Source of the DNA: Sinorhizobium sp. B11
GTDB taxonomy: Bacteria; Pseudomonadota; Alphaproteobacteria; Rhizobiales; Rhizobiaceae
Direction: 5' to 3'
DNA length: 64,000 nucleotides
Assembly (NCBI GenBank): GCA_039725955.1
Contig: CP091033.1
Span: forward strand, 1,302,001 to 1,366,000
Positions 1 to 64,000 of the stretch are shown here, piece by piece (the stretch's first letter is position 1; every line of letters starts with the position of its first letter). The notes beneath the pieces are model-generated. The model worked only from the letters and a program-made list of their open reading frames with translations, did no database searches and was not told where the DNA came from. The translations under genes and the position numbers were made by a program.

Positions 1-592
1 GCTTCCAGAGGATATCGCTCCAAAGCCTGCAGTCCGTCGGGGACAAGTCGGCACGAACGTGACCATTGCCCCTGATCGATAGAACGTCGTCTTCGCCGTG
101 GCTTTTCGTATCCTGCACCCAGCTGCATTTTTCGACGAGCAGGTGACGCGTGTAGGGGCCGGCCGCACCGATCGCAATGCATCCTCCCCTGAAATCGACG
201 CGGCGTATGAAAATGTGCTGGCAATTGTCGAGGTATATTGCTGTCGGCCAGCAGTTCCTGAAAACCAGTTCGTCGATGATAACCCATTGGCAGTCGCGCA
301 ATGTCAAAGCCGCATTGTCGGCCATGAAATAGATACCGGGAAACGAACCGCCCTTCTGGTGAGCGGCAGCCAGTTTGTTCGCAGTTTCCTGGTAGGCGTC
401 GAAGTCCATATCAGAGCCCAGGGTTGCTCCCGGACCGGTGATGCATATAGGACGTTCCTCGGAACCTCGTTTACCTGTTATCGTTATCGGATCGGAGTAA
501 CGGCCTTTTTTCAGGTAAAGCTCATCACCCGGTCCGAGCCGGTTGAGCTTCCTATTGATATCTTCGGCATTGACCTTTATTTGCGCTTTCAT
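1..592 (-). CDS. Right-handed beta-helix repeat protein, 3' part missing (cut by window edge)
   Basis: An open frame of 197 codons runs from an ATG at 592 off the left edge without a stop. The protein begins MKAQIKVNAEDINRKL and contains repeated short strands with Asn/Asp-rich turns (ITGPGATL, WVIIDELVF, AIYLDNCQHIFIRRVDF, HLLVEKCSW), which is the pattern of parallel beta-helix (pectate-lyase-like) proteins. I see no signal peptide, so it may be cytosolic or exported by another route. Such folds occur in polysaccharide lyases, epimerases and phage tail proteins; nothing visible fixes the substrate. The start has only a weak GGGGCGG upstream. It is divergent from the amide operon. Confidence 0.65.
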   Translation of the reverse strand, partial: MKAQIKVNAEDINRKLNRLGPGDELYLKKGRYSDPITITGKRGSEERPICITGPGATLGSDMDFDAYQETANKLAAAHQKGGSFPGIYFMADNAALTLRDCQWVIIDELVFRNCWPTAIYLDNCQHIFIRRVDFRGGCIAIGAAGPYTRHLLVEKCSWVQDTKSHGEDDVLSIRGNGHVRADLSPTDCRLWSDILWK

Positions 593-757
593 TCAATGCC
601 GCCCCAATAAAAAACGTCATCGACACTATCGTCTGAGTTGATGTTTTTGCAAGCACTCCCGCTGATGTCTCGCACGGCGCAAAAGCTTCATCGTCAGGCC
701 TTCGGCCTGCAGTTGTGATCTTACGGTGTCGCCCCTCGTATTTCGCCCGACGCGCGC
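593..757. other. Intergenic region between divergent genes
   Basis: No coding frame with a ribosome site is seen here. A small perfect hairpin (CAGGCC, TTC, GGCCTG) lies at 695-709. With the promoter and leader that follow, the gap between the start codons at 592 and 918 is about 325 bases. Confidence 0.5.
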
Positions 758-786
758 TTGACAAAGTTGAAGTGCCTGTATTTTAT
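758..786 (+). promoter_or_regulatory. Candidate sigma-70-type promoter of the amide operon
   Basis: TTGACA at 758-763 and TTTTAT at 781-786 are separated by 17 bases. The -35 box is a perfect consensus and the -10 box is moderate. It lies about 70 bases before the leader terminator at 855-901, so transcripts would include that structure. Confidence 0.45.
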
Positions 787-843
787 TCAAGCCTGCGGAT
801 TAGGCAAAACGCTCCGCATTCTCACATGACTTCGATAGTCGCT

Positions 844-908
844 GGGCAGTTTCGCCCCATGATGGCCCCGTCGCGGATGGGACGCTTTCATGGGGTTTTT
901 TGGTTTTT
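844..908 (+). promoter_or_regulatory. Leader with terminator and competing hairpin (probable ANTAR/AmiR target)
   Basis: CCCCATGA (855-862) pairs perfectly with TCATGGGG (888-895), followed by six T (896-901), GG and five more T, which is a good intrinsic terminator just before the amiC-like start. An upstream hairpin GGGC-AGTTTC-GCCC (844-857) has a six-base loop and shares bases 855-857 with the terminator arm, so the two cannot form together. AmiR-type ANTAR proteins are known to act by stabilising a hexaloop hairpin that prevents termination, and an AmiR homologue is the second gene of this operon. The loop has the expected A at position 1 but T, not G, at position 4. The antitermination role is therefore inferred. 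Confidence 0.55.
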
Positions 909-917
909 GGCTTGAAG

Positions 918-2051
918 ATGAATGATGCGTTGAAAATTGGCATTCTTTACTCCACCACCGGCCCCTACGGCTCGATGGGGCGCGACGCACGCGATGGCGC
1001 AGAATTCGCGATTGCCGAATTCGCCGCGACGAGCGGTCGGCCGGTCGAACCGGTCTTCTTTGATCCGCAAGCTGATCTTGCCGCCTATCTCGAAGGTGCC
1101 CGTCGTCTGCTGCGTGCCGGCTGCCGTCATATCGTCGGCACCATTACCTCGGCCGCCCGCAAGGAGGTCATCCCGCTTATCGAAAAACATGACGCGCTGC
1201 TTTGGTACATGTGTCCCTACGAGGGTTTCGAGGCGAATGAGAATGTCATCTATGTCGGTGGTTGCCCCAACCAGCATCTCCTGCCGCTTTTTGAGCACCT
1301 GATCCCACGCTACGGCAACCGGCCCTATCTCGTCGGCGCCAATTATGTCTGGGGCTGGGAGATGAATCGGCTTGCCCGTGAACTCACTGCCAATGCCGGT
1401 GGCGAGGTCCTCGGAGAGCGCTATCTGCCGCTTGAGGAAACCGCAGTCGAGCGCATTGTCGCCGATATCGAGCAGCGCCGTCCGAGCTTCATCCTCAACA
1501 ATCTGATCGGGCCGTCGAGCTATGCCTTCCACGAAGCGATCCGGCGGCTTGCCGATCGCGACCCCGCCTTCCGGCCGGAGAACTGCCCTGTTGTCAGCTG
1601 CGACCTGATGGAATGCGAGCTCGATGATATCGCACCGGGGGCCGCGACTGGCCAGCTCTGTGCCGCCTCCTATTTCGACAGTATCGCGACATCCGAAAAC
1701 GCCGAATTCAAGCAGCGGATCGTGGCCCACTTTGGTGCCGAACGCCGTATCTCCAGCGTCTTTGCCAGTGCCTATACAGCCGTGCGGCTCTGCGTCGATG
1801 CGATTGTGGCGGCCGGGGTTGACGAGCCTTCTGCGGTACGCAGGGAATTGTACGGCAAGAGCTGGGCGACACCTTTCGGCGCGCTCAACATCGACCGTGA
1901 GACGAACCACGCGGCCCTGCCCTTCCACCTCGGTTGCATCAATGCTCAGAACGGCTTCGATGTGATCGCCTCGCGCCCGCCGCTCGCCGCCGATCCCTAT
2001 CTGACCGGCCGCAGCAAGGCGTCTTCGCCGAGATTGCGGGTGGTATCATGA
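918..2051 (+). CDS. amiC: AmiC-like amide-sensing protein (periplasmic-binding-protein fold, cytosolic)
   Basis: This 377-residue protein has the Peripla_BP_6 fold of branched-chain amino-acid binding proteins but no signal peptide, so it should stay in the cytosol as a ligand sensor. Its layout matches Pseudomonas AmiC throughout: an N-terminal IGILYSTTGP strand, LVGANYVWGWE in the middle, the PYEGFE segment near residues 101-106 and a C-terminal ADPYL. In Pseudomonas, AmiC binds AmiR and releases it when amide is bound. The stop overlaps the start of the AmiR-like gene (ATGA), so translation is coupled. A TTG at 900 would also be in frame, but it sits inside the terminator T-tract, so I chose the ATG at 918. 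Confidence 0.8.
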   Translation: MNDALKIGILYSTTGPYGSMGRDARDGAEFAIAEFAATSGRPVEPVFFDPQADLAAYLEGARRLLRAGCRHIVGTITSAARKEVIPLIEKHDALLWYMCPYEGFEANENVIYVGGCPNQHLLPLFEHLIPRYGNRPYLVGANYVWGWEMNRLARELTANAGGEVLGERYLPLEETAVERIVADIEQRRPSFILNNLIGPSSYAFHEAIRRLADRDPAFRPENCPVVSCDLMECELDDIAPGAATGQLCAASYFDSIATSENAEFKQRIVAHFGAERRISSVFASAYTAVRLCVDAIVAAGVDEPSAVRRELYGKSWATPFGALNIDRETNHAALPFHLGCINAQNGFDVIASRPPLAADPYLTGRSKASSPRLRVVS

Positions 2052-2629
2052 AGCAAACACCCAATTTCACCGGCTGGCATGCCGTCGTCCTGCACCGCGA
2101 GGATGGCAATACCGAAAGGCTGATCCGTCAGCTGCGTCTGCTGGGCTTGTCGGCCACGCTGCAGTGGGCGCCACTTTCAGCCGCAGCCGTACCCGACCTT
2201 GTCATCGTCGATGCCGACCAGGGTTTTGATGGTCTCCTGCCCTGGAGCGGTGCGGCTCCGACATGTCCCGTCGTCGCGTTGCTCGGCTCGGAAGCGCCTG
2301 GCCGTATCGCCTGGGCGCTCAGCCAGGGTGCCGGCGCCGTTATCGCCAAGCCGATTGCAGCCTCCGCGGTCTATCCGGCCCTTGTCATGGCCGTCTCCAT
2401 TCATCAGGAGCGCAAGAGTGTCGCCGAGCGCCTTCAATATCTGGAGGAACGCATACGCCTGCGCCCGCTCGTACATGCCGCCGTCGAAAAACTGATGAAG
2501 GCGCACGCCGTCGATGAGGAGCGCGCCTATTCGATCCTGCGTAACTGCGCCATGCGTCGCCGGCTGCCGATGGAACAGATCGCTGCCTTCATCATCGGCG
2601 GCATAGAACCGCTGCCGGAGGCGGGTTGA
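2048..2629 (+). CDS. amiR: AmiR-like ANTAR-domain antiterminator
   Basis: The 193-residue protein has an N-terminal pseudo-receiver domain (about 1-115, including VPDLVIVDAD), a helical linker (IHQERKSVAERLQYLEERI) and a C-terminal ANTAR three-helix domain (about 138-185: EKLMKAHAVDEERAY and CAMRRRLPMEQIAAFII). ANTAR proteins bind paired RNA hairpins and suppress termination. The gene overlaps its amiC-like partner by four bases and its stop abuts the ATG of the first permease. The likely RNA target is the terminator-bearing leader at 844-908. AmiC-AmiR coupling is inferred from the Pseudomonas amidase system. Confidence 0.85.
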   Translation: MKQTPNFTGWHAVVLHREDGNTERLIRQLRLLGLSATLQWAPLSAAAVPDLVIVDADQGFDGLLPWSGAAPTCPVVALLGSEAPGRIAWALSQGAGAVIAKPIAASAVYPALVMAVSIHQERKSVAERLQYLEERIRLRPLVHAAVEKLMKAHAVDEERAYSILRNCAMRRRLPMEQIAAFIIGGIEPLPEAG

Positions 2630-3478
2630 ATGCGAGTATTGAAAGCCATTTTAAGGCAGCCGACCGCCCTTTTTGGCCTTGTCGTCGTGCTTATCGTCAT
2701 AGGCCTTGCGGTGGCGGCCCCCTGGATTGCGCCCTTCAATCCCGATGAGCAGATGTTCGACGGATTGTCGCTGGAAGGCGCGCCGCTACCGCCCGGCGGC
2801 CCCTATCTGCTCGGCACCGATACGCTGGGGCGCGACCTCTTCTCGCGCATGCTCTTCGGTGCGCGCACTTCGCTCGTCATCGGGCTCGTCGCCAACGGCA
2901 TCGCGGTTGCGATCGGCCTCTTGATCGGCATCCTCGCCGGCTACATGCGTGGCATCGTCGGCAATATCCTGATGCGCTTCACCGATCTGATGATGGCATT
3001 TCCGGCGTTGCTGCTGGCGATCGTGCTTGCCGCGCTGCTGCAGCCGAGCCTTTGGATCGTCGCCATGGTGATCGCGCTCGTCAACTGGGTACAGGTTGCC
3101 CGCATCGTCTATACCGAGACGCGCGGACTGGTGGAACGTGATTTCATCATGGCCGAGCGCTCGCTCGGCGCCGGGCACATGCGCGTGCTCTTCCTGCATA
3201 TTCTGCCACATCTGGTGCCGACGGCGATTGTCTGGGGCACGCTCGGCATCGCCACGACAGTGTTGCTGGAGGCAACGCTTTCTTTCCTCGGCATCGGCGT
3301 ACAGCCGCCGCAGCCATCCTGGGGCAACATCATCTTCGAAAGCCAGAGCTATTTCCAGGCTGCCCCGTGGCTCGTCTTCTTCCCTGGTGCGATCATCCTG
3401 CTGACGGCACTCTCCTTCAATCTCGTCGGAGATGCGCTGCGCGACATTCTCGATCCGACCCAGCGCGGGAGAGGCTGA
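2630..3478 (+). CDS. ABC transporter permease, DppC/OppC type
   Basis: This 282-residue membrane protein has the BPD_transp_1 fold of peptide/nickel/opine importers. An N-terminal anchor (FGLVVVLIVIGLAVAAPWIAP) is followed by the GTDTLGRDLFSRM signature near residues 63-75, which is typical of DppC proteins, and by five more hydrophobic spans. The EAA loop that contacts the ATPase is around GLVERDFIMAERSLGA. The start codon directly follows the amiR-like stop. It should pair with the next gene to form the channel. Substrate is probably a short amide or a related compound, inferred from the operon. Confidence 0.9.
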   Translation: MRVLKAILRQPTALFGLVVVLIVIGLAVAAPWIAPFNPDEQMFDGLSLEGAPLPPGGPYLLGTDTLGRDLFSRMLFGARTSLVIGLVANGIAVAIGLLIGILAGYMRGIVGNILMRFTDLMMAFPALLLAIVLAALLQPSLWIVAMVIALVNWVQVARIVYTETRGLVERDFIMAERSLGAGHMRVLFLHILPHLVPTAIVWGTLGIATTVLLEATLSFLGIGVQPPQPSWGNIIFESQSYFQAAPWLVFFPGAIILLTALSFNLVGDALRDILDPTQRGRG

Positions 3479-4398
3479 TGATCTTCCTTATCCTTCGCCG
3501 GCTCGTTCAGGCATCCCTCATTCTTCTTGGCGTCGCCGCCATCACCTTCGTGCTGCTCTATGCGCTGCCGGCCGATCCCGCGCGCATGATCGCCGGCCGC
3601 AGCGCCACGGCGCAAACTGTTGCCAACATCCGCCATGAACTCGGCCTTGACCAGCCGCTGCTCGTGCAGTTCAGCACCTATCTCTCCAACCTGTTGCACG
3701 GCAATCTCGGCCGCTCCTATGCACAGAAGACCGAGGTCTGGACGCTGATCGCCGCCCGCCTGCCGGCAACGCTCGTGCTCATGCTGGCCGGCATTCTCGT
3801 GGAAGTGGCCCTCGGCCTGACGCTCGGGACGCTCGCCGCGGTCCGTCGCGGCGGTTTCATCGACCGGCTTGTCATGACCGCCTCCTTCGTGGGCGTCTCG
3901 GCACCGCAATTCGTCGTTGCCTTGCTGCTTCTTTATGTTTTTGCCGTAACGCTCGGATGGCTACCCATGAGCGGCTACGGCACGTTCGCCCATGTCGTGC
4001 TGCCAGCCACCACCCTCGGCGTCCTTGGCGCCGGCTGGTATGCACGCATGGTGCGATCAGCGATGATCGACGTGCTCAATCAGGATTATGTTCGCACCGC
4101 GCGCGCCAAGGGCCTGTCCTCGCGCCGCATCATCTTCCGCCACGCCCTGCCGAACGCCATCCTGCCGATCATCGCCATGATCGGCATCGATATCGGGCAG
4201 TTCATGGGCGGCGTGGTCGTGGTCGAAGCCGTCTACGGCTGGCCCGGCATCGGCCAGCTCGCATGGCAGGCCATTCAGCAGGTCGATATTCCGATCATCA
4301 TGGGCGTCACGCTGACATCAGCACTTGCCATCGTCATCGGCAATCTGCTCGCCGATCTCGTGGCGCCGCTTATCGATCCACGCATCCGTACACGTTGA
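3478..4398 (+). CDS. ABC transporter permease, DppB/OppB type
   Basis: The 306-residue protein starts at ATG 3478 (overlap TGATG with the upstream permease), giving the usual DppB N-terminus MIFLILRRLVQASLILLGVA. It has six hydrophobic spans, the DPARMIAGRSAT periplasmic segment and the EAA loop DYVRTARAKGLSSRRIIFRHALPN (about residues 202-225). A longer upstream frame exists but would lie inside the previous gene. With the previous permease it forms a heterodimeric channel for the binding protein encoded next. Confidence 0.9.
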   Translation: MIFLILRRLVQASLILLGVAAITFVLLYALPADPARMIAGRSATAQTVANIRHELGLDQPLLVQFSTYLSNLLHGNLGRSYAQKTEVWTLIAARLPATLVLMLAGILVEVALGLTLGTLAAVRRGGFIDRLVMTASFVGVSAPQFVVALLLLYVFAVTLGWLPMSGYGTFAHVVLPATTLGVLGAGWYARMVRSAMIDVLNQDYVRTARAKGLSSRRIIFRHALPNAILPIIAMIGIDIGQFMGGVVVVEAVYGWPGIGQLAWQAIQQVDIPIIMGVTLTSALAIVIGNLLADLVAPLIDPRIRTR

Positions 4399-4423
4399 CA
4401 GCAACCAAAGAAGGGGAACCCGA

Positions 4424-6043
4424 ATGTTCAAACGCTGGCTTCGACACACAACCATGGCAACGATGGTGGCGCTTGCCCCTATCGCCGCCAAGGCGCAGGA
4501 AACACCCAAGCAGGGCGGCGATATCGTCGTTACCTACAAGGATGACATCACCACACTCGACCCGCAGATCGGCTATGACTGGGTCAACTGGTCGATGATC
4601 AAAAGCCTCTATTCGCGACTGATGGATTACGAGCCCGGCACGCCGAACCTCGTCCCGTCGCTCGCCGAGAGCTTTACCGTTTCGCCCGATGGCCTGACCT
4701 ATACGTTCAAGCTGCGCAAGGGCGTGAAGTTCACCAACGGCCGCGAAATCGTTGCTTCAGACGTAAAGTACTCGATCGAGCGTGCCGTCAATCCCAAGAC
4801 GCAAGGCCCTGGTGCCGGCTTCTTCGGTGCGATCCAGGGCTTTGACGATGAAACGGGCGGCAAGACCGAAACGCTTTCCGGCATCGAGACGCCGGATGAC
4901 GGCACGGTCGTCTTCCATCTTTCGCGCCCGGACGCCACTTTCCTGCACGTTCTCGCCATCAACTTCGCCTCGGTCGTACCGAAGGAGGCCGTCGAAGCGG
5001 CCGGTGGCGATTTCGGCAAGAAGCCCGTCGGCTCCGGCACCTTCGTGCTGAAGGATTGGACAATCGGCCAGAAGCTCGTCTTTGAACGCAACAAGGATTA
5101 TTTCGTCAAGAACATGCCGTATCTCGACAGCTTCACGGTCGAAGTCGGCCAGGAGCCTCTTGTTGCGCTGCTGCGCCTGCAGAAGGGCGAAGTCGATATT
5201 GCCGGCGACGGCATCCCCCCGGCCAAGTTCCTGGAAATCAAGAACTCCGCCGATGGCGCACAGATGATCGTCGATGGCGAACAGCTTCACACCGGCTACA
5301 TCACGCTCAACACCAAGGTGAAGCCGTTCGACAACGTCAAGGTGCGACAGGCTGTCAACATGGCGATCAACAAGGACCGCGTCACGCGCATCCTGAACGG
5401 TCGCGCAACGCCCGCCAACCAGCCGCTGCCGCCGCTGATGCCGGGTTACGACAAGTCCTTCACCGGCTATGCCTATGATGTCGCCAAGGCGAAGGCGCTG
5501 CTTGCCGAAGCAGGCTTTGCCGATGGTTTCGAAACGGTGCTCTATTCCACCAATACCGATCCGCAACCGCGTATCGCCCAAGCGATCCAGCAGGATCTCG
5601 CAGCGATCGGCGTGAAGGCTGAGGTTCGTGCGCTTGCGCAGGCCAATGTCATCGCGGCCGGCGGTACGGAAGGCGAAGCGCCGATGATCTGGTCGGGTGG
5701 CATGGCCTGGATCGCCGACTTCCCGGATCCGTCCAACTTCTACGGCCCGATCCTCGGTTGCGCCGGTGCGGTTCAGGGTGGCTGGAACTGGTCTTGGTAC
5801 TGCAACGCCGATCTCGACAAGCGTGCGGTTGCGGCCGACTCCATGTCCGATCCGGCCAAGTCTGAAGAGCGCATCGCTGCCTGGGGCAAGGTCTTCACCG
5901 ACATCATGGCCGATGCGCCGTGGGTTCCCGTCATCAACGAACGCCGCGTCGTCGCCAAATCGCTGCGGATGGGCGGTGCGGACAACATCTACATCGACCC
6001 GACCCGCGTCATCAATTACGACGCGATCTACGTGAAGCAGTAA
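4424..6043 (+). CDS. ABC transporter substrate-binding protein, SBP_bac_5 (DppA/OppA) family
   Basis: The 539-residue precursor has a Sec signal peptide ending near AKAQE (about residue 24) and the family 5 pattern: TLDPQIGYDWVNW, PSLAESFTVSPDGLTYTFKLRKGVKFTNG and VRQAVNMAINKD. It should bind the transported solute in the periplasm and feed the DppBC-type channel. The start at 4424 has AAGGGGAA upstream. The gene is followed by a perfect 11-bp stem-loop (6060-6084), which may protect the upstream mRNA and raise binding-protein yield relative to distal genes. Family members bind peptides, nickel, opines and other compounds. An amide or amino-acid amide is inferred here from the sensor and amidase genes. 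Confidence 0.88.
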   Translation: MFKRWLRHTTMATMVALAPIAAKAQETPKQGGDIVVTYKDDITTLDPQIGYDWVNWSMIKSLYSRLMDYEPGTPNLVPSLAESFTVSPDGLTYTFKLRKGVKFTNGREIVASDVKYSIERAVNPKTQGPGAGFFGAIQGFDDETGGKTETLSGIETPDDGTVVFHLSRPDATFLHVLAINFASVVPKEAVEAAGGDFGKKPVGSGTFVLKDWTIGQKLVFERNKDYFVKNMPYLDSFTVEVGQEPLVALLRLQKGEVDIAGDGIPPAKFLEIKNSADGAQMIVDGEQLHTGYITLNTKVKPFDNVKVRQAVNMAINKDRVTRILNGRATPANQPLPPLMPGYDKSFTGYAYDVAKAKALLAEAGFADGFETVLYSTNTDPQPRIAQAIQQDLAAIGVKAEVRALAQANVIAAGGTEGEAPMIWSGGMAWIADFPDPSNFYGPILGCAGAVQGGWNWSWYCNADLDKRAVAADSMSDPAKSEERIAAWGKVFTDIMADAPWVPVINERRVVAKSLRMGGADNIYIDPTRVINYDAIYVKQ

Positions 6044-6059
6044 GCCTTAAGGAAGCAAT

Positions 6060-6084
6060 GCCTTCCCGGCTCGGCCGGGAAGGC
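6060..6084 (+). repeat. GC-rich stem-loop after the binding-protein gene
   Basis: GCCTTCCCGGC (6060-6070) and GCCGGGAAGGC (6074-6084) form a perfect 11-bp stem with a TCG loop. No T-run follows, so it is more likely an mRNA stabiliser or attenuator inside the operon than a terminator. Similar structures follow two other binding-protein genes in this window. Confidence 0.6.
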
Positions 6085-6109
6085 TTCATAAAATCGAGGG
6101 AGACACCTT

Positions 6110-7054
6110 ATGTGCATTGCCTGCACCCACACGATTCACCGCGCCCAGCATAATTTCGGCTGGAACAAGGATTTCGCACCGGCTGTTGTCGCCAAGCCTG
6201 GCGAAACCATCCATTTCGAATGCATGGATTCTTCCGGCGGTCAGCTCGGCAGCGACGCGACGCTGGAAACACTGAATAATCTGGATTTCGGCAAGATCAA
6301 CCCGGTTTCCGGCCCGATCTACGTGGAAGGCGCCAAGCCAGGCGACGCGCTGAAGGTGACGCTCCGCAAGTTCATTCCCTCGGGCATCGGCTGGACGGCC
6401 AATATTCCGGGCTTCGGCCTGCTTGCCGACCAGTTCAAGGAACCGGCGCTGCACGTATGGTCCTATGATGCAAACAGCATGACGCCGGCCCTTTACGGCC
6501 CTGGCGGCCGCGTGCCGCTGAAGCCCTTTGCCGGCACGATCGGCGTCGCTCCGGCCGAGCCAGGCACCCATTCCGTCGTGCCGCCGCGCCGCGTCGGCGG
6601 CAACATGGATATTCGTGACCTGACGGCCGGTGTCACCCTCTATCTGCCGATCGAGGTCGAAGGCGCACTCTTCTCTATCGGCGACACGCATGCCGCGCAG
6701 GGCGACGGTGAAGTCTGCGGAACGGCGATCGAAAGCCAGATGAATGTCGAGGCAACGATCGAGCTCGTCAAAGATGCACGCCTGCAGACACCGCGTTTCA
6801 CCACGACCGAGCCGGTTACCCGCCATCTCGACGGCGCCGGCTATGAAGTGACCACCGGCATCGGCCCCGACCTGATGACGGGTGCTCGCGAAAGCGTCAT
6901 GCGCATGATCGATCTTTTGACCGCAGAACACGGCATGAGCGCGGTTGATGCCTATCTGCTCTGCTCCGTCTGTGGCGATCTGCGCATCAGCGAAATCGTC
7001 GATATGCCGAACTGGGTCGTCTCCTTCTACTTCCCTAGGATCGTATTCGCGTGA
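6110..7054 (+). CDS. Acetamidase/formamidase (FmdA/AmdA family)
   Basis: The 314-residue enzyme starts MCIACTHTIHRAQHNFGW and carries the family signatures AKPGETIHFECMDSSGGQL (about 30-48), PGDALKVTL, FGLLADQF and GDTHAAQGDGEVCGTAIE (about 193-210). FmdA/AmdA enzymes hydrolyse short amides such as formamide and acetamide to ammonia and the acid in the cytosol. There is no signal peptide. It is the only catabolic gene of the operon, so it probably defines the substrate class sensed by the AmiC/AmiR pair. The ATP-binding gene starts inside its stop codon (GTGA). This family is unrelated to the nitrilase-fold formamidase at 15443. Confidence 0.88.
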   Translation: MCIACTHTIHRAQHNFGWNKDFAPAVVAKPGETIHFECMDSSGGQLGSDATLETLNNLDFGKINPVSGPIYVEGAKPGDALKVTLRKFIPSGIGWTANIPGFGLLADQFKEPALHVWSYDANSMTPALYGPGGRVPLKPFAGTIGVAPAEPGTHSVVPPRRVGGNMDIRDLTAGVTLYLPIEVEGALFSIGDTHAAQGDGEVCGTAIESQMNVEATIELVKDARLQTPRFTTTEPVTRHLDGAGYEVTTGIGPDLMTGARESVMRMIDLLTAEHGMSAVDAYLLCSVCGDLRISEIVDMPNWVVSFYFPRIVFA

Positions 7055-8727
7055 TTGAAGCCATACCCTCGGCACCTATCCTCAGCGTTCGCAATCTCAA
7101 TGTCGATGCGCGAACGCCGGAAGGTCGCAAACCGGTTCTGAAAAATATCAGCTTTGATTTGGCGAGCGGCGAAACGCTTTGCCTTGCCGGAGAATCCGGT
7201 TCGGGCAAATCGGTGACGTCGCTGTCGATCATGGGCTTGCTGCCGAAGGCCTCGCTTCAAGTCGCCTCCGGCAGCATCATGCTCGGCGAACGCGATCTGC
7301 TGAAACTTTCCGACAGGGCCATGCGCGGCGTGCGCGGCGGCGATATTGCCATGGTCTTCCAGGAGCCGATGACGTCACTCAACCCGGTCATGTCGATCGG
7401 CGCACAGCTGACGGAGGCGATCCGCGAGCATCAGGGCAGCGAGAACGCCGAAGCGACTGCATTACAGATGCTCGATGCGGTGCAGATCACCGATCCGGCA
7501 AAACGCCTGAAACAATATCCGCATGAACTTTCCGGCGGGATGCGGCAACGCGTGATGATCGCCATGGCGCTCTCCTGCCGTCCCAAGGTGCTGATCGCCG
7601 ACGAGCCCACCACCGCGCTCGACGTCACCGTACAGGCGCAGATCCTGAAGCTGATGCGCGAGCTGAAATCAGAATTCGGCACCTCGATCATCCTGATCAC
7701 CCATGACATGGGCGTCGTCGCCGAAATGGCCGACCGCGTCATCATCATGCAGAATGGTGGCATCGTCGAGGAGGGCCCGGCCGTCGGCATTTTCCGTACC
7801 CCGCGGCAAACCTATACGCAGCAGTTACTCTCCGCCGTACCACGCCTGGGCGCGTTTGCAGGCACGGACGGCCCGCCGCGTATCACCTCACGCAGCGTCG
7901 AGACCTTGCGTCCCGATCGCACACCAGTACTGAATGTGCGTGGTCTCAATGTCACCTATGGCGGTGCTGCGAGCTTTCTCTTCAAGGGCAAGGCGCCTGC
8001 CGCGGCAGTCAGCGACGTCTCCTTCGATATTTTGCCCGGCGAAACCCTCGGCCTCGTCGGCGAAAGCGGTTCGGGAAAATCGACGACCGGCAAGGCCGTG
8101 CTCGGCCTCATTCCTTTCACGGGCGATGTGGTCATCGACGGCCGCAACATCGCAGGGCTCAGCCATCGAGACATGCAGCCCATACGCCGCACGGCGCAGA
8201 TGATCTTTCAGGATCCCTATGCCTCGCTCGACCCTCGCATGGCGGTGGGCGCTGCGATCGCCGAACCGCTAGTCATACACGGTATCGCCAGTAAGTCCGA
8301 GCGGCAGGACAGAGTTGCGGAACTTCTGCGCCGCGTCGGTCTGACGACGGACGCCGCCACACGCTATCCGCATGAATTCTCTGGCGGCCAGCGCCAGCGC
8401 ATCTGCATTGCGCGCGCACTTGCACTTGAACCCAAGCTCATCGTTGCCGACGAAAGCGTTGCGGCACTCGACGTCTCCGTGCGCGCCCGCGTGCTCGACC
8501 TGATGCTGGAACTGCAGGAGAGCATGGGGCTCTCCTATCTCTTCATCTCGCATGACATGGCGGTTGTCGAACGCATGTCCCATAAGGTCGCCGTCATGCG
8601 TAGCGGCAGGATCGTCGAAACCGGCACTCGCCGTCAAATTTTCGAACACCCGGCAGAGGATTACACGAAGGCCCTGATGGCTGCCGTTCCGATCCCCGAT
8701 CCTGAAGCGCGGCGAGCGCAGGTCTGA
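7051..8727 (+). CDS. ABC transporter ATP-binding protein, two fused nucleotide-binding domains (DppD-DppF)
   Basis: The 558-residue protein contains two full ABC ATPase domains: Walker A GESGSGKSV near residue 50 and GESGSGKST near residue 337, signatures LSGGMRQRVMIAMAL and FSGGQRQRICIARAL, and Walker B VLIADEPTTALD and LIVADESVAALD. The second Walker B has Ser in place of the usual Pro-Thr pair (ADESVAALD), a common variant. It should power the DppBC-type channel encoded upstream. The GTG start overlaps the amidase stop, so it is translationally coupled. It is the last gene of the operon. Confidence 0.92.
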   Translation: MIEAIPSAPILSVRNLNVDARTPEGRKPVLKNISFDLASGETLCLAGESGSGKSVTSLSIMGLLPKASLQVASGSIMLGERDLLKLSDRAMRGVRGGDIAMVFQEPMTSLNPVMSIGAQLTEAIREHQGSENAEATALQMLDAVQITDPAKRLKQYPHELSGGMRQRVMIAMALSCRPKVLIADEPTTALDVTVQAQILKLMRELKSEFGTSIILITHDMGVVAEMADRVIIMQNGGIVEEGPAVGIFRTPRQTYTQQLLSAVPRLGAFAGTDGPPRITSRSVETLRPDRTPVLNVRGLNVTYGGAASFLFKGKAPAAAVSDVSFDILPGETLGLVGESGSGKSTTGKAVLGLIPFTGDVVIDGRNIAGLSHRDMQPIRRTAQMIFQDPYASLDPRMAVGAAIAEPLVIHGIASKSERQDRVAELLRRVGLTTDAATRYPHEFSGGQRQRICIARALALEPKLIVADESVAALDVSVRARVLDLMLELQESMGLSYLFISHDMAVVERMSHKVAVMRSGRIVETGTRRQIFEHPAEDYTKALMAAVPIPDPEARRAQV

Positions 8728-9228
8728 GTTTCCCGGACGCGGAGCAGAGCGCCTCCTTTGGAGCCTTGTAGCGTTGCCTCGGCCGCCGCGAATCGTCACA
8801 AGAAATCGAATTGCGGCACCGTCGAATTGGCGGTCCCGCCTGCCACATAAAACCTATATTTCAGCCGCACTTTCTCTCGGCAGCCCTTCAAGATGGGCAA
8901 ATACAGGCTCGCGGCAGCAGGATATTTGATTGATTCAGGCTTCAGCGACAGACCGCCGTGCCCCATTTGCGCTCGGCCAATCCGGCTAAGTCGTACTAAT
9001 ATAGCCATATTTCGCCATTCTGTTTTACGTCTTGTTAATACCCGCCCAAGGAGTGTTGTACTTCTGTCACACACATGGCGGTTTAGTTAGAATTCTCTGT
9101 AAAATGAGACCATTCCTTGTTGAGCCCTCCTGCCTTTCGGTTATTTTAGGCCTTACCGAATTAATCGGGCTTTATCAGAGGGGACGTTCTTTCGTGGAAC
9201 GCACTCGAACTTAGGAGATTGGCTTTCC
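8728..9228. other. Long intergenic region upstream of the porin gene
   Basis: About 500 bases without a credible coding frame; short frames here lack ribosome sites and family features. The last 250 bases are A/T-richer than the surroundings, as expected for a strong regulated porin promoter with a long leader. I could not place a -35/-10 pair with confidence. Confidence 0.5.
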
Positions 9229-10296
9229 ATGAACATTCGTATGATGTTGCTTGGTTCCGCAGCTGCCCTCATCGCTGCACCGGCATTCGCAGCAGACGCA
9301 ATCGTCGCTGCCGAGCCGGAACCGGTTGAATACGTTCGCGTCTGCGACGCCTACGGCACCGGCTACTTCTATATCCCGGGCACGGAAACCTGCCTGAAGA
9401 TCGAAGGTTACATCCGTTTCCAGGTCAACGTCGGCTCGAACGTCGGCGGTGACAACGACTCTGACTGGGATGCTGTAACCCGTGGTCAGGTTCAGTTCAC
9501 GGCCAAGAGCGACACCGAGTACGGTCCGCTCACCGGCGTTATCGTTCTCCAGGCCAATGCCGACAATGCAACGGACCAGGACACGATCCTCGACTCCGCT
9601 TACCTCGACGTCGCGGGCTTCCGCGCTGGTCTCTTCTACTCCTGGTGGGACGATGGCCTCTCCGGCGAAACCGACGATATCGGTTCTGTCGTAACGCTGC
9701 ATAACTCGATCCGTTATCAGTACGAAACCGGTTCCTTCTACGCCGGCATCAGCGTCGACGAACTGGAAGACGGCGTATACCAGGGTGACTTCGATCCGGC
9801 CCTCGGCGAACTCGTCCCCAACGACGGCCCGAACAATGTCGGCGTTGCCTTCGGCATCGGCGGCACGGCTGGCGCCTTCAGCTACCAGATCACCGGCGGC
9901 TGGGACTTCGACAACGAAGACGGCGCAATCCGCGCTATGGGTACGGCTGAACTCGGCCCGGGCACGCTCGGCCTCGCTGCTGTCTACTCCAGCGGCCCGA
10001 ACTCCTACTACTCGACGGCTGAATGGGCAGTTGCTGCCGAATACGCCATCAAGGCAACGGACAAGCTGAAGATCACTCCTGGTGTTCAGTATTACGGCAA
10101 CTACATCGGCGGTCACAGCGCGTTCGACACCGTTCCGGATGACTTCGACGGTACCGGCGACGCCTGGAAGGTCGGTCTGACGGTTGATTACCAGATCGTC
10201 GACAACTTCTACGCCAAGGCTTCCGTCCAGTACCTGGATCCGGAAGATAGCGACGACTTCACGACGGGTTACTTCCGCCTGCAGCGTTCGTTCTAA
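9229..10296 (+). CDS. Outer-membrane porin, alphaproteobacterial RopA/Omp2 family
   Basis: The 355-residue precursor has a signal peptide (MNIRMMLLGSAAALIAAPAFA, cleavage before ADA near residue 22) followed by the family-typical N-terminus VEYVRVCDAYGTGYFYIPGTETCLKIEGYIRF with two cysteines. Alternating beta-strands run to the C-terminal Phe (LQRSF), the signal for the BAM complex. It should form a trimeric 16-strand diffusion pore. The gene is monocistronic: a long leader precedes it and a strong terminator follows. The ribosome site TAGGAG lies a suitable distance before ATG 9229. Rhizobia usually carry several paralogues, so which one this is cannot be said. Confidence 0.92.
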   Translation: MNIRMMLLGSAAALIAAPAFAADAIVAAEPEPVEYVRVCDAYGTGYFYIPGTETCLKIEGYIRFQVNVGSNVGGDNDSDWDAVTRGQVQFTAKSDTEYGPLTGVIVLQANADNATDQDTILDSAYLDVAGFRAGLFYSWWDDGLSGETDDIGSVVTLHNSIRYQYETGSFYAGISVDELEDGVYQGDFDPALGELVPNDGPNNVGVAFGIGGTAGAFSYQITGGWDFDNEDGAIRAMGTAELGPGTLGLAAVYSSGPNSYYSTAEWAVAAEYAIKATDKLKITPGVQYYGNYIGGHSAFDTVPDDFDGTGDAWKVGLTVDYQIVDNFYAKASVQYLDPEDSDDFTTGYFRLQRSF

Positions 10297-10311
10297 TCTG
10301 AACATTGAAGA

Positions 10312-10337
10312 CCCCGGGATCGCATCCTGGGGTTTTT
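10312..10337 (+). terminator. Rho-independent terminator of the porin gene
   Basis: CCCCGGGAT (10312-10320) and ATCCTGGGG (10324-10332) pair over nine positions (one G-U) with a CGC loop, followed by five T. It starts 15 bases after the porin stop. Confidence 0.85.
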
Positions 10338-10679
10338 CATCACAGGCTTCTGCTTTGGTGACCTCCAATTCAGAAGAAGGAGGTCGGTTCGGTTCCCTGC
10401 CGGATCGGCCTCACCCATCGATACAGAATTCCACTCCTGTAGATGGTTCTCGCTCGCCCTCAGCCGAGGGCGAGCCTTTTCCTTGACGGGAACGTCCATC
10501 GGACGAGGTCTTTGTCGGCGGCTGAGGACCTGAAGTCTCAGTCGCCGATTTCCTTTGAGAAAAAATCGCAGCCGGTAGGCGCAACAGTGTCTGGTCGCCG
10601 GCCAGAATTCCGCCAGCCTTGTAGAAGGGCGAGGAGAGTACCGGCCGCTTCCATACTCCGCGGCGAGATCGCCGCAGGC
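10338..10679. other. Gene-free region with two isolated strong hairpins
   Basis: No convincing coding frame was found between the porin terminator and the end of the DoxX-like gene. GCTCGCCCTC (10452-10461) and GAGGGCGAGC (10466-10475) form a perfect 10-bp stem with an AGCC loop followed by CTTTTCC, which resembles a plus-strand terminator that belongs to no visible gene. CGGCGGCTGAG (10516-10526) and CTCAGTCGCCG (10537-10547) form a second stem. A small RNA ending near 10482 is possible. Confidence 0.4.
10452..10480 (+). terminator. Orphan intrinsic-terminator-like hairpin
   Basis: Perfect 10-bp GC-rich stem with a four-base loop and CTTTT after it, 115 bases beyond the porin terminator. 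It may end a small RNA or act as a second terminator for the porin. Confidence 0.55.
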
Positions 10680-11055
10680 TCAGACTATATTCAGTGGTAT
10701 CAACTGGCGCAGTCTCTGGTCCCGCAGATAAAGGCCGCCCCAGGTGGCAGCCCCGAGAAGCAAGCTTACGATCTGGGGTGGCGTAAAAAAACTCGCCCAG
10801 ACGGAAGTGCGTGCAAATGGCGCCGCCGAGGAAAGCGGTCACCAGTATAGCACCAAGGAAAGCTGTTTTCGGAACAGCATAAAGGATCGCGCAGATCGCG
10901 ATAATCATGCCGAGCACCGGGGCGAGGTTGACGGGGAAACCGGTTGCTTCCATTTCCGTCCGTATGAAATCAGGTGCAAAAAGGTTGGTGGCCGCATCAG
11001 CAAGAAGCAGAACAACAACCAGTGCTGACAGAATTCGCCCGATCCAGATCGACAT
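10680..11055 (-). pseudogene. DoxX-like small membrane protein gene with a one-base frameshift
   Basis: From ATG 11055 (AGAGGGAG upstream) the frame encodes MSIWIGRILSALVVVLLLADAATNLF and further DoxX-like membrane spans up to HFRLGEFF. Here a run of seven T (plus-strand A at 10785-10791) shifts the frame into a GC-rich read-through. Removing one T restores TPPQIVSLLLGAATWGGLY and LRDQRLRQLIPLNIV with a stop at 10680-10682, giving a normal 124-residue protein with four membrane spans. The break may be a real mutation, a sequencing error in the homopolymer, or a slippage site. DoxX-like proteins are quinone/thiol-related membrane proteins of uncertain role. Confidence 0.75.
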
Positions 11056-11208
11056 TGTCGCTCCCTCTTTAGTTGCCGGTCGCAAGCTGGCTTATGGAGC
11101 GATCTGGATGTTGTCAATTCGTCGGCAATCTCGCAATCAGCAATTTTGCGTGTCCGCGTTTGGTAACGCCTGAACTCCGAACCTTGCGGCTTCCGACGGC
11201 TGCGCTAG

Positions 11209-11925
11209 CTATTTCTCTCTCGCCGAGGCGAAGACCACACTGGCATCGCTGACGATTTCCACATGCGAATAGGCAGCCTTTGCAGCGGCGGCACCATCTG
11301 CCCGCATGATCGCGGTGACGATGACGTCGTGCTCGTCATAAGACTTCGCGAGCCGACCCGGCAGCCGGAACTGCGCGCGCCGGAAAGGCGCGAGCCGGGC
11401 CCGGCTTTGGGTTACCAGCTCATAGATATGCTCGTTGTGTGCGCCGCGATAGAGCCGGGTGTGGAATTCGGTATTGTGAACGGCATAGTCCTCTTCCGCA
11501 CCCTGATGCACGAGCCGTGCAGACGCACGATGTTCGATTTCCAGCATACGCCGCTCGTCAACCGTCATCCTCTCGGCGGCTAGACGTGCGCAAACGCCTT
11601 CGAGCTCGGCCATCGCCTCGAACATCGAATGCAAGTAGGTCTCGGTTACATTGGTGACGACAGCGCTGCGGTTCGGCTCGCGATCGACGAGCCCCATTGC
11701 TCCGAGTTCGCGAAGCGCCTCGCGCACAGGCGTCCGCGACACTTCAAAACGAGCCGCCAGTGAAATCTCGTCAAGCTTGTCGCCCGGCAGTATCTGCCCG
11801 GTCACGATCATATCAGCAATTGCCCGCACCATCTGCTCGACGGTCGTTCCTGTCCGGATGATCTCTCTGCGCCTGACCTGCTTCAAGGAATGATTCTGCC
11901 AATTGAGCGATGCATACACATGCAT
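11209..11925 (-). CDS. GntR-family transcription regulator with FCD ligand domain (FadR/VanR type)
   Basis: The 238-residue protein has an N-terminal winged helix (about 20-90: TTVEQMVRAIADMIVTGQILPGDKLDEISLA and FEVSRTPVREALRELGAMGLV) and a C-terminal all-helical FCD domain with the metal/ligand His pattern NTEFHTRLY. It is divergent from the BMP transporter/biuret-hydrolase operon and is its probable regulator. Three TGCATACAC motifs lie between the genes; one overlaps the first codons of this gene, which suggests autoregulation. The start is uncertain: ATG 11925 was chosen, but a longer frame reaches 12009 and a TTG further in is possible. Confidence 0.88.
   Translation of the reverse strand: MHVYASLNWQNHSLKQVRRREIIRTGTTVEQMVRAIADMIVTGQILPGDKLDEISLAARFEVSRTPVREALRELGAMGLVDREPNRSAVVTNVTETYLHSMFEAMAELEGVCARLAAERMTVDERRMLEIEHRASARLVHQGAEEDYAVHNTEFHTRLYRGAHNEHIYELVTQSRARLAPFRRAQFRLPGRLAKSYDEHDVIVTAIMRADGAAAAKAAYSHVEIVSDASVVFASAREK
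11910..11919. promoter_or_regulatory. TGCATACAC motif at the start of the GntR gene
   Basis: TGCATACAC at 11911-11919 repeats the core of two longer sites at 12082 and 12161. It overlaps codons 3-5 of the regulator gene. Confidence 0.4.
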
Positions 11926-12081
11926 TGCTAGCACGGCAAAGTCAAATAGCACAGCAAGTTCTTGTTTAAAACAAGGAAATTGCCCTTTGCATGTCCCCTT
12001 CACTTTCATTCTGAAGCATCTGACGCCAAAATTAGCTGATTTTATAGACTCTGCATAGTTTTTGATCTTACGTGACTAAAA

Positions 12082-12096
12082 ATTGCATACACTTTT
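12082..12096. promoter_or_regulatory. Operator repeat 1 for the GntR regulator
   Basis: ATTGCATACACTTTT is present here and again, identical over 15 bases, at 12161-12175. TTGCATACA fits the TTGTATACAA-like half-palindromes bound by FCD-type GntR proteins. Confidence 0.55.
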
Positions 12097-12160
12097 TACA
12101 GCACTTTGCAGGCGTTCGAATATTTTCAATGAATTCAATAGAATGAAATCTGGCACGGTC

Positions 12161-12175
12161 ATTGCATACACTTTT
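12161..12175. promoter_or_regulatory. Operator repeat 2 for the GntR regulator
   Basis: Identical 15-base copy of the site at 12082-12096, 79 bases away and 45 bases before the first transporter gene, where a repressor would block transcription. Confidence 0.55.
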
Positions 12176-12219
12176 CCGTAACCAATGAACCGGCGAAACG
12201 CCGCAAGGGGAGCATTCTG

Positions 12220-13347
12220 ATGACCAAACTCCTTTCCATGAACCGTCGCCATTTCCTTCAGGCTTCCGCTGCCACCGCCCTGGTCGGCGCAGCCCCCGGC
12301 ATCCTCTCCTCGCGCGCCCTTGCGCAGACCGCGCTGACCGTCGGCTTCATCTATGTCGGCCCAAAGGATGACTATGGCTACAACCAGTCGCACGCCGAGG
12401 GCGCGGCTGCCGTCAAGGCGCTGCCTGGCATCACCGTCGTCGAAGAAGAGAACGTGCCCGAGACCGTCGACGTTCAGAAGACGATGGAATCGATGATCAA
12501 TCTGGACGGTGCGACGCTCATCTTCCCGACCTCCTTCGGCTACTTCGATCCCCACATGCTGGCCGTGGCAGCCAAATATCCCGATATCCAGTTCCGCCAT
12601 TGCGGCGGCCTCTGGCAGGAGGGCAAGAACCCGGCCAATACCGGCTCCTATTTCGGCTATATCTTCCAGGGCCAGTATCTGAACGGCATCGCCGCCGGCC
12701 ATGCGACGAAAAGCAAGAAGCTTGGCTTCGTCGCGGCAAAGCCGATCCCGCAGGTTCTGCAGAATATCAACGCCTTCCTGCTCGGCGCCCGCACGGTCGA
12801 TCCTGCTATCACCTGCCAGGTGATCTTCACTGGCGAGTGGTCGCTCGCCGTCAAGGAAGCCGAAGCCACCAACGCGCTGGTCGATCAGGGTGCCGATGTC
12901 ATCACCTGCCACGTCGACAGCCCGAAGGTCGTCGTCGAAACGGCCGCCGGCCGCGGAGCCTTCATCTGCGGCTACCACGCCAATCAGAGCCCGCTTGCCC
13001 CCGAGAAATATCTCACCGGTGCCGAATGGGCCTGGGGCAATGTCTACAGCGATTTCGTCAAGAAGGCGCAGGCCGGCGAAAAGCTCGGCAATTTCGTTCG
13101 CGGCGGCCTGAAGGACGGGTTTGTCAAGATGAGCGCGCTCGGCCCCGGCGTTTCCGAGGCAGGCCGCAGGGCCTTCGAAGCAACCCATGCGGAAATGATG
13201 AAGGGCGGTTTCTCGGTCTTCAAGGGACCGCTGAAGGATAACAAGGGCAGTTCAGTTGTGACTGCCGACAAGAGCTATGCCGAAGACGCGATCGAGCTCG
13301 AGAGCATGAATTATCTGGTCGAGGGCGTCGTCGGATCGACGGCGTAG
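12220..13347 (+). CDS. BMP-family ABC transporter substrate-binding protein
   Basis: The 375-residue precursor has a Tat-type signal (NRRHFLQASAATALVGAA, cleavage near ALAQT) and a PnrA/Med-like fold: GFIYVGPKDDYGYNQSHAEGA at about 41-61, TLIFPTSFGYFDPHM, and CHVDSPKVVVETAA. BMP-family proteins bind nucleosides, purines or related ring nitrogen compounds. AAGGGGAGC lies just before ATG 12220. It heads an operon that also encodes two cysteine hydrolases and a formamidase-like enzyme, so a urea-derived or heterocyclic nitrogen source is a reasonable inference. Confidence 0.9.
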   Translation: MTKLLSMNRRHFLQASAATALVGAAPGILSSRALAQTALTVGFIYVGPKDDYGYNQSHAEGAAAVKALPGITVVEEENVPETVDVQKTMESMINLDGATLIFPTSFGYFDPHMLAVAAKYPDIQFRHCGGLWQEGKNPANTGSYFGYIFQGQYLNGIAAGHATKSKKLGFVAAKPIPQVLQNINAFLLGARTVDPAITCQVIFTGEWSLAVKEAEATNALVDQGADVITCHVDSPKVVVETAAGRGAFICGYHANQSPLAPEKYLTGAEWAWGNVYSDFVKKAQAGEKLGNFVRGGLKDGFVKMSALGPGVSEAGRRAFEATHAEMMKGGFSVFKGPLKDNKGSSVVTADKSYAEDAIELESMNYLVEGVVGSTA

Positions 13348-13367
13348 ACCGTAGAGGGAGAAGCGCC

Positions 13368-14498
13368 ATGACCGTCCAGGCCAATGATCCCGCAATCCCA
13401 GTTGTTTCCGGAAAGCCGGCATCGTTGCGCCCCGTCCTCGAATGGATTGCGCGCCGTGCCGAACCAGTCGTCATCGGTCTTGCGGCCATCCTGATCGGTC
13501 TTGCGCTCTTCTCCCTGTTCATCCTGGCGATCGGAAAATCGCCGGCGATGCTTTTCCAGCTTATGTATACCGGCGGCTTCGGCAGCTGGTTTTCGGTGCA
13601 AAACAGCTTGAGCCGTGCCGCACCCCTTCTCCTGACGGCACTCTGCGTCGCCCTGCCCGCTCGCCTCGGCCTCGTCATCATCGGCGGGGAAGGAGCGGTC
13701 GTGCTGGGCGGCGTTGCTGCCGCGGCCATGGCCATGCCGCTTGCCGGTACTGCCCCTGTCTTCCTGACCCTTATTCTCATGGGCATTGCCGCCATGGTGG
13801 TCGGCGGCATCTGGATCGGCCTTGCCGGTTTCCTCCGCCACTATCGCGGTGTCAATGAGACGATTTCATCGCTGCTGCTATCGTACATTGCCATCGCTCT
13901 GATGAACCAGTTTGTCGAAGGGCCCCTGCGTGATCCCGCCAGTCTCAACAAGCCGTCCACCAAGCCGCTGCCCCCAGATTACATGCTCGGCAATATTCCC
14001 GGCATGGACGTGCATTGGGGCCTCGTCATCGGCATCGTCGCCTGCATTATCTCCTGGATCCTGATCGAGGTAACGAGCTTCGGCTTTGCCGCCCGCGTCG
14101 CCGGCGGCAATGTCCGCGCCGCCCAGATCCAGGGCCTTCCGGTTGGCAAGCTTATTGTCGGATTCACGGCGATCGCCGGCAGTTTCGCGGGGCTCGCCGG
14201 CATGGTCGAGGTCGCCGCAGTTCAAGGCAGCGCCAATGCCTCGCTCGCCGCAGGCTACGGCTATACCGGCATCCTCGTTGCCTTCCTCGCGCGCCACAAT
14301 CCGTTGGCGATTATTCCGGTCGCGATCCTGCTCGGCGGTATCGATGCTTCGGGCGGCCTCATCCAGCGCCGCATGGGCCTGCCGGATGCCACCGTTCTAG
14401 TGCTGCAGGGCACGCTCTTCATCGTCATCCTATTCTGCGAGACCTTTTACGGCCGCTTCAAGATCTTCAATCCCGACCTCTGGAAAAGGAGCCTCTGA
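13368..14498 (+). CDS. ABC transporter permease, BMP/nucleoside type (first of two)
   Basis: The 376-residue membrane protein belongs to the BPD_transp_2 superfamily, as do NupP/YufP-like permeases. It has about eight to ten hydrophobic spans, the FSVQNSLSRAAPLLLTALCVALPARLGLVIIGGEGAVVLGG segment (about 75-115) and the GNVRAAQIQGLPVGKLIV coupling loop. Its stop overlaps the next permease start (TGATG). Together they form the channel for the binding protein at 12220. Confidence 0.9.
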   Translation: MTVQANDPAIPVVSGKPASLRPVLEWIARRAEPVVIGLAAILIGLALFSLFILAIGKSPAMLFQLMYTGGFGSWFSVQNSLSRAAPLLLTALCVALPARLGLVIIGGEGAVVLGGVAAAAMAMPLAGTAPVFLTLILMGIAAMVVGGIWIGLAGFLRHYRGVNETISSLLLSYIAIALMNQFVEGPLRDPASLNKPSTKPLPPDYMLGNIPGMDVHWGLVIGIVACIISWILIEVTSFGFAARVAGGNVRAAQIQGLPVGKLIVGFTAIAGSFAGLAGMVEVAAVQGSANASLAAGYGYTGILVAFLARHNPLAIIPVAILLGGIDASGGLIQRRMGLPDATVLVLQGTLFIVILFCETFYGRFKIFNPDLWKRSL

Positions 14499-15424
14499 TG
14501 GAAGAGACAGGCATCGGCATATGGGGCGTGCCCCTGGCGATCCTCGCAGGCGCCATCCGCGTTTCCACGCCCTTCATCTTCGTCAGCCTCGGCGAGACGA
14601 TCACCGAGCGCTCCGGCCGCATCAATCTCGGGCTTGAAGGCACGCTGGTCTTCGGTGCGATGACAGCTTATGCCGTCGCGGTCATGAGCAATTCGCCGTG
14701 GCTCGGGGTACTCGCGGCAATGGCGACGGGCGCCGTCTTCGGTCTCGTCCATGGCTGGATCTGCAAATGGCCGAAGGTCAACGATATCGCCATCGGTATC
14801 GCCATGATGCAGTTCGGGCTCGGCCTTGCCTTCTTCCTCGGCAAGCCTTTCATCCAGCCGGCCGCGCCGCACCTGCCGGCAATACAGCTTGGTTTCTGGT
14901 CCAGCATGCCCCAGATCCAGGCCGCGCTGAATATCAACGTGCTCTTCCTGCTTGGGGCTGCCCTCGCCTTCATCCTCTGGTGGGCTTTCAAGAATACCCG
15001 GATCGGCTTGATCCTACGCGTCGTCGGCGACAGCACCGATGCCGCCCGCGCCATGGGCATCAATCCCGATCGCGTGCGACTGCTCGCCACCGCCGTCGGC
15101 GGTTCGCTGGCCGCCATCGGCGGCGCCTATCTGTCACTCTATTATCCCGGCTCCTGGAACGAGGGCATTTCGTCCGGCCAGGGCTTGATGGCCGTGGCGC
15201 TCGTCATCTTCGCCCGTTGGAATCCGATTGGCTGCTTCCTCGCCGCTCTTCTCTTCGGCGGTGCCGGCGCACTCGGCCCGGCATTACAATCGGTCGGCGT
15301 CACGCAGGGCTACTACCTCTTCTACGCGGCTCCCTACGTGCTGACGCTGGTCATCATGATCGCGACCTCCTCACCCACACGTTCGCTCGCCGGCGCGCCC
15401 GGCGCGCTTTCCCTGACGAAATAG
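14498..15424 (+). CDS. ABC transporter permease, BMP/nucleoside type (second of two)
   Basis: This 308-residue permease starts at ATG 14498, inside the stop of its partner, giving MEETGIGIWGVPLAILAGAIRVSTPFIFVSLGE. The family hallmark ITERSGRINLGLEGTLVFGA lies near residues 39-58 and the coupling loop DSTDAARAMGINPDRVRLLATAVGG near 183-207. A longer in-frame reading upstream would overlap the previous gene by almost 500 bases and is rejected. It is NupQ/YufQ-like. Confidence 0.9.
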   Translation: MEETGIGIWGVPLAILAGAIRVSTPFIFVSLGETITERSGRINLGLEGTLVFGAMTAYAVAVMSNSPWLGVLAAMATGAVFGLVHGWICKWPKVNDIAIGIAMMQFGLGLAFFLGKPFIQPAAPHLPAIQLGFWSSMPQIQAALNINVLFLLGAALAFILWWAFKNTRIGLILRVVGDSTDAARAMGINPDRVRLLATAVGGSLAAIGGAYLSLYYPGSWNEGISSGQGLMAVALVIFARWNPIGCFLAALLFGGAGALGPALQSVGVTQGYYLFYAAPYVLTLVIMIATSSPTRSLAGAPGALSLTK

Positions 15425-15442
15425 CATGAAAGGAGCCAAGCC

Positions 15443-16459
15443 ATGAATGGCCTCGGCGGATTGAACAAGTCGGAACATGGCGTCGGAATCGGCCTCGTTC
15501 AGCTTCAGCTTCCTGTCACCGTGACACGAGAAGACCTTGCGCGCCAGACGCAGGTCATCGTCGATCTCGTCGGCAAGGCGCGGCGCAATCAGCCGGGCAT
15601 GGATCTGGTCGTCTTTCCGGAATATGCCCTGCACGGCCTGTCGATGGACATCAATCCCGAGATCATGTGCACGCTCGACGGGCCAGAGGTCGCAGCCTTC
15701 AAGAAGGCCTGCCGGGAGAATACGATCTGGGGCTGCTTCTCGATCATGGAGCTGAACCCTGAGGGCATGCCTTACAATTCCGGCATTATCATCGACGACA
15801 GGGGCGAGCTGAAGCTCTATTACCGCAAGATGCATCCCTGGGTGCCGGTCGAGCCGTGGGAGCCCGGCAATTTCGGCATCCCCGTCATCGACGGCCCCAA
15901 GGGCGCGAAGCTCGCGCTCATCATCTGCCATGACGGCATGTTTCCGGAAATGGCGCGTGAATGCGCCTATAAGGGTGCGGAAATCATGATCCGCACGGCC
16001 GGCTACACGGCGCCGATCCGCGACAGCTGGAAATTCACCAACCAGTCGAACGCCTTCTGCAATCTCATGGTCACTGCGAGCGTCTGCATGTGCGGCTCAG
16101 ACGGCACGTTCGACAGCATGGGCGAAGGCATGATCTGCAATTTCGACGGCTCGATCATCGCTCACGGCACATCGGGCCGCGTCAACGAGATCATTACCGC
16201 CGAGGTGCGTCCGGATCTCGTGCGCGAAGCCCGCCTTGGCTGGGGCGTCGAAAACAACATCTACCAGTTCGGCCATCGTGGCTACGTCGCGGTCGCCGGC
16301 GGTGCCGGTGATGCGCCCTACACCTACATGCACGACCTCATCGCCGGCAAATACCGCCTCCCTTGGGAGGATCAGGTGAAGGTTACGGACGGTACGTCCT
16401 GCGGCTTCGACAAGCCGGAGCGTCGCTACGGCGAAACATTCAAACTCGCGGGTGAGTAG
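15443..16459 (+). CDS. amiF: Formamidase of the nitrilase superfamily (AmiF-like)
   Basis: This 338-residue cytosolic enzyme aligns closely in memory with Helicobacter Ami[13 protein letters not shown] with the catalytic Glu (E60), YYRKMHPW with Lys (K129), and [20 protein letters not shown] with the nucleophile Cys (C162), then GLENNIY-like ([15 protein letters not shown]) and GKYRLPWED. AmiF converts formamide to formate and ammonia. A strong ribosome site (AAGGAG) precedes ATG 15443. It sits between the permeases and biuH, so in this operon it may act on another small amide. A role on a biuret-pathway product is speculation. Confidence 0.85.
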
Positions 16460-16470
16460 GAGAGAAGACG

Positions 16471-17172
16471 ATGGACGCCTTAGTCGAAGCCAAAGGACAT
16501 TATATCGACGCCGACCCCTATGCCTGGCCCTATAACGGCGCCCTGCGACCAGACAATACCGCCCTCATCATCATCGATATGCAGACGGATTTCTGTGGCA
16601 AGGGCGGCTATGTCGATCACATGGGTTACGACCTGTCGCTGGTGCAAGCACCGATCGAGCCGATCAAGAAGGTCTTGGCCGCCATGCGGGCCAAGGGCTA
16701 TCACATCATCCACACGCGCGAGGGCCACCGGCCCGATCTTGCCGACCTGCCGGCCAACAAGCGTTGGCGTTCGCAGCGCATCGGCGCTGGCATCGGCGAT
16801 CCCGGGCCTTGCGGGCGTATCCTCACACGTGGCGAGCCCGGCTGGGACATCATTCCCGAACTCTATCCGATCGAAGGCGAAACGATCATCGACAAGCCCG
16901 GCAAAGGTTCGTTCTGCGCTACCGATCTCGAACTGATCCTCAACCAGAAGCGTATCGAAAATATCATCCTGACCGGCATCACCACCGACGTCTGCGTTTC
17001 CACCACGATGCGCGAGGCGAACGACCGCGGCTATGAGTGCCTGCTCTTGGAAGACTGCTGCGGCGCGACCGACTATGGCAACCACCTCGCCGCGATCAAG
17101 ATGGTCAAGATGCAGGGCGGCGTCTTCGGCTCCGTCTCCAACTCTCAAACCCTTGTGAGCCAGCTGCCATGA
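16471..17172 (+). CDS. biuH: Biuret hydrolase (cysteine hydrolase, isochorismatase superfamily)
   Basis: The 233-residue protein has the cysteine-hydrolase triad at exactly the numbering known for Rhizobium leguminosarum BiuH: Asp36 ([10 protein letters not shown]), Lys142 ([10 protein letters not shown]) and Cys175 ([10 protein letters not shown]). The sequence around residues 20-60 and 100-130 ([19 protein letters not shown]) also matches that enzyme as I remember it. BiuH hydrolyses biuret to allophanate and ammonia. The 3' end overlaps the ATP-binding gene by four bases (ATGA). No allophanate hydrolase is visible in the window, so the product must be handled by a gene elsewhere or by a neighbour. 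Confidence 0.88.
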
Positions 17173-18719
17173 GCACAGTCCGCGACACCCCTCTTCCGCA
17201 AGCCGGCAAGGCCGTTGGGATCGACACGATCGACATGACGATGCGCTTCGGCAGCTTCACCGCCCTCGACCACGTGTCGATCAAGATACCCGCCGGCAGC
17301 TTCCACGCGCTGCTCGGCGAAAACGGCGCCGGCAAGTCGACGCTCGTCAAATGCATCATGGGTTTCTACCACGCGACATCGGGCGCGCTTTCCGTCGATG
17401 GTCGCGAAGTGGCAATCGCGTCACCGAAGGACGCTGCGACCTATGGGCTCGGCATGGTCTATCAACACTTCACGCTCGTCCCTTCGCTCACCGGAGCTGA
17501 AAACCTCGTCATCAGCCGCGCCGAAGTACCTGCCATCATCAACTGGGCGAAGGAACGCAAGGATCTCGCCGCCTTCATGGAGCGCATGCCCTTCAAGATT
17601 CCGCTCGATCGTCCGGTGAGTGAACTTGCCGCCGGCGAGAAGCAGAAGCTTGAAATCGTCAAGCAACTCTATCTCGGCCGCTCCTTCCTGGTACTGGATG
17701 AGCCGACCTCAGTGCTGACGCCTGCCGAAGCCGACGAAATGCTTGGTCTCGTGCGCGGCATGACACAGCGCGGCGAGCTGACCGTATTGATGATCTCCCA
17801 CAAATTCCACGAGGTCACGAAATTCGCCGATGCCGTCTCCATCCTGCGGCGCGGCAAGCTCGTCGGCAGCGGCAAGGTGGGTGAGCTTTCCACGGCCGAC
17901 ATGGCGGCGATGATGATCGGCGACATCAAGCTTGCCGAACTCGACACCCGCGTTCCGATTTCCGAAGGCGCCAAGCCGGTCCTCACAGTCGAGCAGGTCA
18001 AGGCACCGGATCGCTCCGGTCTCAAGACCATCGAGATCGACAATCTCACCGTCCGCTCGGGCGAGATCGTCGGCATTGCCGGCATATCGGGCAACGGCCA
18101 GAAGGAACTGACTGAGATCCTTGCCGGCCAACGGCCGACCGATACTGGCCGCGTCAGCGTCAAGGGCGCGATTTACGGCGCGACGCGTCCGGAAACCCGC
18201 AAGAACAATGTTCGCTTCATCCCGGAAGAGCCTCTGCAGAATGCCTGTGCGCCACGCATGACGGTCAGTGAAAACCTCGCCTTCCGCACCTTCGATCTGA
18301 AGGCAGACGGCAATGATGCGATCTGGCTGAACAAGGGCAAGATGAAGAAGCGCGCAATAGACCTGATCTCCGATTTTAAGGTCAAGACGGCATCGTCTTC
18401 GTCCCCGATCGCAGCGCTTTCGGGCGGCAATGTGCAACGCGCCGTACTCGCCCGCGAACTGACGGGCGAGGTGGACCTGCTGATCGTCTCGAACCCTTGT
18501 TTCGGTCTCGATTTCTCGGCCGTTGCGGAGATCCGCGCCCGCATCATGAAAGCGCGCAATTCCGGTACGGCCGTTTTGCTGCTTTCCGAAGACCTCGACG
18601 AGTTGCTCGAAATGTCTGACCGCATCATGGTGATTTCCGAAGGCAAGCTGGTCTACGAGACCCCGGCGCGATCAGCCGATATCGGCGTCATCGGCGCGCA
18701 TATGGCGGGGCATCACTGA
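17169..18719 (+). CDS. ABC transporter ATP-binding protein, two domains (BMP/nucleoside type)
   Basis: The 516-residue protein carries two ABC ATPase domains, as usual for NupO/YufO-like proteins. Domain 1 has Walker [10 protein letters not shown] (about 60), Q-loop VYQHF, signature [12 protein letters not shown] and Walker [12 protein letters not shown]. Domain 2 is degenerate at Walker A ([10 protein letters not shown]), with signature [15 protein letters not shown] and Walker [13 protein letters not shown]. The altered second site is normal in this family. ATG 17169 overlaps the biuH stop, and its own stop overlaps the next hydrolase. The transporter genes are thus interleaved with the enzymes. 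Confidence 0.92.
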
Positions 18720-19387
18720 TGGCGGAGATCAAAGCAGAGCCTTTCGCCTTTCCGGTGAACCACGACCAGCTCGCCCTCGTCGTCATCGACATGCAGCGCG
18801 ATTTCGCCGAACCGGGCGGTTTCGGCGCCAGCCTCGGCAACGATGTCAGCCGCATCACCAAGATCGTGCCAGATGTCAAACGTCTCATTCAGGGCTTCCG
18901 CAATGCCGGTCTGCCGGTCATCCACACGATGGAATGTCACAGGCCCGACCTCTCGGATCTGCCGCCGGCAAAAAGGGACCGTGGCAACCCGACACTCAGG
19001 ATCGGCGATGAAGGCCCCATGGGCCGGATTCTGATTTCTGGCGAGCCCGGCACCGCAATCCTCCCGGAACTTGCGCCGCTGAAGGGCGAAGTGGTGATAG
19101 AAAAACCCGGCAAAGGCGCCTTTTATGCCACCGAACTCGGCGAAGTTCTGCAAGACAAGGGTATCAAGCAGCTCGTATTCGCGGGCGTGACGACAGAAGT
19201 CTGCGTCCAAACAACCATGCGCGAGGCGAACGACCGCGGTTACGAATGCCTGCTCGCCGAGGAGGCGACGGAAAGCTACTTCCCCGAATTCAAGGCGGCC
19301 GCCATCGCCATGATCCGCGCCCAGGGCGCGATCGTCGGCTGGACGGCCAGTGTCGACGATATCCTGGAGAGCATCGCCCATGCCTGA
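18719..19387 (+). CDS. Second cysteine hydrolase (isochorismatase superfamily), paralogue of BiuH
   Basis: The 222-residue protein has the same triad as BiuH in its own numbering: Asp24 (LVVIDMQRDF), Lys129 (VIEKPGKGAF) and Cys162 (GVTTEVCVQT). It shares [15 protein letters not shown] with the biuH product, which indicates an old duplication. Substrate residues differ (CHRPDLSDLPPAKRDRGNP). Known relatives include biuret hydrolase, triuret hydrolase and ureidoacrylate amidohydrolase RutB. Because it shares an operon with biuH, a substrate one step above or beside biuret, such as triuret, is a testable idea. It overlaps the ATPase gene by one base and the cupin gene by eight. Confidence 0.82.
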   Translation: MAEIKAEPFAFPVNHDQLALVVIDMQRDFAEPGGFGASLGNDVSRITKIVPDVKRLIQGFRNAGLPVIHTMECHRPDLSDLPPAKRDRGNPTLRIGDEGPMGRILISGEPGTAILPELAPLKGEVVIEKPGKGAFYATELGEVLQDKGIKQLVFAGVTTEVCVQTTMREANDRGYECLLAEEATESYFPEFKAAAIAMIRAQGAIVGWTASVDDILESIAHA

Positions 19388-19733
19388 AACCACCCGCGAA
19401 CTGCTCACCTCGGGCGGTTGGAAGGAGCTGAAATTCGGCCCCTTCCGCGATGAGGTGACCATCCACTGGATCAGGCCTTTCGAAGGCGACCAGCCGGGCG
19501 TGGCACTTCTGAAATACGAGGCAGGCGCCTCCGTTCCCCGCCATCGGCACGAAGGGCTTGAAACCATTCTCGTCCTCGATGGCGTGCAATCCGACGAGGC
19601 GGGCGACTACGGGCGCGGCAGTTACATCGTCAATGCACCTGGTACCGAACATTCGGTCTGGAGCGATACCGGTTGTGTCGTGCTGATCCAGTGGGACCGG
19701 CCGGTGAAAATATTGGACGACGAAGCAGCGTGA
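19380..19733 (+). CDS. Small cupin-domain protein
   Basis: A 117-residue single-domain cupin starting MPETTRELLTSGGWKEL. Cupin motif 1 is VPRHRHEGLETILVLDG (about 50-66) with metal-ligand His pair and Glu, and motif 2 is NAPGTEHSVWSDTGC (about 85-99). It resembles the ChrR-type cupins that bind a metal and sense or modify small molecules. It is the last gene of the operon, overlapping the hydrolase upstream. The specific role is unknown; anti-sigma function is unlikely because no sigma factor or zinc-binding N-terminal domain is present. Confidence 0.78.
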   Translation: MPETTRELLTSGGWKELKFGPFRDEVTIHWIRPFEGDQPGVALLKYEAGASVPRHRHEGLETILVLDGVQSDEAGDYGRGSYIVNAPGTEHSVWSDTGCVVLIQWDRPVKILDDEAA

Positions 19734-19810
19734 ATTCGAAGGCCCATACTTCATCGCCCCGAAAGTTCGGCAAGACTCGCAGATAGACCAGCCCTGCGTT
19801 CAGAGGTTCC

Positions 19811-20809
19811 TCAGGCCGACTGGATAGCCTTGATGCGGTCGAGGCCGCCTACGATCGGGGCAAAATCGTCCCAGACGCCCTGCGCGCCCTTCTGCCATTC
19901 TTCCGGAGCTTCCGGCTTCAGCAGCTTGCCACCGTTCTTCAGCGAGATTTCCACCGAGGCCGCCTCGTCATCGACAATCAGTTGGTTGAAGTAGGCGGCA
20001 CCTTCTGTGGAGGCTTGCTGGAAGACAGCCCTCTGCTCGTCATTCAGGCCACCCCAGAAGGTCGAGGAATAATAGACGATCCCTGAAGCCCAGATATGGC
20101 CGGTCTCAGTCATGTAGGGCACGACCTCATAGAGCTTGAAGCCTGCATAAGCCGATTTCGTGAGGTCCATGGCATCTGCAACGCCCGTTGCCAGTGCATT
20201 ATAGGTCTCGGTGATCGGAATCCCGATCGGCGTCGTGCCAAAAGCGCTCCAGAGCCTGGTATGCAACGGGCTCTGAATGACGCGGATGCGCTTGCCCTTT
20301 AGTTGTTCCGGACGCGTCACCGGCTCCTTGGTCAGGAGATGGCGGGCACCGTAATTGATGAAATCGCCGACGACGAAATTCTGTGCCTGTAACTTGCCCT
20401 TCAGATCGGCACCGACATTGCCACTGACGGTGCGGCGGACATGATCGGCATCGTGAAATAGGAAGGGAAGGTCGAGGATCTGAAGTTCCGGCGCCCAGCC
20501 GGAGAGCGAGGAAACGGTGGAAAGACTGGCGTGGATGGAACCGAGGCGGACGCCTTCGGCCACTTCCTTTTCACCGCCGAGCGCACCGTTCTTGACGATG
20601 TTGAACTTGAACTGGCCGGGCAGCTTCGCCTCGACCAGCTCGTTGATCTTTATCCAGATCTTCGTCTCCGGCTTGTCGTCTCCAAGCAGCGAAGCGACGG
20701 TGATCGTCGTCGTGCGGGCGGCCGCGGTGCGAACGAAAGCCGGTGCGGCAAGAGCGGTACCGGCAATCGCCGTGGTCTTCAGAAAATTGCGGCGATTGAG
20801 ACTGTCCAT
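19811..20809 (-). CDS. TRAP transporter substrate-binding protein (DctP family)
   Basis: The 332-residue precursor has a Tat-type signal (NRRNFLKTTAIAGTALAAPA) and the DctP pattern: GGEKEVAEGVRLGSIH, LDLPFLFHD, KGKRIRVIQSPLHTRLWSAFGTTPIGIPITETYNALATGVADAMDL (about 160-205, containing the Arg that binds the substrate carboxylate). TRAP systems use ion gradients to import organic acids. ATG 20809 was preferred over an upstream in-frame start because it gives the canonical Tat start MDSLNRRNFLK. It lies 17 bases after the fused membrane gene. Which acid it binds cannot be read. Confidence 0.9.
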   Translation of the reverse strand: MDSLNRRNFLKTTAIAGTALAAPAFVRTAAARTTTITVASLLGDDKPETKIWIKINELVEAKLPGQFKFNIVKNGALGGEKEVAEGVRLGSIHASLSTVSSLSGWAPELQILDLPFLFHDADHVRRTVSGNVGADLKGKLQAQNFVVGDFINYGARHLLTKEPVTRPEQLKGKRIRVIQSPLHTRLWSAFGTTPIGIPITETYNALATGVADAMDLTKSAYAGFKLYEVVPYMTETGHIWASGIVYYSSTFWGGLNDEQRAVFQQASTEGAAYFNQLIVDDEAASVEISLKNGGKLLKPEAPEEWQKGAQGVWDDFAPIVGGLDRIKAIQSA

Positions 20810-20826
20810 GAATGAAATCCTGTCCG

Positions 20827-22656
20827 TTAGAAGATGATCGCCCAGACGCAAAGGATTGCGAGCGAAACGAGAAGGGCAAGCAGATAGGGAACGACCGCCT
20901 TGAAAAGGGCGGATGCCGGAATGCGGGTCACCCCGCTGACGACGAAGATCAGCATGCCCAGCGGCGGTGTCAGCCCGTGTATCATCAGGTTCACCACGAT
21001 GATGACGCCGAAATGGATGGGATCGATGCCTGCGGCGACGGCGGCCGGCAGAAGGATCGGGCCGAAGAGCAGGATCGCAGCGCCGATATCGAGAACCAGT
21101 CCGACGACCAGCAGGATGATGTTCGACAGCAAGATCACGGCAAGCGCACTGCCGCCGAGCGCCGTCGTCAGATGAGAGATCAGGCCCGAGACATCGTCAA
21201 CAGCCAGCAGGAACGCAAAGGGACCGGCAGTGCCGATCAGCAGGCCAATAGCTGCCGCTTCGACAGCCGCCTGGCGAAAGGCGGCATAAAGCGAGAGCAC
21301 ACCAAGCCGAGCGCCGATGCCGAGCAGGAAGGTATAGAAGGCAGCAAGGGCTGCGGCTTCCGTCGTCGTGACGATGCCGATGCGGATGCCGACCACGACA
21401 ATGACGCCAAGACCGAAGGCCGGGATCGCCTGGACGGCCGATTGCCGGCGTTGCGCCCCTGTGGCCCGCGGGATGGGCGTCTGATCGCGAACCGTCAGAT
21501 GAATGGCAATGGCCAGACAGATGGCCATCAGCCCACCGGCAAAGAAGCCCCCAACCAGCAGCGAACCGACCGAAAGATTCGTGGCGGTTGCCAGGATCAG
21601 GAAGGCGATCGATGGCGGGATGACATTGTCCAGCACCGAAGTCGCCGCGATGATCGCCGCGGCTTTGGCCGGCGGATAGCCGTGACGGACGAGTTCCGGC
21701 TGGAAGGTCGATGCGCCAAAAGCGGCATTGGCAACGGATGAACCGGAAGCGCCCGAAAAGAGCACACTGGTCAGCAGCGTCGTCTGGGCAAGACCAGCGC
21801 GGCGATGGCCGACCATGGCGGCGGCGAAGCGTACGAGCTGGTTGGCAACGCCCGATGCCGTCAGCAGACCGCCGGCGAGCAGGAAGAAGGGGATGGCAAG
21901 CAGCAGGAATTTCGAAATGCCCGTGACCGTCGACGAGACGATCGCCGGCTCCGGCAGGCTGCTGCCGAAGGCGATAACCACATAGGCCGCGGCCAGGAAG
22001 GCATGTGGCAGGGGTGCCGCGAGTACCAGGCCGATGGCAGCAATCAGCCCGAGGAAGATGCTGGGCGGCCAATCAAGCTCGATGGAGATAAAAGGGATAC
22101 TGGCATAGAGCGCGGCGCCGACAGCAAAGGAGAGCAGGACCGGCCACGCCTTTCCTTCGACGATGCGCTGCAGCAGAAGCACGACGAGGATCAGCGCGCC
22201 GCCGGCGCCGAGGAAGCCGAAGCGAATCCATTCCGGCACGCCCAGTGTCGGGGAAGTACCTCCGAGCATAGTCATGATCTCGGAGCCGCCGAAGCTCAGG
22301 ATAAGGCCGGAGAGCACAGTGAAGACATCGGCGGCCACCTGCGTTGCCGGATGCAAACGCTTCGGCATCATATTGGCGAAGACGTCGAGACGCATGGCAA
22401 GCGCGCTATTGAGGCTTAGCGGCGCCCCGAGCGCAATCAGCAGCACATGCAGCCAGATGCCGAGATCCTCGGCGCCGATGAAACCGGCGGCGAAGAAATA
22501 GCGCATGCAGACCGTGACCAGCACCATGAAGAGCAGCACGGCAAGGACCGACGCGGCGGCGACGCCAAGGACGGTTTCGATCGCCTTTAGAATGCGGCCG
22601 GCGAGGCCACCACCTGTCATCTCCCGTTCGGCTGGGTGGAATTCGCTTGCTGCCAC
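20827..22656 (-). CDS. TRAP transporter, small and large membrane subunits fused (DctQM)
   Basis: The 609-residue protein joins a four-helix DctQ domain (about 15-185; LLFMVLVTVCMRYFFAAGFIGAEDLGIWLHV) to a DctM domain with twelve or so spans (about 190-609; AIPFFLLAGGLLTASGVANQLV, SGASGSSVANAAFGASTF, DNVIPPSIAFLILATATNLSVGSLLVGGF). DctM couples the sodium gradient to transport. The start is probably GTG 22656, with AAGAGAG eight bases before it; ATG 22620 has its purine run too close. The membrane gene precedes the binding-protein gene, the reverse of the common order. Confidence 0.9.
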   Translation of the reverse strand: MAASEFHPAEREMTGGGLAGRILKAIETVLGVAAASVLAVLLFMVLVTVCMRYFFAAGFIGAEDLGIWLHVLLIALGAPLSLNSALAMRLDVFANMMPKRLHPATQVAADVFTVLSGLILSFGGSEIMTMLGGTSPTLGVPEWIRFGFLGAGGALILVVLLLQRIVEGKAWPVLLSFAVGAALYASIPFISIELDWPPSIFLGLIAAIGLVLAAPLPHAFLAAAYVVIAFGSSLPEPAIVSSTVTGISKFLLLAIPFFLLAGGLLTASGVANQLVRFAAAMVGHRRAGLAQTTLLTSVLFSGASGSSVANAAFGASTFQPELVRHGYPPAKAAAIIAATSVLDNVIPPSIAFLILATATNLSVGSLLVGGFFAGGLMAICLAIAIHLTVRDQTPIPRATGAQRRQSAVQAIPAFGLGVIVVVGIRIGIVTTTEAAALAAFYTFLLGIGARLGVLSLYAAFRQAAVEAAAIGLLIGTAGPFAFLLAVDDVSGLISHLTTALGGSALAVILLSNIILLVVGLVLDIGAAILLFGPILLPAAVAAGIDPIHFGVIIVVNLMIHGLTPPLGMLIFVVSGVTRIPASALFKAVVPYLLALLVSLAILCVWAIIF

Positions 22657-22935
22657 AGGATTTTCTCTCTTGCCGAAGGATCAGGCACTCTTAACGGCAG
22701 AATGTCGCAAATCAAAGAGCTTTGACCCGGTGTCGCCGCCGCCGCATGTGCACCCCTTCCGCCTAAGGACCCCGGATCCCGGGACTTCGAGATAGCCGGC
22801 AAAAGTGACCGGTCGCCAGTCGGCTCGTGCCCTCCCTCAAGGCAAGGGCGCGACGCAAGACAGTAAAGGGATTTCAACTACCCGGATGGCCGAAAGCAAC
22901 GAGTTTGAACGCGAGGCAGCATCCAGCCGTTCGCG
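22657..22935. other. Intergenic region between TRAP operon and ROK-like gene
   Basis: About 280 bases upstream of the TRAP operon and downstream of the permuted ROK gene. No convincing gene or terminator with a T-run was recognised. Confidence 0.4.
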
Positions 22936-24015
22936 CTACTTCTTCTCACGCGTCCGATTCGTGAAATGGGCGTTTCCGAGGCCGGTGCCGATCGTGAGGA
23001 CCGCCCAATTCGCAACGTCCTTCATCTGCGGCATCTGAGAAAGCCCCTGCACGACCGCGTCATTGTGCATCATGATGAACGTGTCATCGCCGCCGATCTG
23101 CGGAATAGCCTTTTTAAGTTCGAGCGGAAGATTGAAGTGATCGCTTTCCCAGTTTCCACCGGGCAGATTTTGCCCACCGCGCGTGATCGAACCATCGGCT
23201 TCAATCACTCCGGGACATCCTATACCGATCAGCGGGGCAAGCCTCAGCTGAGACGCTGTCGCCTCTCCTATGAGCTCCTCGATCATGGAGGCGAGCTTGG
23301 AAATGGTGGCGGTACGACTGGGCTCGTCATCGGCATGGCGCCAAAGGATCGATTTCCGCACATGGGTTTCATCAAGATCCCGGCTTTTCCCCTTGCCGAA
23401 CTCGACGATACCGGCGCGCACGTTGGTGCCACCGATATCGACAGCCAGGATCGCTTCGTGGCCGTTCAGCATCCAGTCCGGCATAAGATAGACTGCACCG
23501 ATCAGGCCGGCTTCGTCCGCGTGATGGACGATTGGGACAAGCTCGACGCCGAGACCCGACGCGTTGAGCAGGATCTGCGTCCTGGCGATCGCCAATTCGC
23601 CGACACGCCCCTGCCGGAATCCACCGCCGACAACGATCCGTTCGGTTTTCGACCAAGCGCTGTCTTTGAGAAATTTTTCGATCACAGCAGCAAAATCCTG
23701 CGCAAAGCCCTCGATTGCAGCCATGACGATGGCGACCGCCCCGACATCGTCACCGCACAGGAAAGCATCGATCTTCTTCTTTGAGAGCTCTTTCGTCGGT
23801 GTCCGCCCCAGCGGATCCTTCCCGTCCATGCGCATCAGTTTACGGAGCTCTTCGAGCTTCAACTGGAAGGTTTTCTTGTTGGCGTCGTCGCCCAGAAACC
23901 CATTTTTGCCGCGCAATTTAGAGCTGTGGCCGTCGACGATGACCGACGACAGTTCGGCGGCGCCGTGAACCAGCGGCGCCGTCCGGGTCTGCTTTTCAGA
24001 TTTTGCTTTTGGCAT
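22936..24015 (-). CDS. ROK-fold protein with circularly permuted motif order, probably stress-induced
   Basis: The 359-residue protein has ROK (sugar kinase) motifs in an unusual order. Residues 90-180 resemble the usual C-terminal ROK lobe (IEGFAQDFAAVIEKFL, RIVVGGGFRQ, ADEAGLIGAVYL). The phosphate-1 motif AVDIGGTNVRAG follows at 191-202, then GIGCPGVIEADG (264-275), NLPGGNW (283-289), HNDA (317-320) with the expected catalytic Asp319, and IGTGLG (342-347). It ends 12 residues later. The usual ExGH and CxCGxxGC zinc segment is absent. I recall similar proteins annotated as ROK family in other rhizobia. ATG 24015 was chosen over a longer frame because an EcfG-type promoter ends at 24062. Kinase activity is unproven. 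Confidence 0.75.
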   Translation of the reverse strand: MPKAKSEKQTRTAPLVHGAAELSSVIVDGHSSKLRGKNGFLGDDANKKTFQLKLEELRKLMRMDGKDPLGRTPTKELSKKKIDAFLCGDDVGAVAIVMAAIEGFAQDFAAVIEKFLKDSAWSKTERIVVGGGFRQGRVGELAIARTQILLNASGLGVELVPIVHHADEAGLIGAVYLMPDWMLNGHEAILAVDIGGTNVRAGIVEFGKGKSRDLDETHVRKSILWRHADDEPSRTATISKLASMIEELIGEATASQLRLAPLIGIGCPGVIEADGSITRGGQNLPGGNWESDHFNLPLELKKAIPQIGGDDTFIMMHNDAVVQGLSQMPQMKDVANWAVLTIGTGLGNAHFTNRTREKK

Positions 24016-24061
24016 CGATGAACCTCGACGTCGGCAGAAACCGCAAAGGATGGGACAGTGT

Positions 24062-24087
24062 AACGCGGGGTCAATGAGAGAGGTTCC
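24062..24087 (-). promoter_or_regulatory. EcfG-type (general stress) promoter of the ROK-like gene
   Basis: On the minus strand GGAAC (24087-24083) and CGTT (24065-24062) are separated by 17 bases, fitting the alphaproteobacterial EcfG/RpoE2 consensus. It lies 47 bases before ATG 24015. Confidence 0.65.
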
Positions 24088-24145
24088 ACGAACGTCCGAA
24101 CCGCTGGGGATAATCGACCGCGATCGAACGAAACCGGCTCTATCC

Positions 24146-24170
24146 GGAACTCTATGGGCTTCCAAGGATT
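24146..24170 (+). promoter_or_regulatory. EcfG-type promoter of the stress-protein gene
   Basis: GGAAC (24146-24150), 16-base spacer, then GATT (24167-24170), which fits the looser GGAAC-N18-TT rule for RpoE2 promoters. It lies 37 bases before ATG 24207. Confidence 0.5.
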
Positions 24171-24206
24171 TTGCATGATGCAGGTCAGGTCAAGGAGTGG
24201 AAAACG

Positions 24207-24818
24207 ATGACGCAAAGCGAAGCCGACAAAAGCCCATACCGGTCCCTGACTTTGACATCCCTCTTTGATGATCGAGACGTCGCCGCACAGGCGGTTGAGA
24301 GTCTGAGGGCGGCCGGTATTCCGCAGGCAAGCATCAGCCTGATCGCAGAGGCGGAAAATGCAACGGAAAACGCTGACGAGAAACCTGGCCCGTCACACAA
24401 GCTCGAAGATTTTCTGTTCCCAGAAGCCGACCATGCGATCTACAGCGAGGGGATCCGACGAGGCGGCCATGTGCTGACCGTGCGCGGGCTGGCACCTGAC
24501 CGGCACGAACTCGCGCTCGGCATTCTTGAGGACGCAGGCGCTGTCGATCTCGACGAGCGCATCGAGACGTGGCGATCTGAAGGCTGGAGCGACACACAAG
24601 CCTACCTTGACGAACTGCAGGAGCCGCCCACGGTGATCGATGGCGATGTCGCCGCCTCGCTTATCGGCAAAGGTCGAGGCAATGAGGTTGTACCTGTCAT
24701 CACCGAGAAGCTTAAATTCGGCAAGGCGAGTGATGGAAGCCGCCCTCGCGTGCGAATCTACACCGTTGAATACGCATTGAAGAGCCCGGACGACAGGAAG
24801 GGGTCCAGTTCCCGGTAA
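24207..24818 (+). CDS. Predicted general-stress protein with YflT-like N-terminal domain
   Basis: The 203-residue protein has an N-terminal module (about 8-95: LTLTSLFDDRDVAAQAVESLRAAGIPQASISLIAE and IRRGGHVLTVRG) like the YflT/GS17M domain of heat- and salt-induced proteins. A short Asp/Glu-rich linker and an unassigned C-terminal part follow (LDERIETWRSEGW, EVVPVITEKLKFGK, VRIYTVEYALK). AAGGAGTGG precedes ATG 24207. It is divergent from the permuted ROK gene and both have EcfG-type promoters, so the pair is probably induced together under general stress. Molecular function is unknown. Confidence 0.7.
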   Translation: MTQSEADKSPYRSLTLTSLFDDRDVAAQAVESLRAAGIPQASISLIAEAENATENADEKPGPSHKLEDFLFPEADHAIYSEGIRRGGHVLTVRGLAPDRHELALGILEDAGAVDLDERIETWRSEGWSDTQAYLDELQEPPTVIDGDVAASLIGKGRGNEVVPVITEKLKFGKASDGSRPRVRIYTVEYALKSPDDRKGSSSR

Positions 24819-24847
24819 AACGCCTGCCCGAACGAAGTTTCTCGACC

Positions 24848-24880
24848 TGAGCAAGTGGGCGGCGCCTTCTCGGTTGCTCA
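24848..24880. terminator. Possible bidirectional terminator between convergent genes
   Basis: TGAGCAA (24848-24854) and TTGCTCA (24874-24880) pair over seven bases around a GC-rich loop, between the ends of the stress-protein gene and dhaK. No clear T-run follows. Confidence 0.3.
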
Positions 24881-24888
24881 CCAGATGC

Positions 24889-25881
24889 TTAGCACCTCCA
24901 GCGCAATGCAGCGGTGGCAACGGGCGAATCCCATAGCGAAAACTCCTCATCCGTGAGGAAGGCAAGCGTGATGGAAAGGCCCTGCATGTCGAGCGAGGTC
25001 GCATAGGTGCCAACAAGCGAGCGTTCGACCTGCAGACCGTACTCCGACACGGTGCGAAGCGCAGAATTATAGGCGAGATAGAGTTCGGCAGGCGGTGTGC
25101 CGCCAAGTCCATTCACGAGAAGCAATGCTTTGTTTGTGCTTCGGTTGATATCGCTGAGAATCGTCTCGCTCAGATACCTGACAATCGTGTCAGCGTTGGA
25201 GAACCGCTCCCTTGAATGGCCAGGCTCGCCATGAATGCCAACGCCCATTTCCACCTCGTTCGGCCCGAGCGCGAATGTCGTGCGCTGGGTGTCCGGCACC
25301 GCGACGCCGGTCAGGGCAACGCCCATCGACCGGATGCGTGAGGAGAGACTGTCGCCAAAGGCCTTCAGTTCCGAAAGGGACCGGCCCTTCTCGGCAGCCG
25401 CTCCGAGCAGCCTTTCCGTGATAAGCGTACCGGCAACCCCGCGTCGCCCACGACCGTCGCCGCCCCTCGTCGTTTCGATGTCGTCGCAGGCAAGGACCAT
25501 TTCAATTTTATGCCGGTCTGACGCCATTTCTGACGCCATTTCGAAATTCATGACGTCGCCATCGTAGTTCTTGACGACGAGCAGGCAGCCAGCACCGGTG
25601 TCTGCTTCCTCTATCGCACTGACGATCTGGCTCGGTGTGGGCGATGTGAAAATATATCCGACACAGGCAGCATCGAGCATGCCGCGACCGATGAAGCCGA
25701 TATGCATCGGCTCATGGCCCGCCCCGCCGCCAGAAATGATGGCGACCTTGCCAGGAACCAGCTCACGGCGGCGAATGCATTTGCGGCCGGCGCCGAACAC
25801 AACGAACTCCTGATGGGCGCGCACGAAACCTTCGATACTCTCGGCGACCATAGTCTCTGCCGTGTTCATGAATTTCTTCAT
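24889..25881 (-). CDS. dhaK: Dihydroxyacetone kinase subunit DhaK
   Basis: The 330-residue protein is a full-length DhaK: ISGGGAGHEPMHIGFIGRGMLDAACVG (about 49-75), VVKNYDGDVMNFEMA (102-116) and GIHGEPG with the substrate-binding His217, which forms the hemiaminal with the ketone. It would receive phosphate from the DhaL/DhaM relay encoded upstream. ATG 25881 follows GGGAGGGGCT; a longer frame to 25932 is less likely. It is the last gene of the long ABC/Dha operon and is separated from dhaL by four genes. Substrate may be dihydroxyacetone or a related ketose such as erythrulose or apulose, since the DhaK family is promiscuous. Confidence 0.88.
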   Translation of the reverse strand: MKKFMNTAETMVAESIEGFVRAHQEFVVFGAGRKCIRRRELVPGKVAIISGGGAGHEPMHIGFIGRGMLDAACVGYIFTSPTPSQIVSAIEEADTGAGCLLVVKNYDGDVMNFEMASEMASDRHKIEMVLACDDIETTRGGDGRGRRGVAGTLITERLLGAAAEKGRSLSELKAFGDSLSSRIRSMGVALTGVAVPDTQRTTFALGPNEVEMGVGIHGEPGHSRERFSNADTIVRYLSETILSDINRSTNKALLLVNGLGGTPPAELYLAYNSALRTVSEYGLQVERSLVGTYATSLDMQGLSITLAFLTDEEFSLWDSPVATAALRWRC

Positions 25882-25940
25882 CAAGCCCCTCCCAAGGCGA
25901 TGATCATGCCAATCCTTTTGCATGTGCCACAAGGGCTTGC

Positions 25941-26351
25941 TTAATCCGGCAGCCCGGAAATTGCTGCGATCTTCTGCACCAAATCCGCAATCGCCTCCTC
26001 AAGCAGCCGGTTGCGTCTCTCGTCGCCGAAATCGGGCACCATCAGCGAAAGGTGCCGCAGTTTTTCCGAGGCGCCAAGTTCCGGCAGCTTGCCCGGATGT
26101 GCCGCTTGATAGGCATCCAGAAAGCGCTCCTGTTCAGCGGCACTGAAATGGCACACCCGGAAGATCGTGGCGAGGTGTCGGGCAGGAAGCGGCGTTGCAT
26201 AGGTCGGGCTTGTTATCTGCGTTACGAAACTGCGATGCTTGCCGAGTTCCGTCGCAAGGCGCTGGCGTGTTCCGGAAGGCCTGTTGTCAATGATTTGCGC
26301 CAGAATAGACTTATAGGCGATAATGGCGTCTTCCGTGTCTTCGCGCGCCAT
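25941..26351 (-). CDS. Small helix-turn-helix (XRE-like) protein in the Dha operon
   Basis: This 136-residue protein has a probable XRE-type helix-turn-helix near residues 20-70 (GTRQRLATELGKHRSFVTQITSP, ARHLATIFRVCHFSAAEQERFLDAY) and a charged helical C-terminus. It starts at ATG 26351, directly after the Enzyme I stop, and precedes dhaK by 59 bases. It may regulate the operon or act as a regulatory partner of the PTS proteins. I know no characterised homologue. Confidence 0.6.
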   Translation of the reverse strand: MAREDTEDAIIAYKSILAQIIDNRPSGTRQRLATELGKHRSFVTQITSPTYATPLPARHLATIFRVCHFSAAEQERFLDAYQAAHPGKLPELGASEKLRHLSLMVPDFGDERRNRLLEEAIADLVQKIAAISGLPD

Positions 26352-26352
26352 C

Positions 26353-27933
26353 CTATTCTCCGGCTGCCTTTGTCCCATCTGCCCTCAGGCCGACGATTGC
26401 CGATCTTATCGCGGGAAGCTGAGCAGGCGCCACGGAAAAATACCGTATGCCTGCGGCAAGCAGGTTCGCGGTGAGGGACGGATCCCCCGCCATGTCGCCG
26501 CAGATGCTGACCGGTTTGCTCCCGGCGAGTTTTATAGCCTGAGTCAGCAGACGCAGTACGGCCGGCACCGCCTTGACCTGATAACGGGCGAAGTCGGCAT
26601 CCTCGCGTGGCGATGCAACGAGATATTGTGCAAGGTCGTTCGTCCCGAACGAAAAGAAGTCAGCGCTTTCGAACTCATCCAGCATGAGCGCGGCCGCCGG
26701 GACCTCTACCATCATCCCGATCGGGGGTATGCGATGCGGGACGGCTCGCCGAGCAAGCTCGCCAGACTCTTCACGATAAATCTGCCTGATATCGTCGACG
26801 TCGGATGGAAACATCACCATCGGCAGCATGATATGAAGATTGCCGAAAACTGCCGCGCGTAGCAGCGCGCGGGCTTGAACACGTGCGATCTCCGGCCGGG
26901 CGAGCAGAAGACGGATACCGCGCAGCGATGGTGCTTCGGCAAGTCCGGCGAGCGGTTTGTCGCCGCCTATATCCAGCATGCGAATTGTCGTTGACCGGCC
27001 GTCCGCCCAATCCAGCAAGCGGCGGTAGATCTCGAACTGTTTTTCTTCGTTTGCGGCGTCCCCAAGCGATGTCAGGGCAAATTCGGAGCGCATCAACCCG
27101 ATGCCGGCGGTTGTCGCAGCATCGACCGCATCGATTTCGTTGGGAGCGTTGACGTTGATAGCCAGCAGGACCGGAGAACCGTCGGCCGTGCACAAGGTGC
27201 CGTTGTCGGCTATCGATACCATGCCCACCGGGCGATGATCGGGCGGAGCCAACTGCTCCCTCCGCTCGGTTATCTGAAGCGTGATGATACCTGACTCGCC
27301 ATCAATCCCGATATGCTGCCCCTTCTCCGTCGCGAATTGACCGGCACCAATGACCATTGGCACCGAGCGAGACCTGGCAAGAAGGGCGACATGGCCGACG
27401 GCACTGCCCGCATAAAGAGCGATACCCCCGCCTGCCGACCAGTCATGTGCCAAGAACCGACTGGGCTCCATGTCTTTTCCTACATAGATGGAGCCTGCGG
27501 GAAAGTCGTCGATCGGCGCCCCGGCAAGGATCGAAAGGACGCGATTTTTGACGTCGAGAATGTCGACCGCACGCGCCTGCAAACGCTCTTCCTCCGCGCA
27601 TTCCAACTCGCGGATGTAGTCATCGAGTGTCTCGACCCAGGCAAATTCAATATTTTCGCCGGCATCGATCAGGGCACCGACCATCTCCATCAACGTCGGG
27701 TCCTGTAGCACTTCGATCTGAAACTCGATGATCTCGCGACTTTCGGGATCTGTCCCAGCTGCAAGGTCGCGTAATTCGCGGATGGCCTTGTCGATGGCAT
27801 CGCCTAGGGCTGCGTGGCCGGAAAGGCTTGATGCCGGCGACGCGACGGCGGGCATCGGCTGAGCGACATAGACGGGTCCGGTTGCAATGCCTGGCGACGC
27901 ACTTGTCGCTTTCAATTTAGGCTGAGCGACCAT
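26353..27933 (-). CDS. PTS Enzyme I-type phosphotransferase dedicated to the Dha system
   Basis: The 526-residue protein has the Enzyme I layout: N-terminal HPr-binding helices, the phospho-His domain with AGSAVGHVALLARSRSVPMVIG (active His181, in place of the usual GGxxSHxAI) and the PEP-binding barrel with MLDIGGDKPL, RGIRLLLARPEI, LPMV, FFSFGTNDLAQYL and the active Cys in SICGDMAGDP. It would transfer phosphate from PEP to the HPr encoded next door. ATG 27933 has 17 bases overlap with the HPr gene. It is about 40 residues shorter than housekeeping Enzyme I and is distinct from the PTS-Ntr Enzyme I, which has a GAF domain. Confidence 0.88.
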   Translation of the reverse strand: MVAQPKLKATSASPGIATGPVYVAQPMPAVASPASSLSGHAALGDAIDKAIRELRDLAAGTDPESREIIEFQIEVLQDPTLMEMVGALIDAGENIEFAWVETLDDYIRELECAEEERLQARAVDILDVKNRVLSILAGAPIDDFPAGSIYVGKDMEPSRFLAHDWSAGGGIALYAGSAVGHVALLARSRSVPMVIGAGQFATEKGQHIGIDGESGIITLQITERREQLAPPDHRPVGMVSIADNGTLCTADGSPVLLAINVNAPNEIDAVDAATTAGIGLMRSEFALTSLGDAANEEKQFEIYRRLLDWADGRSTTIRMLDIGGDKPLAGLAEAPSLRGIRLLLARPEIARVQARALLRAAVFGNLHIMLPMVMFPSDVDDIRQIYREESGELARRAVPHRIPPIGMMVEVPAAALMLDEFESADFFSFGTNDLAQYLVASPREDADFARYQVKAVPAVLRLLTQAIKLAGSKPVSICGDMAGDPSLTANLLAAGIRYFSVAPAQLPAIRSAIVGLRADGTKAAGE

Positions 27934-28261
27934 GCTTCTTTTCCTCATCGAAGTTACGCTCGACGAGACCCTTCAATGCGCGAACCGCTTCCTCGGCGAG
28001 GATCCCCTCTGCGCGAATCCTCAGCAACGATCCCTTGCGGATCCTGGCACCCATGATCTTGATGATGCTCTTTCCATTCAGCCAGAGATCACTCCCGTTG
28101 ATCGCGACTTCGATCGAGCAGGGAAACGATTTTGCAAGCCGGGTGAATGTGACCGACGGCCGGGCATGCAACCCTACACCATGCTTGACCTCGACTTCCG
28201 TCTGGCAGCTGGCGTGCATCTGCTCACCCTCGCGGCTTTCTACGCGCAATCCACCGTTCAT
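27917..28261 (-). CDS. HPr-family phosphocarrier protein
   Basis: The frame gives 114 residues with the HPr core: GLHARPSVTFTRLAKSF (active His32 in this numbering), LNGKSIIKIMGARIRKGSLLRIRAEG and a C-terminal extension of about ten residues. It should shuttle phosphate from the adjacent Enzyme I to DhaM. ATG 28261 overlaps the dhaM stop (ATGA). A second ATG at 28219 has a better GAGGG spacing and would give the usual 100 residues, so the start is uncertain. In E. coli HPr- and EI-like domains are fused to DhaM; here they are separate proteins. Confidence 0.88.
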   Translation of the reverse strand: MNGGLRVESREGEQMHASCQTEVEVKHGVGLHARPSVTFTRLAKSFPCSIEVAINGSDLWLNGKSIIKIMGARIRKGSLLRIRAEGILAEEAVRALKGLVERNFDEEKKHGRSA

Positions 28262-28659
28262 GAGGGTGATAGCTCCTCTGCCGTCGCAACGACCTTTGTC
28301 AACGATGCGCCGCCGGAAGCCTCGGCTGCTGCGATAACAGCCCCCTCCACGACGGGCGCATTGCAGATCGTTACCTGCTTCGACCGCGGCAAGCCAAGCA
28401 TCTCAACCGCCATTTCACTGTTGGTCTCGGCTCCCCCAAGATCCACGAAGACGGCGACGCCCGCGTCAGACCAGGCCTCCTCGATGGCTTTGAGAATACC
28501 GCGGGCATCGGTTCCAAGCTCGCCGTGGCTGTTGCCGCCCGACCAGGCAAGCGGCACGCTGTCGCCCACCATCTGCTTCACCATATCGGCAGTACCACGC
28601 GCAACAAGCGGCGAGTGGGAAACAATCACAATCCCAACATTGGGGCCCTTCCCACTCAT
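28258..28659 (-). CDS. dhaM: PTS-dependent dihydroxyacetone kinase phosphotransferase subunit DhaM (EIIA domain only)
   Basis: The 133-residue protein is the EIIA-Dha (mannose-type) domain: GIVIVSHSPLVARGTADMVKQM with the phospho-acceptor His15, VFVDLGGAETNSEMAVEML and NAPVVEGAVIAAAEASGG. It passes phosphate from HPr to the ADP bound in DhaL. Unlike E. coli DhaM it lacks fused HPr and Enzyme I domains, which are encoded by the next two genes. It overlaps dhaL and the HPr gene by four bases each. Confidence 0.9.
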   Translation of the reverse strand: MSGKGPNVGIVIVSHSPLVARGTADMVKQMVGDSVPLAWSGGNSHGELGTDARGILKAIEEAWSDAGVAVFVDLGGAETNSEMAVEMLGLPRSKQVTICNAPVVEGAVIAAAEASGGASLTKVVATAEELSPS

Positions 28660-29270
28660 ACCGGTCGGTACTCCTCGAGGTAGCGGCAGATCGCAGTTGT
28701 CAGCAGCGCACAACTTGAGGCGCCCGGATCGACATGGCCGATCGACCGGTCTCCGAGATAGGAGGCACGCCCGCGCATTGCCCTCATCGTTGCGGTCAGC
28801 TCGGCAGAACGTTCGGCCTGGCGTGCAATGTCCGTCCAAGGCAACCGATGAGCGAGCGCGTCCTGGACGGGATAGAGAACGTCAAGAAGCGTCTTGTCTC
28901 CGGGATGCGAGCGGCCACGACGCGCGACAGCGTTGATCGCCTGTTTCAGTGCGGAAGAAAAGTCTTTCTCTTCCTCTGCGGCACGGAGCTCACGGCCCAT
29001 TTCCATGAGCAGCGTTCCGTAAAGCGGGCCTGCCGCTCCGCCGATGCTCATCACGAGCGTAAGGCCAATTTTCTCAAGCGCATCAGGCAAGGGAAGGGTT
29101 GAGACCGAGGCGTCCTCGGCACTCACCGCTTCGCAGCCCCGCCGCATGTTCGTTCCGTGATCGCCATCACCAATGGCGCGGTCAAGAGCGCACAAGTGCT
29201 CGCTGTTTGCAGCGATCGTCGCACGGCAAGCTTCGATCAATCCCATGAGAAGAACCGGTTCTGCCAGCAC
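28656..29270 (-). CDS. dhaL: Dihydroxyacetone kinase subunit DhaL
   Basis: The 204-residue protein has the DhaL fold with the Mg-ADP-binding Asp cluster DRAIGDGDHGTNMRRG (about 27-42), SIGGAAGPLYGTLLMEMG, GDKTLLDVLYP and GRASYLGDRSIGHVDPGA. In PTS-type systems DhaL keeps its nucleotide and is rephosphorylated by DhaM. The start is probably GTG 29270, with GGGAGG five bases upstream. ATG 29246 would remove the first eight residues. It is 22 bases after the fused DhaK-DhaL gene. Confidence 0.88.
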   Translation of the reverse strand: MLAEPVLLMGLIEACRATIAANSEHLCALDRAIGDGDHGTNMRRGCEAVSAEDASVSTLPLPDALEKIGLTLVMSIGGAAGPLYGTLLMEMGRELRAAEEEKDFSSALKQAINAVARRGRSHPGDKTLLDVLYPVQDALAHRLPWTDIARQAERSAELTATMRAMRGRASYLGDRSIGHVDPGASSCALLTTAICRYLEEYRPV

Positions 29271-29292
29271 CCAAGCCTCCCGCCTCCAGAAC

Positions 29293-30933
29293 TCATACGA
29301 GCGTTGCGACGACCTCGAATACACCCGCCACGGCCACGGCACCCGGATCGGGGACGCCTTCGAGATCCCTTTCGCCAACGTAGGAGGCACGACCGGCCTT
29401 TGCCTGTCGCATCGCTTTTGTCGACTCAGCACCTGCCGTTGCCGCCCTTGCCGCGGCTGCGACACCCCCTGAAGAAAGGGCCGCCAGCGCAGGAGAAAGG
29501 GCGTCGACCATCGTGCGGTCACCCACAGCAGCGCCTCCATAGAACGTCATCCGATCAAGCCCGGCAAGCAGGGCAGCGGCGATATCGTCCGTTTCGGCCA
29601 TGGACTTGGATGCGGCCGTGAAGAAGATCGAGAGAAGGACGCCGCTGGAGCCTCCCATGCTTGTGCTCAGGATCTCGCCGATGGAGGCCATCGTCGCGGC
29701 AGGATCTTTCAGTGGAAGCATGTCGATGCGGGTAAGAATGCTGCGGGCTCCGGTCGCGACGGTGGAACCGGTATCGCCATCGCCAACCCGGCCATCCAGT
29801 TGGTTAAGCTGGTCCTCCAGCGAAATCAGATGCTCGCAAAGTGCGGTCAGCAGACGACGATTATCCCTATCATCGCTGGCGGGTACCGCTTCGCTTTGCG
29901 TCGACGCCCGTTGCGGCGCGGCAAGGATAGCGATCTCGTGTCGCTCCGTCGCGGGCGGCCAGGCATGGGGCTCGACGGCGGCCCTAAGAGCGGCTTCACG
30001 CTCGGCGTCCAGTCGAATGAGCGACAGGGAAAAGCCGTTCATGTTGAGAGCGGTCATCATTGGCGCCGGTCCAACGATCAACCGAACACTGCTGGCGATC
30101 GGTGACGACAGCACAGAATTGGCGATGACACCCATTTCAAGCGGTGGCACGGCGCCCAGGTTGTTGATCAGCAGCGCATGATCTTGTGCAGCATCGAGCT
30201 TCGCCGCCAGTCGCTCGGTCATGGTCGCAACCAGATTGGCAATCGGCTGCAAGGAAATGCGCTCGACCCCCGGCTCGCCGTGGATACCGAGACCGAGTTC
30301 GCCTTCATTGGGACCCAGTCGATCCTCATGCGTTTGGCCCGGCACGCTACAGGTTGACAGCGACATGCCGAGCGAAACAATGCTGCCCGCTGCAGCGGTC
30401 GCAAGGCTCCCCACCGTCTTGAGATCGGCGCCTGCTTCGGCGTGATAGCCGGCGATCTTGTGCACGAAGAGCGTACCGGCGACGCCGCGGGGCTGGATGA
30501 TACCGGGGGTCGCGATATCGTCGGCAACGATGACCATCTCGACATCGAAACCTTCGGCACGCGCCTTTTCGGCAGCGAGACCAAAATTGAGGCGATCGCC
30601 CGTATAGTTCTTGACGACCAGCAGAACGCCCTTGGGCCCGGTGACGGCGCGGATCGCCGTCAGCACCGCATCGACGCTCGGCGAGGCAAAGATCTCGCCA
30701 GATACTGCCGCAGTCAGCATGCCCTTGCCGACGAAGCCCGCATGCGAAGGCTCATGCCCTGCGCCCCCGCCGGAGATAATGGCGACCTTCGACTTGTCCC
30801 AGTCGGCACGCAGGATGACCTTGATCTCCGGGAACGCGTCGAGACGGGCAAGACGACCGGCGCCGCTTGTCTGGATCAGGCCATCCAGGGCTTCGGTGAC
30901 GATGGTTTCCCGGCGATTGAAGAAATGTTTCAT
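29293..30933 (-). CDS. Fused DhaK-DhaL ketose kinase (ATP-dependent type)
   Basis: The 546-residue protein has a DhaK domain (about 1-330) with SGGGAGHEPSHAGFVGKGM, VVKNYTGDRLNFGLA and the substrate His218 in GIHGEPG, then a linker rich in Ala/Ser/Asp (about 335-355) and a DhaL domain (about 355-546) with the nucleotide site DGRVGDGDTGSTV and GGSSGVLLSIFF. Such fusions resemble the ATP-dependent kinases of dihydroxyacetone, erythrulose and similar ketoses. Together with the separate DhaK/DhaL/DhaM set, this operon encodes two Dha-type kinases, which suggests two substrates or two phosphate donors. The gene follows the second ATPase gene by 47 bases. Confidence 0.88.
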   Translation of the reverse strand: MKHFFNRRETIVTEALDGLIQTSGAGRLARLDAFPEIKVILRADWDKSKVAIISGGGAGHEPSHAGFVGKGMLTAAVSGEIFASPSVDAVLTAIRAVTGPKGVLLVVKNYTGDRLNFGLAAEKARAEGFDVEMVIVADDIATPGIIQPRGVAGTLFVHKIAGYHAEAGADLKTVGSLATAAAGSIVSLGMSLSTCSVPGQTHEDRLGPNEGELGLGIHGEPGVERISLQPIANLVATMTERLAAKLDAAQDHALLINNLGAVPPLEMGVIANSVLSSPIASSVRLIVGPAPMMTALNMNGFSLSLIRLDAEREAALRAAVEPHAWPPATERHEIAILAAPQRASTQSEAVPASDDRDNRRLLTALCEHLISLEDQLNQLDGRVGDGDTGSTVATGARSILTRIDMLPLKDPAATMASIGEILSTSMGGSSGVLLSIFFTAASKSMAETDDIAAALLAGLDRMTFYGGAAVGDRTMVDALSPALAALSSGGVAAAARAATAGAESTKAMRQAKAGRASYVGERDLEGVPDPGAVAVAGVFEVVATLV

Positions 30934-30980
30934 GGAGAGGACCCGTCTTTCATGCCAGTGAGTTCGTTTCTTTCAGTTGC

Positions 30981-31988
30981 TTATCCAAGGCGTTGGCCGC
31001 TGGCATCGAAATAGAGTGGATCGCGCAGCGTCAAGCTTATTCGATCACCCGGCCGGATCGCCAGATATGGATCGGCAAGCGTAACCAGCTTGTGATCTCG
31101 CACCTTTATATGAAGGTGGTTCTGATCCCCCAGATGTTCGATCCAATCGATCTTCGCTTCAGCATTCTGATCGACAAGGATGTCGAGATGTTCTGTTCGC
31201 GCGCCGATCGTCTTCGTTCCCGGCGGCGGATTGGCGCCCGGAAGAAGATCGGTCGGCAGAAGGTTGATGTGGGGCTGCCCCAGACGCGCGGCGACGTGAA
31301 GGCTGGCCGGATTGCCATAGATTTCACGGGGCGTTCCGATTTGCAGCAACCTTCCTTCCGAAACAATGCCGATCCTGTCCGCCATCGTCATGGCTTCGAC
31401 CTGGTCGTGGGTTACGTAGAGAAGCGTCGAGCCGAGTTCCTTCTGGATGCGTTTTAGTTCCAGACGCAGTTCCGCACGCAGCTTCGCATCAAGCGATGAT
31501 AGCGGTTCGTCCATCAGATAGATGGCGGGCCGGCGCACCAGCGCCCTGCCAATTGCAACGCGCTGCATTTCGCCGCCCGACAGACGCGTCGAACGGTTTT
31601 CCAGCTTGTGGTCGATCCTGACCATGCGCGCAATTTCGCGGACGCGACGGTCGATCTCTTCGTTTGTCAGCCTGCGCACCGGCGCCCGCAACGGAAATGC
31701 AAGGTTGTCGTAGACCGTCATGTGCGGATAGAGCGAATATTGCTGGAAGACGAAGGCAACATCCCTCTCGGCCGGTGCTTCGCTTGCGACGCTTCGACCG
31801 CCTATGTCAATCCGACCGCTGTCGGGGCGCTCCAGGCCGGCAATAAGGCGCAGCGTCGTTGTCTTGCCGGCGCCGGTCGGTCCAAGCAGAACGACAAATT
31901 CGCCGTCGCGGATGGAAAGGTTGAAATCAGAAAGAGCCTGCGTGTCGCCGAAGCGCTTATTGAGGCCCTTGAGAGCGATGTCAGCCAT
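30981..31988 (-). CDS. ABC transporter ATP-binding protein (MalK/UgpC type), second of two
   Basis: The 335-residue ATPase has Walker A GPTGAGKTT (about 37-45), Q-loop VFQQYSLYPHM, signature LSGGEMQRVAIGRAL, Walker B IYLMDEPLSSLD, the H-loop VTHDQ and a C-terminal TOBE-type regulatory domain. ATG 31988 lies eight bases inside the end of the neighbouring ATPase gene. Walker A here reads PTG where its partner reads PSG. Having two different single-domain ATPases in one importer operon suggests a heterodimeric motor, as in the rhizobial glycerol importer GlpSTPQV. Confidence 0.9.
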   Translation of the reverse strand: MADIALKGLNKRFGDTQALSDFNLSIRDGEFVVLLGPTGAGKTTTLRLIAGLERPDSGRIDIGGRSVASEAPAERDVAFVFQQYSLYPHMTVYDNLAFPLRAPVRRLTNEEIDRRVREIARMVRIDHKLENRSTRLSGGEMQRVAIGRALVRRPAIYLMDEPLSSLDAKLRAELRLELKRIQKELGSTLLYVTHDQVEAMTMADRIGIVSEGRLLQIGTPREIYGNPASLHVAARLGQPHINLLPTDLLPGANPPPGTKTIGARTEHLDILVDQNAEAKIDWIEHLGDQNHLHIKVRDHKLVTLADPYLAIRPGDRISLTLRDPLYFDASGQRLG

Positions 31989-33078
31989 GACGCTCCTCCG
32001 AATAGAGTGCCGAGGCGATGGCGCGGCCCGATTGGCAATCGAATAGTGCAAGCTTGGCCGGATTGAACTCAAGGCCAACTGTCTCTCCGATGCGGAAGTT
32101 GCGGTTCGCCGGAACGCGTGCCTTGATGACGCCGCTCGAGGTCTCGATCGCCACCACCTGATTGGTTCCGAGATATTCGCTGCCGTAGACGGCTCCGCGC
32201 AAGGGGGAACTATCACTGAAGCGGATGTGTTCCGGCCTGACGCCAAGCGCCAATTCAGTCTCCGTCAGATCCTGGCGCACCTCCGGTATGCTGACATCGA
32301 CGCCATGCAGCGAGACGGATTGGTCGCCGCTGCGAAGGCCTGAGGTGAAGCGCATGAAATTCATCGGCGGTGAGCCGATGAAATCGGCAACATACATGGT
32401 GGCCGGCTTGCTGTAGATTTCCTGCGGCGTCCCGAATTGCTCGATGACGCCGTGGTTCATCACGGCGATTTTGTCGGCCATGGCCATCGCCTCATGCTGA
32501 TCATGCGTCACATAGACCGTCGTCGCGTGGATGCGGTTATGCAGTTCGCGCAGCTCATGGACCATAACCTCGCGGAATTCGGCGTCCAGCGTCCCAAGCG
32601 GTTCATCCATCAGGAAACACTTCGGGCGGCGTACGATCGCGCGGCCGAGGGCAACGCGCTGACGGTCGCCGCCCGCGAGTCCGGAGACGGTTCGGTTCAG
32701 AATATGATCGATCTGCAGCAGCCGTGCGGTCTCTTCCACGCGTTGGCGGATCTCAGCCTTAGGCATGCCTTGCGACAGCAGCGGAAAGCCGATGTTCTTG
32801 CGCACGTTCATGTGGGGATAGAGCGCAAAAAGCTGAAAGACGAAGGCAATATCGCGGGCGCTGGCGCGGTTGAAGGTGACGTCCTCCCCGTCGAGATAGA
32901 TCTTGCCGCTGGTCGGCAATTCCAGGCCGGCGATCATACGCAATGTCGTCGTCTTGCCGCAGCCCGAGGGGCCGAGCAGAGCCAGGAACTCGCCGTCATG
33001 GATGACGAAGCTCGAATCCTGCACAGCCACGAAGCTGCCGAACTGCTTGCGGAGATGTTCTATCCTGATGTCCGCCAT
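31981..33078 (-). CDS. ABC transporter ATP-binding protein (MalK/UgpC type), first of two
   Basis: The 365-residue ATPase has Walker A GPSGCGKTT, VFQLFALYPHM (Leu in place of the second Gln), signature LAGGDRQRVALGRAI (Ala and Asp variants of LSGGQ), Walker B CFLMDEPLGTLD and VTHDQHEAMAMAD, plus a C-terminal TOBE domain (about 240-365). The atypical signature and Walker B region (PLGTLD) differ from its partner, which fits a heterodimer with unequal sites. It starts three bases after the small membrane protein gene. Confidence 0.88.
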   Translation of the reverse strand: MADIRIEHLRKQFGSFVAVQDSSFVIHDGEFLALLGPSGCGKTTTLRMIAGLELPTSGKIYLDGEDVTFNRASARDIAFVFQLFALYPHMNVRKNIGFPLLSQGMPKAEIRQRVEETARLLQIDHILNRTVSGLAGGDRQRVALGRAIVRRPKCFLMDEPLGTLDAEFREVMVHELRELHNRIHATTVYVTHDQHEAMAMADKIAVMNHGVIEQFGTPQEIYSKPATMYVADFIGSPPMNFMRFTSGLRSGDQSVSLHGVDVSIPEVRQDLTETELALGVRPEHIRFSDSSPLRGAVYGSEYLGTNQVVAIETSSGVIKARVPANRNFRIGETVGLEFNPAKLALFDCQSGRAIASALYSEERHG

Positions 33079-33081
33079 GGC

Positions 33082-33297
33082 TCACTCCGGAAACTTCGAG
33101 ACGATGATGAACATGGCAGTGCCTGCGAGCAGCGTTACCAGCGAATAGGTATAGAGCATGAGAAAAAACGGCTGGAAGAGCATGAGGAAACCAATGGCAA
33201 TCAGGGCGGTTGCAATGTTCTCCATGGGCCCCCTGCGTAAAAAGAAGGGTCGTTTCGGGCGGGAGGATGGGCGCGGGGTCTCGATGAGATTGGTCAT
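33082..33297 (-). CDS. Small membrane protein of the ABC operon
   Basis: The 71-residue protein has a basic, Pro-rich N-terminus (about 1-22) and two hydrophobic stretches (IATALIAIGFLMLFQPFFLML and YTYSLVTLLAGTAMFIIVS). It overlaps the permease gene by four bases (ATGA) and precedes the first ATPase gene by three, so it is clearly a translated member of the operon. It may be an accessory subunit of the importer. Function is unknown. Confidence 0.7.
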   Translation of the reverse strand: MTNLIETPRPSSRPKRPFFLRRGPMENIATALIAIGFLMLFQPFFLMLYTYSLVTLLAGTAMFIIVSKFPE

Positions 33298-34247
33298 TTG
33301 CGAACCGCTCCGAAAGTGATGCCGCGCAGGAGCTGCTTGCGTAGCAGGATGGTAAAGACGAGGATCGGGATCAGGAAGATCGTCGTTCCCGCAGCAACGG
33401 CGGGCCAATCCTGGCCGCCTTCGCCGATGATAGTCGGGATGAATGGCGGTGCCGTCTGGGCTTCACCCGAGGTCAGCAGTGCGACAAAGGCATATTCGTT
33501 CCAGGCAAAAATCAGGCAGAAGATCGCAGTGGCGGCAATGCCTGTGGTTGCTTGCGGCAGGACGACCTTCCAGAACGCCTGCAGCCGGGTGTATCCGTCT
33601 ATCATCGCAGCCTCTTCATATTCGCGCGGGATCTCGTCGATGAAGCCTTTCAGCAGCCAGACAGCAAGCGAGACGTTGACCGCCGTATAGAGCAGGATCA
33701 TGCCCAGCGCCGTGTCGGAGAGGCCAAGCTCGCGGTACATCAGATAGATCGGTATGGCGACCGCGATTGGCGGCATCATGCGCGTCGACAGGATGAAGAA
33801 CAGAAGGTCGTCGGCGAGCGGCACCTTGAAGCGCGAAAATCCATACGCGGCAAGGGTTCCCAACGATACGGCGAGGAAGGTCGAGCCGAAAGCAATCACC
33901 AGAGAATTGACAAAGCGCGGCAGGAAATTCGAGGGTCCCGCAATGACCATGTTCCGCTTGCGGGTCACCTCATCACAGGTGCCGGTCGGTGCAGGAAGAG
34001 AGGCGATGTATTCCGGCGTCTGGCGCGTTCTCGTCGTCAGCAGATTGCAATAGCCTTCCAACGTTGGCTGGAAGATGATCTTCGGAGGGTAGCTGATGGA
34101 ATCCGGCGGGGATTTGATGCTGGTCAGGAAGATCCAGACGAGCGGGATCATCGTAATGAGGGCGTAGAGGATCACGATAGCGCCGGCAATCCTCTTGCTG
34201 GTCGGGCTCGGCTCGACGACCGAATGGGCTGAGGTAACCGAGCTCAT
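33294..34247 (-). CDS. Carbohydrate-type ABC transporter permease (MalG/UgpE-like)
   Basis: The 317-residue permease starts MSSVTSAHSVVEPSPTSKRIAG and has six spans. A large periplasmic insert with two Cys-containing segments lies near residues 65-105 (FQPTLEGYCNLL, GTCDEVTRK). The EAA motif is EYEEAAMIDGYTRLQAFWKVVLPQ (about 205-228). The insert is longer than in MalG. It overlaps both neighbours by four bases. It pairs with the permease encoded upstream. Confidence 0.9.
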   Translation of the reverse strand: MSSVTSAHSVVEPSPTSKRIAGAIVILYALITMIPLVWIFLTSIKSPPDSISYPPKIIFQPTLEGYCNLLTTRTRQTPEYIASLPAPTGTCDEVTRKRNMVIAGPSNFLPRFVNSLVIAFGSTFLAVSLGTLAAYGFSRFKVPLADDLLFFILSTRMMPPIAVAIPIYLMYRELGLSDTALGMILLYTAVNVSLAVWLLKGFIDEIPREYEEAAMIDGYTRLQAFWKVVLPQATTGIAATAIFCLIFAWNEYAFVALLTSGEAQTAPPFIPTIIGEGGQDWPAVAAGTTIFLIPILVFTILLRKQLLRGITFGAVRK

Positions 34248-35191
34248 CGCTGCTTCACCTTGTTGAGTGCCTTGACATAGATGTTCGCGAGACCGAACAC
34301 GGCAACGAAGAGGACAATGGCAAACGCCGACGCCCGTCCGGTTGCCCAGCTTTCGAAGGCGGCCCGCTTCAAGGTGATGGAGGCAACCTCGGTGGTCGAA
34401 CCCGGGCCACCACCTGTCAGCAGTGTCACCATGTCGAACATCTTGAAATTCTCGATACCGCGGAACAGCACCGCAAGCATGATGAACGGCAGTGCCATTG
34501 GCACGGTGATCGACCAGAATTGCCGCCAGGCGGAGGCGCGGTCCACTTCGGCTGCCTCGTAGATATAATCGGGGATGGAGCGCAGACCTGCCAGGCAGAT
34601 CAGCATGACATACGGCGTCCACATCCAGGTATCGACGATGATGATCGCCCAAGGGGCCAGTGATACGCTGCCGAGCATCTGGATGTCGGCTGTGGGGATG
34701 CCGGTGACCAGGGAAACGGCATAGGCGAAAAGACCGATCTGCGGCTCGTAGAGGAAGCGCCAGAAATTGCCGACGACAGCTGGAGACAGCATCATCGGGA
34801 TCAGGATCAGCGTCGTCCAGAAGGCGTGGCCGCGAAACTTGCGGTCGATCAGATAGGCGAGCGTAAAGCCGATGACGGTCTGCAGCAGGATCGTCCAGAA
34901 GACGAAATGCGCCGTCGTCTGCATCGCCTGCCAGATATCGGGATCGGTCAGCACCCGCTCGTAATTGCCCAATCCAACATTCTGGACCGGGGCATTCGGG
35001 CGGTTGGCGCGATAATTCGTGAACGACAGGTAGATCGCCCAGATTAGCGGAAAGATGTTGATAGCGAGAAGCAGGATGATGGTGGGCGCGATAAACACCC
35101 AGGCAATCGCTCGATCGGACAGTCCGCGGACGCGGCGGGCAACCGGTGTCGGTGTCGCCCTGGCAGTCGCATCTGCAGCTTTCTCGACCAT
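34244..35191 (-). CDS. Carbohydrate-type ABC transporter permease (MalF/UgpA-like)
   Basis: This permease of about 315 residues has six spans (AIAWVFIAPTIILLLAINIFPLIWAIYL first) and the EAA loop DYIYEAAEVDRASAWRQFWSITVPMALPF (about 210-238). The start is uncertain. ATG 35191 has no good ribosome site; a TTG at 35212 has AGGTGA upstream. The frame extends to 35314, but that part encodes the stem-loop at 35246-35280 and looks non-coding. Confidence 0.85.
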   Translation of the reverse strand: MVEKAADATARATPTPVARRVRGLSDRAIAWVFIAPTIILLLAINIFPLIWAIYLSFTNYRANRPNAPVQNVGLGNYERVLTDPDIWQAMQTTAHFVFWTILLQTVIGFTLAYLIDRKFRGHAFWTTLILIPMMLSPAVVGNFWRFLYEPQIGLFAYAVSLVTGIPTADIQMLGSVSLAPWAIIIVDTWMWTPYVMLICLAGLRSIPDYIYEAAEVDRASAWRQFWSITVPMALPFIMLAVLFRGIENFKMFDMVTLLTGGGPGSTTEVASITLKRAAFESWATGRASAFAIVLFVAVFGLANIYVKALNKVKQR

Positions 35192-35245
35192 GGAGGAAGA
35201 GGAAATGTTCAAGGTATCACCTGGTCCTTGCGTATGTGACACATG

Positions 35246-35280
35246 TGGCGGCCCGGCAGTCTTGGCGATCCGGGCCGCCA
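35246..35280 (-). repeat. GC-rich stem-loop between binding-protein and permease genes
   Basis: TGGCGGCCCGG (35246-35256) and CCGGGCCGCCA (35270-35280) form a perfect 11-bp stem with a 13-base loop, 34 bases after the binding-protein stop. No T-run follows on the minus strand. It probably stabilises the upstream message or limits read-through into the permease genes. Confidence 0.6.
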
Positions 35281-35313
35281 CTCTGGCAAGAAATTTGCGC
35301 ATCCAGCCGGACA

Positions 35314-36639
35314 CTAGATCTTGCCGTCGTCCTTGAAGACTTCGGTCCAGTCCTTCACCAGTCCATCAAGCGCCTCTTGCGCGGTGCCGTTGCCGGCCAC
35401 CACATAGTTATGAACGCGCTTCTGCATGTCCTGTAGAAGGGTCGCGTAGCTTGGCTCGGCCCAAAAATCCTTCACGATCGCCATCGAGTCCAGGAATGCC
35501 TGGGCATAGGGCTGACTGGACGCAAAGTCAGGAGCGTTCACCACCGATTTCAGGCAGGAATAACCGCCGAGCTGCCACCATTTTGCCTGCACATCCGGCT
35601 GGGCGAACCATTTGATATATTGCAGGGCGGCGTCCTTCTTGTCGGAATAGGAAACAACCGAAATGCCCTGTCCGCCGAGCTGAGCGAAGTGCTTCTTTTC
35701 AGCCGGATTGGGGAAGAAGCCAATCTTGTCGCCACCCACCTTCTCGTCCTTGTAGAGGCCAGGCCAGGTGAAGGCGAAATTCATCTGCATGGCGACCTGG
35801 CCGGATTTGAAAGCATCGGCAGATTCGACCATGTAGACGTTGGAGCTGCCGGGCGGAGTGCAGCAATCATAGAGCGCCTTATAGAATTCCAGTCCCTTCA
35901 CCGCATCGGGAGAATTGACGAAACCTTCCATCTCATATGGCTTGTCAGGGTTGTCGTACTGGAAGCCCCAGTCATACAGCACGTTGGTCACGCCCATCGT
36001 GATGCCTTCGGAGCCGCGCTCGGTATAGATCGAAGCACCGTAGACGGTCTTCCCGTCGATTTCGCGCTTCTGGAAGAACTCGGCGATCTGTTTCAGTTCG
36101 TCGTAGGTCTTGGGCGCTGCGAGCTCCCGTCCGTATTTTTCCTTGAATTCTTTCTGCAATTCAGGCCGCTCGAACCAGTCCTTGCGATAGGTCCAGCCTA
36201 CGACATCGCCCATGGCGGGCAGCGCCCAGTAGTTCGGCGTATTCTTCGGCCATTCCGAATAGCCAACCACCGTCGCCGGCACGAAGTCATCCATCTTGAT
36301 GCCTTCCTTGTCGAAGAAGTCGTTAAGCTTGACGTAGTGGCCGTTTTCCGCCGAGCCGCCGATCCACTGGCTGTCGCCAATGATCAGGTCGCAGAGCTTT
36401 CCGTGAGAGTTCAGTTCGTTGAGAAAACGGTCGGCATAACTCGTCCACGGCACGAACTCGAACTTCATTTCGGTGCCGGTTTTGGCGGTGAAATCTTTCG
36501 AGAGCTCAACAAGCGCGTTGGCCGGGTCCCAAGCCGCCCAGCAAAGTGTCAGTTGATCGGCTTTTGCGAGATTGGGCAGCGCCGACGACATGACAAATGC
36601 CGAGGCCAGCCCGAGAAGGGCTTTCGATTTCTTTTGCAT
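35314..36639 (-). CDS. ABC transporter substrate-binding protein, SBP_bac_1 family
   Basis: The 441-residue precursor has a Sec signal (MQKKSKALLGLASAFVMSSALPNLAKA, cleavage before DQ near residue 27) and the family 1 fold: TLCWAAWDPANALVELSKDF, FEFVPWTSYADRFLNEL, DLIIGDSQWIGG, ALPAMGDVVGWTYRKDWF. Two Cys occur near the ligand cleft region. GGGAGGAACGT precedes ATG 36639. It is the first gene of a probable 12-kb operon with Dha-type kinases, so a polyol, triose, tetrose or branched ketose is the likely cargo. The exact ligand is not readable. Confidence 0.9.
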   Translation of the reverse strand: MQKKSKALLGLASAFVMSSALPNLAKADQLTLCWAAWDPANALVELSKDFTAKTGTEMKFEFVPWTSYADRFLNELNSHGKLCDLIIGDSQWIGGSAENGHYVKLNDFFDKEGIKMDDFVPATVVGYSEWPKNTPNYWALPAMGDVVGWTYRKDWFERPELQKEFKEKYGRELAAPKTYDELKQIAEFFQKREIDGKTVYGASIYTERGSEGITMGVTNVLYDWGFQYDNPDKPYEMEGFVNSPDAVKGLEFYKALYDCCTPPGSSNVYMVESADAFKSGQVAMQMNFAFTWPGLYKDEKVGGDKIGFFPNPAEKKHFAQLGGQGISVVSYSDKKDAALQYIKWFAQPDVQAKWWQLGGYSCLKSVVNAPDFASSQPYAQAFLDSMAIVKDFWAEPSYATLLQDMQKRVHNYVVAGNGTAQEALDGLVKDWTEVFKDDGKI

Positions 36640-36726
36640 ACGTTCCTCCCAGAACCAAAGCCGGCTCCCCGCCGACATGCAAGTCCACCAATTTCAGAGA
36701 CTGCCTACATGAACTCCTCAACTCTC

Positions 36727-36768
36727 ATGTTTAGCAATATGTTTAGTAATAGACACATTTATAAACAT
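36727..36768. promoter_or_regulatory. Cluster of ATGTTTA motifs upstream of the ABC/Dha operon
   Basis: ATGTTTAG occurs at 36727-36734 and 36739-36746 (12 bases apart) and the reverse complement TAAACAT at 36762-36768. The cluster lies about 90-130 bases before the binding-protein start and probably binds a regulator. No DeoR- or AraC-type gene is adjacent; the XRE-like protein at 25941 is a candidate. Confidence 0.4.
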
Positions 36769-36880
36769 TGCAAGCGACAATCTCCGCAGCCAATCATCCA
36801 TCCCGTGACGATGCAGCCCGGCGGTGGCTTGATGACTTGAGGTCAGGACGAAGCTATGGGCAGGAGGAAACGCGCGGGGT

Positions 36881-37468
36881 ATGCTCAATCAGTTGAAAGG
36901 AAATCGGCTGGTGTCTGCGCAGATGGATCACAGCGGGGATATGCAACAGGCGGCGGCCGGTCTTTCGGACATACTCGGCCCTGGTCTGTCGGTTGTCTTT
37001 TGTGGCTTGAACCCCGCGCTCACAGCAGTCCGGGACGGCCACAATTTCTCCTCTCCCAGCAACCGCTTCTGGAGGGTGCTGCACCTTTCCGGCTTTACGT
37101 CGCGCCTCCTGCGCGCCGATGAAGAGCGAGAGTTGCTCCAGTATGGATGCGGCATCACTGCCGCTGTCTCGCGGGCCACGAAGAGCGCCAGCGAATTGAG
37201 GCTGGACGATTATAAAAGGGCAGCACCGCTGCTCGAAGCGAAGATAGCCAAGTTCGCGCCGGCCAATCTGGCCTTTCTCGGCAAGGCTGCCTTTGCGGCG
37301 ATCAGCGCGCGGGCGGACTGCGACTGGGGAAGACAGAGCGAGGTGTTCGCCGGCGCTAACACCTGGGTTCTACCGAACCCCAGCGGGCTCAACAGAGCTT
37401 TCGGTCTCGATCGGCTGACTGCCTATTACCGCGATCTGAAAGCCGAAATCCAGCCACGCATCGGTTGA
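36881..37468 (+). CDS. mug: G/U mismatch-specific uracil/thymine DNA glycosylase (Mug)
   Basis: The 195-residue protein matches E. coli Mug: CGLNPALTAV near 41-50 (Asn44 is the catalytic Asn of the GINPG motif), PSNRFWRVLHLSGFT (59-73), YGCGITAAVSR, LAFLGKAAFAA, DWGRQ and WVLPNPSGLNRAF near 163-175, the intercalating loop. It removes uracil or thymine mispaired with guanine. AGGAGG lies 14 bases before ATG 36881. The Gly after Pro in the first motif is Ala here. Single gene, convergent with the aldehyde dehydrogenase. Confidence 0.9.
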   Translation: MLNQLKGNRLVSAQMDHSGDMQQAAAGLSDILGPGLSVVFCGLNPALTAVRDGHNFSSPSNRFWRVLHLSGFTSRLLRADEERELLQYGCGITAAVSRATKSASELRLDDYKRAAPLLEAKIAKFAPANLAFLGKAAFAAISARADCDWGRQSEVFAGANTWVLPNPSGLNRAFGLDRLTAYYRDLKAEIQPRIG

Positions 37469-37496
37469 GCTCCATCCGCGAGCGTGCCGACGCCTA

Positions 37497-38888
37497 CTAG
37501 CTTACTCCATTGAATACGACCATCTTGTCATCGGCCATCTCCTGCATTGTCCAAGGGATACCGCCGATGCCGTAACCGGACTGACGGCGACCTGCAAACG
37601 GCATCCAGTCCGTCCTGAACGCAGTATGGTCGTTGACGAGAACGGCCGCGGCATCCAGACGTTTCGCCGCACGGAGCGCGACGGCGATATCGGAGGAAAA
37701 TACGCTCGCCTGAAACGCATATGGCAGCGAATTGGCACTCTCAATCGCATTGTCGAGATTCCGGTAACCGTAGACGCAGGTCAGTGGGCCGAAGACTTCG
37801 AGTTGCGAAACTTTTGCGTCCGCAGGCGGATTGAGCAGGACCGAGGGCAAAAGCGTCGTTTCCGACAGACGGCCGCCTCCGAGCTGTTTTGCTCCTGCAT
37901 CGACGGCTTCCCGGATCCAGTTCGATACTCGCTCCGTTTCGCGGGGCAGGATCAGCGGCCCCATTTCGGTTTGCTTGAGGGTTGGATCGCCAACCCGAAG
38001 GGCTGCGACCGCGGCAGCAAGTTTCTCGGTGAACGGCTCCAGAATATCGTCGTGCACGAATATCCGCTGGACCGAGACACAGACCTGGCCAGCATGATAG
38101 TAGCCGCCTTTGACGATGGGATTGACGACTGCGCCCGCATCCGCACTTCGATCAACGATAACCGGTGCGGCACCGCCATGTTCAAGCGCGCATCGCGTGC
38201 CGGGCGGCAGCTTGCTCTTGAGATACCAGCCGACTTTCGCAGATCCGATGAAGCTTAAAAACGCGACGCGGGGATCGGTCGCGAAGGATTCAGCAAGCAC
38301 ATTGTCATCGGTGACGAAGCTCTGGCACCAGCGTTCGTCCAGACCGGCTTCCCAAAGCAGCTTCACGATTTCGACACACGAGATGGGTGTCGTTGCCGCA
38401 GGCTTTACGATGACTGGGCATCCGACGGCAATGGCCGGCGCAATTTGATGAACGATGAGATTGAGGGGATGATTGAACGCCGAGATCGCCGCGACAACAC
38501 CGAGAGGCTCTTTCGTCGTGAAGGCCAAGCGGTTCAGGCTCGCTGCAGTCAACCCCATCGGGATTTCCTTGCCGCCGAAGTTGCGGATCTCATCGGCGGC
38601 ATTGATCAGCCCGTCGATCGCTCGCGTGACTTCGATGATGGCGTCCGTCAGCGGCTTGCCGCCTTCCCGCGCAATCATCATGGAGAAACGGTCCTTGTTG
38701 TCGCGCAGCAGTTCCGACGCCCTTCTCAGGACAGCCATGCGCTGATGCGCAGGCATCCACCCGTCGCGATCGGCAAAGGCTTTCGCCGCAATATCCAGCT
38801 TGCGATCAAGTGCGGCGGCGTCATCGACCGGCACCTCGGCGATGATCGCTCGATCAAACGCCTGATAAACCTTCAGGGTAGCCGACAT
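37497..38888 (-). CDS. NAD(P)-dependent aldehyde dehydrogenase
   Basis: The 463-residue enzyme has the ALDH signatures: AISAFNHPLNLIVHQIAPAIAVGCPVIVKPA (about 130-160), FIGSAKVGWYLKS, the catalytic Glu in LEHGGAAPVIV (about 237) and the nucleophilic Cys in YYHAGQVCVSVQR (about 270), then EVFGPLTCVYGY and GIGGIPWTM. It starts two bases after the stop of the ThDP-enzyme gene, so the two are co-transcribed. Together they may convert a 2-oxo acid to an aldehyde and then to an acid. The substrate is unknown. Confidence 0.92.
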   Translation of the reverse strand: MSATLKVYQAFDRAIIAEVPVDDAAALDRKLDIAAKAFADRDGWMPAHQRMAVLRRASELLRDNKDRFSMMIAREGGKPLTDAIIEVTRAIDGLINAADEIRNFGGKEIPMGLTAASLNRLAFTTKEPLGVVAAISAFNHPLNLIVHQIAPAIAVGCPVIVKPAATTPISCVEIVKLLWEAGLDERWCQSFVTDDNVLAESFATDPRVAFLSFIGSAKVGWYLKSKLPPGTRCALEHGGAAPVIVDRSADAGAVVNPIVKGGYYHAGQVCVSVQRIFVHDDILEPFTEKLAAAVAALRVGDPTLKQTEMGPLILPRETERVSNWIREAVDAGAKQLGGGRLSETTLLPSVLLNPPADAKVSQLEVFGPLTCVYGYRNLDNAIESANSLPYAFQASVFSSDIAVALRAAKRLDAAAVLVNDHTAFRTDWMPFAGRRQSGYGIGGIPWTMQEMADDKMVVFNGVS

Positions 38889-38889
38889 C

Positions 38890-40536
38890 TCATGCCTCCA
38901 GAATTGTCGGGAGCCGTTCGCGCAGCTCCTTCACCAGCACACGTTCATTCTCGGAATAGTCGACGGGGACATTGACCAGATGCACGCCCCCACCCCTAAA
39001 CGCATCCTCGAGAACCTGTTTGAACTGACCGATATCGTCGACCCTGGTACCGTTGGCGCCATAGGATTCTGCATATTTGACGAAGTCGGGATTGCCAAAC
39101 GTCATTCCGAAGTCCGGAAATTCGTCCACGGCCTGCTTCCAACGGATCATCCCGTAGGCATCGTCCTCGATGACGAGAACGACAAGGTTCAGTTTGAGCC
39201 GCACGGCAGTCTCCAGCTCTTGCGAATTCATCATGAAGCCGCCGTCGCCGCAGATCGCCATGACCCGTCGTTCCGGGTAGAGCATCGAAGCGACCATTGC
39301 CGACGGAAGGCCAGCTCCCATCGTCGCGAGCGCGTTGTCGAGAAGCAGCGTGTTCGCCATCCTGGTGCGATAGTTGCGAGCGAACCATATCTTGTACATG
39401 CCATTGTCGAGAGCGAGAATGCCATCATGGGGCATGACCTCCCGGATGTCGTGGACAAGCCTCTGGGGTGTAAATCGTCCTTCGGTCGCCCGGTCTGCAA
39501 TGCGGTCCAGAATTCGCTCCCTCAGGTGAAGAAGTGCCTGCGCGTTCGGCAGCTTGCCTTCCAGGCGATCGGCGAGCGCCTTCAGTGAAGGCCCCATGTC
39601 CCCGATGACCTCGGCTTGAGGAAAATAGACCTGCTCGACTGTCGCGGGCTGATATCCGACATGGACGACTTTCGGTCCGCCCTTACCCATGATGAACGGC
39701 GGTTTTTCGATCGTGTCATGACCGATCGTGACGATCAGGTCTGCCTGCTCGATGGCCTCGTGGACATAGTCGCGCTCCGAGAGGGCCGCTGTGCCCATAT
39801 AGAGCTCGGTTCCGCCCGGAACCGTTCCCTTCCCCATCTGGGTCGTGAAATAGGGGATGCGCGTTCGAATAACGAACTGGGCAATGTCCGACGTGGAGCG
39901 AGGGCGCGAGGCTGCTGCTCCAAACATGAGCAATGGACGCTTGGCTGATGCAATCAGCTCAGCGGCGCGATCAAGCGCAGCGTCACTTGCAGTCGGCAGT
40001 TCAAGCTGATGCGGCGCCACCAGCGCGACATCTTCGCACTCTTCTGCCGCGATGTCTTCAGGCAGTTCGAGATGAACTGGACCAGGCCGTTCCTCCTGCG
40101 CGATCCTGAATGCCTCCCTCACGAGAGTCGGGATCATCTGCGGCGAGACGATCTGACGCGTGAGCTTGGTCAGCGGCTTCATCGATGCGATGACGTCGAC
40201 GATCTGGAAGCGAGCCTGCCGCGATGAAAGAATACCTTTCTGGCCGGTGATCATCACCATCGGCATCGCGCCGAGAAGAGCATAGGCCGCTCCTGTCGAC
40301 AGGTTAAGCGCTCCCGGACCAAGCGTCGTAAGGCATACGCCAGGCTTGCCCGTCAGCCGTCCGTACGTCGCTGCCATGAACGCAGCTGCCTGCTCGTGTC
40401 GGGTGAGCACGAGCTGGATTGAGGATTTGCGGATGGATTCGACGACGTCGAGGTTTTCCTCGCCGGGAATGCCGAAGATACGCTCCACGCCTTCATTCTC
40501 AAGAGCCGCAATAAGGAGATCCGAGCCTTTGGTCAT
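38890..40536 (-). CDS. Acetolactate-synthase-like thiamine-diphosphate enzyme
   Basis: The 548-residue protein has three ThDP-enzyme domains: N-terminal pyrimidine-binding with the catalytic Glu in IFGIPGEENLD (about 20-30), a central domain, and the C-terminal PP domain with GDGGFMMNSQELETAV and VIEDDAYGMIRWKQ, where the metal-binding NN is replaced by ED. It lacks an FAD-linked hint and has no small subunit nearby, so it is unlikely to serve branched-chain synthesis. Pairing with an aldehyde dehydrogenase suggests catabolic carboligation or decarboxylation. ATG 40536 (MTKGSDLLIAAL) was chosen over a longer frame to 40593. Confidence 0.85.
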   Translation of the reverse strand: MTKGSDLLIAALENEGVERIFGIPGEENLDVVESIRKSSIQLVLTRHEQAAAFMAATYGRLTGKPGVCLTTLGPGALNLSTGAAYALLGAMPMVMITGQKGILSSRQARFQIVDVIASMKPLTKLTRQIVSPQMIPTLVREAFRIAQEERPGPVHLELPEDIAAEECEDVALVAPHQLELPTASDAALDRAAELIASAKRPLLMFGAAASRPRSTSDIAQFVIRTRIPYFTTQMGKGTVPGGTELYMGTAALSERDYVHEAIEQADLIVTIGHDTIEKPPFIMGKGGPKVVHVGYQPATVEQVYFPQAEVIGDMGPSLKALADRLEGKLPNAQALLHLRERILDRIADRATEGRFTPQRLVHDIREVMPHDGILALDNGMYKIWFARNYRTRMANTLLLDNALATMGAGLPSAMVASMLYPERRVMAICGDGGFMMNSQELETAVRLKLNLVVLVIEDDAYGMIRWKQAVDEFPDFGMTFGNPDFVKYAESYGANGTRVDDIGQFKQVLEDAFRGGGVHLVNVPVDYSENERVLVKELRERLPTILEA

Positions 40537-40593
40537 GGAAGGTGCCCTGTGCTTTGACGACGCGGTCAGCGACGCGATGAGAACTTGAGGCAC

Positions 40594-40908
40594 CGAACAT
40601 AGGCCGATTTACCGTCCGAACCAACCGCACCCTCAATGCGGATTTTGCATGCGAGATATGCTCGCAAACCCTCCCTCGGATTTTGGAGTTTCACTGCGTC
40701 AAGCCATTAACGGCGTACATCGCGTGCGCGGCGCCTCGACGTCGTGCATTTTTTATTCAGGCTGCCGGAAAGAGGTTTGGATTTGTCCGCCCGGTGGTGC
40801 GTTCAGCTTGTAGCCCGCCCGCGATAAAGCGCGGCACCCAGGCGCCGCACCCCATCTCCCGGTCGGCTGCCGCCAGGTCTCTGATCGTTGGTTGCCGATA
40901 GGCAGTCC
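40594..40908. other. Intergenic region upstream of the ThDP-enzyme gene
   Basis: Just over 300 bases with no credible gene. A 17-base dyad TGCGAG-ATATG-CTCGCA lies at 40650-40666, 114 bases before ATG 40536, and could be an operator. Confidence 0.4.
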
Positions 40909-41340
40909 CTATCGCGTAAACATCAGCCGCATGCGCGCCAGAATGCCCTTCACGCCCGGTATGGAGGCGGCTCTCAGATGGCGGGCGACGATACCAGCGT
41001 CGACCCGTGCTCCAAAATGGCAGGAGCAGACGAGCCCATGCAATTGGCGATCGTTAAGATCAAAGAAGCTCTGAGCATCCCCATAGGTATCGCCCTCTAG
41101 ACCGGCGGCACGCAGAACCGGATCGGCATAGGCTACGGATATGGGAGACCCGGTGATCCGCATCATTATCCGCTGGTCATGGGGGAGATATTCGGTTTCC
41201 CGAAGGGTAACGAGCGAACGCGCAGGATCGTCTTCCAGGAGCTCCGCCCACCGGCCCAACCGCTCTGCCCGAGACAATTGTGGCGTGGTACGGCTGACCC
41301 TGGCTATAGCCTTCAGCTGATCGACTGCGTATTGTTCCAT
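40909..41340 (-). CDS. Conserved hypothetical protein, 143 residues
   Basis: A clear AGGAGG lies six bases before ATG 41340, supporting translation. The protein is soluble, with an N-terminal helical part (AIARVSRTTPQLSRAERLGRWAELLEDDPARSL), a central WD-free region containing GLVCSCHFGARVDAG with two Cys and His, and a basic C-terminus (LARMRLMFTR). I do not recognise the family. It stands alone between the ThDP-enzyme operon and spoVR. Confidence 0.65.
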   Translation of the reverse strand: MEQYAVDQLKAIARVSRTTPQLSRAERLGRWAELLEDDPARSLVTLRETEYLPHDQRIMMRITGSPISVAYADPVLRAAGLEGDTYGDAQSFFDLNDRQLHGLVCSCHFGARVDAGIVARHLRAASIPGVKGILARMRLMFTR

Positions 41341-41459
41341 GGCGGCCTCCTATTTGGAAAATAGACTGCACGCCCCCATCTAGAACGTTGATCCCAACTA
41401 CGCTGCCTGTCCAATCACGTTTGAAGAATCCGATCTCTTGAGAAGTCTACCCCACGCAT

Positions 41460-43025
41460 TCACGCGAATTCGCTTTGTCTCGAAAAGGTCCGAGGATGGG
41501 CGATGTGCTTCCGGACGATACTCTCCTTGCTGTCGAGTTCTTCCAGCAGAACGTCATAGCTCCAGAGATCGGCAAGGTGCTGCAGGACGAGCTTCAGATC
41601 TTCCTCTTCCAGGAACTCGTCATTGGTTGCTCGGTGCTGCAACAGCAATCTGCGGTCGCCGGCAAGATCGACGTCGACGATCTCAATCGCCGGGTCGGTA
41701 TGACCGATATCGTAGTCGCGGGAGAGTTGCCGGCGAATACGCCGATAACCGCGCTCATCATGGATCGCGGAAACCAGGATGCCTTCCTGAATCTCCGGAT
41801 CGTCGTGGAGGTGGAACATGCGCCACCGCCGCATGAGGCTTGGGCTCAGGAACTGGCTGACGAAGCTCTCGTCGCGATAATTGGCCCAGATATCACGCAG
41901 GACCGCCATCGGGTCGCCCCGCCCGGCAATATCCGGGAACCAGTCGCGGTCTTCGCCGGTCGGCTCCGTCACGATACGCTCGATATCCTGCATCATCGCA
42001 AAACCGAGCGCGTAAGGATTGAAGCCCGAGAACCGCCGATCATCATACAACGGTTGGAACACGACATTGGTGTGCGATTTCAGAAACTCGAAATAGTTGC
42101 CGTCGCTGATCTGACCGCGCTCGTGCAGGCGCTGCATGATATTGTAGTGGACGTAGGTGGCTGTACCCTCGTTCATCACCTTGGTCTGGCGCTGAGGGTG
42201 AAAATACTGGGCGACGTGGCGAACGATGCGCAATATCTCGCGCTGCCAGGAATGGAGCCGAGGCGCAGATTTTTCGAGGAAGTAAAGGATATTGTCCTGC
42301 GGCAAGCCGAGCGCGGCACGCCGGCGCTCGAGATCGCGGTCTGACTTGTTGCGTTTGTTACCGGTCGGCACGGTGCGCCAAAGATCGTTGAAGATCTTTT
42401 CCTCGTGAGCGCGGCGCTCCTGCAGCCGCTTTTCCTCCTGCCTGAGGTCCACCTGGGTCTTGCCGGCGTAGCGGTGCACCCCGTGCGACATCAGCGCATG
42501 TGCGGCATCGAGCGTGCGTTCGACGGCCGCTTCTCCGTATCGTTCTTCGCAACGGGAGATGTAGCTCTTGGCGAAATCGAGATAGTCGAGAATGCCCTCG
42601 GCATCGGTCCAGAGCTTGAACAGATAATTGTTCTTGAAGAAGTGGTTATGGCCGAAGGCAGCGTGCGCTATTACCAATGTCTGCATGGTCGCCGTATTCT
42701 CTTCCATGAGATAGGAGATGCAGGGCGAACTGTTGATAACGATTTCATAGGCGAGGTCGCGCATGCCGCGGCGGTAGAAGGCCTCGTGATGGGCAAAATG
42801 CTTGCCGAAGGACCAGTGGCGATAGAAGAGTGGCATGCCCGTCGAGGAATAGGCATCGAGCATCTGCTCGGATGTGATGACCTCGATCTGGTTCGGGTAG
42901 ACATCGAGCCCCAGTTCCCCAAGCGCGATATCCTCACAGGCATCATGAATGCGCTGTAGGGTCGGAAAATCCCAGTCAGCGCCTTCGAAAAGGAGCTTTT
43001 CCTTGTGCCGCGTGCTGATTTTCAT
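41460..43025 (-). CDS. spoVR: SpoVR-family protein
   Basis: The 521-residue protein is full-length SpoVR: DWDFPTLQRIHDACEDIALGELGLDVYPNQIEVI near the N-terminus, GMPLFYRHWSFGKHF (about 63-77), YEIVINSSPCISYLMEENT (about 93-111), and NEGTATYVHYNIMQRLHERG (about 284-303). Function is uncertain; in many proteobacteria it is encoded with PrkA and YeaH and is linked to stress and stationary phase. It overlaps the yeaH-like gene by four bases (ATGA), third in a three-gene operon. Confidence 0.93.
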   Translation of the reverse strand: MKISTRHKEKLLFEGADWDFPTLQRIHDACEDIALGELGLDVYPNQIEVITSEQMLDAYSSTGMPLFYRHWSFGKHFAHHEAFYRRGMRDLAYEIVINSSPCISYLMEENTATMQTLVIAHAAFGHNHFFKNNYLFKLWTDAEGILDYLDFAKSYISRCEERYGEAAVERTLDAAHALMSHGVHRYAGKTQVDLRQEEKRLQERRAHEEKIFNDLWRTVPTGNKRNKSDRDLERRRAALGLPQDNILYFLEKSAPRLHSWQREILRIVRHVAQYFHPQRQTKVMNEGTATYVHYNIMQRLHERGQISDGNYFEFLKSHTNVVFQPLYDDRRFSGFNPYALGFAMMQDIERIVTEPTGEDRDWFPDIAGRGDPMAVLRDIWANYRDESFVSQFLSPSLMRRWRMFHLHDDPEIQEGILVSAIHDERGYRRIRRQLSRDYDIGHTDPAIEIVDVDLAGDRRLLLQHRATNDEFLEEEDLKLVLQHLADLWSYDVLLEELDSKESIVRKHIAHPRTFSRQSEFA

Positions 43026-44299
43026 GGCGTAGCCCCTGCCGTGGCAGCCTTTTTCTGAAACAGGTCGTGGAAAACAGGGAATATCTCGTTCTTGCGGCAG
43101 ACCTTGCGCATGGCAAGAGGCAATGCAGCAGAGCGGATTTCCTGATAGAGCGCCCAGAGCGGTGACCTCGACGTCGAGGAATCTCCATCTTCCTCACCGA
43201 CTTCGATATAGGCGAAGTACTGGCAGACCGGCAGGATTTCCTGCTGCAGCAGTTGCCCCGTCAGAGCACCGTCGGAATAGGAGTTGTCGCCATCGGAGGC
43301 CTGCGCCGCATAGATATTCCACTCCGTCGGATCGAAGCGCGCAGCAACGATCGAGCGCATCACCGCCAGCGCACTGGAAACCAGCGTGCCGCCTGTCGCC
43401 GGGCTATAAAAGAAAGTCTCCTCATCGACTTCCTCTGCCTTTTCCGTATGACGGATGAAAACGATCTCCACCTTCTCGTAACGCTGCGACAGGAAGAGGT
43501 AGAGGAGCAGGTAAAAGCGCTTGGCGAGATCCTTCATATGCTCGCTCATGGAACCGGAAACGTCCATGAGGCAGAACATCACCGCTTTGACGACAGGCTT
43601 GGGCGTATTCTCAAAACGCCGGTAGCGGACGTCGAGCGGGTCGATGTAGGGGATACGCTTGCTCTTGAGCGTCAAGGCCTTCAGCCTGTCTTCAAGTACG
43701 ACGCGTTCTTCCGCATCATCGCATTCGTCGATCTGCTTCTGAAGCGCCTCTATTTCCTCCGCCTTCGGGCGATGAAGCGCCAGGCGGCGCATCATGGCAA
43801 GGCGTGTTGTGCGCCCGACGGCAATGTTGGAGGGGGAGCCGGAAACGGAAAAACCGGCTCTTTGCGGTGTCACCTCCTCGGTTTCGCTCAGCCGGCGCTT
43901 GGCAAGGTCGGGCAGTTCCAGGTCTTCGAGGAAGATGTTGAGGAATTCCTCTCGGGTCAGTACGAAGCGGAAACCGTCTTCGCCGTCGCCCTCCCCCGCC
44001 TCGGACGAACGTCCGCCTCCCGATGCCGGTGGACGCTTTATGAAGTCGCCCTCTACGAATTTCTGATTGCCGGGAAGGATGCGATCCTGGACTCCCCCAC
44101 CGCCCCGGTGAAGACCCGGTTCGGTCATGCCGCCGATTGGAAGAGTGACTTCACCGCCATCAAGCACATCGCGGATGGAGCGGTTTTGCAAAGACCGTTT
44201 AACCGCTTGTTCTACGGCGTCCTTGGCACGCCGTAGAAACCTTTGTCGATTTTCCAGACTTTTACCGCGCGGGTTAAGCCGCCGGTCTATGATGTGCAT
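43022..44299 (-). CDS. yeaH: YeaH/YhbH-family protein (DUF444, VWA-like)
   Basis: The 425-residue protein begins MHIIDRRLNPRGKSLENRQRFLRRAKDAV and has a low-complexity Gly/Arg stretch (about 65-105). It contains a VWA-like metal-site motif VMFCLMDVSGSMSEHMKDLAKRFYLLLYLFL (about 230-260, DxSxS) and the DUF444 segments IVFIRHTEKAEEVDEETFF and GTLVSSAL. Partner of PrkA and SpoVR. It lies 37 bases downstream of prkA and overlaps spoVR. Confidence 0.93.
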   Translation of the reverse strand: MHIIDRRLNPRGKSLENRQRFLRRAKDAVEQAVKRSLQNRSIRDVLDGGEVTLPIGGMTEPGLHRGGGGVQDRILPGNQKFVEGDFIKRPPASGGGRSSEAGEGDGEDGFRFVLTREEFLNIFLEDLELPDLAKRRLSETEEVTPQRAGFSVSGSPSNIAVGRTTRLAMMRRLALHRPKAEEIEALQKQIDECDDAEERVVLEDRLKALTLKSKRIPYIDPLDVRYRRFENTPKPVVKAVMFCLMDVSGSMSEHMKDLAKRFYLLLYLFLSQRYEKVEIVFIRHTEKAEEVDEETFFYSPATGGTLVSSALAVMRSIVAARFDPTEWNIYAAQASDGDNSYSDGALTGQLLQQEILPVCQYFAYIEVGEEDGDSSTSRSPLWALYQEIRSAALPLAMRKVCRKNEIFPVFHDLFQKKAATAGATP

Positions 44300-44336
44300 G
44301 TTTGCTCCTACCTGGGTACTCGCTCCGACGGCCTAC

Positions 44337-46280
44337 CTAACTCGCCTGCTTGACGCGCATGTACCATTCCACCAGCCGGCGAACCTGCCGTTCCGTGTAG
44401 CCCCGCGCCACCATGCGCGAGACGAATTCGCTATGCTTCTTTTCGGTCTCACTATCCTTCTTCGATCCGAAAGAGATGACCGGCAGCAAATCCTCGACTT
44501 GCGAGAACATACGCTTCTCGATGACTTCCCGGATCTTCTCATAGCTCGTCCAGGAAGGATTCTTGCCGCCATTGGCAGCCCGCGACCTCAAGGAGAACTT
44601 GACGATCTCGTTGCGGAAATCCTTGGGGTTGGCGATGCCCGCCGGTTTTTCGATCTTCGTCAGCTCCTGGTTCAGAAGTTCGCGATCGAGCAGCTGACCA
44701 GTATCCGGGTCCTTGAAATCGGTATCCTCGATCCAGGCGTCCGCGTAATCGACATAGCGGTCGAACAGGTTCTGACCGTAATCGGAATAGGATTCCAGAT
44801 AGGCCTTCTGGATCTCGTTGCCGATGAACTCCGCGTAACGCGGTGCCAATTCGGCCTTGATGAATTCCATGTAGCGCTTTTCCGTCTCCTCGCCATACTG
44901 CTCGCGGCGGATAGCCTGTTCCAGAACATACATCAGATGCACAGGGTCCGCACCGATATCCGTCGTGTCGTGGTTGAAGGTCGACGCAAGAACCTTGAAC
45001 GCGAAACGTGTCGATATTCCGTCCATGCCCTCATCGACACCGGCAGCATCCCGATATTCCTGCACGCTTCTGGCACGCGGATCAGTTTCCTTGAGGCTTT
45101 CGCCGTCATAGGAGCGCATTTTCGAGAAAAGATTGGAATTCTCATGCTTGCGAAGCCGTGACAGCACGGAGAAACGAGCCAGCATCTCCAATGTCGCCGG
45201 TGCACATGCCGCATCGGCTAGCTCCGATCCTTCGATCAGTTTTTCGTAGATCTTCTGTTCCTCAATCACCCTGAGGCAATACGGAACCTTGATGACGCAG
45301 ATGCGGTCGATGAAGGCCTCGTTGTTCTTGTTGGCCTTGAAGGTTTGCCACTCCGCTTCGTTCGAATGGGCAAGGATGATGCCAGAGAAGGGAATCGCAC
45401 CGATGTTTTCGGTGCCCATGTAGTTGCCTTCCTGCGTCGCCGTCAGCAGCGGATGCAGCATCTTGATCGGCGCCTTGAACATTTCCACGAATTCCAGCAC
45501 GCCCTGATTGGCGCGGTTGAGACCGCCGGAATAGCTGTAGGCATCAGGATCGTTTTGCGAATAGTGCTCGAGCTTGCGAATATCGACCTTGCCGACCAGC
45601 GACGAGACATCCTGATTGTTTTCGTCACCCGGCTCGGTCTTTGCAATCGCGATCTGTCGAAGCCTTGAGGGCTGGATCCTGACGACCCGGAAGCGGGAGA
45701 TATCACCATCGAATTCGTCGAGCCGCTTAAGGCACCACGGGCTCATCAAACCGCTGAGGCGACGAGTCGGGATGTCGTATTCTTCAAGCAGCATCGGCCC
45801 CATGGCTAGGGGATCAAAAAGGTTGAGGGGGCTTTCAAAGACCGGGCTCAGTTCGTCACCGGCTTTTAGAACATAGATGGGGTTGACTTCCATCAGTTGC
45901 TTCAGACGCTCTGCAAGCGAAGACTTACCACCGCCGACCGGGCCGAGCAGGTAAAGGATCTGCTTGCGCTCCTCCAGACCTTGGGCCGCGTGCCTGAAAA
46001 AGGAAACGATCCGCTCGATCGTCTCCTCCATGCCGAAAAACCCTTCGAAGGCGGGATAGGTTCGGATGGTCCTGTTCATGAAAACCCGGCCGAGCCGCGA
46101 ATCCTTGGCGGTATCGATGATTTCGGGTTCGCCAATTGCCGAAAGCAGCCGCTCGGTCGCGTTGGCGTAGGCCATCGGATCTTTTTTACACAAGGCAAGA
46201 TAGTCTGCTATAGACATATCCGTCTCTCGCCGAGACTCGTAGTTACGGGTGAACGCATCAAATAGGGAGTTGTTCAGCAT
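44337..46280 (-). CDS. prkA: PrkA (YeaG) AAA+ serine protein kinase
   Basis: The 647-residue protein has an N-terminal AAA+ domain with Walker A LLGPVGGGKSSLAERLK (about 106-122) and the family blocks FFGMEETIERIVSFFRHAAQG and GALNRANQG-like SGGLNRANQGVLEFVEMFKAP. A C-terminal PrkA kinase-like domain follows (DPDTGQLLDRELLNQELTKIEKPAG). AGGAGGGCC directly precedes ATG 46280. In enteric bacteria YeaG responds to nutrient stress. First gene of prkA-yeaH-spoVR. Confidence 0.95.
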   Translation of the reverse strand: MLNNSLFDAFTRNYESRRETDMSIADYLALCKKDPMAYANATERLLSAIGEPEIIDTAKDSRLGRVFMNRTIRTYPAFEGFFGMEETIERIVSFFRHAAQGLEERKQILYLLGPVGGGKSSLAERLKQLMEVNPIYVLKAGDELSPVFESPLNLFDPLAMGPMLLEEYDIPTRRLSGLMSPWCLKRLDEFDGDISRFRVVRIQPSRLRQIAIAKTEPGDENNQDVSSLVGKVDIRKLEHYSQNDPDAYSYSGGLNRANQGVLEFVEMFKAPIKMLHPLLTATQEGNYMGTENIGAIPFSGIILAHSNEAEWQTFKANKNNEAFIDRICVIKVPYCLRVIEEQKIYEKLIEGSELADAACAPATLEMLARFSVLSRLRKHENSNLFSKMRSYDGESLKETDPRARSVQEYRDAAGVDEGMDGISTRFAFKVLASTFNHDTTDIGADPVHLMYVLEQAIRREQYGEETEKRYMEFIKAELAPRYAEFIGNEIQKAYLESYSDYGQNLFDRYVDYADAWIEDTDFKDPDTGQLLDRELLNQELTKIEKPAGIANPKDFRNEIVKFSLRSRAANGGKNPSWTSYEKIREVIEKRMFSQVEDLLPVISFGSKKDSETEKKHSEFVSRMVARGYTERQVRRLVEWYMRVKQAS

Positions 46281-46741
46281 AGGCCCTCCTATAAAGGTCT
46301 GCCTCAGCGATTTTCGCCTTCGCTAAGTAAGATGGTGCGCCAATGTTTCGAAAGATCAAGGTCCTCCTCGGCGGAAATAAGACATGGTCGACATTCCGGC
46401 ATCGCTACACAAAAAAGTGCGCGTAACTTGCCAATTTGATCCTCGAAATCTGACGGCCTCTATAGCTTTGCGACCGTGCCGGGAGTATTATTCGCGCGCG
46501 GTTTAAAAGAGGACGCCGCGCACCTTCACGCCGATGACACGAATATGTGTCGGTGCCGCTCAAAAGGCCACCTGATTCGCTGGAGCGAGAATTTCTCGCC
46601 TTCCAAAAAAGACAGCTGTCTTCAAGAACTCCGCAAGAAAGCCAGCAGTGGTTGAGAATTGGCCTCAACCCAGTCTTTATGGTTGCGGCTCGTTGTTACA
46701 TAGCAATCTGTGCAGCGACCTGTTCTGCGGCAACCGACGCG
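46281..46741. other. Intergenic region between dctD and prkA with several dyads
   Basis: About 460 bases with no credible gene. It contains a perfect palindrome GCGAGAA-T-TTCTCGC (46585-46599), a dyad GACAC-N6-GTGTC (46536-46551) and a 7-bp hairpin GGTTGAG/CTCAACC (46650-46670). The prkA promoter must lie here, but I could not find an EcfG or sigma-54 consensus in the right direction. Confidence 0.4.
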
Positions 46742-48109
46742 TCAGCTTTCGGGCTTTGACGAGCTGAACGCAGCCCGTTCGATGCCGTGCCGCTGCAGTT
46801 TGTCGTAAAAGGTCTTGCGTGGAATGCCGAGGGTTTCGATTGTCCGGCGTACGTCGCCATCGTTCCGGGTCAGCGTCTCGCGGATGATATCGGCCTCATA
46901 GCGGTCCATCCTCGCCGGCAGAGGCAAGGGGGCATCTTTGTTTTCAACCCCGTTTTGCCTCGGCTCCACCGGCACCGCTTCAAGACCGAGGACGAAGCGT
47001 TCAGCGAAATGAGAGAGTTCGCGCACATTGCCCGGCCAGTCATGGCTCTTCAGGTGGCGGTGCAGTTCGGGCGAAGCGACGGGTACCGGACGCTTGAAGC
47101 GGGTGGCGGCCCGTTCGGTGAAGTGGGCGAAGAGGAGCGGGATGTCGTCGCGCCGGTCGCGCAGCGGCGGGATGCTGATCGTCACGACATTGAGCCGATA
47201 ATAGAGATCCTCGCGGAAATCGCCGCGCTCGCGCGGATCGCCGAGATCAACCTTGGCCGCAGCCACGACACGCAGGTCGACCGGCCGCACCTCGTTGGTG
47301 CCGAGTGGCATGACTTCGCGCATTTCCAGGACGCGCAGCATCTGCACCTGGGCGGGGGCCGGCATGCTTTCGATTTCATCGAGAAACAACGTCCCACCGC
47401 TCGAATGTTCGATGCGGCCGATGCGTTTCTTCTGGGCACCCGTGAACGCCCCGGCTTCGTGACCGAAGAGTTCGCTCTCGATCACCGTTTCAGGCAGGGC
47501 GCCGCAATTCAGCGCGACGAAGTTTCCCTTCGAACGACGGCTCCAGCGATGCAGCAGGCTTGCCACCACTTCCTTGCCGCTGCCGGTTTCGCCAGTCACC
47601 AGGACGTCGACATCGGTGTCGGCGATCTGCCGGAGCGTTCGTCGCAGGCGCTCCATGGCAGGCGTCTGGCCAATCAGCGGCAGATCGCCCTGCGCCTGTT
47701 CAGCCGCGTCGCGCAGCGACCGGTTGTCGAGCACGAGCCGGCGTTTTTCGGCGGCGCGGTGCACGCTTTGCACCAGCCTGTCGGCTGCAAAAGGCTTGGT
47801 GATGAAGTCATAGGCCCCATCCTGGATTGCCTTGACGGCCATCGGGATATCGCCATGCCCTGTGATCAGGATCACGGGAAGGTCTTCATCGAGGCGACGG
47901 ATTCGATCGAAGAGCTGCAATCCGTCGACATGCGGCATGCGGATATCGGAAACGACGACACCCGAGAACTCCGCGCTCAGATCCTTCAGAGCTTCCGTAG
48001 CGGCGGAAAAGGTCGAAACCGAAAAGCCGGCAAGCTCCAGCGTCTGTTTCGTCGCCTTCAGGAGATCCTTGTCGTCATCGATAAGGAAGACGGGGATAGT
48101 TTCACTCAT
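46742..48109 (-). CDS. dctD: C4-dicarboxylate response regulator DctD (sigma-54 activator)
   Basis: The 455-residue protein has a receiver domain with phospho-Asp55 ([13 protein letters not shown]), a sigma-54 AAA+ domain with Walker [16 protein letters not shown] in [13 protein letters not shown] (the sigma-54 contact loop) and [10 protein letters not shown], and a Fis-type helix-turn-helix ([22 protein letters not shown]) at the end. Phosphorylated by DctB, it activates the dctA promoter at 50090. Its ATG 48109 overlaps the dctB stop. Confidence 0.96.
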
Positions 48110-49968
48110 GCCTGTGCCTTCTGCAGATAGACGGTAAAGCGGGTGCCGCTCTCGTTGCTGTCGACCTCGATACGGCCGCCATAATCGGCAACGATATCCT
48201 TCGAGATGACGAGGCCAAGGCCAAGGCCCTTTTCCTTGGAGGTATTGAAAGGCGAAAAGAGCGAGCCGAGGATGTCCGCAGATATGCCTGGGCCGTTGTC
48301 GACGACGCTCACCGCCACCTCGTTGCCCATCTCCTCGCAAAAGACCTCCACCTTTGCGCCATTGCGGCCCTCCAGCGCCTCCAGCGCGTTCTGAAAGAGA
48401 TTGATCAGCACCTGCTCCAACCGGATGCGATTGCCGGTTACCTTCAGATCGGCAGAAGGCAGCTTGATATCGAGCGCATCCAATCGGCCAGCAAAACGGC
48501 TCCGCAGCAGAACGACCGCGCCTTCGATGACCGCGTGCAGTTCTATCGGCTCCGCCGCGGTGCGACCCTTGCGGGCAAAAGCCTTCAACTCCTCGGTGAT
48601 GGCACCGATGCGTTCCGTCAGGCTGGCAATCGCACCGAGATTGTCGTCGGCCGAATCCGGCTGCCTACGTTTGAGGAAGGTGCGGGCATTGTCGGCATAA
48701 GCACGGATAGTCGCGACCGGCTGATTGATCTCATGTGCCACGCCGGCGGCAACCTGCCCCAGGATCGCCAGACGGTTCGCCTGCACCAGCTCCTGTTGAA
48801 CCACCTGCAGCCTCGCTTCGGTGGCGCGATGGTCGGTTATCTCCTCCTGCAGGCGATCACGGGCGCGGCTCAGGTCCTGCGTGCGCTCCAGTACCCGACG
48901 CTCCAGCTCCTCGCGCGCGGCGCGCTCGGTCGCAATACGCATGACGGCGATCTGGCGGCGGCGCAGCAGAAACGTCATGATCGCGAGCACGGGAATGAGG
49001 GCTGCCAATGTCAGCAGTCGCCATTCGCGCACGGAAGAGGCTATCGGCGCCTCGGTCGGCACCAGATATTCGAGTTGCCAGGTTGTTGATGGCACCTCCG
49101 TGCGCAATCGCAGGAACTCGCCCTCCCCGGCGCCCGGCATGATGGCGTGGACGATCGCGGCCCCAGGCCTCAGTTCCTGCCGTTCGTCGATCGGCAGTGG
49201 CAACAGCGGCGCCTCGCCGAATTGTAAGCTCGTCCTGATCGCCGCAAGGCTTTCCTGCGGCAGAGGCTTGGCCGTCATAAAACGCCAGGACGGCAAGCTG
49301 GTGATCAGCACGACGCCGTGCTCATCGATGACATAGGCCGGCCGGGCTGCATCGCGCCAGTCGGATTCCAGCTGATCGAACTCCATCTTGACGACGACGA
49401 CGCCAAGCGGAGCCGCAGCATCCCCGACCCGTCGGGAAATATAGAGCCCCGGCCGGTTGCTGACATTGCCAAGAGCAAAATGCTCTGCCGTACCATTTTC
49501 CATCGCACGGCGAAAATAATCACGGAAGGAATAGTCGTTGCCTACAAAGCTCAGAGGCTCCTGCCAGTTGCTGGAAGCGATTGCGATACCGTTCCTGCCG
49601 GTTACATAGAGAACCGAGGCGCGGGTGCCGGCGACAAGGCTCTGAAGCTTGCGATCAAGCCCCATGACGGCCTCCCCCTGTCCTGATGCCAGAGCGTCTC
49701 GCACCTGCTGGTCATCTGCAAGGAGCAGCGGCAGAGCCCGGGGCCCCTCCAGCACGGCACGCAGCAGCGCCACCTTGAGATTGGCGTCGGTCTGCCCCTG
49801 ATCCTCCAGTGCCGCAATTGCCTGCAGTCGACCATAGACGCCGGCGCCGTAAAGGGCCGTGCCGATCAGAATGGCCGCGAGCGCCGCAAAGACCAGCCAG
49901 ACCGACCGGGAGCGCCGGCCAAGCTGTTCAGGCGTCAGGAAACGTTCGTTTGCATTCCTCTGGAGCAT
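48106..49968 (-). CDS. dctB: C4-dicarboxylate sensor histidine kinase DctB
   Basis: The 620-residue kinase has a membrane span near 20-40, a periplasmic double-Cache ligand domain (about 45-300, containing [14 protein letters not shown] and [11 protein letters not shown]), a second span ([18 protein letters not shown]), a coiled coil ([24 protein letters not shown]), the phospho-His in [21 protein letters not shown], and the ATPase domain with VDNGPGIS and [13 protein letters not shown]. It senses succinate, malate and fumarate. ATG 49968 was chosen because the longer frame runs through the DctD binding site. Confidence 0.95.
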
Positions 49969-49977
49969 GGCCGCATT

Positions 49978-49993
49978 GTGCATGTTTTCGCAC
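49978..49993. promoter_or_regulatory. DctD upstream activator site A
   Basis: Dyad GTGC-N8-GCAC. Its partner with the same spacing lies 33 bases downstream, about three helical turns, as expected for tandem DctD dimers upstream of dctA. Confidence 0.65.
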
Positions 49994-50010
49994 GATCGAC
50001 AAATCACTTT

Positions 50011-50026
50011 GTGCGAAAACTCGCAC
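50011..50026. promoter_or_regulatory. DctD upstream activator site B
   Basis: Second dyad GTGC-N8-GCAC, about 65 bases before the -24 element of the dctA promoter. Confidence 0.65.
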
Positions 50027-50089
50027 TACCTCATCTGCATCAACCAGTCCCATTCAACAATATCAATGAATTAGGAAATCAGAGGAAAC

Positions 50090-50105
50090 TGGCACGCGCG
50101 TTGCA
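50090..50105 (+). promoter_or_regulatory. Sigma-54 promoter of dctA
   Basis: TGGCACGCGCGTTGCA has the invariant GG and GC exactly ten bases apart and matches the consensus TGGCACG-N4-TTGCA at every key position. It lies 85 bases before the dctA start. Confidence 0.93.
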
Positions 50106-50190
50106 AAACAAGTCCTCATCAGTCGGGAGGCTGTTTGACCATCATGACTTGGCCGTCGCCCTATTGGCGTCCGGCATAGTGGAGGACACC

Positions 50191-51525
50191 ATGGATATTG
50201 CAATGCACGCCGCTGCAGATCGCGGCAAAACTCCCTTTTACCGGCACCTCTACGTGCAGGTTCTCGCCGCCATCGCGGCCGGCATTCTGCTCGGCCACTT
50301 CTACCCGTCTCTCGGCGCTTCGCTGCAGCCGCTCGGAGACGCGTTCATCAAGCTTGTGCGCATGGTGATCGCGCCCGTCATCTTCCTGACCGTCACGACC
50401 GGCATTGCCGGCATGGCAGATCTCAAGAAGTTCGGCCGCGTGGTCGGCAAGGCGCTTGGCTACTTCCTTGTCTTCTCGACGCTGGCGCTCGTCGTCGGCC
50501 TCGTCGTTTCCAACGTGCTGCAGCCAGGCGCCGGCATGCATATCGATCCGGCGACGCTCGATACGAAAGCCGTCAACAACTACGCCGCTCAGGCCCATGA
50601 CGCGACAATCGTCGGCTTCCTGATGAACATCATCCCGGACACGATCGTCGGCGCTTTCGCCAAAGGCGACATCCTGCAGGTGCTGTTCTTCTCCGTCGTC
50701 TTCGGCATCGCGCTCGGCTCTGTCGGCGAACGCGGCAAGCCAGTTCTCGACTTCTTCCAGGTTCTGACAGCTCCAGTCTTCCGCCTCGTCGCGATCCTGA
50801 TGAAGTTCGCCCCGATCGGCGCCTTTGGCGCCATGGCCTTCACGATCGGCAAATATGGCATCGGCGCGATCGCCAACCTCGCCTTCCTGATCGGTACCTT
50901 CTATCTGACCTCGCTGCTCTTCGTGCTGGTCGTACTCGGCGCGGTCGCCCGTTATAACGGCTTCTCCATCCTGGCGCTGCTGCGCTATATCAAGGAAGAG
51001 CTGCTCTTGGTGCTCGGCACCTCGTCGTCTGAAGCCGCCCTGCCCGGTCTGATGAACAAGATGGAACGCGCCGGCTGCAAGCGCTCGGTTGTCGGTCTCG
51101 TCATTCCGACCGGCTATTCCTTCAATCTCGACGGCACCAATATCTATATGACGCTGGCGGCACTCTTCATCGCCCAGGCGACGGATACGCATCTGAGCTT
51201 CGGCGACCAGATCCTGCTGCTGCTCGTGGCGATGCTGAGCTCCAAGGGTGCCGCCGGCATTACCGGCGCCGGCTTCATCACGCTTGCCGCCACACTCTCG
51301 GTCGTTCCCTCGGTTCCGATCGCCGGCATGGCGCTCATCCTCGGCATCGACCGCTTCATGTCGGAATGCCGCGCGCTGACCAACCTCGTCGGCAATGCGG
51401 TTGCCACCATCGTCGTTGCCCGCTGGGAAAACGAACTCGACCAGACCCGTTTTGCCGCGGCGATGGCCGGCAATCTGCGCGATGAGAGCGACCTGCTCGC
51501 CCCGGTGGCAGTGCCCGCCGAGTAA
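50191..51525 (+). CDS. dctA: C4-dicarboxylate/proton symporter DctA
   Basis: The 444-residue carrier of the DAACS family has the family motifs [24 protein letters not shown], the SSS re-entrant loop in [20 protein letters not shown] (about 275-294), and [14 protein letters not shown] (about 310-323). It imports succinate, malate and fumarate, the carbon source of nodule bacteroids. ATG 50191 follows GGAGG. Divergent from dctBD and expressed from the sigma-54 promoter. Confidence 0.97.
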
Positions 51526-51541
51526 ACAGCGAGACAAGAAT

Positions 51542-51576
51542 AATCCGCCGCCAGTCAGACGATTGGCGGCGGATTT
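51542..51576. terminator. Bidirectional terminator between dctA and the sugar ABC operon
   Basis: AATCCGCCGCCA (51542-51553) pairs perfectly with TGGCGGCGGATT (51564-51575), 12 bp with a 10-base loop, 17 bases after the dctA stop. T-rich sequence follows on the plus strand and TTATTCTT follows on the minus strand. Confidence 0.75.
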
Positions 51577-51628
51577 CATTTGAGATCGATTGGACGGGCC
51601 AACGAAGCCCGCTCGCTATCTCTTAAAC

Positions 51629-52702
51629 TTAGAGCGCCAGACCCGTACCCCGGTCGAAAATATGGACCTGCTCGCTGGAAATATTGGCTTCGAAACGCGC
51701 ACCGTAGCGGGCAGCATAATCCCCATCCACCACAGCGGTGACCGGCTGACCGGCGAGATCGAAGACGACATGCGTCTGGGCGCCCGTCGGCTCGACCAGC
51801 AAGGTCTGCCCGGCAAGCGCATTTCCGTCCCTGCCGCCGGGTGTCAAATGTTCAGGACGAAGGCCGACGGTCACTGCCTGGCCGGGGCGAACCTTGCGGT
51901 CAGGCGCGATACGGATCGCAGTCCCGTCCGAAAGACGTGCGGCCGGCCCGCCACCCTCACCTTCGACGACGCCTTCGATGAGGTTCATCGCCGGAGAGCC
52001 GATAAAGGCGGCGACGAAGAGATTGGCCGGCTTCTTGTAGAGTTCGAGGGGCGTGCCCTCCTGCTCGATCTTGCCCTGGTTCAGGACGACGATGCGGTCG
52101 GCAAGCGTCATCGCCTCGATCTGGTCGTGGGTAACGTAGATCGAGGTCGTCTTGACCTTCTGGTGCAGCGTCTTGATTTCCGAGCGCATCTGCACGCGCA
52201 GCTTCGCATCGAGATTGGAGAGCGGCTCATCGAACAGGAAAACGGCCGGATTGCGCACGATGGCGCGGCCCATGGCGACTCGCTGGCGCTGGCCACCGGA
52301 AAGCTGTGCAGGCTTGCGATCCATCAGTTTCGTCAGATCGAGCATGCGGGCGGCCTCGGCCACACGCTGCTCGATCTGCGGCTTGGGAAGACCTGATAGT
52401 TTCAAATTGAAGCCCATGTTTTCGGCGACCGTCATATGCGGATAGAGCGCATAGGACTGGAACACCATGGCGATGTTGCGCTCGCGCGGCGTCAGCTCAT
52501 TGACGACGGCGTCATCGATCATGATCTCGCCGTCGGTGATTTCCTCAAGGCCGGCGATCATGCGCAGCAGTGTGGATTTGCCGCAGCCGGAGGGGCCGAC
52601 GAGGGCGACGAACTGTCCATCCTCGATCGACAGCGAGATATTGTGGATCACATCGAGCGATCCATAGGCCTTGCGGATATTCTTCAGTTCGACGGACGCC
52701 AT
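51629..52702 (-). CDS. Sugar ABC transporter ATP-binding protein (MsmK/UgpC type)
   Basis: The 357-residue ATPase has Walker A GPSGCGKST (about 37-45), VFQSYALYPHM, signature LSGGQRQRVAMGRAI, Walker B FLFDEPLSNLD, VTHDQIEAMTLADR and a C-terminal TOBE domain ending SSEQVHIFDRGTGLAL. The last gene of a four-gene importer operon (binding protein, two permeases, ATPase). Confidence 0.95.
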   Translation of the reverse strand: MASVELKNIRKAYGSLDVIHNISLSIEDGQFVALVGPSGCGKSTLLRMIAGLEEITDGEIMIDDAVVNELTPRERNIAMVFQSYALYPHMTVAENMGFNLKLSGLPKPQIEQRVAEAARMLDLTKLMDRKPAQLSGGQRQRVAMGRAIVRNPAVFLFDEPLSNLDAKLRVQMRSEIKTLHQKVKTTSIYVTHDQIEAMTLADRIVVLNQGKIEQEGTPLELYKKPANLFVAAFIGSPAMNLIEGVVEGEGGGPAARLSDGTAIRIAPDRKVRPGQAVTVGLRPEHLTPGGRDGNALAGQTLLVEPTGAQTHVVFDLAGQPVTAVVDGDYAARYGARFEANISSEQVHIFDRGTGLAL

Positions 52703-52723
52703 GTGCGTGTCTCCTATGCGGGC

Positions 52724-53608
52724 TCAGGACTTCACCGCACCAGCTGTCAGGCCGGCGATGATGTGCTTCTGGGCGAGGAAAAAGACGATGATGGTCGGCA
52801 GGATGGTCAGCGTGATGAACGCCAGGATGAGATGCCAATCGGTGGCGAACTCGCCTCTATAGACCATGATGCCGAGCGGCCAGGGATAGAGGCTCTCGGA
52901 ATTGAGCATGATCAGCGGCACGATATAGCTATTCCAGCTGCCAACGAAGGAGATGATGCCGACGGTGGCGACGATCGGGCGCGAGAGCGGCAGCGATATG
53001 TGCCAGAAGAAGCGCATGTAGCCGCAACCATCGACAAAAGCCGCATCGAAGAGCTCTGACGGCAGGTTCCGGAAATAATTGCGGAAGAGCATGATACTCA
53101 TGCCGAGCCCGAAGGCCACCTGCGGCAGCACCACGCCCCAATAGGTATTGAGAAGCCCGAGATCGCGGATGCGGATGTAAAGCGGCAGGATCGCGGTGGC
53201 GGCCGGGAACATCAGCCCGATCAGGAAGTAGTTGACCAGATAGGTCGAGCCGAAGAAACGGATATGGGCAAAGCAGAAAGCGGCCATGGCGCCCAGCGTC
53301 AGCGTCAGGAAAACTGTGAGCAGGGCGATCAGCAGCGAATTGCCCATCTGCAGCCAATAGCGCTGGCTGACGATGATGTCGATGTAGTTGCTCCACTGCC
53401 ATACCGTCGGCAGACCGAAGGGATTGCCGCGAAGGTCGGACAGCGTCTTGAAGCCGCCGAGCGCGGTGCTGATCAACGGGATGACGACGAGGCCGGCAAC
53501 GATCAGCAGTGAGACATACATGTAGATCTGCGTGCCGGTACGGACCTTGCGGCCAGCGCTGTTTGCCGTGGTGGCGTCGATGGGTGGTGCGGTCGAGATA
53601 TCAGTCAT
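52724..53608 (-). CDS. Sugar ABC transporter permease (MalG/LacG type)
   Basis: The 294-residue permease has six spans and the EAA loop SELFDAAFVDGCGYMRFFWHISLPLSRP (about 184-211). It overlaps the other permease gene by eight bases and is 21 bases from the ATPase gene. Confidence 0.93.
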   Translation of the reverse strand: MTDISTAPPIDATTANSAGRKVRTGTQIYMYVSLLIVAGLVVIPLISTALGGFKTLSDLRGNPFGLPTVWQWSNYIDIIVSQRYWLQMGNSLLIALLTVFLTLTLGAMAAFCFAHIRFFGSTYLVNYFLIGLMFPAATAILPLYIRIRDLGLLNTYWGVVLPQVAFGLGMSIMLFRNYFRNLPSELFDAAFVDGCGYMRFFWHISLPLSRPIVATVGIISFVGSWNSYIVPLIMLNSESLYPWPLGIMVYRGEFATDWHLILAFITLTILPTIIVFFLAQKHIIAGLTAGAVKS

Positions 53609-54539
53609 TGCGCATGAAAATCCGCTTGTAGCTGAAGGCGAGCGTGACGCAGATCACGAACAGCACGACACCAACGGCGCTGCCGAAACCGACCTGCATG
53701 CGGGTCACCCCGAAATTGTAAAGGAAGGTCACCATGGTCTGCGTCGAGTTCGACGGACCACCGCCGGTCAGCGGCATGATCATGTCGAAGAGCTGCAGGG
53801 AGCCGACGACACCGAAGAAGACCGAGAGGCGAACCGTGGAGCCGAGTAGCGGCAAGGTTACGTGCCGGAATTTCTGCCAGCCGGTCGCACCATCGATATC
53901 GGCAGCTTCCAGCACGCTTTTGTCGATCGCCTGAAGGCCGGCAATGAAGACCATCATGTGAAAGCCGAAATACTTCCAGACGATAACGCCGAGAATGGCA
54001 TACATGGCAACGTTGCGATCGGCCAGCCAGAAGGGCGGCTCGACGCCGATCATATGCGAAATGCCCGCAACGAGGCCGAAATCGCCATCATAGACGAAGC
54101 GCCAGATCATGCCGGCGGCAACGTCGGCGAGAACATAGGGCAGGAAGAAGATCAGCCGGAAGAAGAGCGCGCCCTTGATCTTGCTGGAAACCATTGTCGC
54201 AAGCCATAGCGCCAGCGGAATCTGCACACAGAGCGAGATAAGGACGATCAGGCCATTATTGACGAGCGCCTGGGTGAAGGCACCGTTGCGGAAGATGAGC
54301 TGGTAGTTACGGAAACCTACCCATTGCGTCGGGTTGCCGTAGCCGTTCCAGTTGTAGAAGGAATACCAGGCGGCTTCGCCCATCGGCACGATGACGAGCA
54401 GGGTGAAAAGCATCAATGCGGGCGGCAGGAAAAGGATCAGTACCGGCCATTTGCTGTGAGCCAGCGAACGCTTGTGCCGGCGCGGCGCAACTTTGGCGCT
54501 CGTCCCTGCCACATTTGCTGACATGAAAGTATCACTCAT
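53601..54539 (-). CDS. Sugar ABC transporter permease (MalF/LacF type)
   Basis: The 312-residue permease has a charged N-terminal tail (about 1-30), six spans beginning VLILFLPPALMLFTLLVIVP and the EAA loop KSVLEAADIDGATGWQKFRHVTLPLL (about 207-232). ATG 54539 was preferred; ATG 54524 is a close alternative. An SBP-permease stem-loop separates it from the binding-protein gene. Confidence 0.92.
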   Translation of the reverse strand: MSDTFMSANVAGTSAKVAPRRHKRSLAHSKWPVLILFLPPALMLFTLLVIVPMGEAAWYSFYNWNGYGNPTQWVGFRNYQLIFRNGAFTQALVNNGLIVLISLCVQIPLALWLATMVSSKIKGALFFRLIFFLPYVLADVAAGMIWRFVYDGDFGLVAGISHMIGVEPPFWLADRNVAMYAILGVIVWKYFGFHMMVFIAGLQAIDKSVLEAADIDGATGWQKFRHVTLPLLGSTVRLSVFFGVVGSLQLFDMIMPLTGGGPSNSTQTMVTFLYNFGVTRMQVGFGSAVGVVLFVICVTLAFSYKRIFMRND

Positions 54540-54592
54540 TGGTCTCTAGGACTCCTCGGGCGAATTCGCGACTGCGCCGCGAGTGAGAAGAA

Positions 54593-54617
54593 GCCGGCGC
54601 TCTGCTTGAGCGCCGGC
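54593..54617 (-). repeat. GC-rich stem-loop between sugar binding-protein and permease genes
   Basis: GCCGGCGCTC (54593-54602) and GAGCGCCGGC (54608-54617) form a perfect 10-bp stem with a five-base loop, seven bases after the binding-protein stop. On the minus strand TTCTTCTC follows, so partial termination is possible. Confidence 0.65.
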
Positions 54618-54623
54618 GGATTT

Positions 54624-55922
54624 TTACTTCGCTTCGAGCGAGTAGGCGTCCTGGATCTGCTGGGCGGCGTCGGCCGGCGATGTCGAACCGGAGACAATGT
54701 CCATCGTCATGTCGTTGACGACACCGCCGACATTCGGACCGAGATCCTGATCGAGGAAGTTCTGGTGCCAGGTTTCCTGATCGAGAGCCACCGCACTGTC
54801 CTTCAGAAGCACATTCTGAACGCCATCGGCCGAGCCCTTGGCGACAGGAATGATGCCGGTCTTCTGGGCCAGCAGTTTCTGATTTTCCGGGTTGCCGAGG
54901 AATTTCAGGAATTCCTCGGTTTCCGGGGGCGCATTCTTGGTGACCACCCAACCGTTCAGACGGCCAAGATAGTCGGTTGCCACACCGGGAGCACCTTCAA
55001 CGACCGGGAACGGGAAGCGGCCGATATTGTCGTCCGGCTGGCCCTTGCCGCTGGTCGAGCTGGCGCGCGAGGTGTCGTTGGTGTTTTCAAAGCCGAGCAG
55101 CATCGCCGCGCGGCCATCGCCGAAGGCAGCAAGCGCGTCGTTCCAGGTGGCACCGAGATAACCATTCTGGAAGGGTTCGAGCTTGCCGAGCTCGGCAAGA
55201 TGCTCGCCGGCCTTCACGAAGGCCTCACCGGCGAAACCATCACCCTCGCCGGCCTTGGCCTTTTCGAAACCGTCGTGACCGGCTTCGCGCATGGCGAGAT
55301 AACCCCAGTAGAAATGGATCGGCCACTTGTCGCCACCGCCGCCGGCGATCGGCACGATGCCTGCGGCCTTGAGCGTCTTCACAGCGTTAAGGAAGTCACC
55401 CCAGGTCTTGATTTGGGTGGCGTCGACATTGGCCTTCTTGAACAGTTCCTTGTTGTAGAAGAAGGAGACGAGGCCGGTCTTGTAGGGCGCTGCCCAGACC
55501 TTGCCGTCGAAAGTCATGCCATCGATCGTCGCGGCGCTGGTGCCGTTGCGCCATGCGCCTCCATCGGCGTCAAGCGCGGCATCGATCGGCCGCAGCATTC
55601 CGGTCTCGGCCTGCGCCTTCAGCACGCCGCCGCCCCAGGTGTAAAAAAAGCTCGGCGCCTCGTTTGACTGCAGCAGCGTCGGCAGCTTGGCCTTGAAGGC
55701 CTGGTTTTCAAGGAACTGCAGTTCGATCTTCACGCCAGGATGGCTCGCTTCGAAGTCTTTGGCGAGCTTGTTCCACACTTCGATGGTGCCCGGAACCTGC
55801 TCCAGGTGGAGCCAGCGGATGGTCGTATCGGCGGCAGCCGTTACCGTCGATGCGCAGTAGCCGGCAACAGCAATTGCGATCGCCGACAGCATGTTCATGC
55901 GATGAGTTTTGGTGGTCAGCAC
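54624..55922 (-). CDS. Sugar ABC transporter substrate-binding protein, SBP_bac_1 family
   Basis: The 432-residue precursor has a signal peptide (SAIAIAVAGYCASTVTAAA, cleavage before DTT near residue 32) and a family 1 fold: TIRWLHLEQVPGTIEVWNKLAKDFEASHPGVKIEL, QSNEAPSFFYTWGGGV, WAAPYKTGLVSFFYNKELFKKA. The GTG start at 55922 has GGGAGGAG seven bases upstream. It is divergent from a ROK repressor; the operator-like dyad at 55945-55969 lies just before it. Probable cargo is an oligosaccharide or glycoside. Confidence 0.92.
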   Translation of the reverse strand: MLTTKTHRMNMLSAIAIAVAGYCASTVTAAADTTIRWLHLEQVPGTIEVWNKLAKDFEASHPGVKIELQFLENQAFKAKLPTLLQSNEAPSFFYTWGGGVLKAQAETGMLRPIDAALDADGGAWRNGTSAATIDGMTFDGKVWAAPYKTGLVSFFYNKELFKKANVDATQIKTWGDFLNAVKTLKAAGIVPIAGGGGDKWPIHFYWGYLAMREAGHDGFEKAKAGEGDGFAGEAFVKAGEHLAELGKLEPFQNGYLGATWNDALAAFGDGRAAMLLGFENTNDTSRASSTSGKGQPDDNIGRFPFPVVEGAPGVATDYLGRLNGWVVTKNAPPETEEFLKFLGNPENQKLLAQKTGIIPVAKGSADGVQNVLLKDSAVALDQETWHQNFLDQDLGPNVGGVVNDMTMDIVSGSTSPADAAQQIQDAYSLEAK

Positions 55923-55944
55923 GTGGCACTCCTCCCGAGGCGCT

Positions 55945-55969
55945 TTATTTCTGTATCCGGATTAAATAA
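55945..55969. promoter_or_regulatory. ROK-repressor-like operator upstream of the sugar ABC operon
   Basis: TTATTT (55945-55950) and AAATAA (55964-55969) form an inverted repeat with 13 bases between, close to the TTATTT-N11-AAATAA operators of the ROK repressors Mlc and NagC. It lies 23 bases before the GTG start, and a ROK repressor gene is divergent. Confidence 0.5.
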
Positions 55970-56151
55970 TCGCAGCCTTTGCCTCTCTGTCAATACCCTG
56001 CCTGAAAAAGCGGCAAAGGATGCGCAAAATGATGCAATTACGGAAATTTCTATTGCGCGATTGCGAAAATCAGATCTACAACAAGGCGAATTTAATTTGC
56101 CTCTCGAAAAAAATCGTGGGGCCCTATGACAGTTTAGGTGCGCACGAGACG

Positions 56152-57351
56152 ATGAAGACTGCCGATCCTGAATTGATGCGTGCCATCAACCGCTTGAACG
56201 TGCTGGATACGATCCGGCGCCACGGCCCGATCTCCCGCATCCAGATCAGCGAACGCACTGAATTGTCCACGACGACAGTTTCGGCCATTACCGCCTCGCT
56301 TCTCGACGACGGGCTCATTTTGCCGATTCACGAGGGCGATATCCGCAACGAGGCGGTGCGTGGCAGGCCGCGGGTCATGCTTGAGGTCAATCCGGATGCT
56401 GCCCGCGTCGTCGGCGCCAAGATCGCAGCCAGCCGCATGATCTTCGTCGTGACCAATTTCCGCGGCGACGTGCTCTCCAAGCTCACCCTGCCGATCCGCA
56501 TTGATCGACAGCCAATTGCCGTGATTGCCGACCTCATCGAGGATGGAGTGCGACGCTGCGTCGTCGATATCGGCCTCTCGCTCGATGATATAGACAGCAT
56601 CTGCCTGGCACTTCCCGGCGTCATCGAACACCGTACCGGCCACATCCGTTCGAGCCCCATATTCCGCGAAGTCAACATTGATTTTGCTGCGGAAATGTCC
56701 GCCCGCCTGTCGACGCCGACGATCATCGAGAGCGACGCACATGCCGTAACGCTTGGCCATCACTGGTTCGGCAAGGCCCGTGATCTCGAAGACATGGTGC
56801 TGATCTCGCTGGAGCAGACGCTCGGTCTCGGCGTGCTGCACGACAATCAGCTCTTTCGCGGCGCCGGCGGCCTCAGCCACAATCTGGGCGACCTGGTTCT
56901 CGGCATGGGCCAGCAAGGCGTCGTCAGACTTTCCAGTCAGGCCGGCGAAAGTGCCATTCTCGGCGAACAGCAGGCCGATGGACGCTTTGCCGAAGCGGTG
57001 CGCCTCGGCCGCGGAATGACGCATGTGCAGGCGCTGATCCAGGCCGACGACGACCGGCTCATTGCCGCGGCCGTGCGCGCCGGCGAGGCGGTGGGGCTGA
57101 CAATCGCCAATATCGTCACGCTGTTTGCACCGCCACGCGTCATTCTCGTCGGCTCCTCGCTTGCGCTGGGTGAGCCCTTCCTCAACAGCCTGCGGGATGC
57201 CTATTCTCTGGCTATCCCACCGTCTCTCAAAGGCGTCAGCGAACTCGTCTTCGACGATTCGACCGACGATTTCTGGGCGCAGGGTGCAGCCGCTGTCGCC
57301 CTTTACGAACTCTACGAATCGCCTTGGAGCACAACAGGGCCTGCGCTTTGA
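56152..57351 (+). CDS. ROK-family transcription repressor (XylR/NagC/Mlc type)
   Basis: The 399-residue protein has an N-terminal winged helix (about 8-65: INRLNVLDTIRRHGPISRIQISERTELSTTTVSAITASLLDDGLI) and a ROK domain (about 80-390: VVGAKIAASRMIFVVTNFRGDVL, LPGVIEHRTGHI, ESDAHAVTLGHHWFG, SLEQTLGLGVL). The DxGGT kinase loop is not conserved and the CxCGxxGC zinc motif is missing, so it is a sensor rather than a kinase. ATG 56152 was chosen over upstream starts for its standard N-terminus. It likely controls the divergent importer and the two genes downstream. Confidence 0.9.
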   Translation: MKTADPELMRAINRLNVLDTIRRHGPISRIQISERTELSTTTVSAITASLLDDGLILPIHEGDIRNEAVRGRPRVMLEVNPDAARVVGAKIAASRMIFVVTNFRGDVLSKLTLPIRIDRQPIAVIADLIEDGVRRCVVDIGLSLDDIDSICLALPGVIEHRTGHIRSSPIFREVNIDFAAEMSARLSTPTIIESDAHAVTLGHHWFGKARDLEDMVLISLEQTLGLGVLHDNQLFRGAGGLSHNLGDLVLGMGQQGVVRLSSQAGESAILGEQQADGRFAEAVRLGRGMTHVQALIQADDDRLIAAAVRAGEAVGLTIANIVTLFAPPRVILVGSSLALGEPFLNSLRDAYSLAIPPSLKGVSELVFDDSTDDFWAQGAAAVALYELYESPWSTTGPAL

Positions 57352-57382
57352 CGCGCAAAAACCAGTATTTATGGAGGACATG

Positions 57383-58486
57383 ATGGAAAAAGTCGGTATC
57401 GGCATCATTGGATGCGGAAATATTTCGGGCGCCTATCTGAAGGCGATGACATCGGCATTTCCGATCCTCGAGATCCGCGGTCTGGCCGACCTCAATCGCG
57501 AACTTGCAGAGGCTAAGGCCTCGGAATTCAACCTTCAAGCCCGCACGGTCGATGAGCTTCTCGCTGATCCTAAGGTCGAGATCATCGTCAACCTGACCAT
57601 TCCGAAGGCCCATGTCGCCGTCGGGCTGCAGGCATTGGATGCTGGCAAGCACACCTATTCGGAAAAGCCGCTGGGGATTAATTTCGCGGAAGGGAAAAAA
57701 TTGGCGGATGCCGCAAAGGCCAAGGGCCTGCGCATCGGTGCGGCCCCCGACACGTTCCTTGGCGGCGGCCATCAGACTGCCCGCGCACTGATCGACGAGG
57801 GCGTGATCGGCATCCCGGTCGGCGGGACCGCGACCTTCATGTGCCCCGGCCATGAGCGCTGGCACCCGAACCCGGCCTTCTACTATGAAGTTGGCGGCGG
57901 CCCGATGCTCGACATGGGTCCCTATTACATCACCGATCTCGTCAACCTGCTCGGACCGGTCGCCAAAGTCGCCGGCTTTGCGGTGACCCCGCGCAAAGAG
58001 CGCATCATTTCCAGTGAGCCGCGCAACGGCGAGCGCATTCCGGTTCATATTCCGACGCATGTCGCCGGCGTCATGGCTTTCGCCAACGGTGCTGTCGTGC
58101 AGATCGGCATGAGCTTCGATGTCGCCGGCCACAAGCACGTGCCGCTCGAAGTCTACGGCACCGAAGGCACGCTGATCGTGCCGGACCCCAACCGCTTCGC
58201 CGGCCCGGTTGAATATCTGAAGAAGGGCGGCGAGTTTGAGGACCAGCCGGTGACCCTGCCCTATGCCGACGGCAACTATCGCTCTCTCGGTGTGGCCGAT
58301 CTCGCCCATGCGATCCGGTCGAACCGGCCGCATCGCGCAAACGGCGATCTGGCGCTGCATGTGCTCGAAGTCATGGAAGCCTTCCAGAAGGCATCCGACG
58401 CGGGCAGCACTGTAAGCCTTACCACGACAACGGAGCGCCCTGCTCCGCTTTCTCAATCCCTCGTCGACGGACTGCTCGGCAAGTAA
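57383..58486 (+). CDS. Gfo/Idh/MocA-family oxidoreductase
   Basis: The 367-residue dehydrogenase has a Rossmann N-terminus (VGIGIIGCGNISGAYLKAM, about 3-22), the family lysine motif YSEKPLGIN (about 92-100) and a C-terminal substrate domain with GGGPMLDMGPYYITDLVNLLGPV. The Lys in EKP and the downstream Asp/His/Tyr (DMGPYYITD) are typical catalytic elements. GGAGG lies five bases before ATG 57383. Together with the ThuA-like gene it probably oxidises a sugar or glycoside imported by the divergent ABC system. Confidence 0.92.
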   Translation: MEKVGIGIIGCGNISGAYLKAMTSAFPILEIRGLADLNRELAEAKASEFNLQARTVDELLADPKVEIIVNLTIPKAHVAVGLQALDAGKHTYSEKPLGINFAEGKKLADAAKAKGLRIGAAPDTFLGGGHQTARALIDEGVIGIPVGGTATFMCPGHERWHPNPAFYYEVGGGPMLDMGPYYITDLVNLLGPVAKVAGFAVTPRKERIISSEPRNGERIPVHIPTHVAGVMAFANGAVVQIGMSFDVAGHKHVPLEVYGTEGTLIVPDPNRFAGPVEYLKKGGEFEDQPVTLPYADGNYRSLGVADLAHAIRSNRPHRANGDLALHVLEVMEAFQKASDAGSTVSLTTTTERPAPLSQSLVDGLLGK

Positions 58487-58505
58487 TTTTCAGGAGGAAT
58501 ACACG

Positions 58506-59147
58506 ATGCGTGAAGCACTGATCGTCTGGGGCGGCTGGGCCGGCCACGAACCGGAACAATGCGCCGCAATCATCAAGGACATTCTCGAGGATGACGGCTT
58601 CAAGGTCTATGTGGAGCACAGCACGGAGGCCTTTGCCGATCCGTCGATCCATGATCTCAGCCTGATCGTCCCCGTTATCACCATGTCGAAGATCGAGAAG
58701 GAAGAGGTGAAGAACCTCGCTGCCGCGATCGAAAGCGGCGTCGGCATCGCGGGTTATCACGGCGGCGCCGGCGACAGCTTCCGTGAGTCGACCGACTACC
58801 AGTTCATCATCGGCGGCCAGTGGGTTGCCCATCCCGGCAACATCATCAACTACACCGTCAACATCACCCGGCCGGACGACCCGCTGATGGAGGGGATCAC
58901 TGATTTCCCCTACAATTCCGAGCAGTATTACATGCATGTCGATCCCTCGAACGAGGTGCTGGCGACGACGACCTTCACCGGCGAACATGCCTATTGGATC
59001 GACGGCGTGACGATGCCGGTCGTCTGGAAGCGCAAATACGGCAAGGGCCGCGTCTTCTATTCCTCGCTCGGCCATGTCGCCAAGGAATTCGACGTGCCGC
59101 AGATGAGGACGATCTTCCGTCGCGGCGCCAATTGGGCAGCTCGTTGA
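58506..59147 (+). CDS. ThuA-domain protein
   Basis: The 213-residue protein is a single ThuA domain (trehalose-utilisation type, glutamine-amidotransferase-like fold): ALIVWGGWAGHEPEQCAAIIKDIL, GIAGYHGGAGDSFRESTDYQFIIGGQWVAHPG, TTFTGEHAYWIDGVTMPVVW and RVFYSSLGHVAKEFD. It starts 19 bases after the oxidoreductase gene. The biochemical role of ThuA proteins is uncertain; they are often beside Gfo/Idh enzymes in sugar loci. Confidence 0.9.
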   Translation: MREALIVWGGWAGHEPEQCAAIIKDILEDDGFKVYVEHSTEAFADPSIHDLSLIVPVITMSKIEKEEVKNLAAAIESGVGIAGYHGGAGDSFRESTDYQFIIGGQWVAHPGNIINYTVNITRPDDPLMEGITDFPYNSEQYYMHVDPSNEVLATTTFTGEHAYWIDGVTMPVVWKRKYGKGRVFYSSLGHVAKEFDVPQMRTIFRRGANWAAR

Positions 59148-59160
59148 TCGCCTGATATCA

Positions 59161-59186
59161 GGGCTGCCGGCTTCTCGCCGGCGGCC
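59161..59186 (+). terminator. Hairpin after the ThuA gene
   Basis: GGGCTGCCGGC (59161-59171) pairs with GCCGGCGGCCC (59177-59186 and on to 59187) with one G-U, loop TTCTC. No T-run follows, so it is a weak terminator or mRNA-stabilising element. Confidence 0.4.
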
Positions 59187-59278
59187 CACATGAAAAGCGC
59201 ATATTTGGGCATGACACGGGTGCCAAACCCGTCGATATGCGTTACTGCTGTAGGAAGGACGAACCAGACAGCAAGACC

Positions 59279-59431
59279 ATGAGCGACAACGTTATCAAGT
59301 TTCGCAAGCCGAAGCCCCCGCCAAAAGCTCCCAATCCCCTGCTCCGCAAGCTCATGATCATCGCTGCGGTCATCGTCGTGTTTGCATTGGCCTGGATCTA
59401 TGTCCAGGTCACCGGCGTGCCGCCGCAATAA
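59279..59431 (+). CDS. Small single-span membrane protein, 50 residues
   Basis: MSDNVIKFRKPKPPPKAPNP is a basic, Pro-rich cytosolic tail, followed by one hydrophobic span (KLMIIAAVIVVFALAWIYVQV). This shape is widespread in rhizobial genomes and the protein is probably real. Function unknown. It is followed by another small gene 19 bases later. Confidence 0.65.
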   Translation: MSDNVIKFRKPKPPPKAPNPLLRKLMIIAAVIVVFALAWIYVQVTGVPPQ

Positions 59432-59450
59432 TCCAGCGAGGGATAGTCCG

Positions 59451-59780
59451 ATGAGCGTTCGCCCGCCGCAATCCTTCAGGCAGTCCTTTTCGGCCGAAGG
59501 CGGGGTGAATGTACTCGAATACGAGCTCATGTCGGAGCGCGCCAGTTCACTCGGGCGCAACGGCCTCAAAGTCGAATCGGCCCTCTCTGCCCTGAAGGCC
59601 TGGAATCCCGATCGCCACACCGCCGAGCAACGCGAAACGCTGGTCAACGACGCTTCGGACGCCGTTTGGGCGCTCTTTGTCCAACGCGAGATTTGCGGGC
59701 TGCGGAACAATAAGGATATTGTCCAGCGATACGGCATTCCCGGCGAGGTGCTGGCACGAGTTGGCGTCGTCAGGAAATAG
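59451..59780 (+). CDS. Conserved small protein, possibly DUF6665
   Basis: The 109-residue soluble protein (MSVRPPQSFRQSFSAEGGVNVLEYELMSERASSLGRNG) is mainly helical, with a conserved-looking core LMSERASSLGRNGLKVESALSAL and DASDAVWALFVQREICGLRNN. I think it belongs to DUF6665 but could not check. It is probably co-transcribed with the membrane protein upstream. It overlaps the LysR gene by 11 bases at the convergent ends. Confidence 0.65.
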   Translation: MSVRPPQSFRQSFSAEGGVNVLEYELMSERASSLGRNGLKVESALSALKAWNPDRHTAEQRETLVNDASDAVWALFVQREICGLRNNKDIVQRYGIPGEVLARVGVVRK

Positions 59781-60666
59781 CGGCTGGCGCCGGATGCGAG
59801 AGCGGGAATGCGCGCGCCTCCTTTTCCAGCCATTCGCAGAAGAGCGAGGATTTGCGGTTTCGCCTCGCCCGGCGCAGCGCCACATATTCATGGCCGCTTT
59901 CGAGAAATCCATGCGGCGCTGCCAGCCGGCCGAAGCGGATATCATCCGTCACATAGGGCCAGGGAACAACGCAGACGCCAAGCCCGGCATTAGCCGCCTC
60001 CAGCATGAAATAGAAATGCTCGTATTCGACGCGGCCACCTGCTTCCAAGACAACACCGGAGCGCGCAAGCCAGTCGCCCCAGGCACGCAGCCGGCTACGC
60101 GTGTGAAGCCGCGCAGCACCACTGAAGCGCTTACCTACGGTCTCGGCCAGCGACGGTGACAGCACGGGGCCGGTCTGCTCCGGAAAGAGCGGGATGACAT
60201 CTGCGCCGGCGGGCCAGGGCGCTGTTCCGACGCGGATCGCGACATCGAAACTGTCGCGAGCAAAATCCACCGGGCGCGAGGAGGCGGTCAAGCGCACATC
60301 GATATCGGGATACTCCGCCTGAAACCGATAAAGCCTCGGGATGAGCCAGCGCATGGTGAAAGTGCCGGGGCAGGATACATCGAGCGCGCCATCCTCGGTA
60401 TCGGCGACGGCGCGAACGGAATTATCGATCTGGTCGAAGGCAACGTTCAGCCCCGACAGCAGCGTCTTACCGGCTTCGGTCAGACGCAGCCTGTTCTTCG
60501 GACCCTCGAAGAGGGGAACGCCGAGCACGTTTTCGAGATGCTGAATCTGACGGCTGACGGCGCTATGGGTGACATTAAGCTCATCGGCAGCAAGCGTCAT
60601 GCGGCCGAGACGACCGGCGGCTTCGAAAGCACGCAGCGCATTGAGCGAGGGAATACGGCGAGCCAT
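59770..60666 (-). CDS. LysR-family transcription regulator (GcvA-like)
   Basis: The 298-residue regulator has the LysR helix-turn-helix (ARRIPSLNALRAFEAAGRLGRMTLAADELNVTHSAVSRQIQHLE, about 2-45) and an effector domain (about 90-290; LDVSCPGTFTMRWLIPRLYRFQAEYPDIDVRLTAS). GcvA-type regulators have the same SLNALRAFEAA opening. It is divergent from the methyltransferase gene; a 17-base dyad 11 bases before its start may be its own operator. Confidence 0.92.
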   Translation of the reverse strand: MARRIPSLNALRAFEAAGRLGRMTLAADELNVTHSAVSRQIQHLENVLGVPLFEGPKNRLRLTEAGKTLLSGLNVAFDQIDNSVRAVADTEDGALDVSCPGTFTMRWLIPRLYRFQAEYPDIDVRLTASSRPVDFARDSFDVAIRVGTAPWPAGADVIPLFPEQTGPVLSPSLAETVGKRFSGAARLHTRSRLRAWGDWLARSGVVLEAGGRVEYEHFYFMLEAANAGLGVCVVPWPYVTDDIRFGRLAAPHGFLESGHEYVALRRARRNRKSSLFCEWLEKEARAFPLSHPAPAAIS

Positions 60667-60676
60667 GTGCGTTTTC

Positions 60677-60693
60677 CGAACAATATCTGTTCG
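60677..60693. promoter_or_regulatory. Dyad upstream of the LysR gene
   Basis: CGAACA (60677-60682) and TGTTCG (60688-60693) form a perfect six-base inverted repeat with five bases between, located 11 bases before the LysR start. It contains a T-N11-A-type element and is a candidate autoregulatory site. Confidence 0.4.
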
Positions 60694-60840
60694 ATCATAT
60701 CGGTTTTCACACGGAATTCCATGGTGTTTATTATGGTTCGCGAACTATCGAATGCCTTTTCAGGAACAAAGGATGCTGGACTGCAACGCGTGCCGGCAAT
60801 GGCGAAGCTTTGCTTTTGAAGCAATTTATGGAGAGTGATC

Positions 60841-61617
60841 GTGAACAGCAGACACAGTGACGGAAGTGCGGGCGACGCCAATTACGGCGTGATCGGCGCG
60901 AACTACTCAAGGTATCGGCAACCCGACCCGCATATCGCAGAGTTCATTCGTACAGCACTCGGCAATGCCGAGACCGTTCTGAATGTCGGCGCAGGCGCCG
61001 GCTCCTACGAACCGATCGACCGGAAGGTGACGCCGGTCGAACCGTCTGCCTCCATGCGCGCGCAGCGACCGGCACATCTGCCCGAGGCGATCGATGCGAC
61101 GGCGGAAAAGCTGCCCTTCGCCGATCAGTCCTTCGATGCGAGCATGGCGACCTTCACCGTGCATCAATGGTCCGACCTCAAGGCCGGTCTTGCAGAAATG
61201 CGGCGCGTTTCGCGCGGTCCGGTGCTGGTCCTGAGCTGCGATCCCAATGAGCTGGAACGCTCATGGCTGTTCGACTATGCGCCGGAGATGATCTCCGTCG
61301 AGGCGAGCCGTTATCCGGCCATGCAGACTGTTGCCGACCACCTCGGCGGTACTGTCGAGATATTGCCCGTACCAATCCCATTTGCCTGCATCGATGGTTT
61401 CGGTGAGGCCTATTATGGGCGGCCGGAGCGTATGCTCGATCCCGGCTCCCGGCTCGCAAATTCGGCCTGGAGCTTTGTCGATCCATCGGTCGGCAAGCGT
61501 TTCGTAGCCGAGCTCGGCCGAGATCTTCAGGACGGCAAGTGGGATGCGCGCTATGGATATCTGCGCACGCAGCCCTTCTTCGAAGGGTCGCTGCGCCTGA
61601 TCGTCGCCCGCCCCTGA
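60841..61617 (+). CDS. Class I SAM-dependent methyltransferase (SmtA/UbiE type)
   Basis: The protein of about 258 residues has motif I VLNVGAGAGSYEP (about 36-48), motif II region VTPVEPSASM, and the post-II ATAEKLPFADQSFDASMATFTVHQWSDL (about 79-106), the common methyltransferase_11 pattern. The GTG at 60841 has GGAGAG five bases upstream; a GTG at 60835 is in frame and overlaps that site. Substrate is unknown. It is divergent from LysR and convergent with the monooxygenase. Confidence 0.88.
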   Translation: MNSRHSDGSAGDANYGVIGANYSRYRQPDPHIAEFIRTALGNAETVLNVGAGAGSYEPIDRKVTPVEPSASMRAQRPAHLPEAIDATAEKLPFADQSFDASMATFTVHQWSDLKAGLAEMRRVSRGPVLVLSCDPNELERSWLFDYAPEMISVEASRYPAMQTVADHLGGTVEILPVPIPFACIDGFGEAYYGRPERMLDPGSRLANSAWSFVDPSVGKRFVAELGRDLQDGKWDARYGYLRTQPFFEGSLRLIVARP

Positions 61618-61622
61618 CGGCC

Positions 61623-62951
61623 TCAACTAAAGAACCGGTTCTCCGGTCGCGGCAGGCCGAGATGCTCGCGCAACGTCGTGCCCTCGTATTCCCTGCGGAA
61701 CAGGCCACGGCGCTGCAACTCAGGCACCAGGCGCATGGTGACGTCATCCAGCCCCTGCGGCAGATAAGGGAAGACGACATTGAAGCCGTCGGACCCCTCT
61801 TCATCCAGCCAGCGCTCCATCTCGTCCGCAATGCTCTCGGGCGTACCAACGAAGGCAAGGCCGGAATAGCCGCCGTAACGCTGGGCGAGCTGGCGGACAG
61901 TCAGGTTTTCCTCCTGAGCCAGCTTGATGACCTGAGCGCGACCCGTCTTGCTGGCGTTTGTGTCGGGAATATCGCTGGGCAGCGGCGCATCCGGATCAAA
62001 GCCGGAGGCATCATGGCCAAGCGCGATCGAAAGCGAGGCGATGGCGCTGTCGTAGTGTACGAGGCTGTCGAGGGAAAGACGTTTGGCGCGGGCCTCGTCG
62101 ATACTGTCGCCGATGACGACGAAGGCGGCGGGCAACAATTTCAGGTGATCGCGATTGCGGCCAATAGCCTGCATCCGGCCCTTGATGTCAGCGTAGAGTG
62201 CCTTGCCGCCGTCGAGGTCGCGCGGCGAACAGAAGACCACCTCGGCAGTTTCGGCAGCGAGCTGGCGGCCGGGATCAGACTGGCCGGCCTGCACAATGAC
62301 GGGCCAGCCCTGAACCGGGCGGGCAATGTTCAGTGGCCCGCGCACGCTCAGTTCGTCGCCCTTGTGGTTGAGCACGTGCATTTTTTCGGGATCAAAATAA
62401 ATTCCGCTCTCGCGGTCACGGATAAAGGCGTTGTCGGCAAAGCTGTCCCAGAGACCGGTGACAACATCGTAGAATTCGCGCGCCCGTTTGTAGCGCTCGC
62501 CATGTTCCACATGCTCGTCGAGACCGAAGTTGAGCGCCGCATCAGGATTGGACGTGGTGACGATATTCCAGGCGGCGCGACCATTGCTCAGATGATCGAG
62601 CGAAGCAAAACGGCGGGCGACATGATAGGGCTCTTCAAAAGTGGTGGATGCCGTTGCCGCAAGCCCGATCCTGTCGGTAACGGCAGCGAGCGCCGATAGC
62701 AGTGTGAAGGGCTCGAAAGAGGTGACGGTGTGGCTGCGCTTCAGCGCCTCAACCGGCATGTTGAGCACAGCCAGATGATCCGCCATGAAGAAGGCGTCGA
62801 ATTTCGCGGCTTCGAGCTTCTGCGCGAAGGATTTGATGTGAGCGAAATTGAAATTGGCGTCTGGATAGGAACCCGGATAGCGCCATGCGCCGGTATGCAG
62901 GCTGACGGGACGCATGAAGGCGCCGAGGCGCAACTGCCGTGAACGGGTCAT
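61623..62951 (-). CDS. FMN-dependent LLM-class monooxygenase (NtaA/SnaA/DszA/DmoA family)
   Basis: The 442-residue enzyme has the bacterial-luciferase-like barrel of the nitrilotriacetate monooxygenase subfamily: MRPVSLHTGAWRYPGSYPDANFNFAHIKSFAQKLEAAKFDAFFMADHL (about 13-60), TATASTTFEEPYHVARRFASLDHLSNGRAAWNIVTT (about 105-140), and QAGQSDPGRQLAAETAEVVF (about 222-242). Such enzymes use reduced FMN from a partner reductase to attack C-S or C-N bonds, often of sulfonates or sulfides. The divergent SfnB-like gene at 63261 suggests sulfur scavenging. Confidence 0.92.
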   Translation of the reverse strand: MTRSRQLRLGAFMRPVSLHTGAWRYPGSYPDANFNFAHIKSFAQKLEAAKFDAFFMADHLAVLNMPVEALKRSHTVTSFEPFTLLSALAAVTDRIGLAATASTTFEEPYHVARRFASLDHLSNGRAAWNIVTTSNPDAALNFGLDEHVEHGERYKRAREFYDVVTGLWDSFADNAFIRDRESGIYFDPEKMHVLNHKGDELSVRGPLNIARPVQGWPVIVQAGQSDPGRQLAAETAEVVFCSPRDLDGGKALYADIKGRMQAIGRNRDHLKLLPAAFVVIGDSIDEARAKRLSLDSLVHYDSAIASLSIALGHDASGFDPDAPLPSDIPDTNASKTGRAQVIKLAQEENLTVRQLAQRYGGYSGLAFVGTPESIADEMERWLDEEGSDGFNVVFPYLPQGLDDVTMRLVPELQRRGLFRREYEGTTLREHLGLPRPENRFFS

Positions 62952-63260
62952 GTTTTTCCTCGTGGATCGGAGCGAAGCGACCGCCTGCCCACTGCTGAAC
63001 GCGGATGCCGGAATGACGTATGCCTGCGTTTACGTAGGGGTTCGCGCGCCGTTATTCGAGATTGGTTCGCGTTTTTCCGGCAGTGATTTCATCGGCAAAG
63101 CGGTCAACTCGCGGTGATATGGACGGAGGCATAGGCTAGCCGCCGCCCGGGCCCCGGATAAGCAAGCACTTTCCATTTTCTATCGCATCTATAGAATTTA
63201 TAATCTTACCTCTCGTGTTGATTTCTTTCACCCATACGACGGTCAGAACTGGAGAAATCG
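62952..63260. other. Divergent promoter region of monooxygenase and SfnB-like gene
   Basis: About 310 bases with no gene. An A/T-rich stretch near 63188-63210 (CTATAGAATTTATAATC) may be a promoter or a CysB/Cbl-type binding site; I cannot tell which. Confidence 0.35.
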
Positions 63261-64000
63261 ATGACGACCGTGCTCAGGCAACAAGACCAGATCCGGCCCG
63301 TGGCCGCCCGCATTGCCAGCGACGAGGAGGCACTTGCGACGGCCCGCGGGCTTGCCACCCAATTCGCCGCCACCGCCGTCGGGCGCGATGCTGAACGCCG
63401 GTTACCTTTCGCCGAACTCGACGCGCTTGCACAATCCGGCCTGCTGGCGATTGCGGTTCCCGCGCAATATGGCGGACTTGATGTCTCGAATGCCGTTCTG
63501 GCCGAAGTGACCGCGATCCTGGCGGAAGCAGATGGCTCGATCGGCCAGATCCCGCAGAACCATTTCTACATTCTGGAAGCCTTGCGGGTGGATGGCAGCG
63601 AGGAGCAGAAGCGGTATTTCTTCGGCAGGGCGCTTGCCGGTGACCGTTTCGGCAATGCGCTTTCGGAGCGCGGCACGAAGACCGTCGGCCACTATAATAC
63701 CCGCATTGTCAGAGACGGACCCGGCTATCGCATCAACGGCGAGAAATACTACTCGACGGGCGTGTTGTTCGCTGACTGGGTCACCGTGTTCGCGCTCGAT
63801 GAGGAGGACCGGCTTGTCATGGCCTTCGTGCCGAAGGGAACCGAGGGCGTCGAGATCATCGACGACTGGGACGGTTTCGGCCAGCGCACAACGGGCAGCG
63901 GCACGACGATCCTCAACAATGTCTATGTCCACGCCGATTCCGTCGTTCGTCACCACAAGGGCTTCGAGCGGCCGACGACCATCGGCTCGGTCGGCCAGAT
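63261..64000 (+). CDS. Acyl-CoA-dehydrogenase-like flavoenzyme, SfnB family (3' end outside window)
   Basis: The frame begins at ATG 63261 (GGAGAAATCG upstream) and is open to the right edge (246 codons seen). It encodes MTTVLRQQDQIRPVAARIASDEEALATARGLA, then the N-terminal helical domain (FAELDALAQSGLLAIAVPAQYGGL) and the flavin-binding beta domain (RFGNALSERGTKTVGHYNTRI, YRINGEKYYSTGVLFADWVTVFALDEEDRL). SfnB-type enzymes act with FMN monooxygenases in dimethyl sulfone and sulfonate use. It is divergent from such a monooxygenase gene. The catalytic base lies beyond the edge. Confidence 0.88.
   Translation, partial: MTTVLRQQDQIRPVAARIASDEEALATARGLATQFAATAVGRDAERRLPFAELDALAQSGLLAIAVPAQYGGLDVSNAVLAEVTAILAEADGSIGQIPQNHFYILEALRVDGSEEQKRYFFGRALAGDRFGNALSERGTKTVGHYNTRIVRDGPGYRINGEKYYSTGVLFADWVTVFALDEEDRLVMAFVPKGTEGVEIIDDWDGFGQRTTGSGTTILNNVYVHADSVVRHHKGFERPTTIGSVGQ

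Follow-up and report, generated by a model that had tools for sequence, protein, structure and literature searches.

The minus-strand gene at 22936..24015 of a 64,000-nucleotide stretch of Sinorhizobium sp. B11 (the whole stretch is called the window here) raises the question of whether a sugar kinase of the ROK fold can carry its two halves in reversed order, and what such a protein would do for the cell. The open reading frame, whose stop codon lies within these coordinates, translates to 359 aa. An earlier note had named six motifs in it, and the translation placed all of them at the residues given. From the N-terminus, and all on the minus strand, these are IVVGGG (residues 127–132; 23620..23637), which we take to be the adenosine motif; ADEAGLIGA (166–174; 23494..23520), which lies at the C-terminus in ordinary ROK members; DIGGT (193–197; 23425..23439), the phosphate-1 loop, which lies at their N-terminus; GCPG (266–269; 23209..23220); HNDA (317–320; 23056..23067), with the predicted catalytic base Asp319; and IGTGLG (342–347; 22975..22992), presumably the phosphate-2 loop, twelve residues before the C-terminus. 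A further near-invariant family motif, GFLGD (39–43; 23887..23901, minus strand), would occupy the place of the zinc/GCxE region of normal ROKs, judging its position by profile alignment. Alignments A1 and A3 revealed G42 and D43, G130–G132, C267, P268 and G269, H317 and N318, and G343–G347 to be invariant.

The same six motifs, in the same reversed order, were recovered by a loose regular expression from 118 of 134 family sequences, a set comprising 106 loci and 28 database proteins with duplicates counted; of the other 16, 14 lacked one or two patterns and 2 had the first match of one pattern elsewhere. This order is not due to chance. The zinc motif CxCGxxGC, reported as missing, occurred in none of the 134 sequences, and ExGH was likewise missing from the window protein, with an E.GH string present, irrespective of place, in three of the 134. 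Asp319, by comparison, was kept in 99 % of these sequences and was invariant in A1 and A3. Positions near-invariant across the family include the catalytic motifs, D67-P68, W121, NLPG and GFxGD.

Profile comparisons revealed that both halves of a ROK kinase are present in exchanged positions. Residues 187–354 (22954..23457, minus strand) are the counterpart of the ROK N-terminal half: residues 190–353 aligned to positions 2–141 of the 294 in the Pfam ROK profile (30.8 bits against a curated cut-off of 22.9), and the match to the N-terminal lobe was also seen by structure. Residues 16–186 (23458..23970, minus strand) are the counterpart of the C-terminal half, as indicated by a BglK profile match and the structure model. 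The Pfam ROK model, taken alone, did not bear out the prediction that its C-terminal half would match here; the Pfam scan of this half returned only FGGY_C, a C-terminal domain of sugar kinases, at an E value of 0.0023 (under its cut-off), and Ta0938 (E 0.05). It was the NCBIfam profile for BglK (beta-glucoside kinase), together with the rotation scans described below, that matched the residues ahead of DIGGT to the ROK C-terminal lobe, with residues 79–177 aligning to positions 198–284 of 291. The N-terminal half alone gave an E value of 0.0012 against this profile and the C-terminal half alone matched positions 3–140 (E 0.00025), which is the swapped order. The solved BglK-like protein 4htl also gave a swapped alignment, at a whole-sequence E value of 0.066 and with neither stretch significant alone. 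A profile built from ten ordinary ROKs found in the window's own genome (402 positions) matched residues 75–178 with its end (289–385; only 5.7 bits) and residues 188–352 with its middle (90–234; 24.8 bits).

Rotating the family alignment gave the most complete correspondence. Against the 10-sequence ROK profile, hhalign scored the unrotated family at 83.9 over 147 columns and the family rotated by 180–186 residues at 102.6–103.7 over 305–306 columns, which is nearly the whole ROK. Other rotations scored 53.9–97.8, the highest being those by 140 and 160, which restore the order in part, and 20 shuffles of the N-terminal half reached a maximum of 85.2. A second profile of 129 ROKs (120 glucokinase homologues, query included, plus nine others) gave 89.1 unrotated (131 columns), 103.3–104.2 rotated (281–284 columns) and, among 50 shuffles, a highest score of 90.8. 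With single ROKs as targets, a full-length rotated alignment was obtained for only one of ten. Rotation yields one full-length ROK alignment, and the interpretation put forward in the earlier note, a circularly permuted ROK fold, is supported.

Structure comparison agreed in part. The model of residues 16–187 matched the C-terminal halves of ROK structures, and both halves of the protein found matches, although for the N-terminal half these were weaker than by profile: Foldseek returned none at E ≤0.001 (best E 0.13), the best VIA-align Z score of 8.7 was barely over the usual background of 7–8, and some of the matching structures, the best two included, were aligned partly through the target's own N-terminal region. 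On 4htl both lobes were covered, at about 1–141 and 140–282 with the order swapped, the second half being the weaker match. In the model, the two lobes are predicted to form the two-domain cleft again. Computation established the order of the halves and the fold of each, as it did the promoter motif considered below.

These features bear on whether the protein should be called a ROK at all. The signatures given in PMC5458393 are an N-terminal DxGxT, a catalytic Asp, ExGH and the zinc motif CxCGxxGCx(E/D). In the window protein, both ROK lobes are present in swapped order and the catalytic Asp is found in HNDA, whereas DIGGT is conserved mid-chain, at 193–197, and neither ExGH nor CxCGxxGCx(E/D) occurs. 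As DxGGT is not N-terminal and the other two motifs are lacking, the protein, judged on its sequence, would be better called a permuted relative that is homologous to ROKs, retains the Asp and DxGGT and would work as ROK kinases do, than a standard member. With the ROK sugar kinases of PF00480 (glucokinase, N-acetylmannosamine kinase and BglK) it has both lobes in common, along with DIGGT, GxPG, NDA with the catalytic Asp, GTGLG, IVxGGG and AGLIGA; unlike them it has the permuted order, lacks ExGH and CxCGxxGC, and carries a unique GFxGDxA segment. Absence of the zinc motif is shared with an accepted ROK member, Fusobacterium nucleatum NanK (5nck), which keeps the normal order, ExGH and the other signatures, according to the same source (PMC5458393). 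Among polyphosphate/ATP ROK glucokinases, 1woq is a good match to the DIGGT-bearing lobe, but these enzymes (NF045942) have the normal order. The window protein's order, a C-lobe followed by an N-lobe, is also met in the tandem hexokinases I/II (1dgk and 2nzt), where the C-lobe of half 1 precedes the N-lobe of half 2, and Foldseek and VIA-align placed our model across a region that we read as the half-1/half-2 junction. However, these are a mammalian duplication of about 900 residues with 10–14 % identity to the window protein, and the rmsd to the model is about 28–35 Å, as each lobe is taken from a different domain. A eukaryotic-type hexokinase was rejected, as Hexokinase_1 scored under its cut-off; a search for Hexokinase_1 in seven genomes gave no matches, but it gave none in any control genome either.

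Compared with a normal ROK kinase of 291 residues, the chain opens near residue 141, just past the phosphate-2 hairpin in domain II, and the former termini are linked, which puts the C-terminal piece first and DIGGT mid-chain. Phosphate binding would fall to DIGGT and IGTGLG and adenosine binding to IVVGGG, with Asp319 activating the hydroxyl of the sugar. Neither the zinc loop nor ExGH is present, and a family-specific segment, LPSVxVDxYN...GFxGDxA, stands in their place. We advance only tentatively the wider proposal of a natural and ancient permutation of an ASKHA (hexokinase/actin-fold) sugar kinase in Alpha- and Gammaproteobacteria, with its chain ends in the domain II hairpin, its zinc loop lost at the new ends, and a role as a dedicated stress glucokinase for OtsA/OtsB; taken whole, this is possible rather than probable.

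The homologue and genome surveys bore out the suggestion of a distinct family, which is widespread and conserves its motif order. Of 8,000 candidates scored, 7,994 had E ≤0.001, of which the best 120 were listed and the rest may include ordinary ROKs. Members at E ≤1e-20 were found in 22 of 398 Pseudomonadota genomes, at 25 places each with E ≤3.6e-106, in a survey that scored at most five candidates per genome and that weaker relatives may escape. Presence within the sample is patchy (the own genome, one of three others of the genus and none of 13 others of the taxonomic family). Named members come from Rhizobium, Sinorhizobium, Shinella, Phyllobacterium and Bradyrhizobium, and from Pseudoxanthomonas, Luteimonas, Lysobacter and Stenotrophomonas, the last four of which we take to be Gammaproteobacteria. 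The own genome carries two copies, 63 % identical. The second, L147 on contig C3, has an EcfG box upstream (L002), and its region also holds a 2OG-Fe(II) oxygenase gene and a Y-family DNA polymerase gene.

Control by the general stress response had also been proposed for the gene, from an EcfG-type promoter. A strict box, GGAAC-N17-CGTT, was indeed found on the minus strand at 24062..24087, 46 nt upstream of the ATG, the form GGAAC-N16/17-CGTT being what we take as the EcfG (RpoE2) promoter consensus. Just one other strict match, GGAAC-N16-CGTT at 461 on the plus strand, exists on either strand of the window. Strict boxes stood upstream in 60 of 106 homologous loci, which include the same gene fetched twice (e.g. 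L002/L084 and L034/L083), against 14 of 2,672 control tiles. They were nearly universal in the Rhizobium, Sinorhizobium and Phyllobacterium loci and absent in those of Bradyrhizobium, Shinella, the Gammaproteobacteria and others outside the order. General-stress (EcfG) control is a prediction from the promoter motif. Four EcfG/RpoE2 papers (PMC3892343, PMC3616915, PMC8877191 and PMC8092242), searched by term in their main text, gave no mention of a ROK or glucokinase, and in the available part of PMC11387232 the single mention of 'ROK family' is a transcription-factor entry, SMa2004.

Gene neighbourhoods, called by tblastn and codon-scored ORFs with 34 of the 277 listed neighbour ORFs scanned, pointed to trehalose in part of the family. 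In 37 of 107 loci otsB lies divergent within 260 nt, a count that includes duplicates (at least two pairs, L018/L125 and L034/L129, are the same locus), and in three more it lies farther away. In 70 of 107 loci it does not lie within 260 nt, and in 67 of these it was not found in the locus at all. Four annotated regions name this neighbour as trehalose-phosphatase. Of the 37 otsB intergenic regions, 31 carry the box on the kinase strand and one on the otsB strand; six, from Shinella, have none. Neither the window nor Sinorhizobium meliloti or Bradyrhizobium showed an adjacent otsB, and otsA was not among the genes of five annotated regions; the own genome has its otsBA on contig C2, away from the kinase gene. 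S. meliloti and close relatives have the peptidase of the NAGGN osmoprotectant system as neighbour (five rows), and some distant members adjoin a glycine-betaine transporter, a DUF892 gene, a DUF2934 gene with an iron permease, or a DNA ligase. Other scanned neighbours, such as sulphur and citrate transporters and ribosomal protein L21, showed no stress theme, the last being the functionally uninformative neighbour at the Bradyrhizobium-type locus L130. The window gene itself has as divergent neighbour an ORF of 215 aa at 24171..24818 on the plus strand, without a Pfam match and kept in five of 107 loci (the window and four others).

Across the 134 sequences Asp319 and the ATP-binding motifs show little or no variation, which argues for an active enzyme rather than a relic. 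Active-site conservation, the stress promoter and the gene context together speak for a stress hexokinase, with glucose as its probable substrate. Our leading reading is of a permuted ROK that is likely an ATP-dependent hexokinase, whose predicted EcfG induction would supply glucose-6-phosphate for trehalose synthesis, and we consider the chances of this being correct to be about even. We infer catalysis, substrate, phosphate donor and induction alike, and the context narrows, rather than proves, the substrate to a sugar of trehalose or osmoprotectant metabolism. PMC8092242 describes OtsA as using glucose-6-phosphate and trehalose synthesis in Bradyrhizobium as under EcfG control. All 22 family-bearing genomes have otsA, compared to 100 of 376 others, an overall figure inflated by kinship; within the order, with the own family excluded, the comparison is 14 of 14 against 8 of 15 (p 0.004). 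This co-occurrence is partly phylogeny, and 11 of 13 family-lacking genomes of the own taxonomic family still have otsA.

The glucokinase family PF02685 is missing in seven of the 22 family-bearing genomes and accompanies the permuted gene in 15, the own genome included. One single-contig genome (G287) has no PF00480 match at E ≤10 other than the permuted gene, and in it neither PF02685 nor the polyphosphate glucokinase model found a match. A general replacement of glucokinase by the permuted gene was ruled out, as PF02685 is present in all 17 Bradyrhizobium genomes reached through loci, at least two of which are also among the 22. Three PF02685-lacking genomes hold short ROKs resembling polyphosphate glucokinases, in frames of about 226–246 aa (L164/L171 at G217:C1:3423251-3423823, L170 and L172).

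Three other readings of function were weighed against the stress hexokinase. The first, that the permuted ROK phosphorylates glucose with inorganic polyphosphate instead of or besides ATP under starvation or stress, is improbable: seven of ten members matched the polyphosphate glucokinase model NF045942, the highest listed score being 25.7 bits against a cut-off of 250, but the window protein was not one of the seven and other ROK kinase models scored equally. The second takes trehalose or another osmolyte sugar as the substrate, the kinase balancing trehalose and trehalose-6-phosphate against OtsB. It would fit the divergent otsB pair with its EcfG box on the kinase side and the family-specific segment replacing the substrate-side ExGH, but we think it unlikely given the loci without otsB and the want of a precedent, as we know of no bacterial trehalose kinase of ROK fold. 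Many ROK proteins are repressors, and the third reading is of a non-catalytic, stress-made sugar sensor or scaffold, comparable to regulatory ROKs. The loss of the sugar-side ExGH and zinc motifs and the several ROK repressors in the own genome would agree with this, yet the retention of the catalytic Asp and ATP motifs in nearly all 134 sequences makes it doubtful, and a Pfam scan of the 359 aa found no DNA-binding domain, on which ground a ROK repressor was rejected. The notion of an unrelated N-terminal domain fused to a truncated ROK half, suggested by Pfam seeing ROK in residues 190–353 only, is scarcely credible and was rejected on the profile, rotation and structure matches, the N-terminal half alone matching ROK C-terminal halves with IVVGGG and AGLIGA in register.

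A search of the literature on permutation, which covered few subscription journals, found no report of a circularly permuted ROK kinase. Family proteins currently carry the names 'ROK family protein', 'glucokinase', 'predicted NBD/HSP70 family sugar kinase' and 'hypothetical protein', and the half-profile matches behind these names mask a complete fold with its halves exchanged. A natural permutation of this kind, in a kinase family that is large and looks active, offers a test of the part played by chain order in cleft closure, folding and dimerisation, and the family also bears on how circular permutations arise. The stress hexokinase reading would further connect the general stress response of Alphaproteobacteria with trehalose metabolism, a testable link that had not been assigned before. 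Bradyrhizobium needs trehalose against osmotic stress in soybean infection, according to PMC8092242. The kinase may help to make this protectant under stress.

Several other genes of the window and its genome were noticed. Immediately downstream of the kinase gene and on the same strand (19811-22656, minus) lies a TRAP transporter, whose DctQ and DctM are fused and whose DctP has a weak Tat signal. At 24889-27948 (minus) a gene with a Dak1 dihydroxyacetone-kinase domain, a small ORF and a PTS enzyme I-like gene follow consecutively. A ROK repressor-like gene at G000:C1:119672-120539 (L118/L122) has its second half in a separate frame and is possibly a frameshifted pseudogene. Lastly, at 56470-57300 (plus) the window contains a normal-order ROK of repressor type (L117) in a 461-aa open frame, with an N-terminal region that appears HTH-like by eye.
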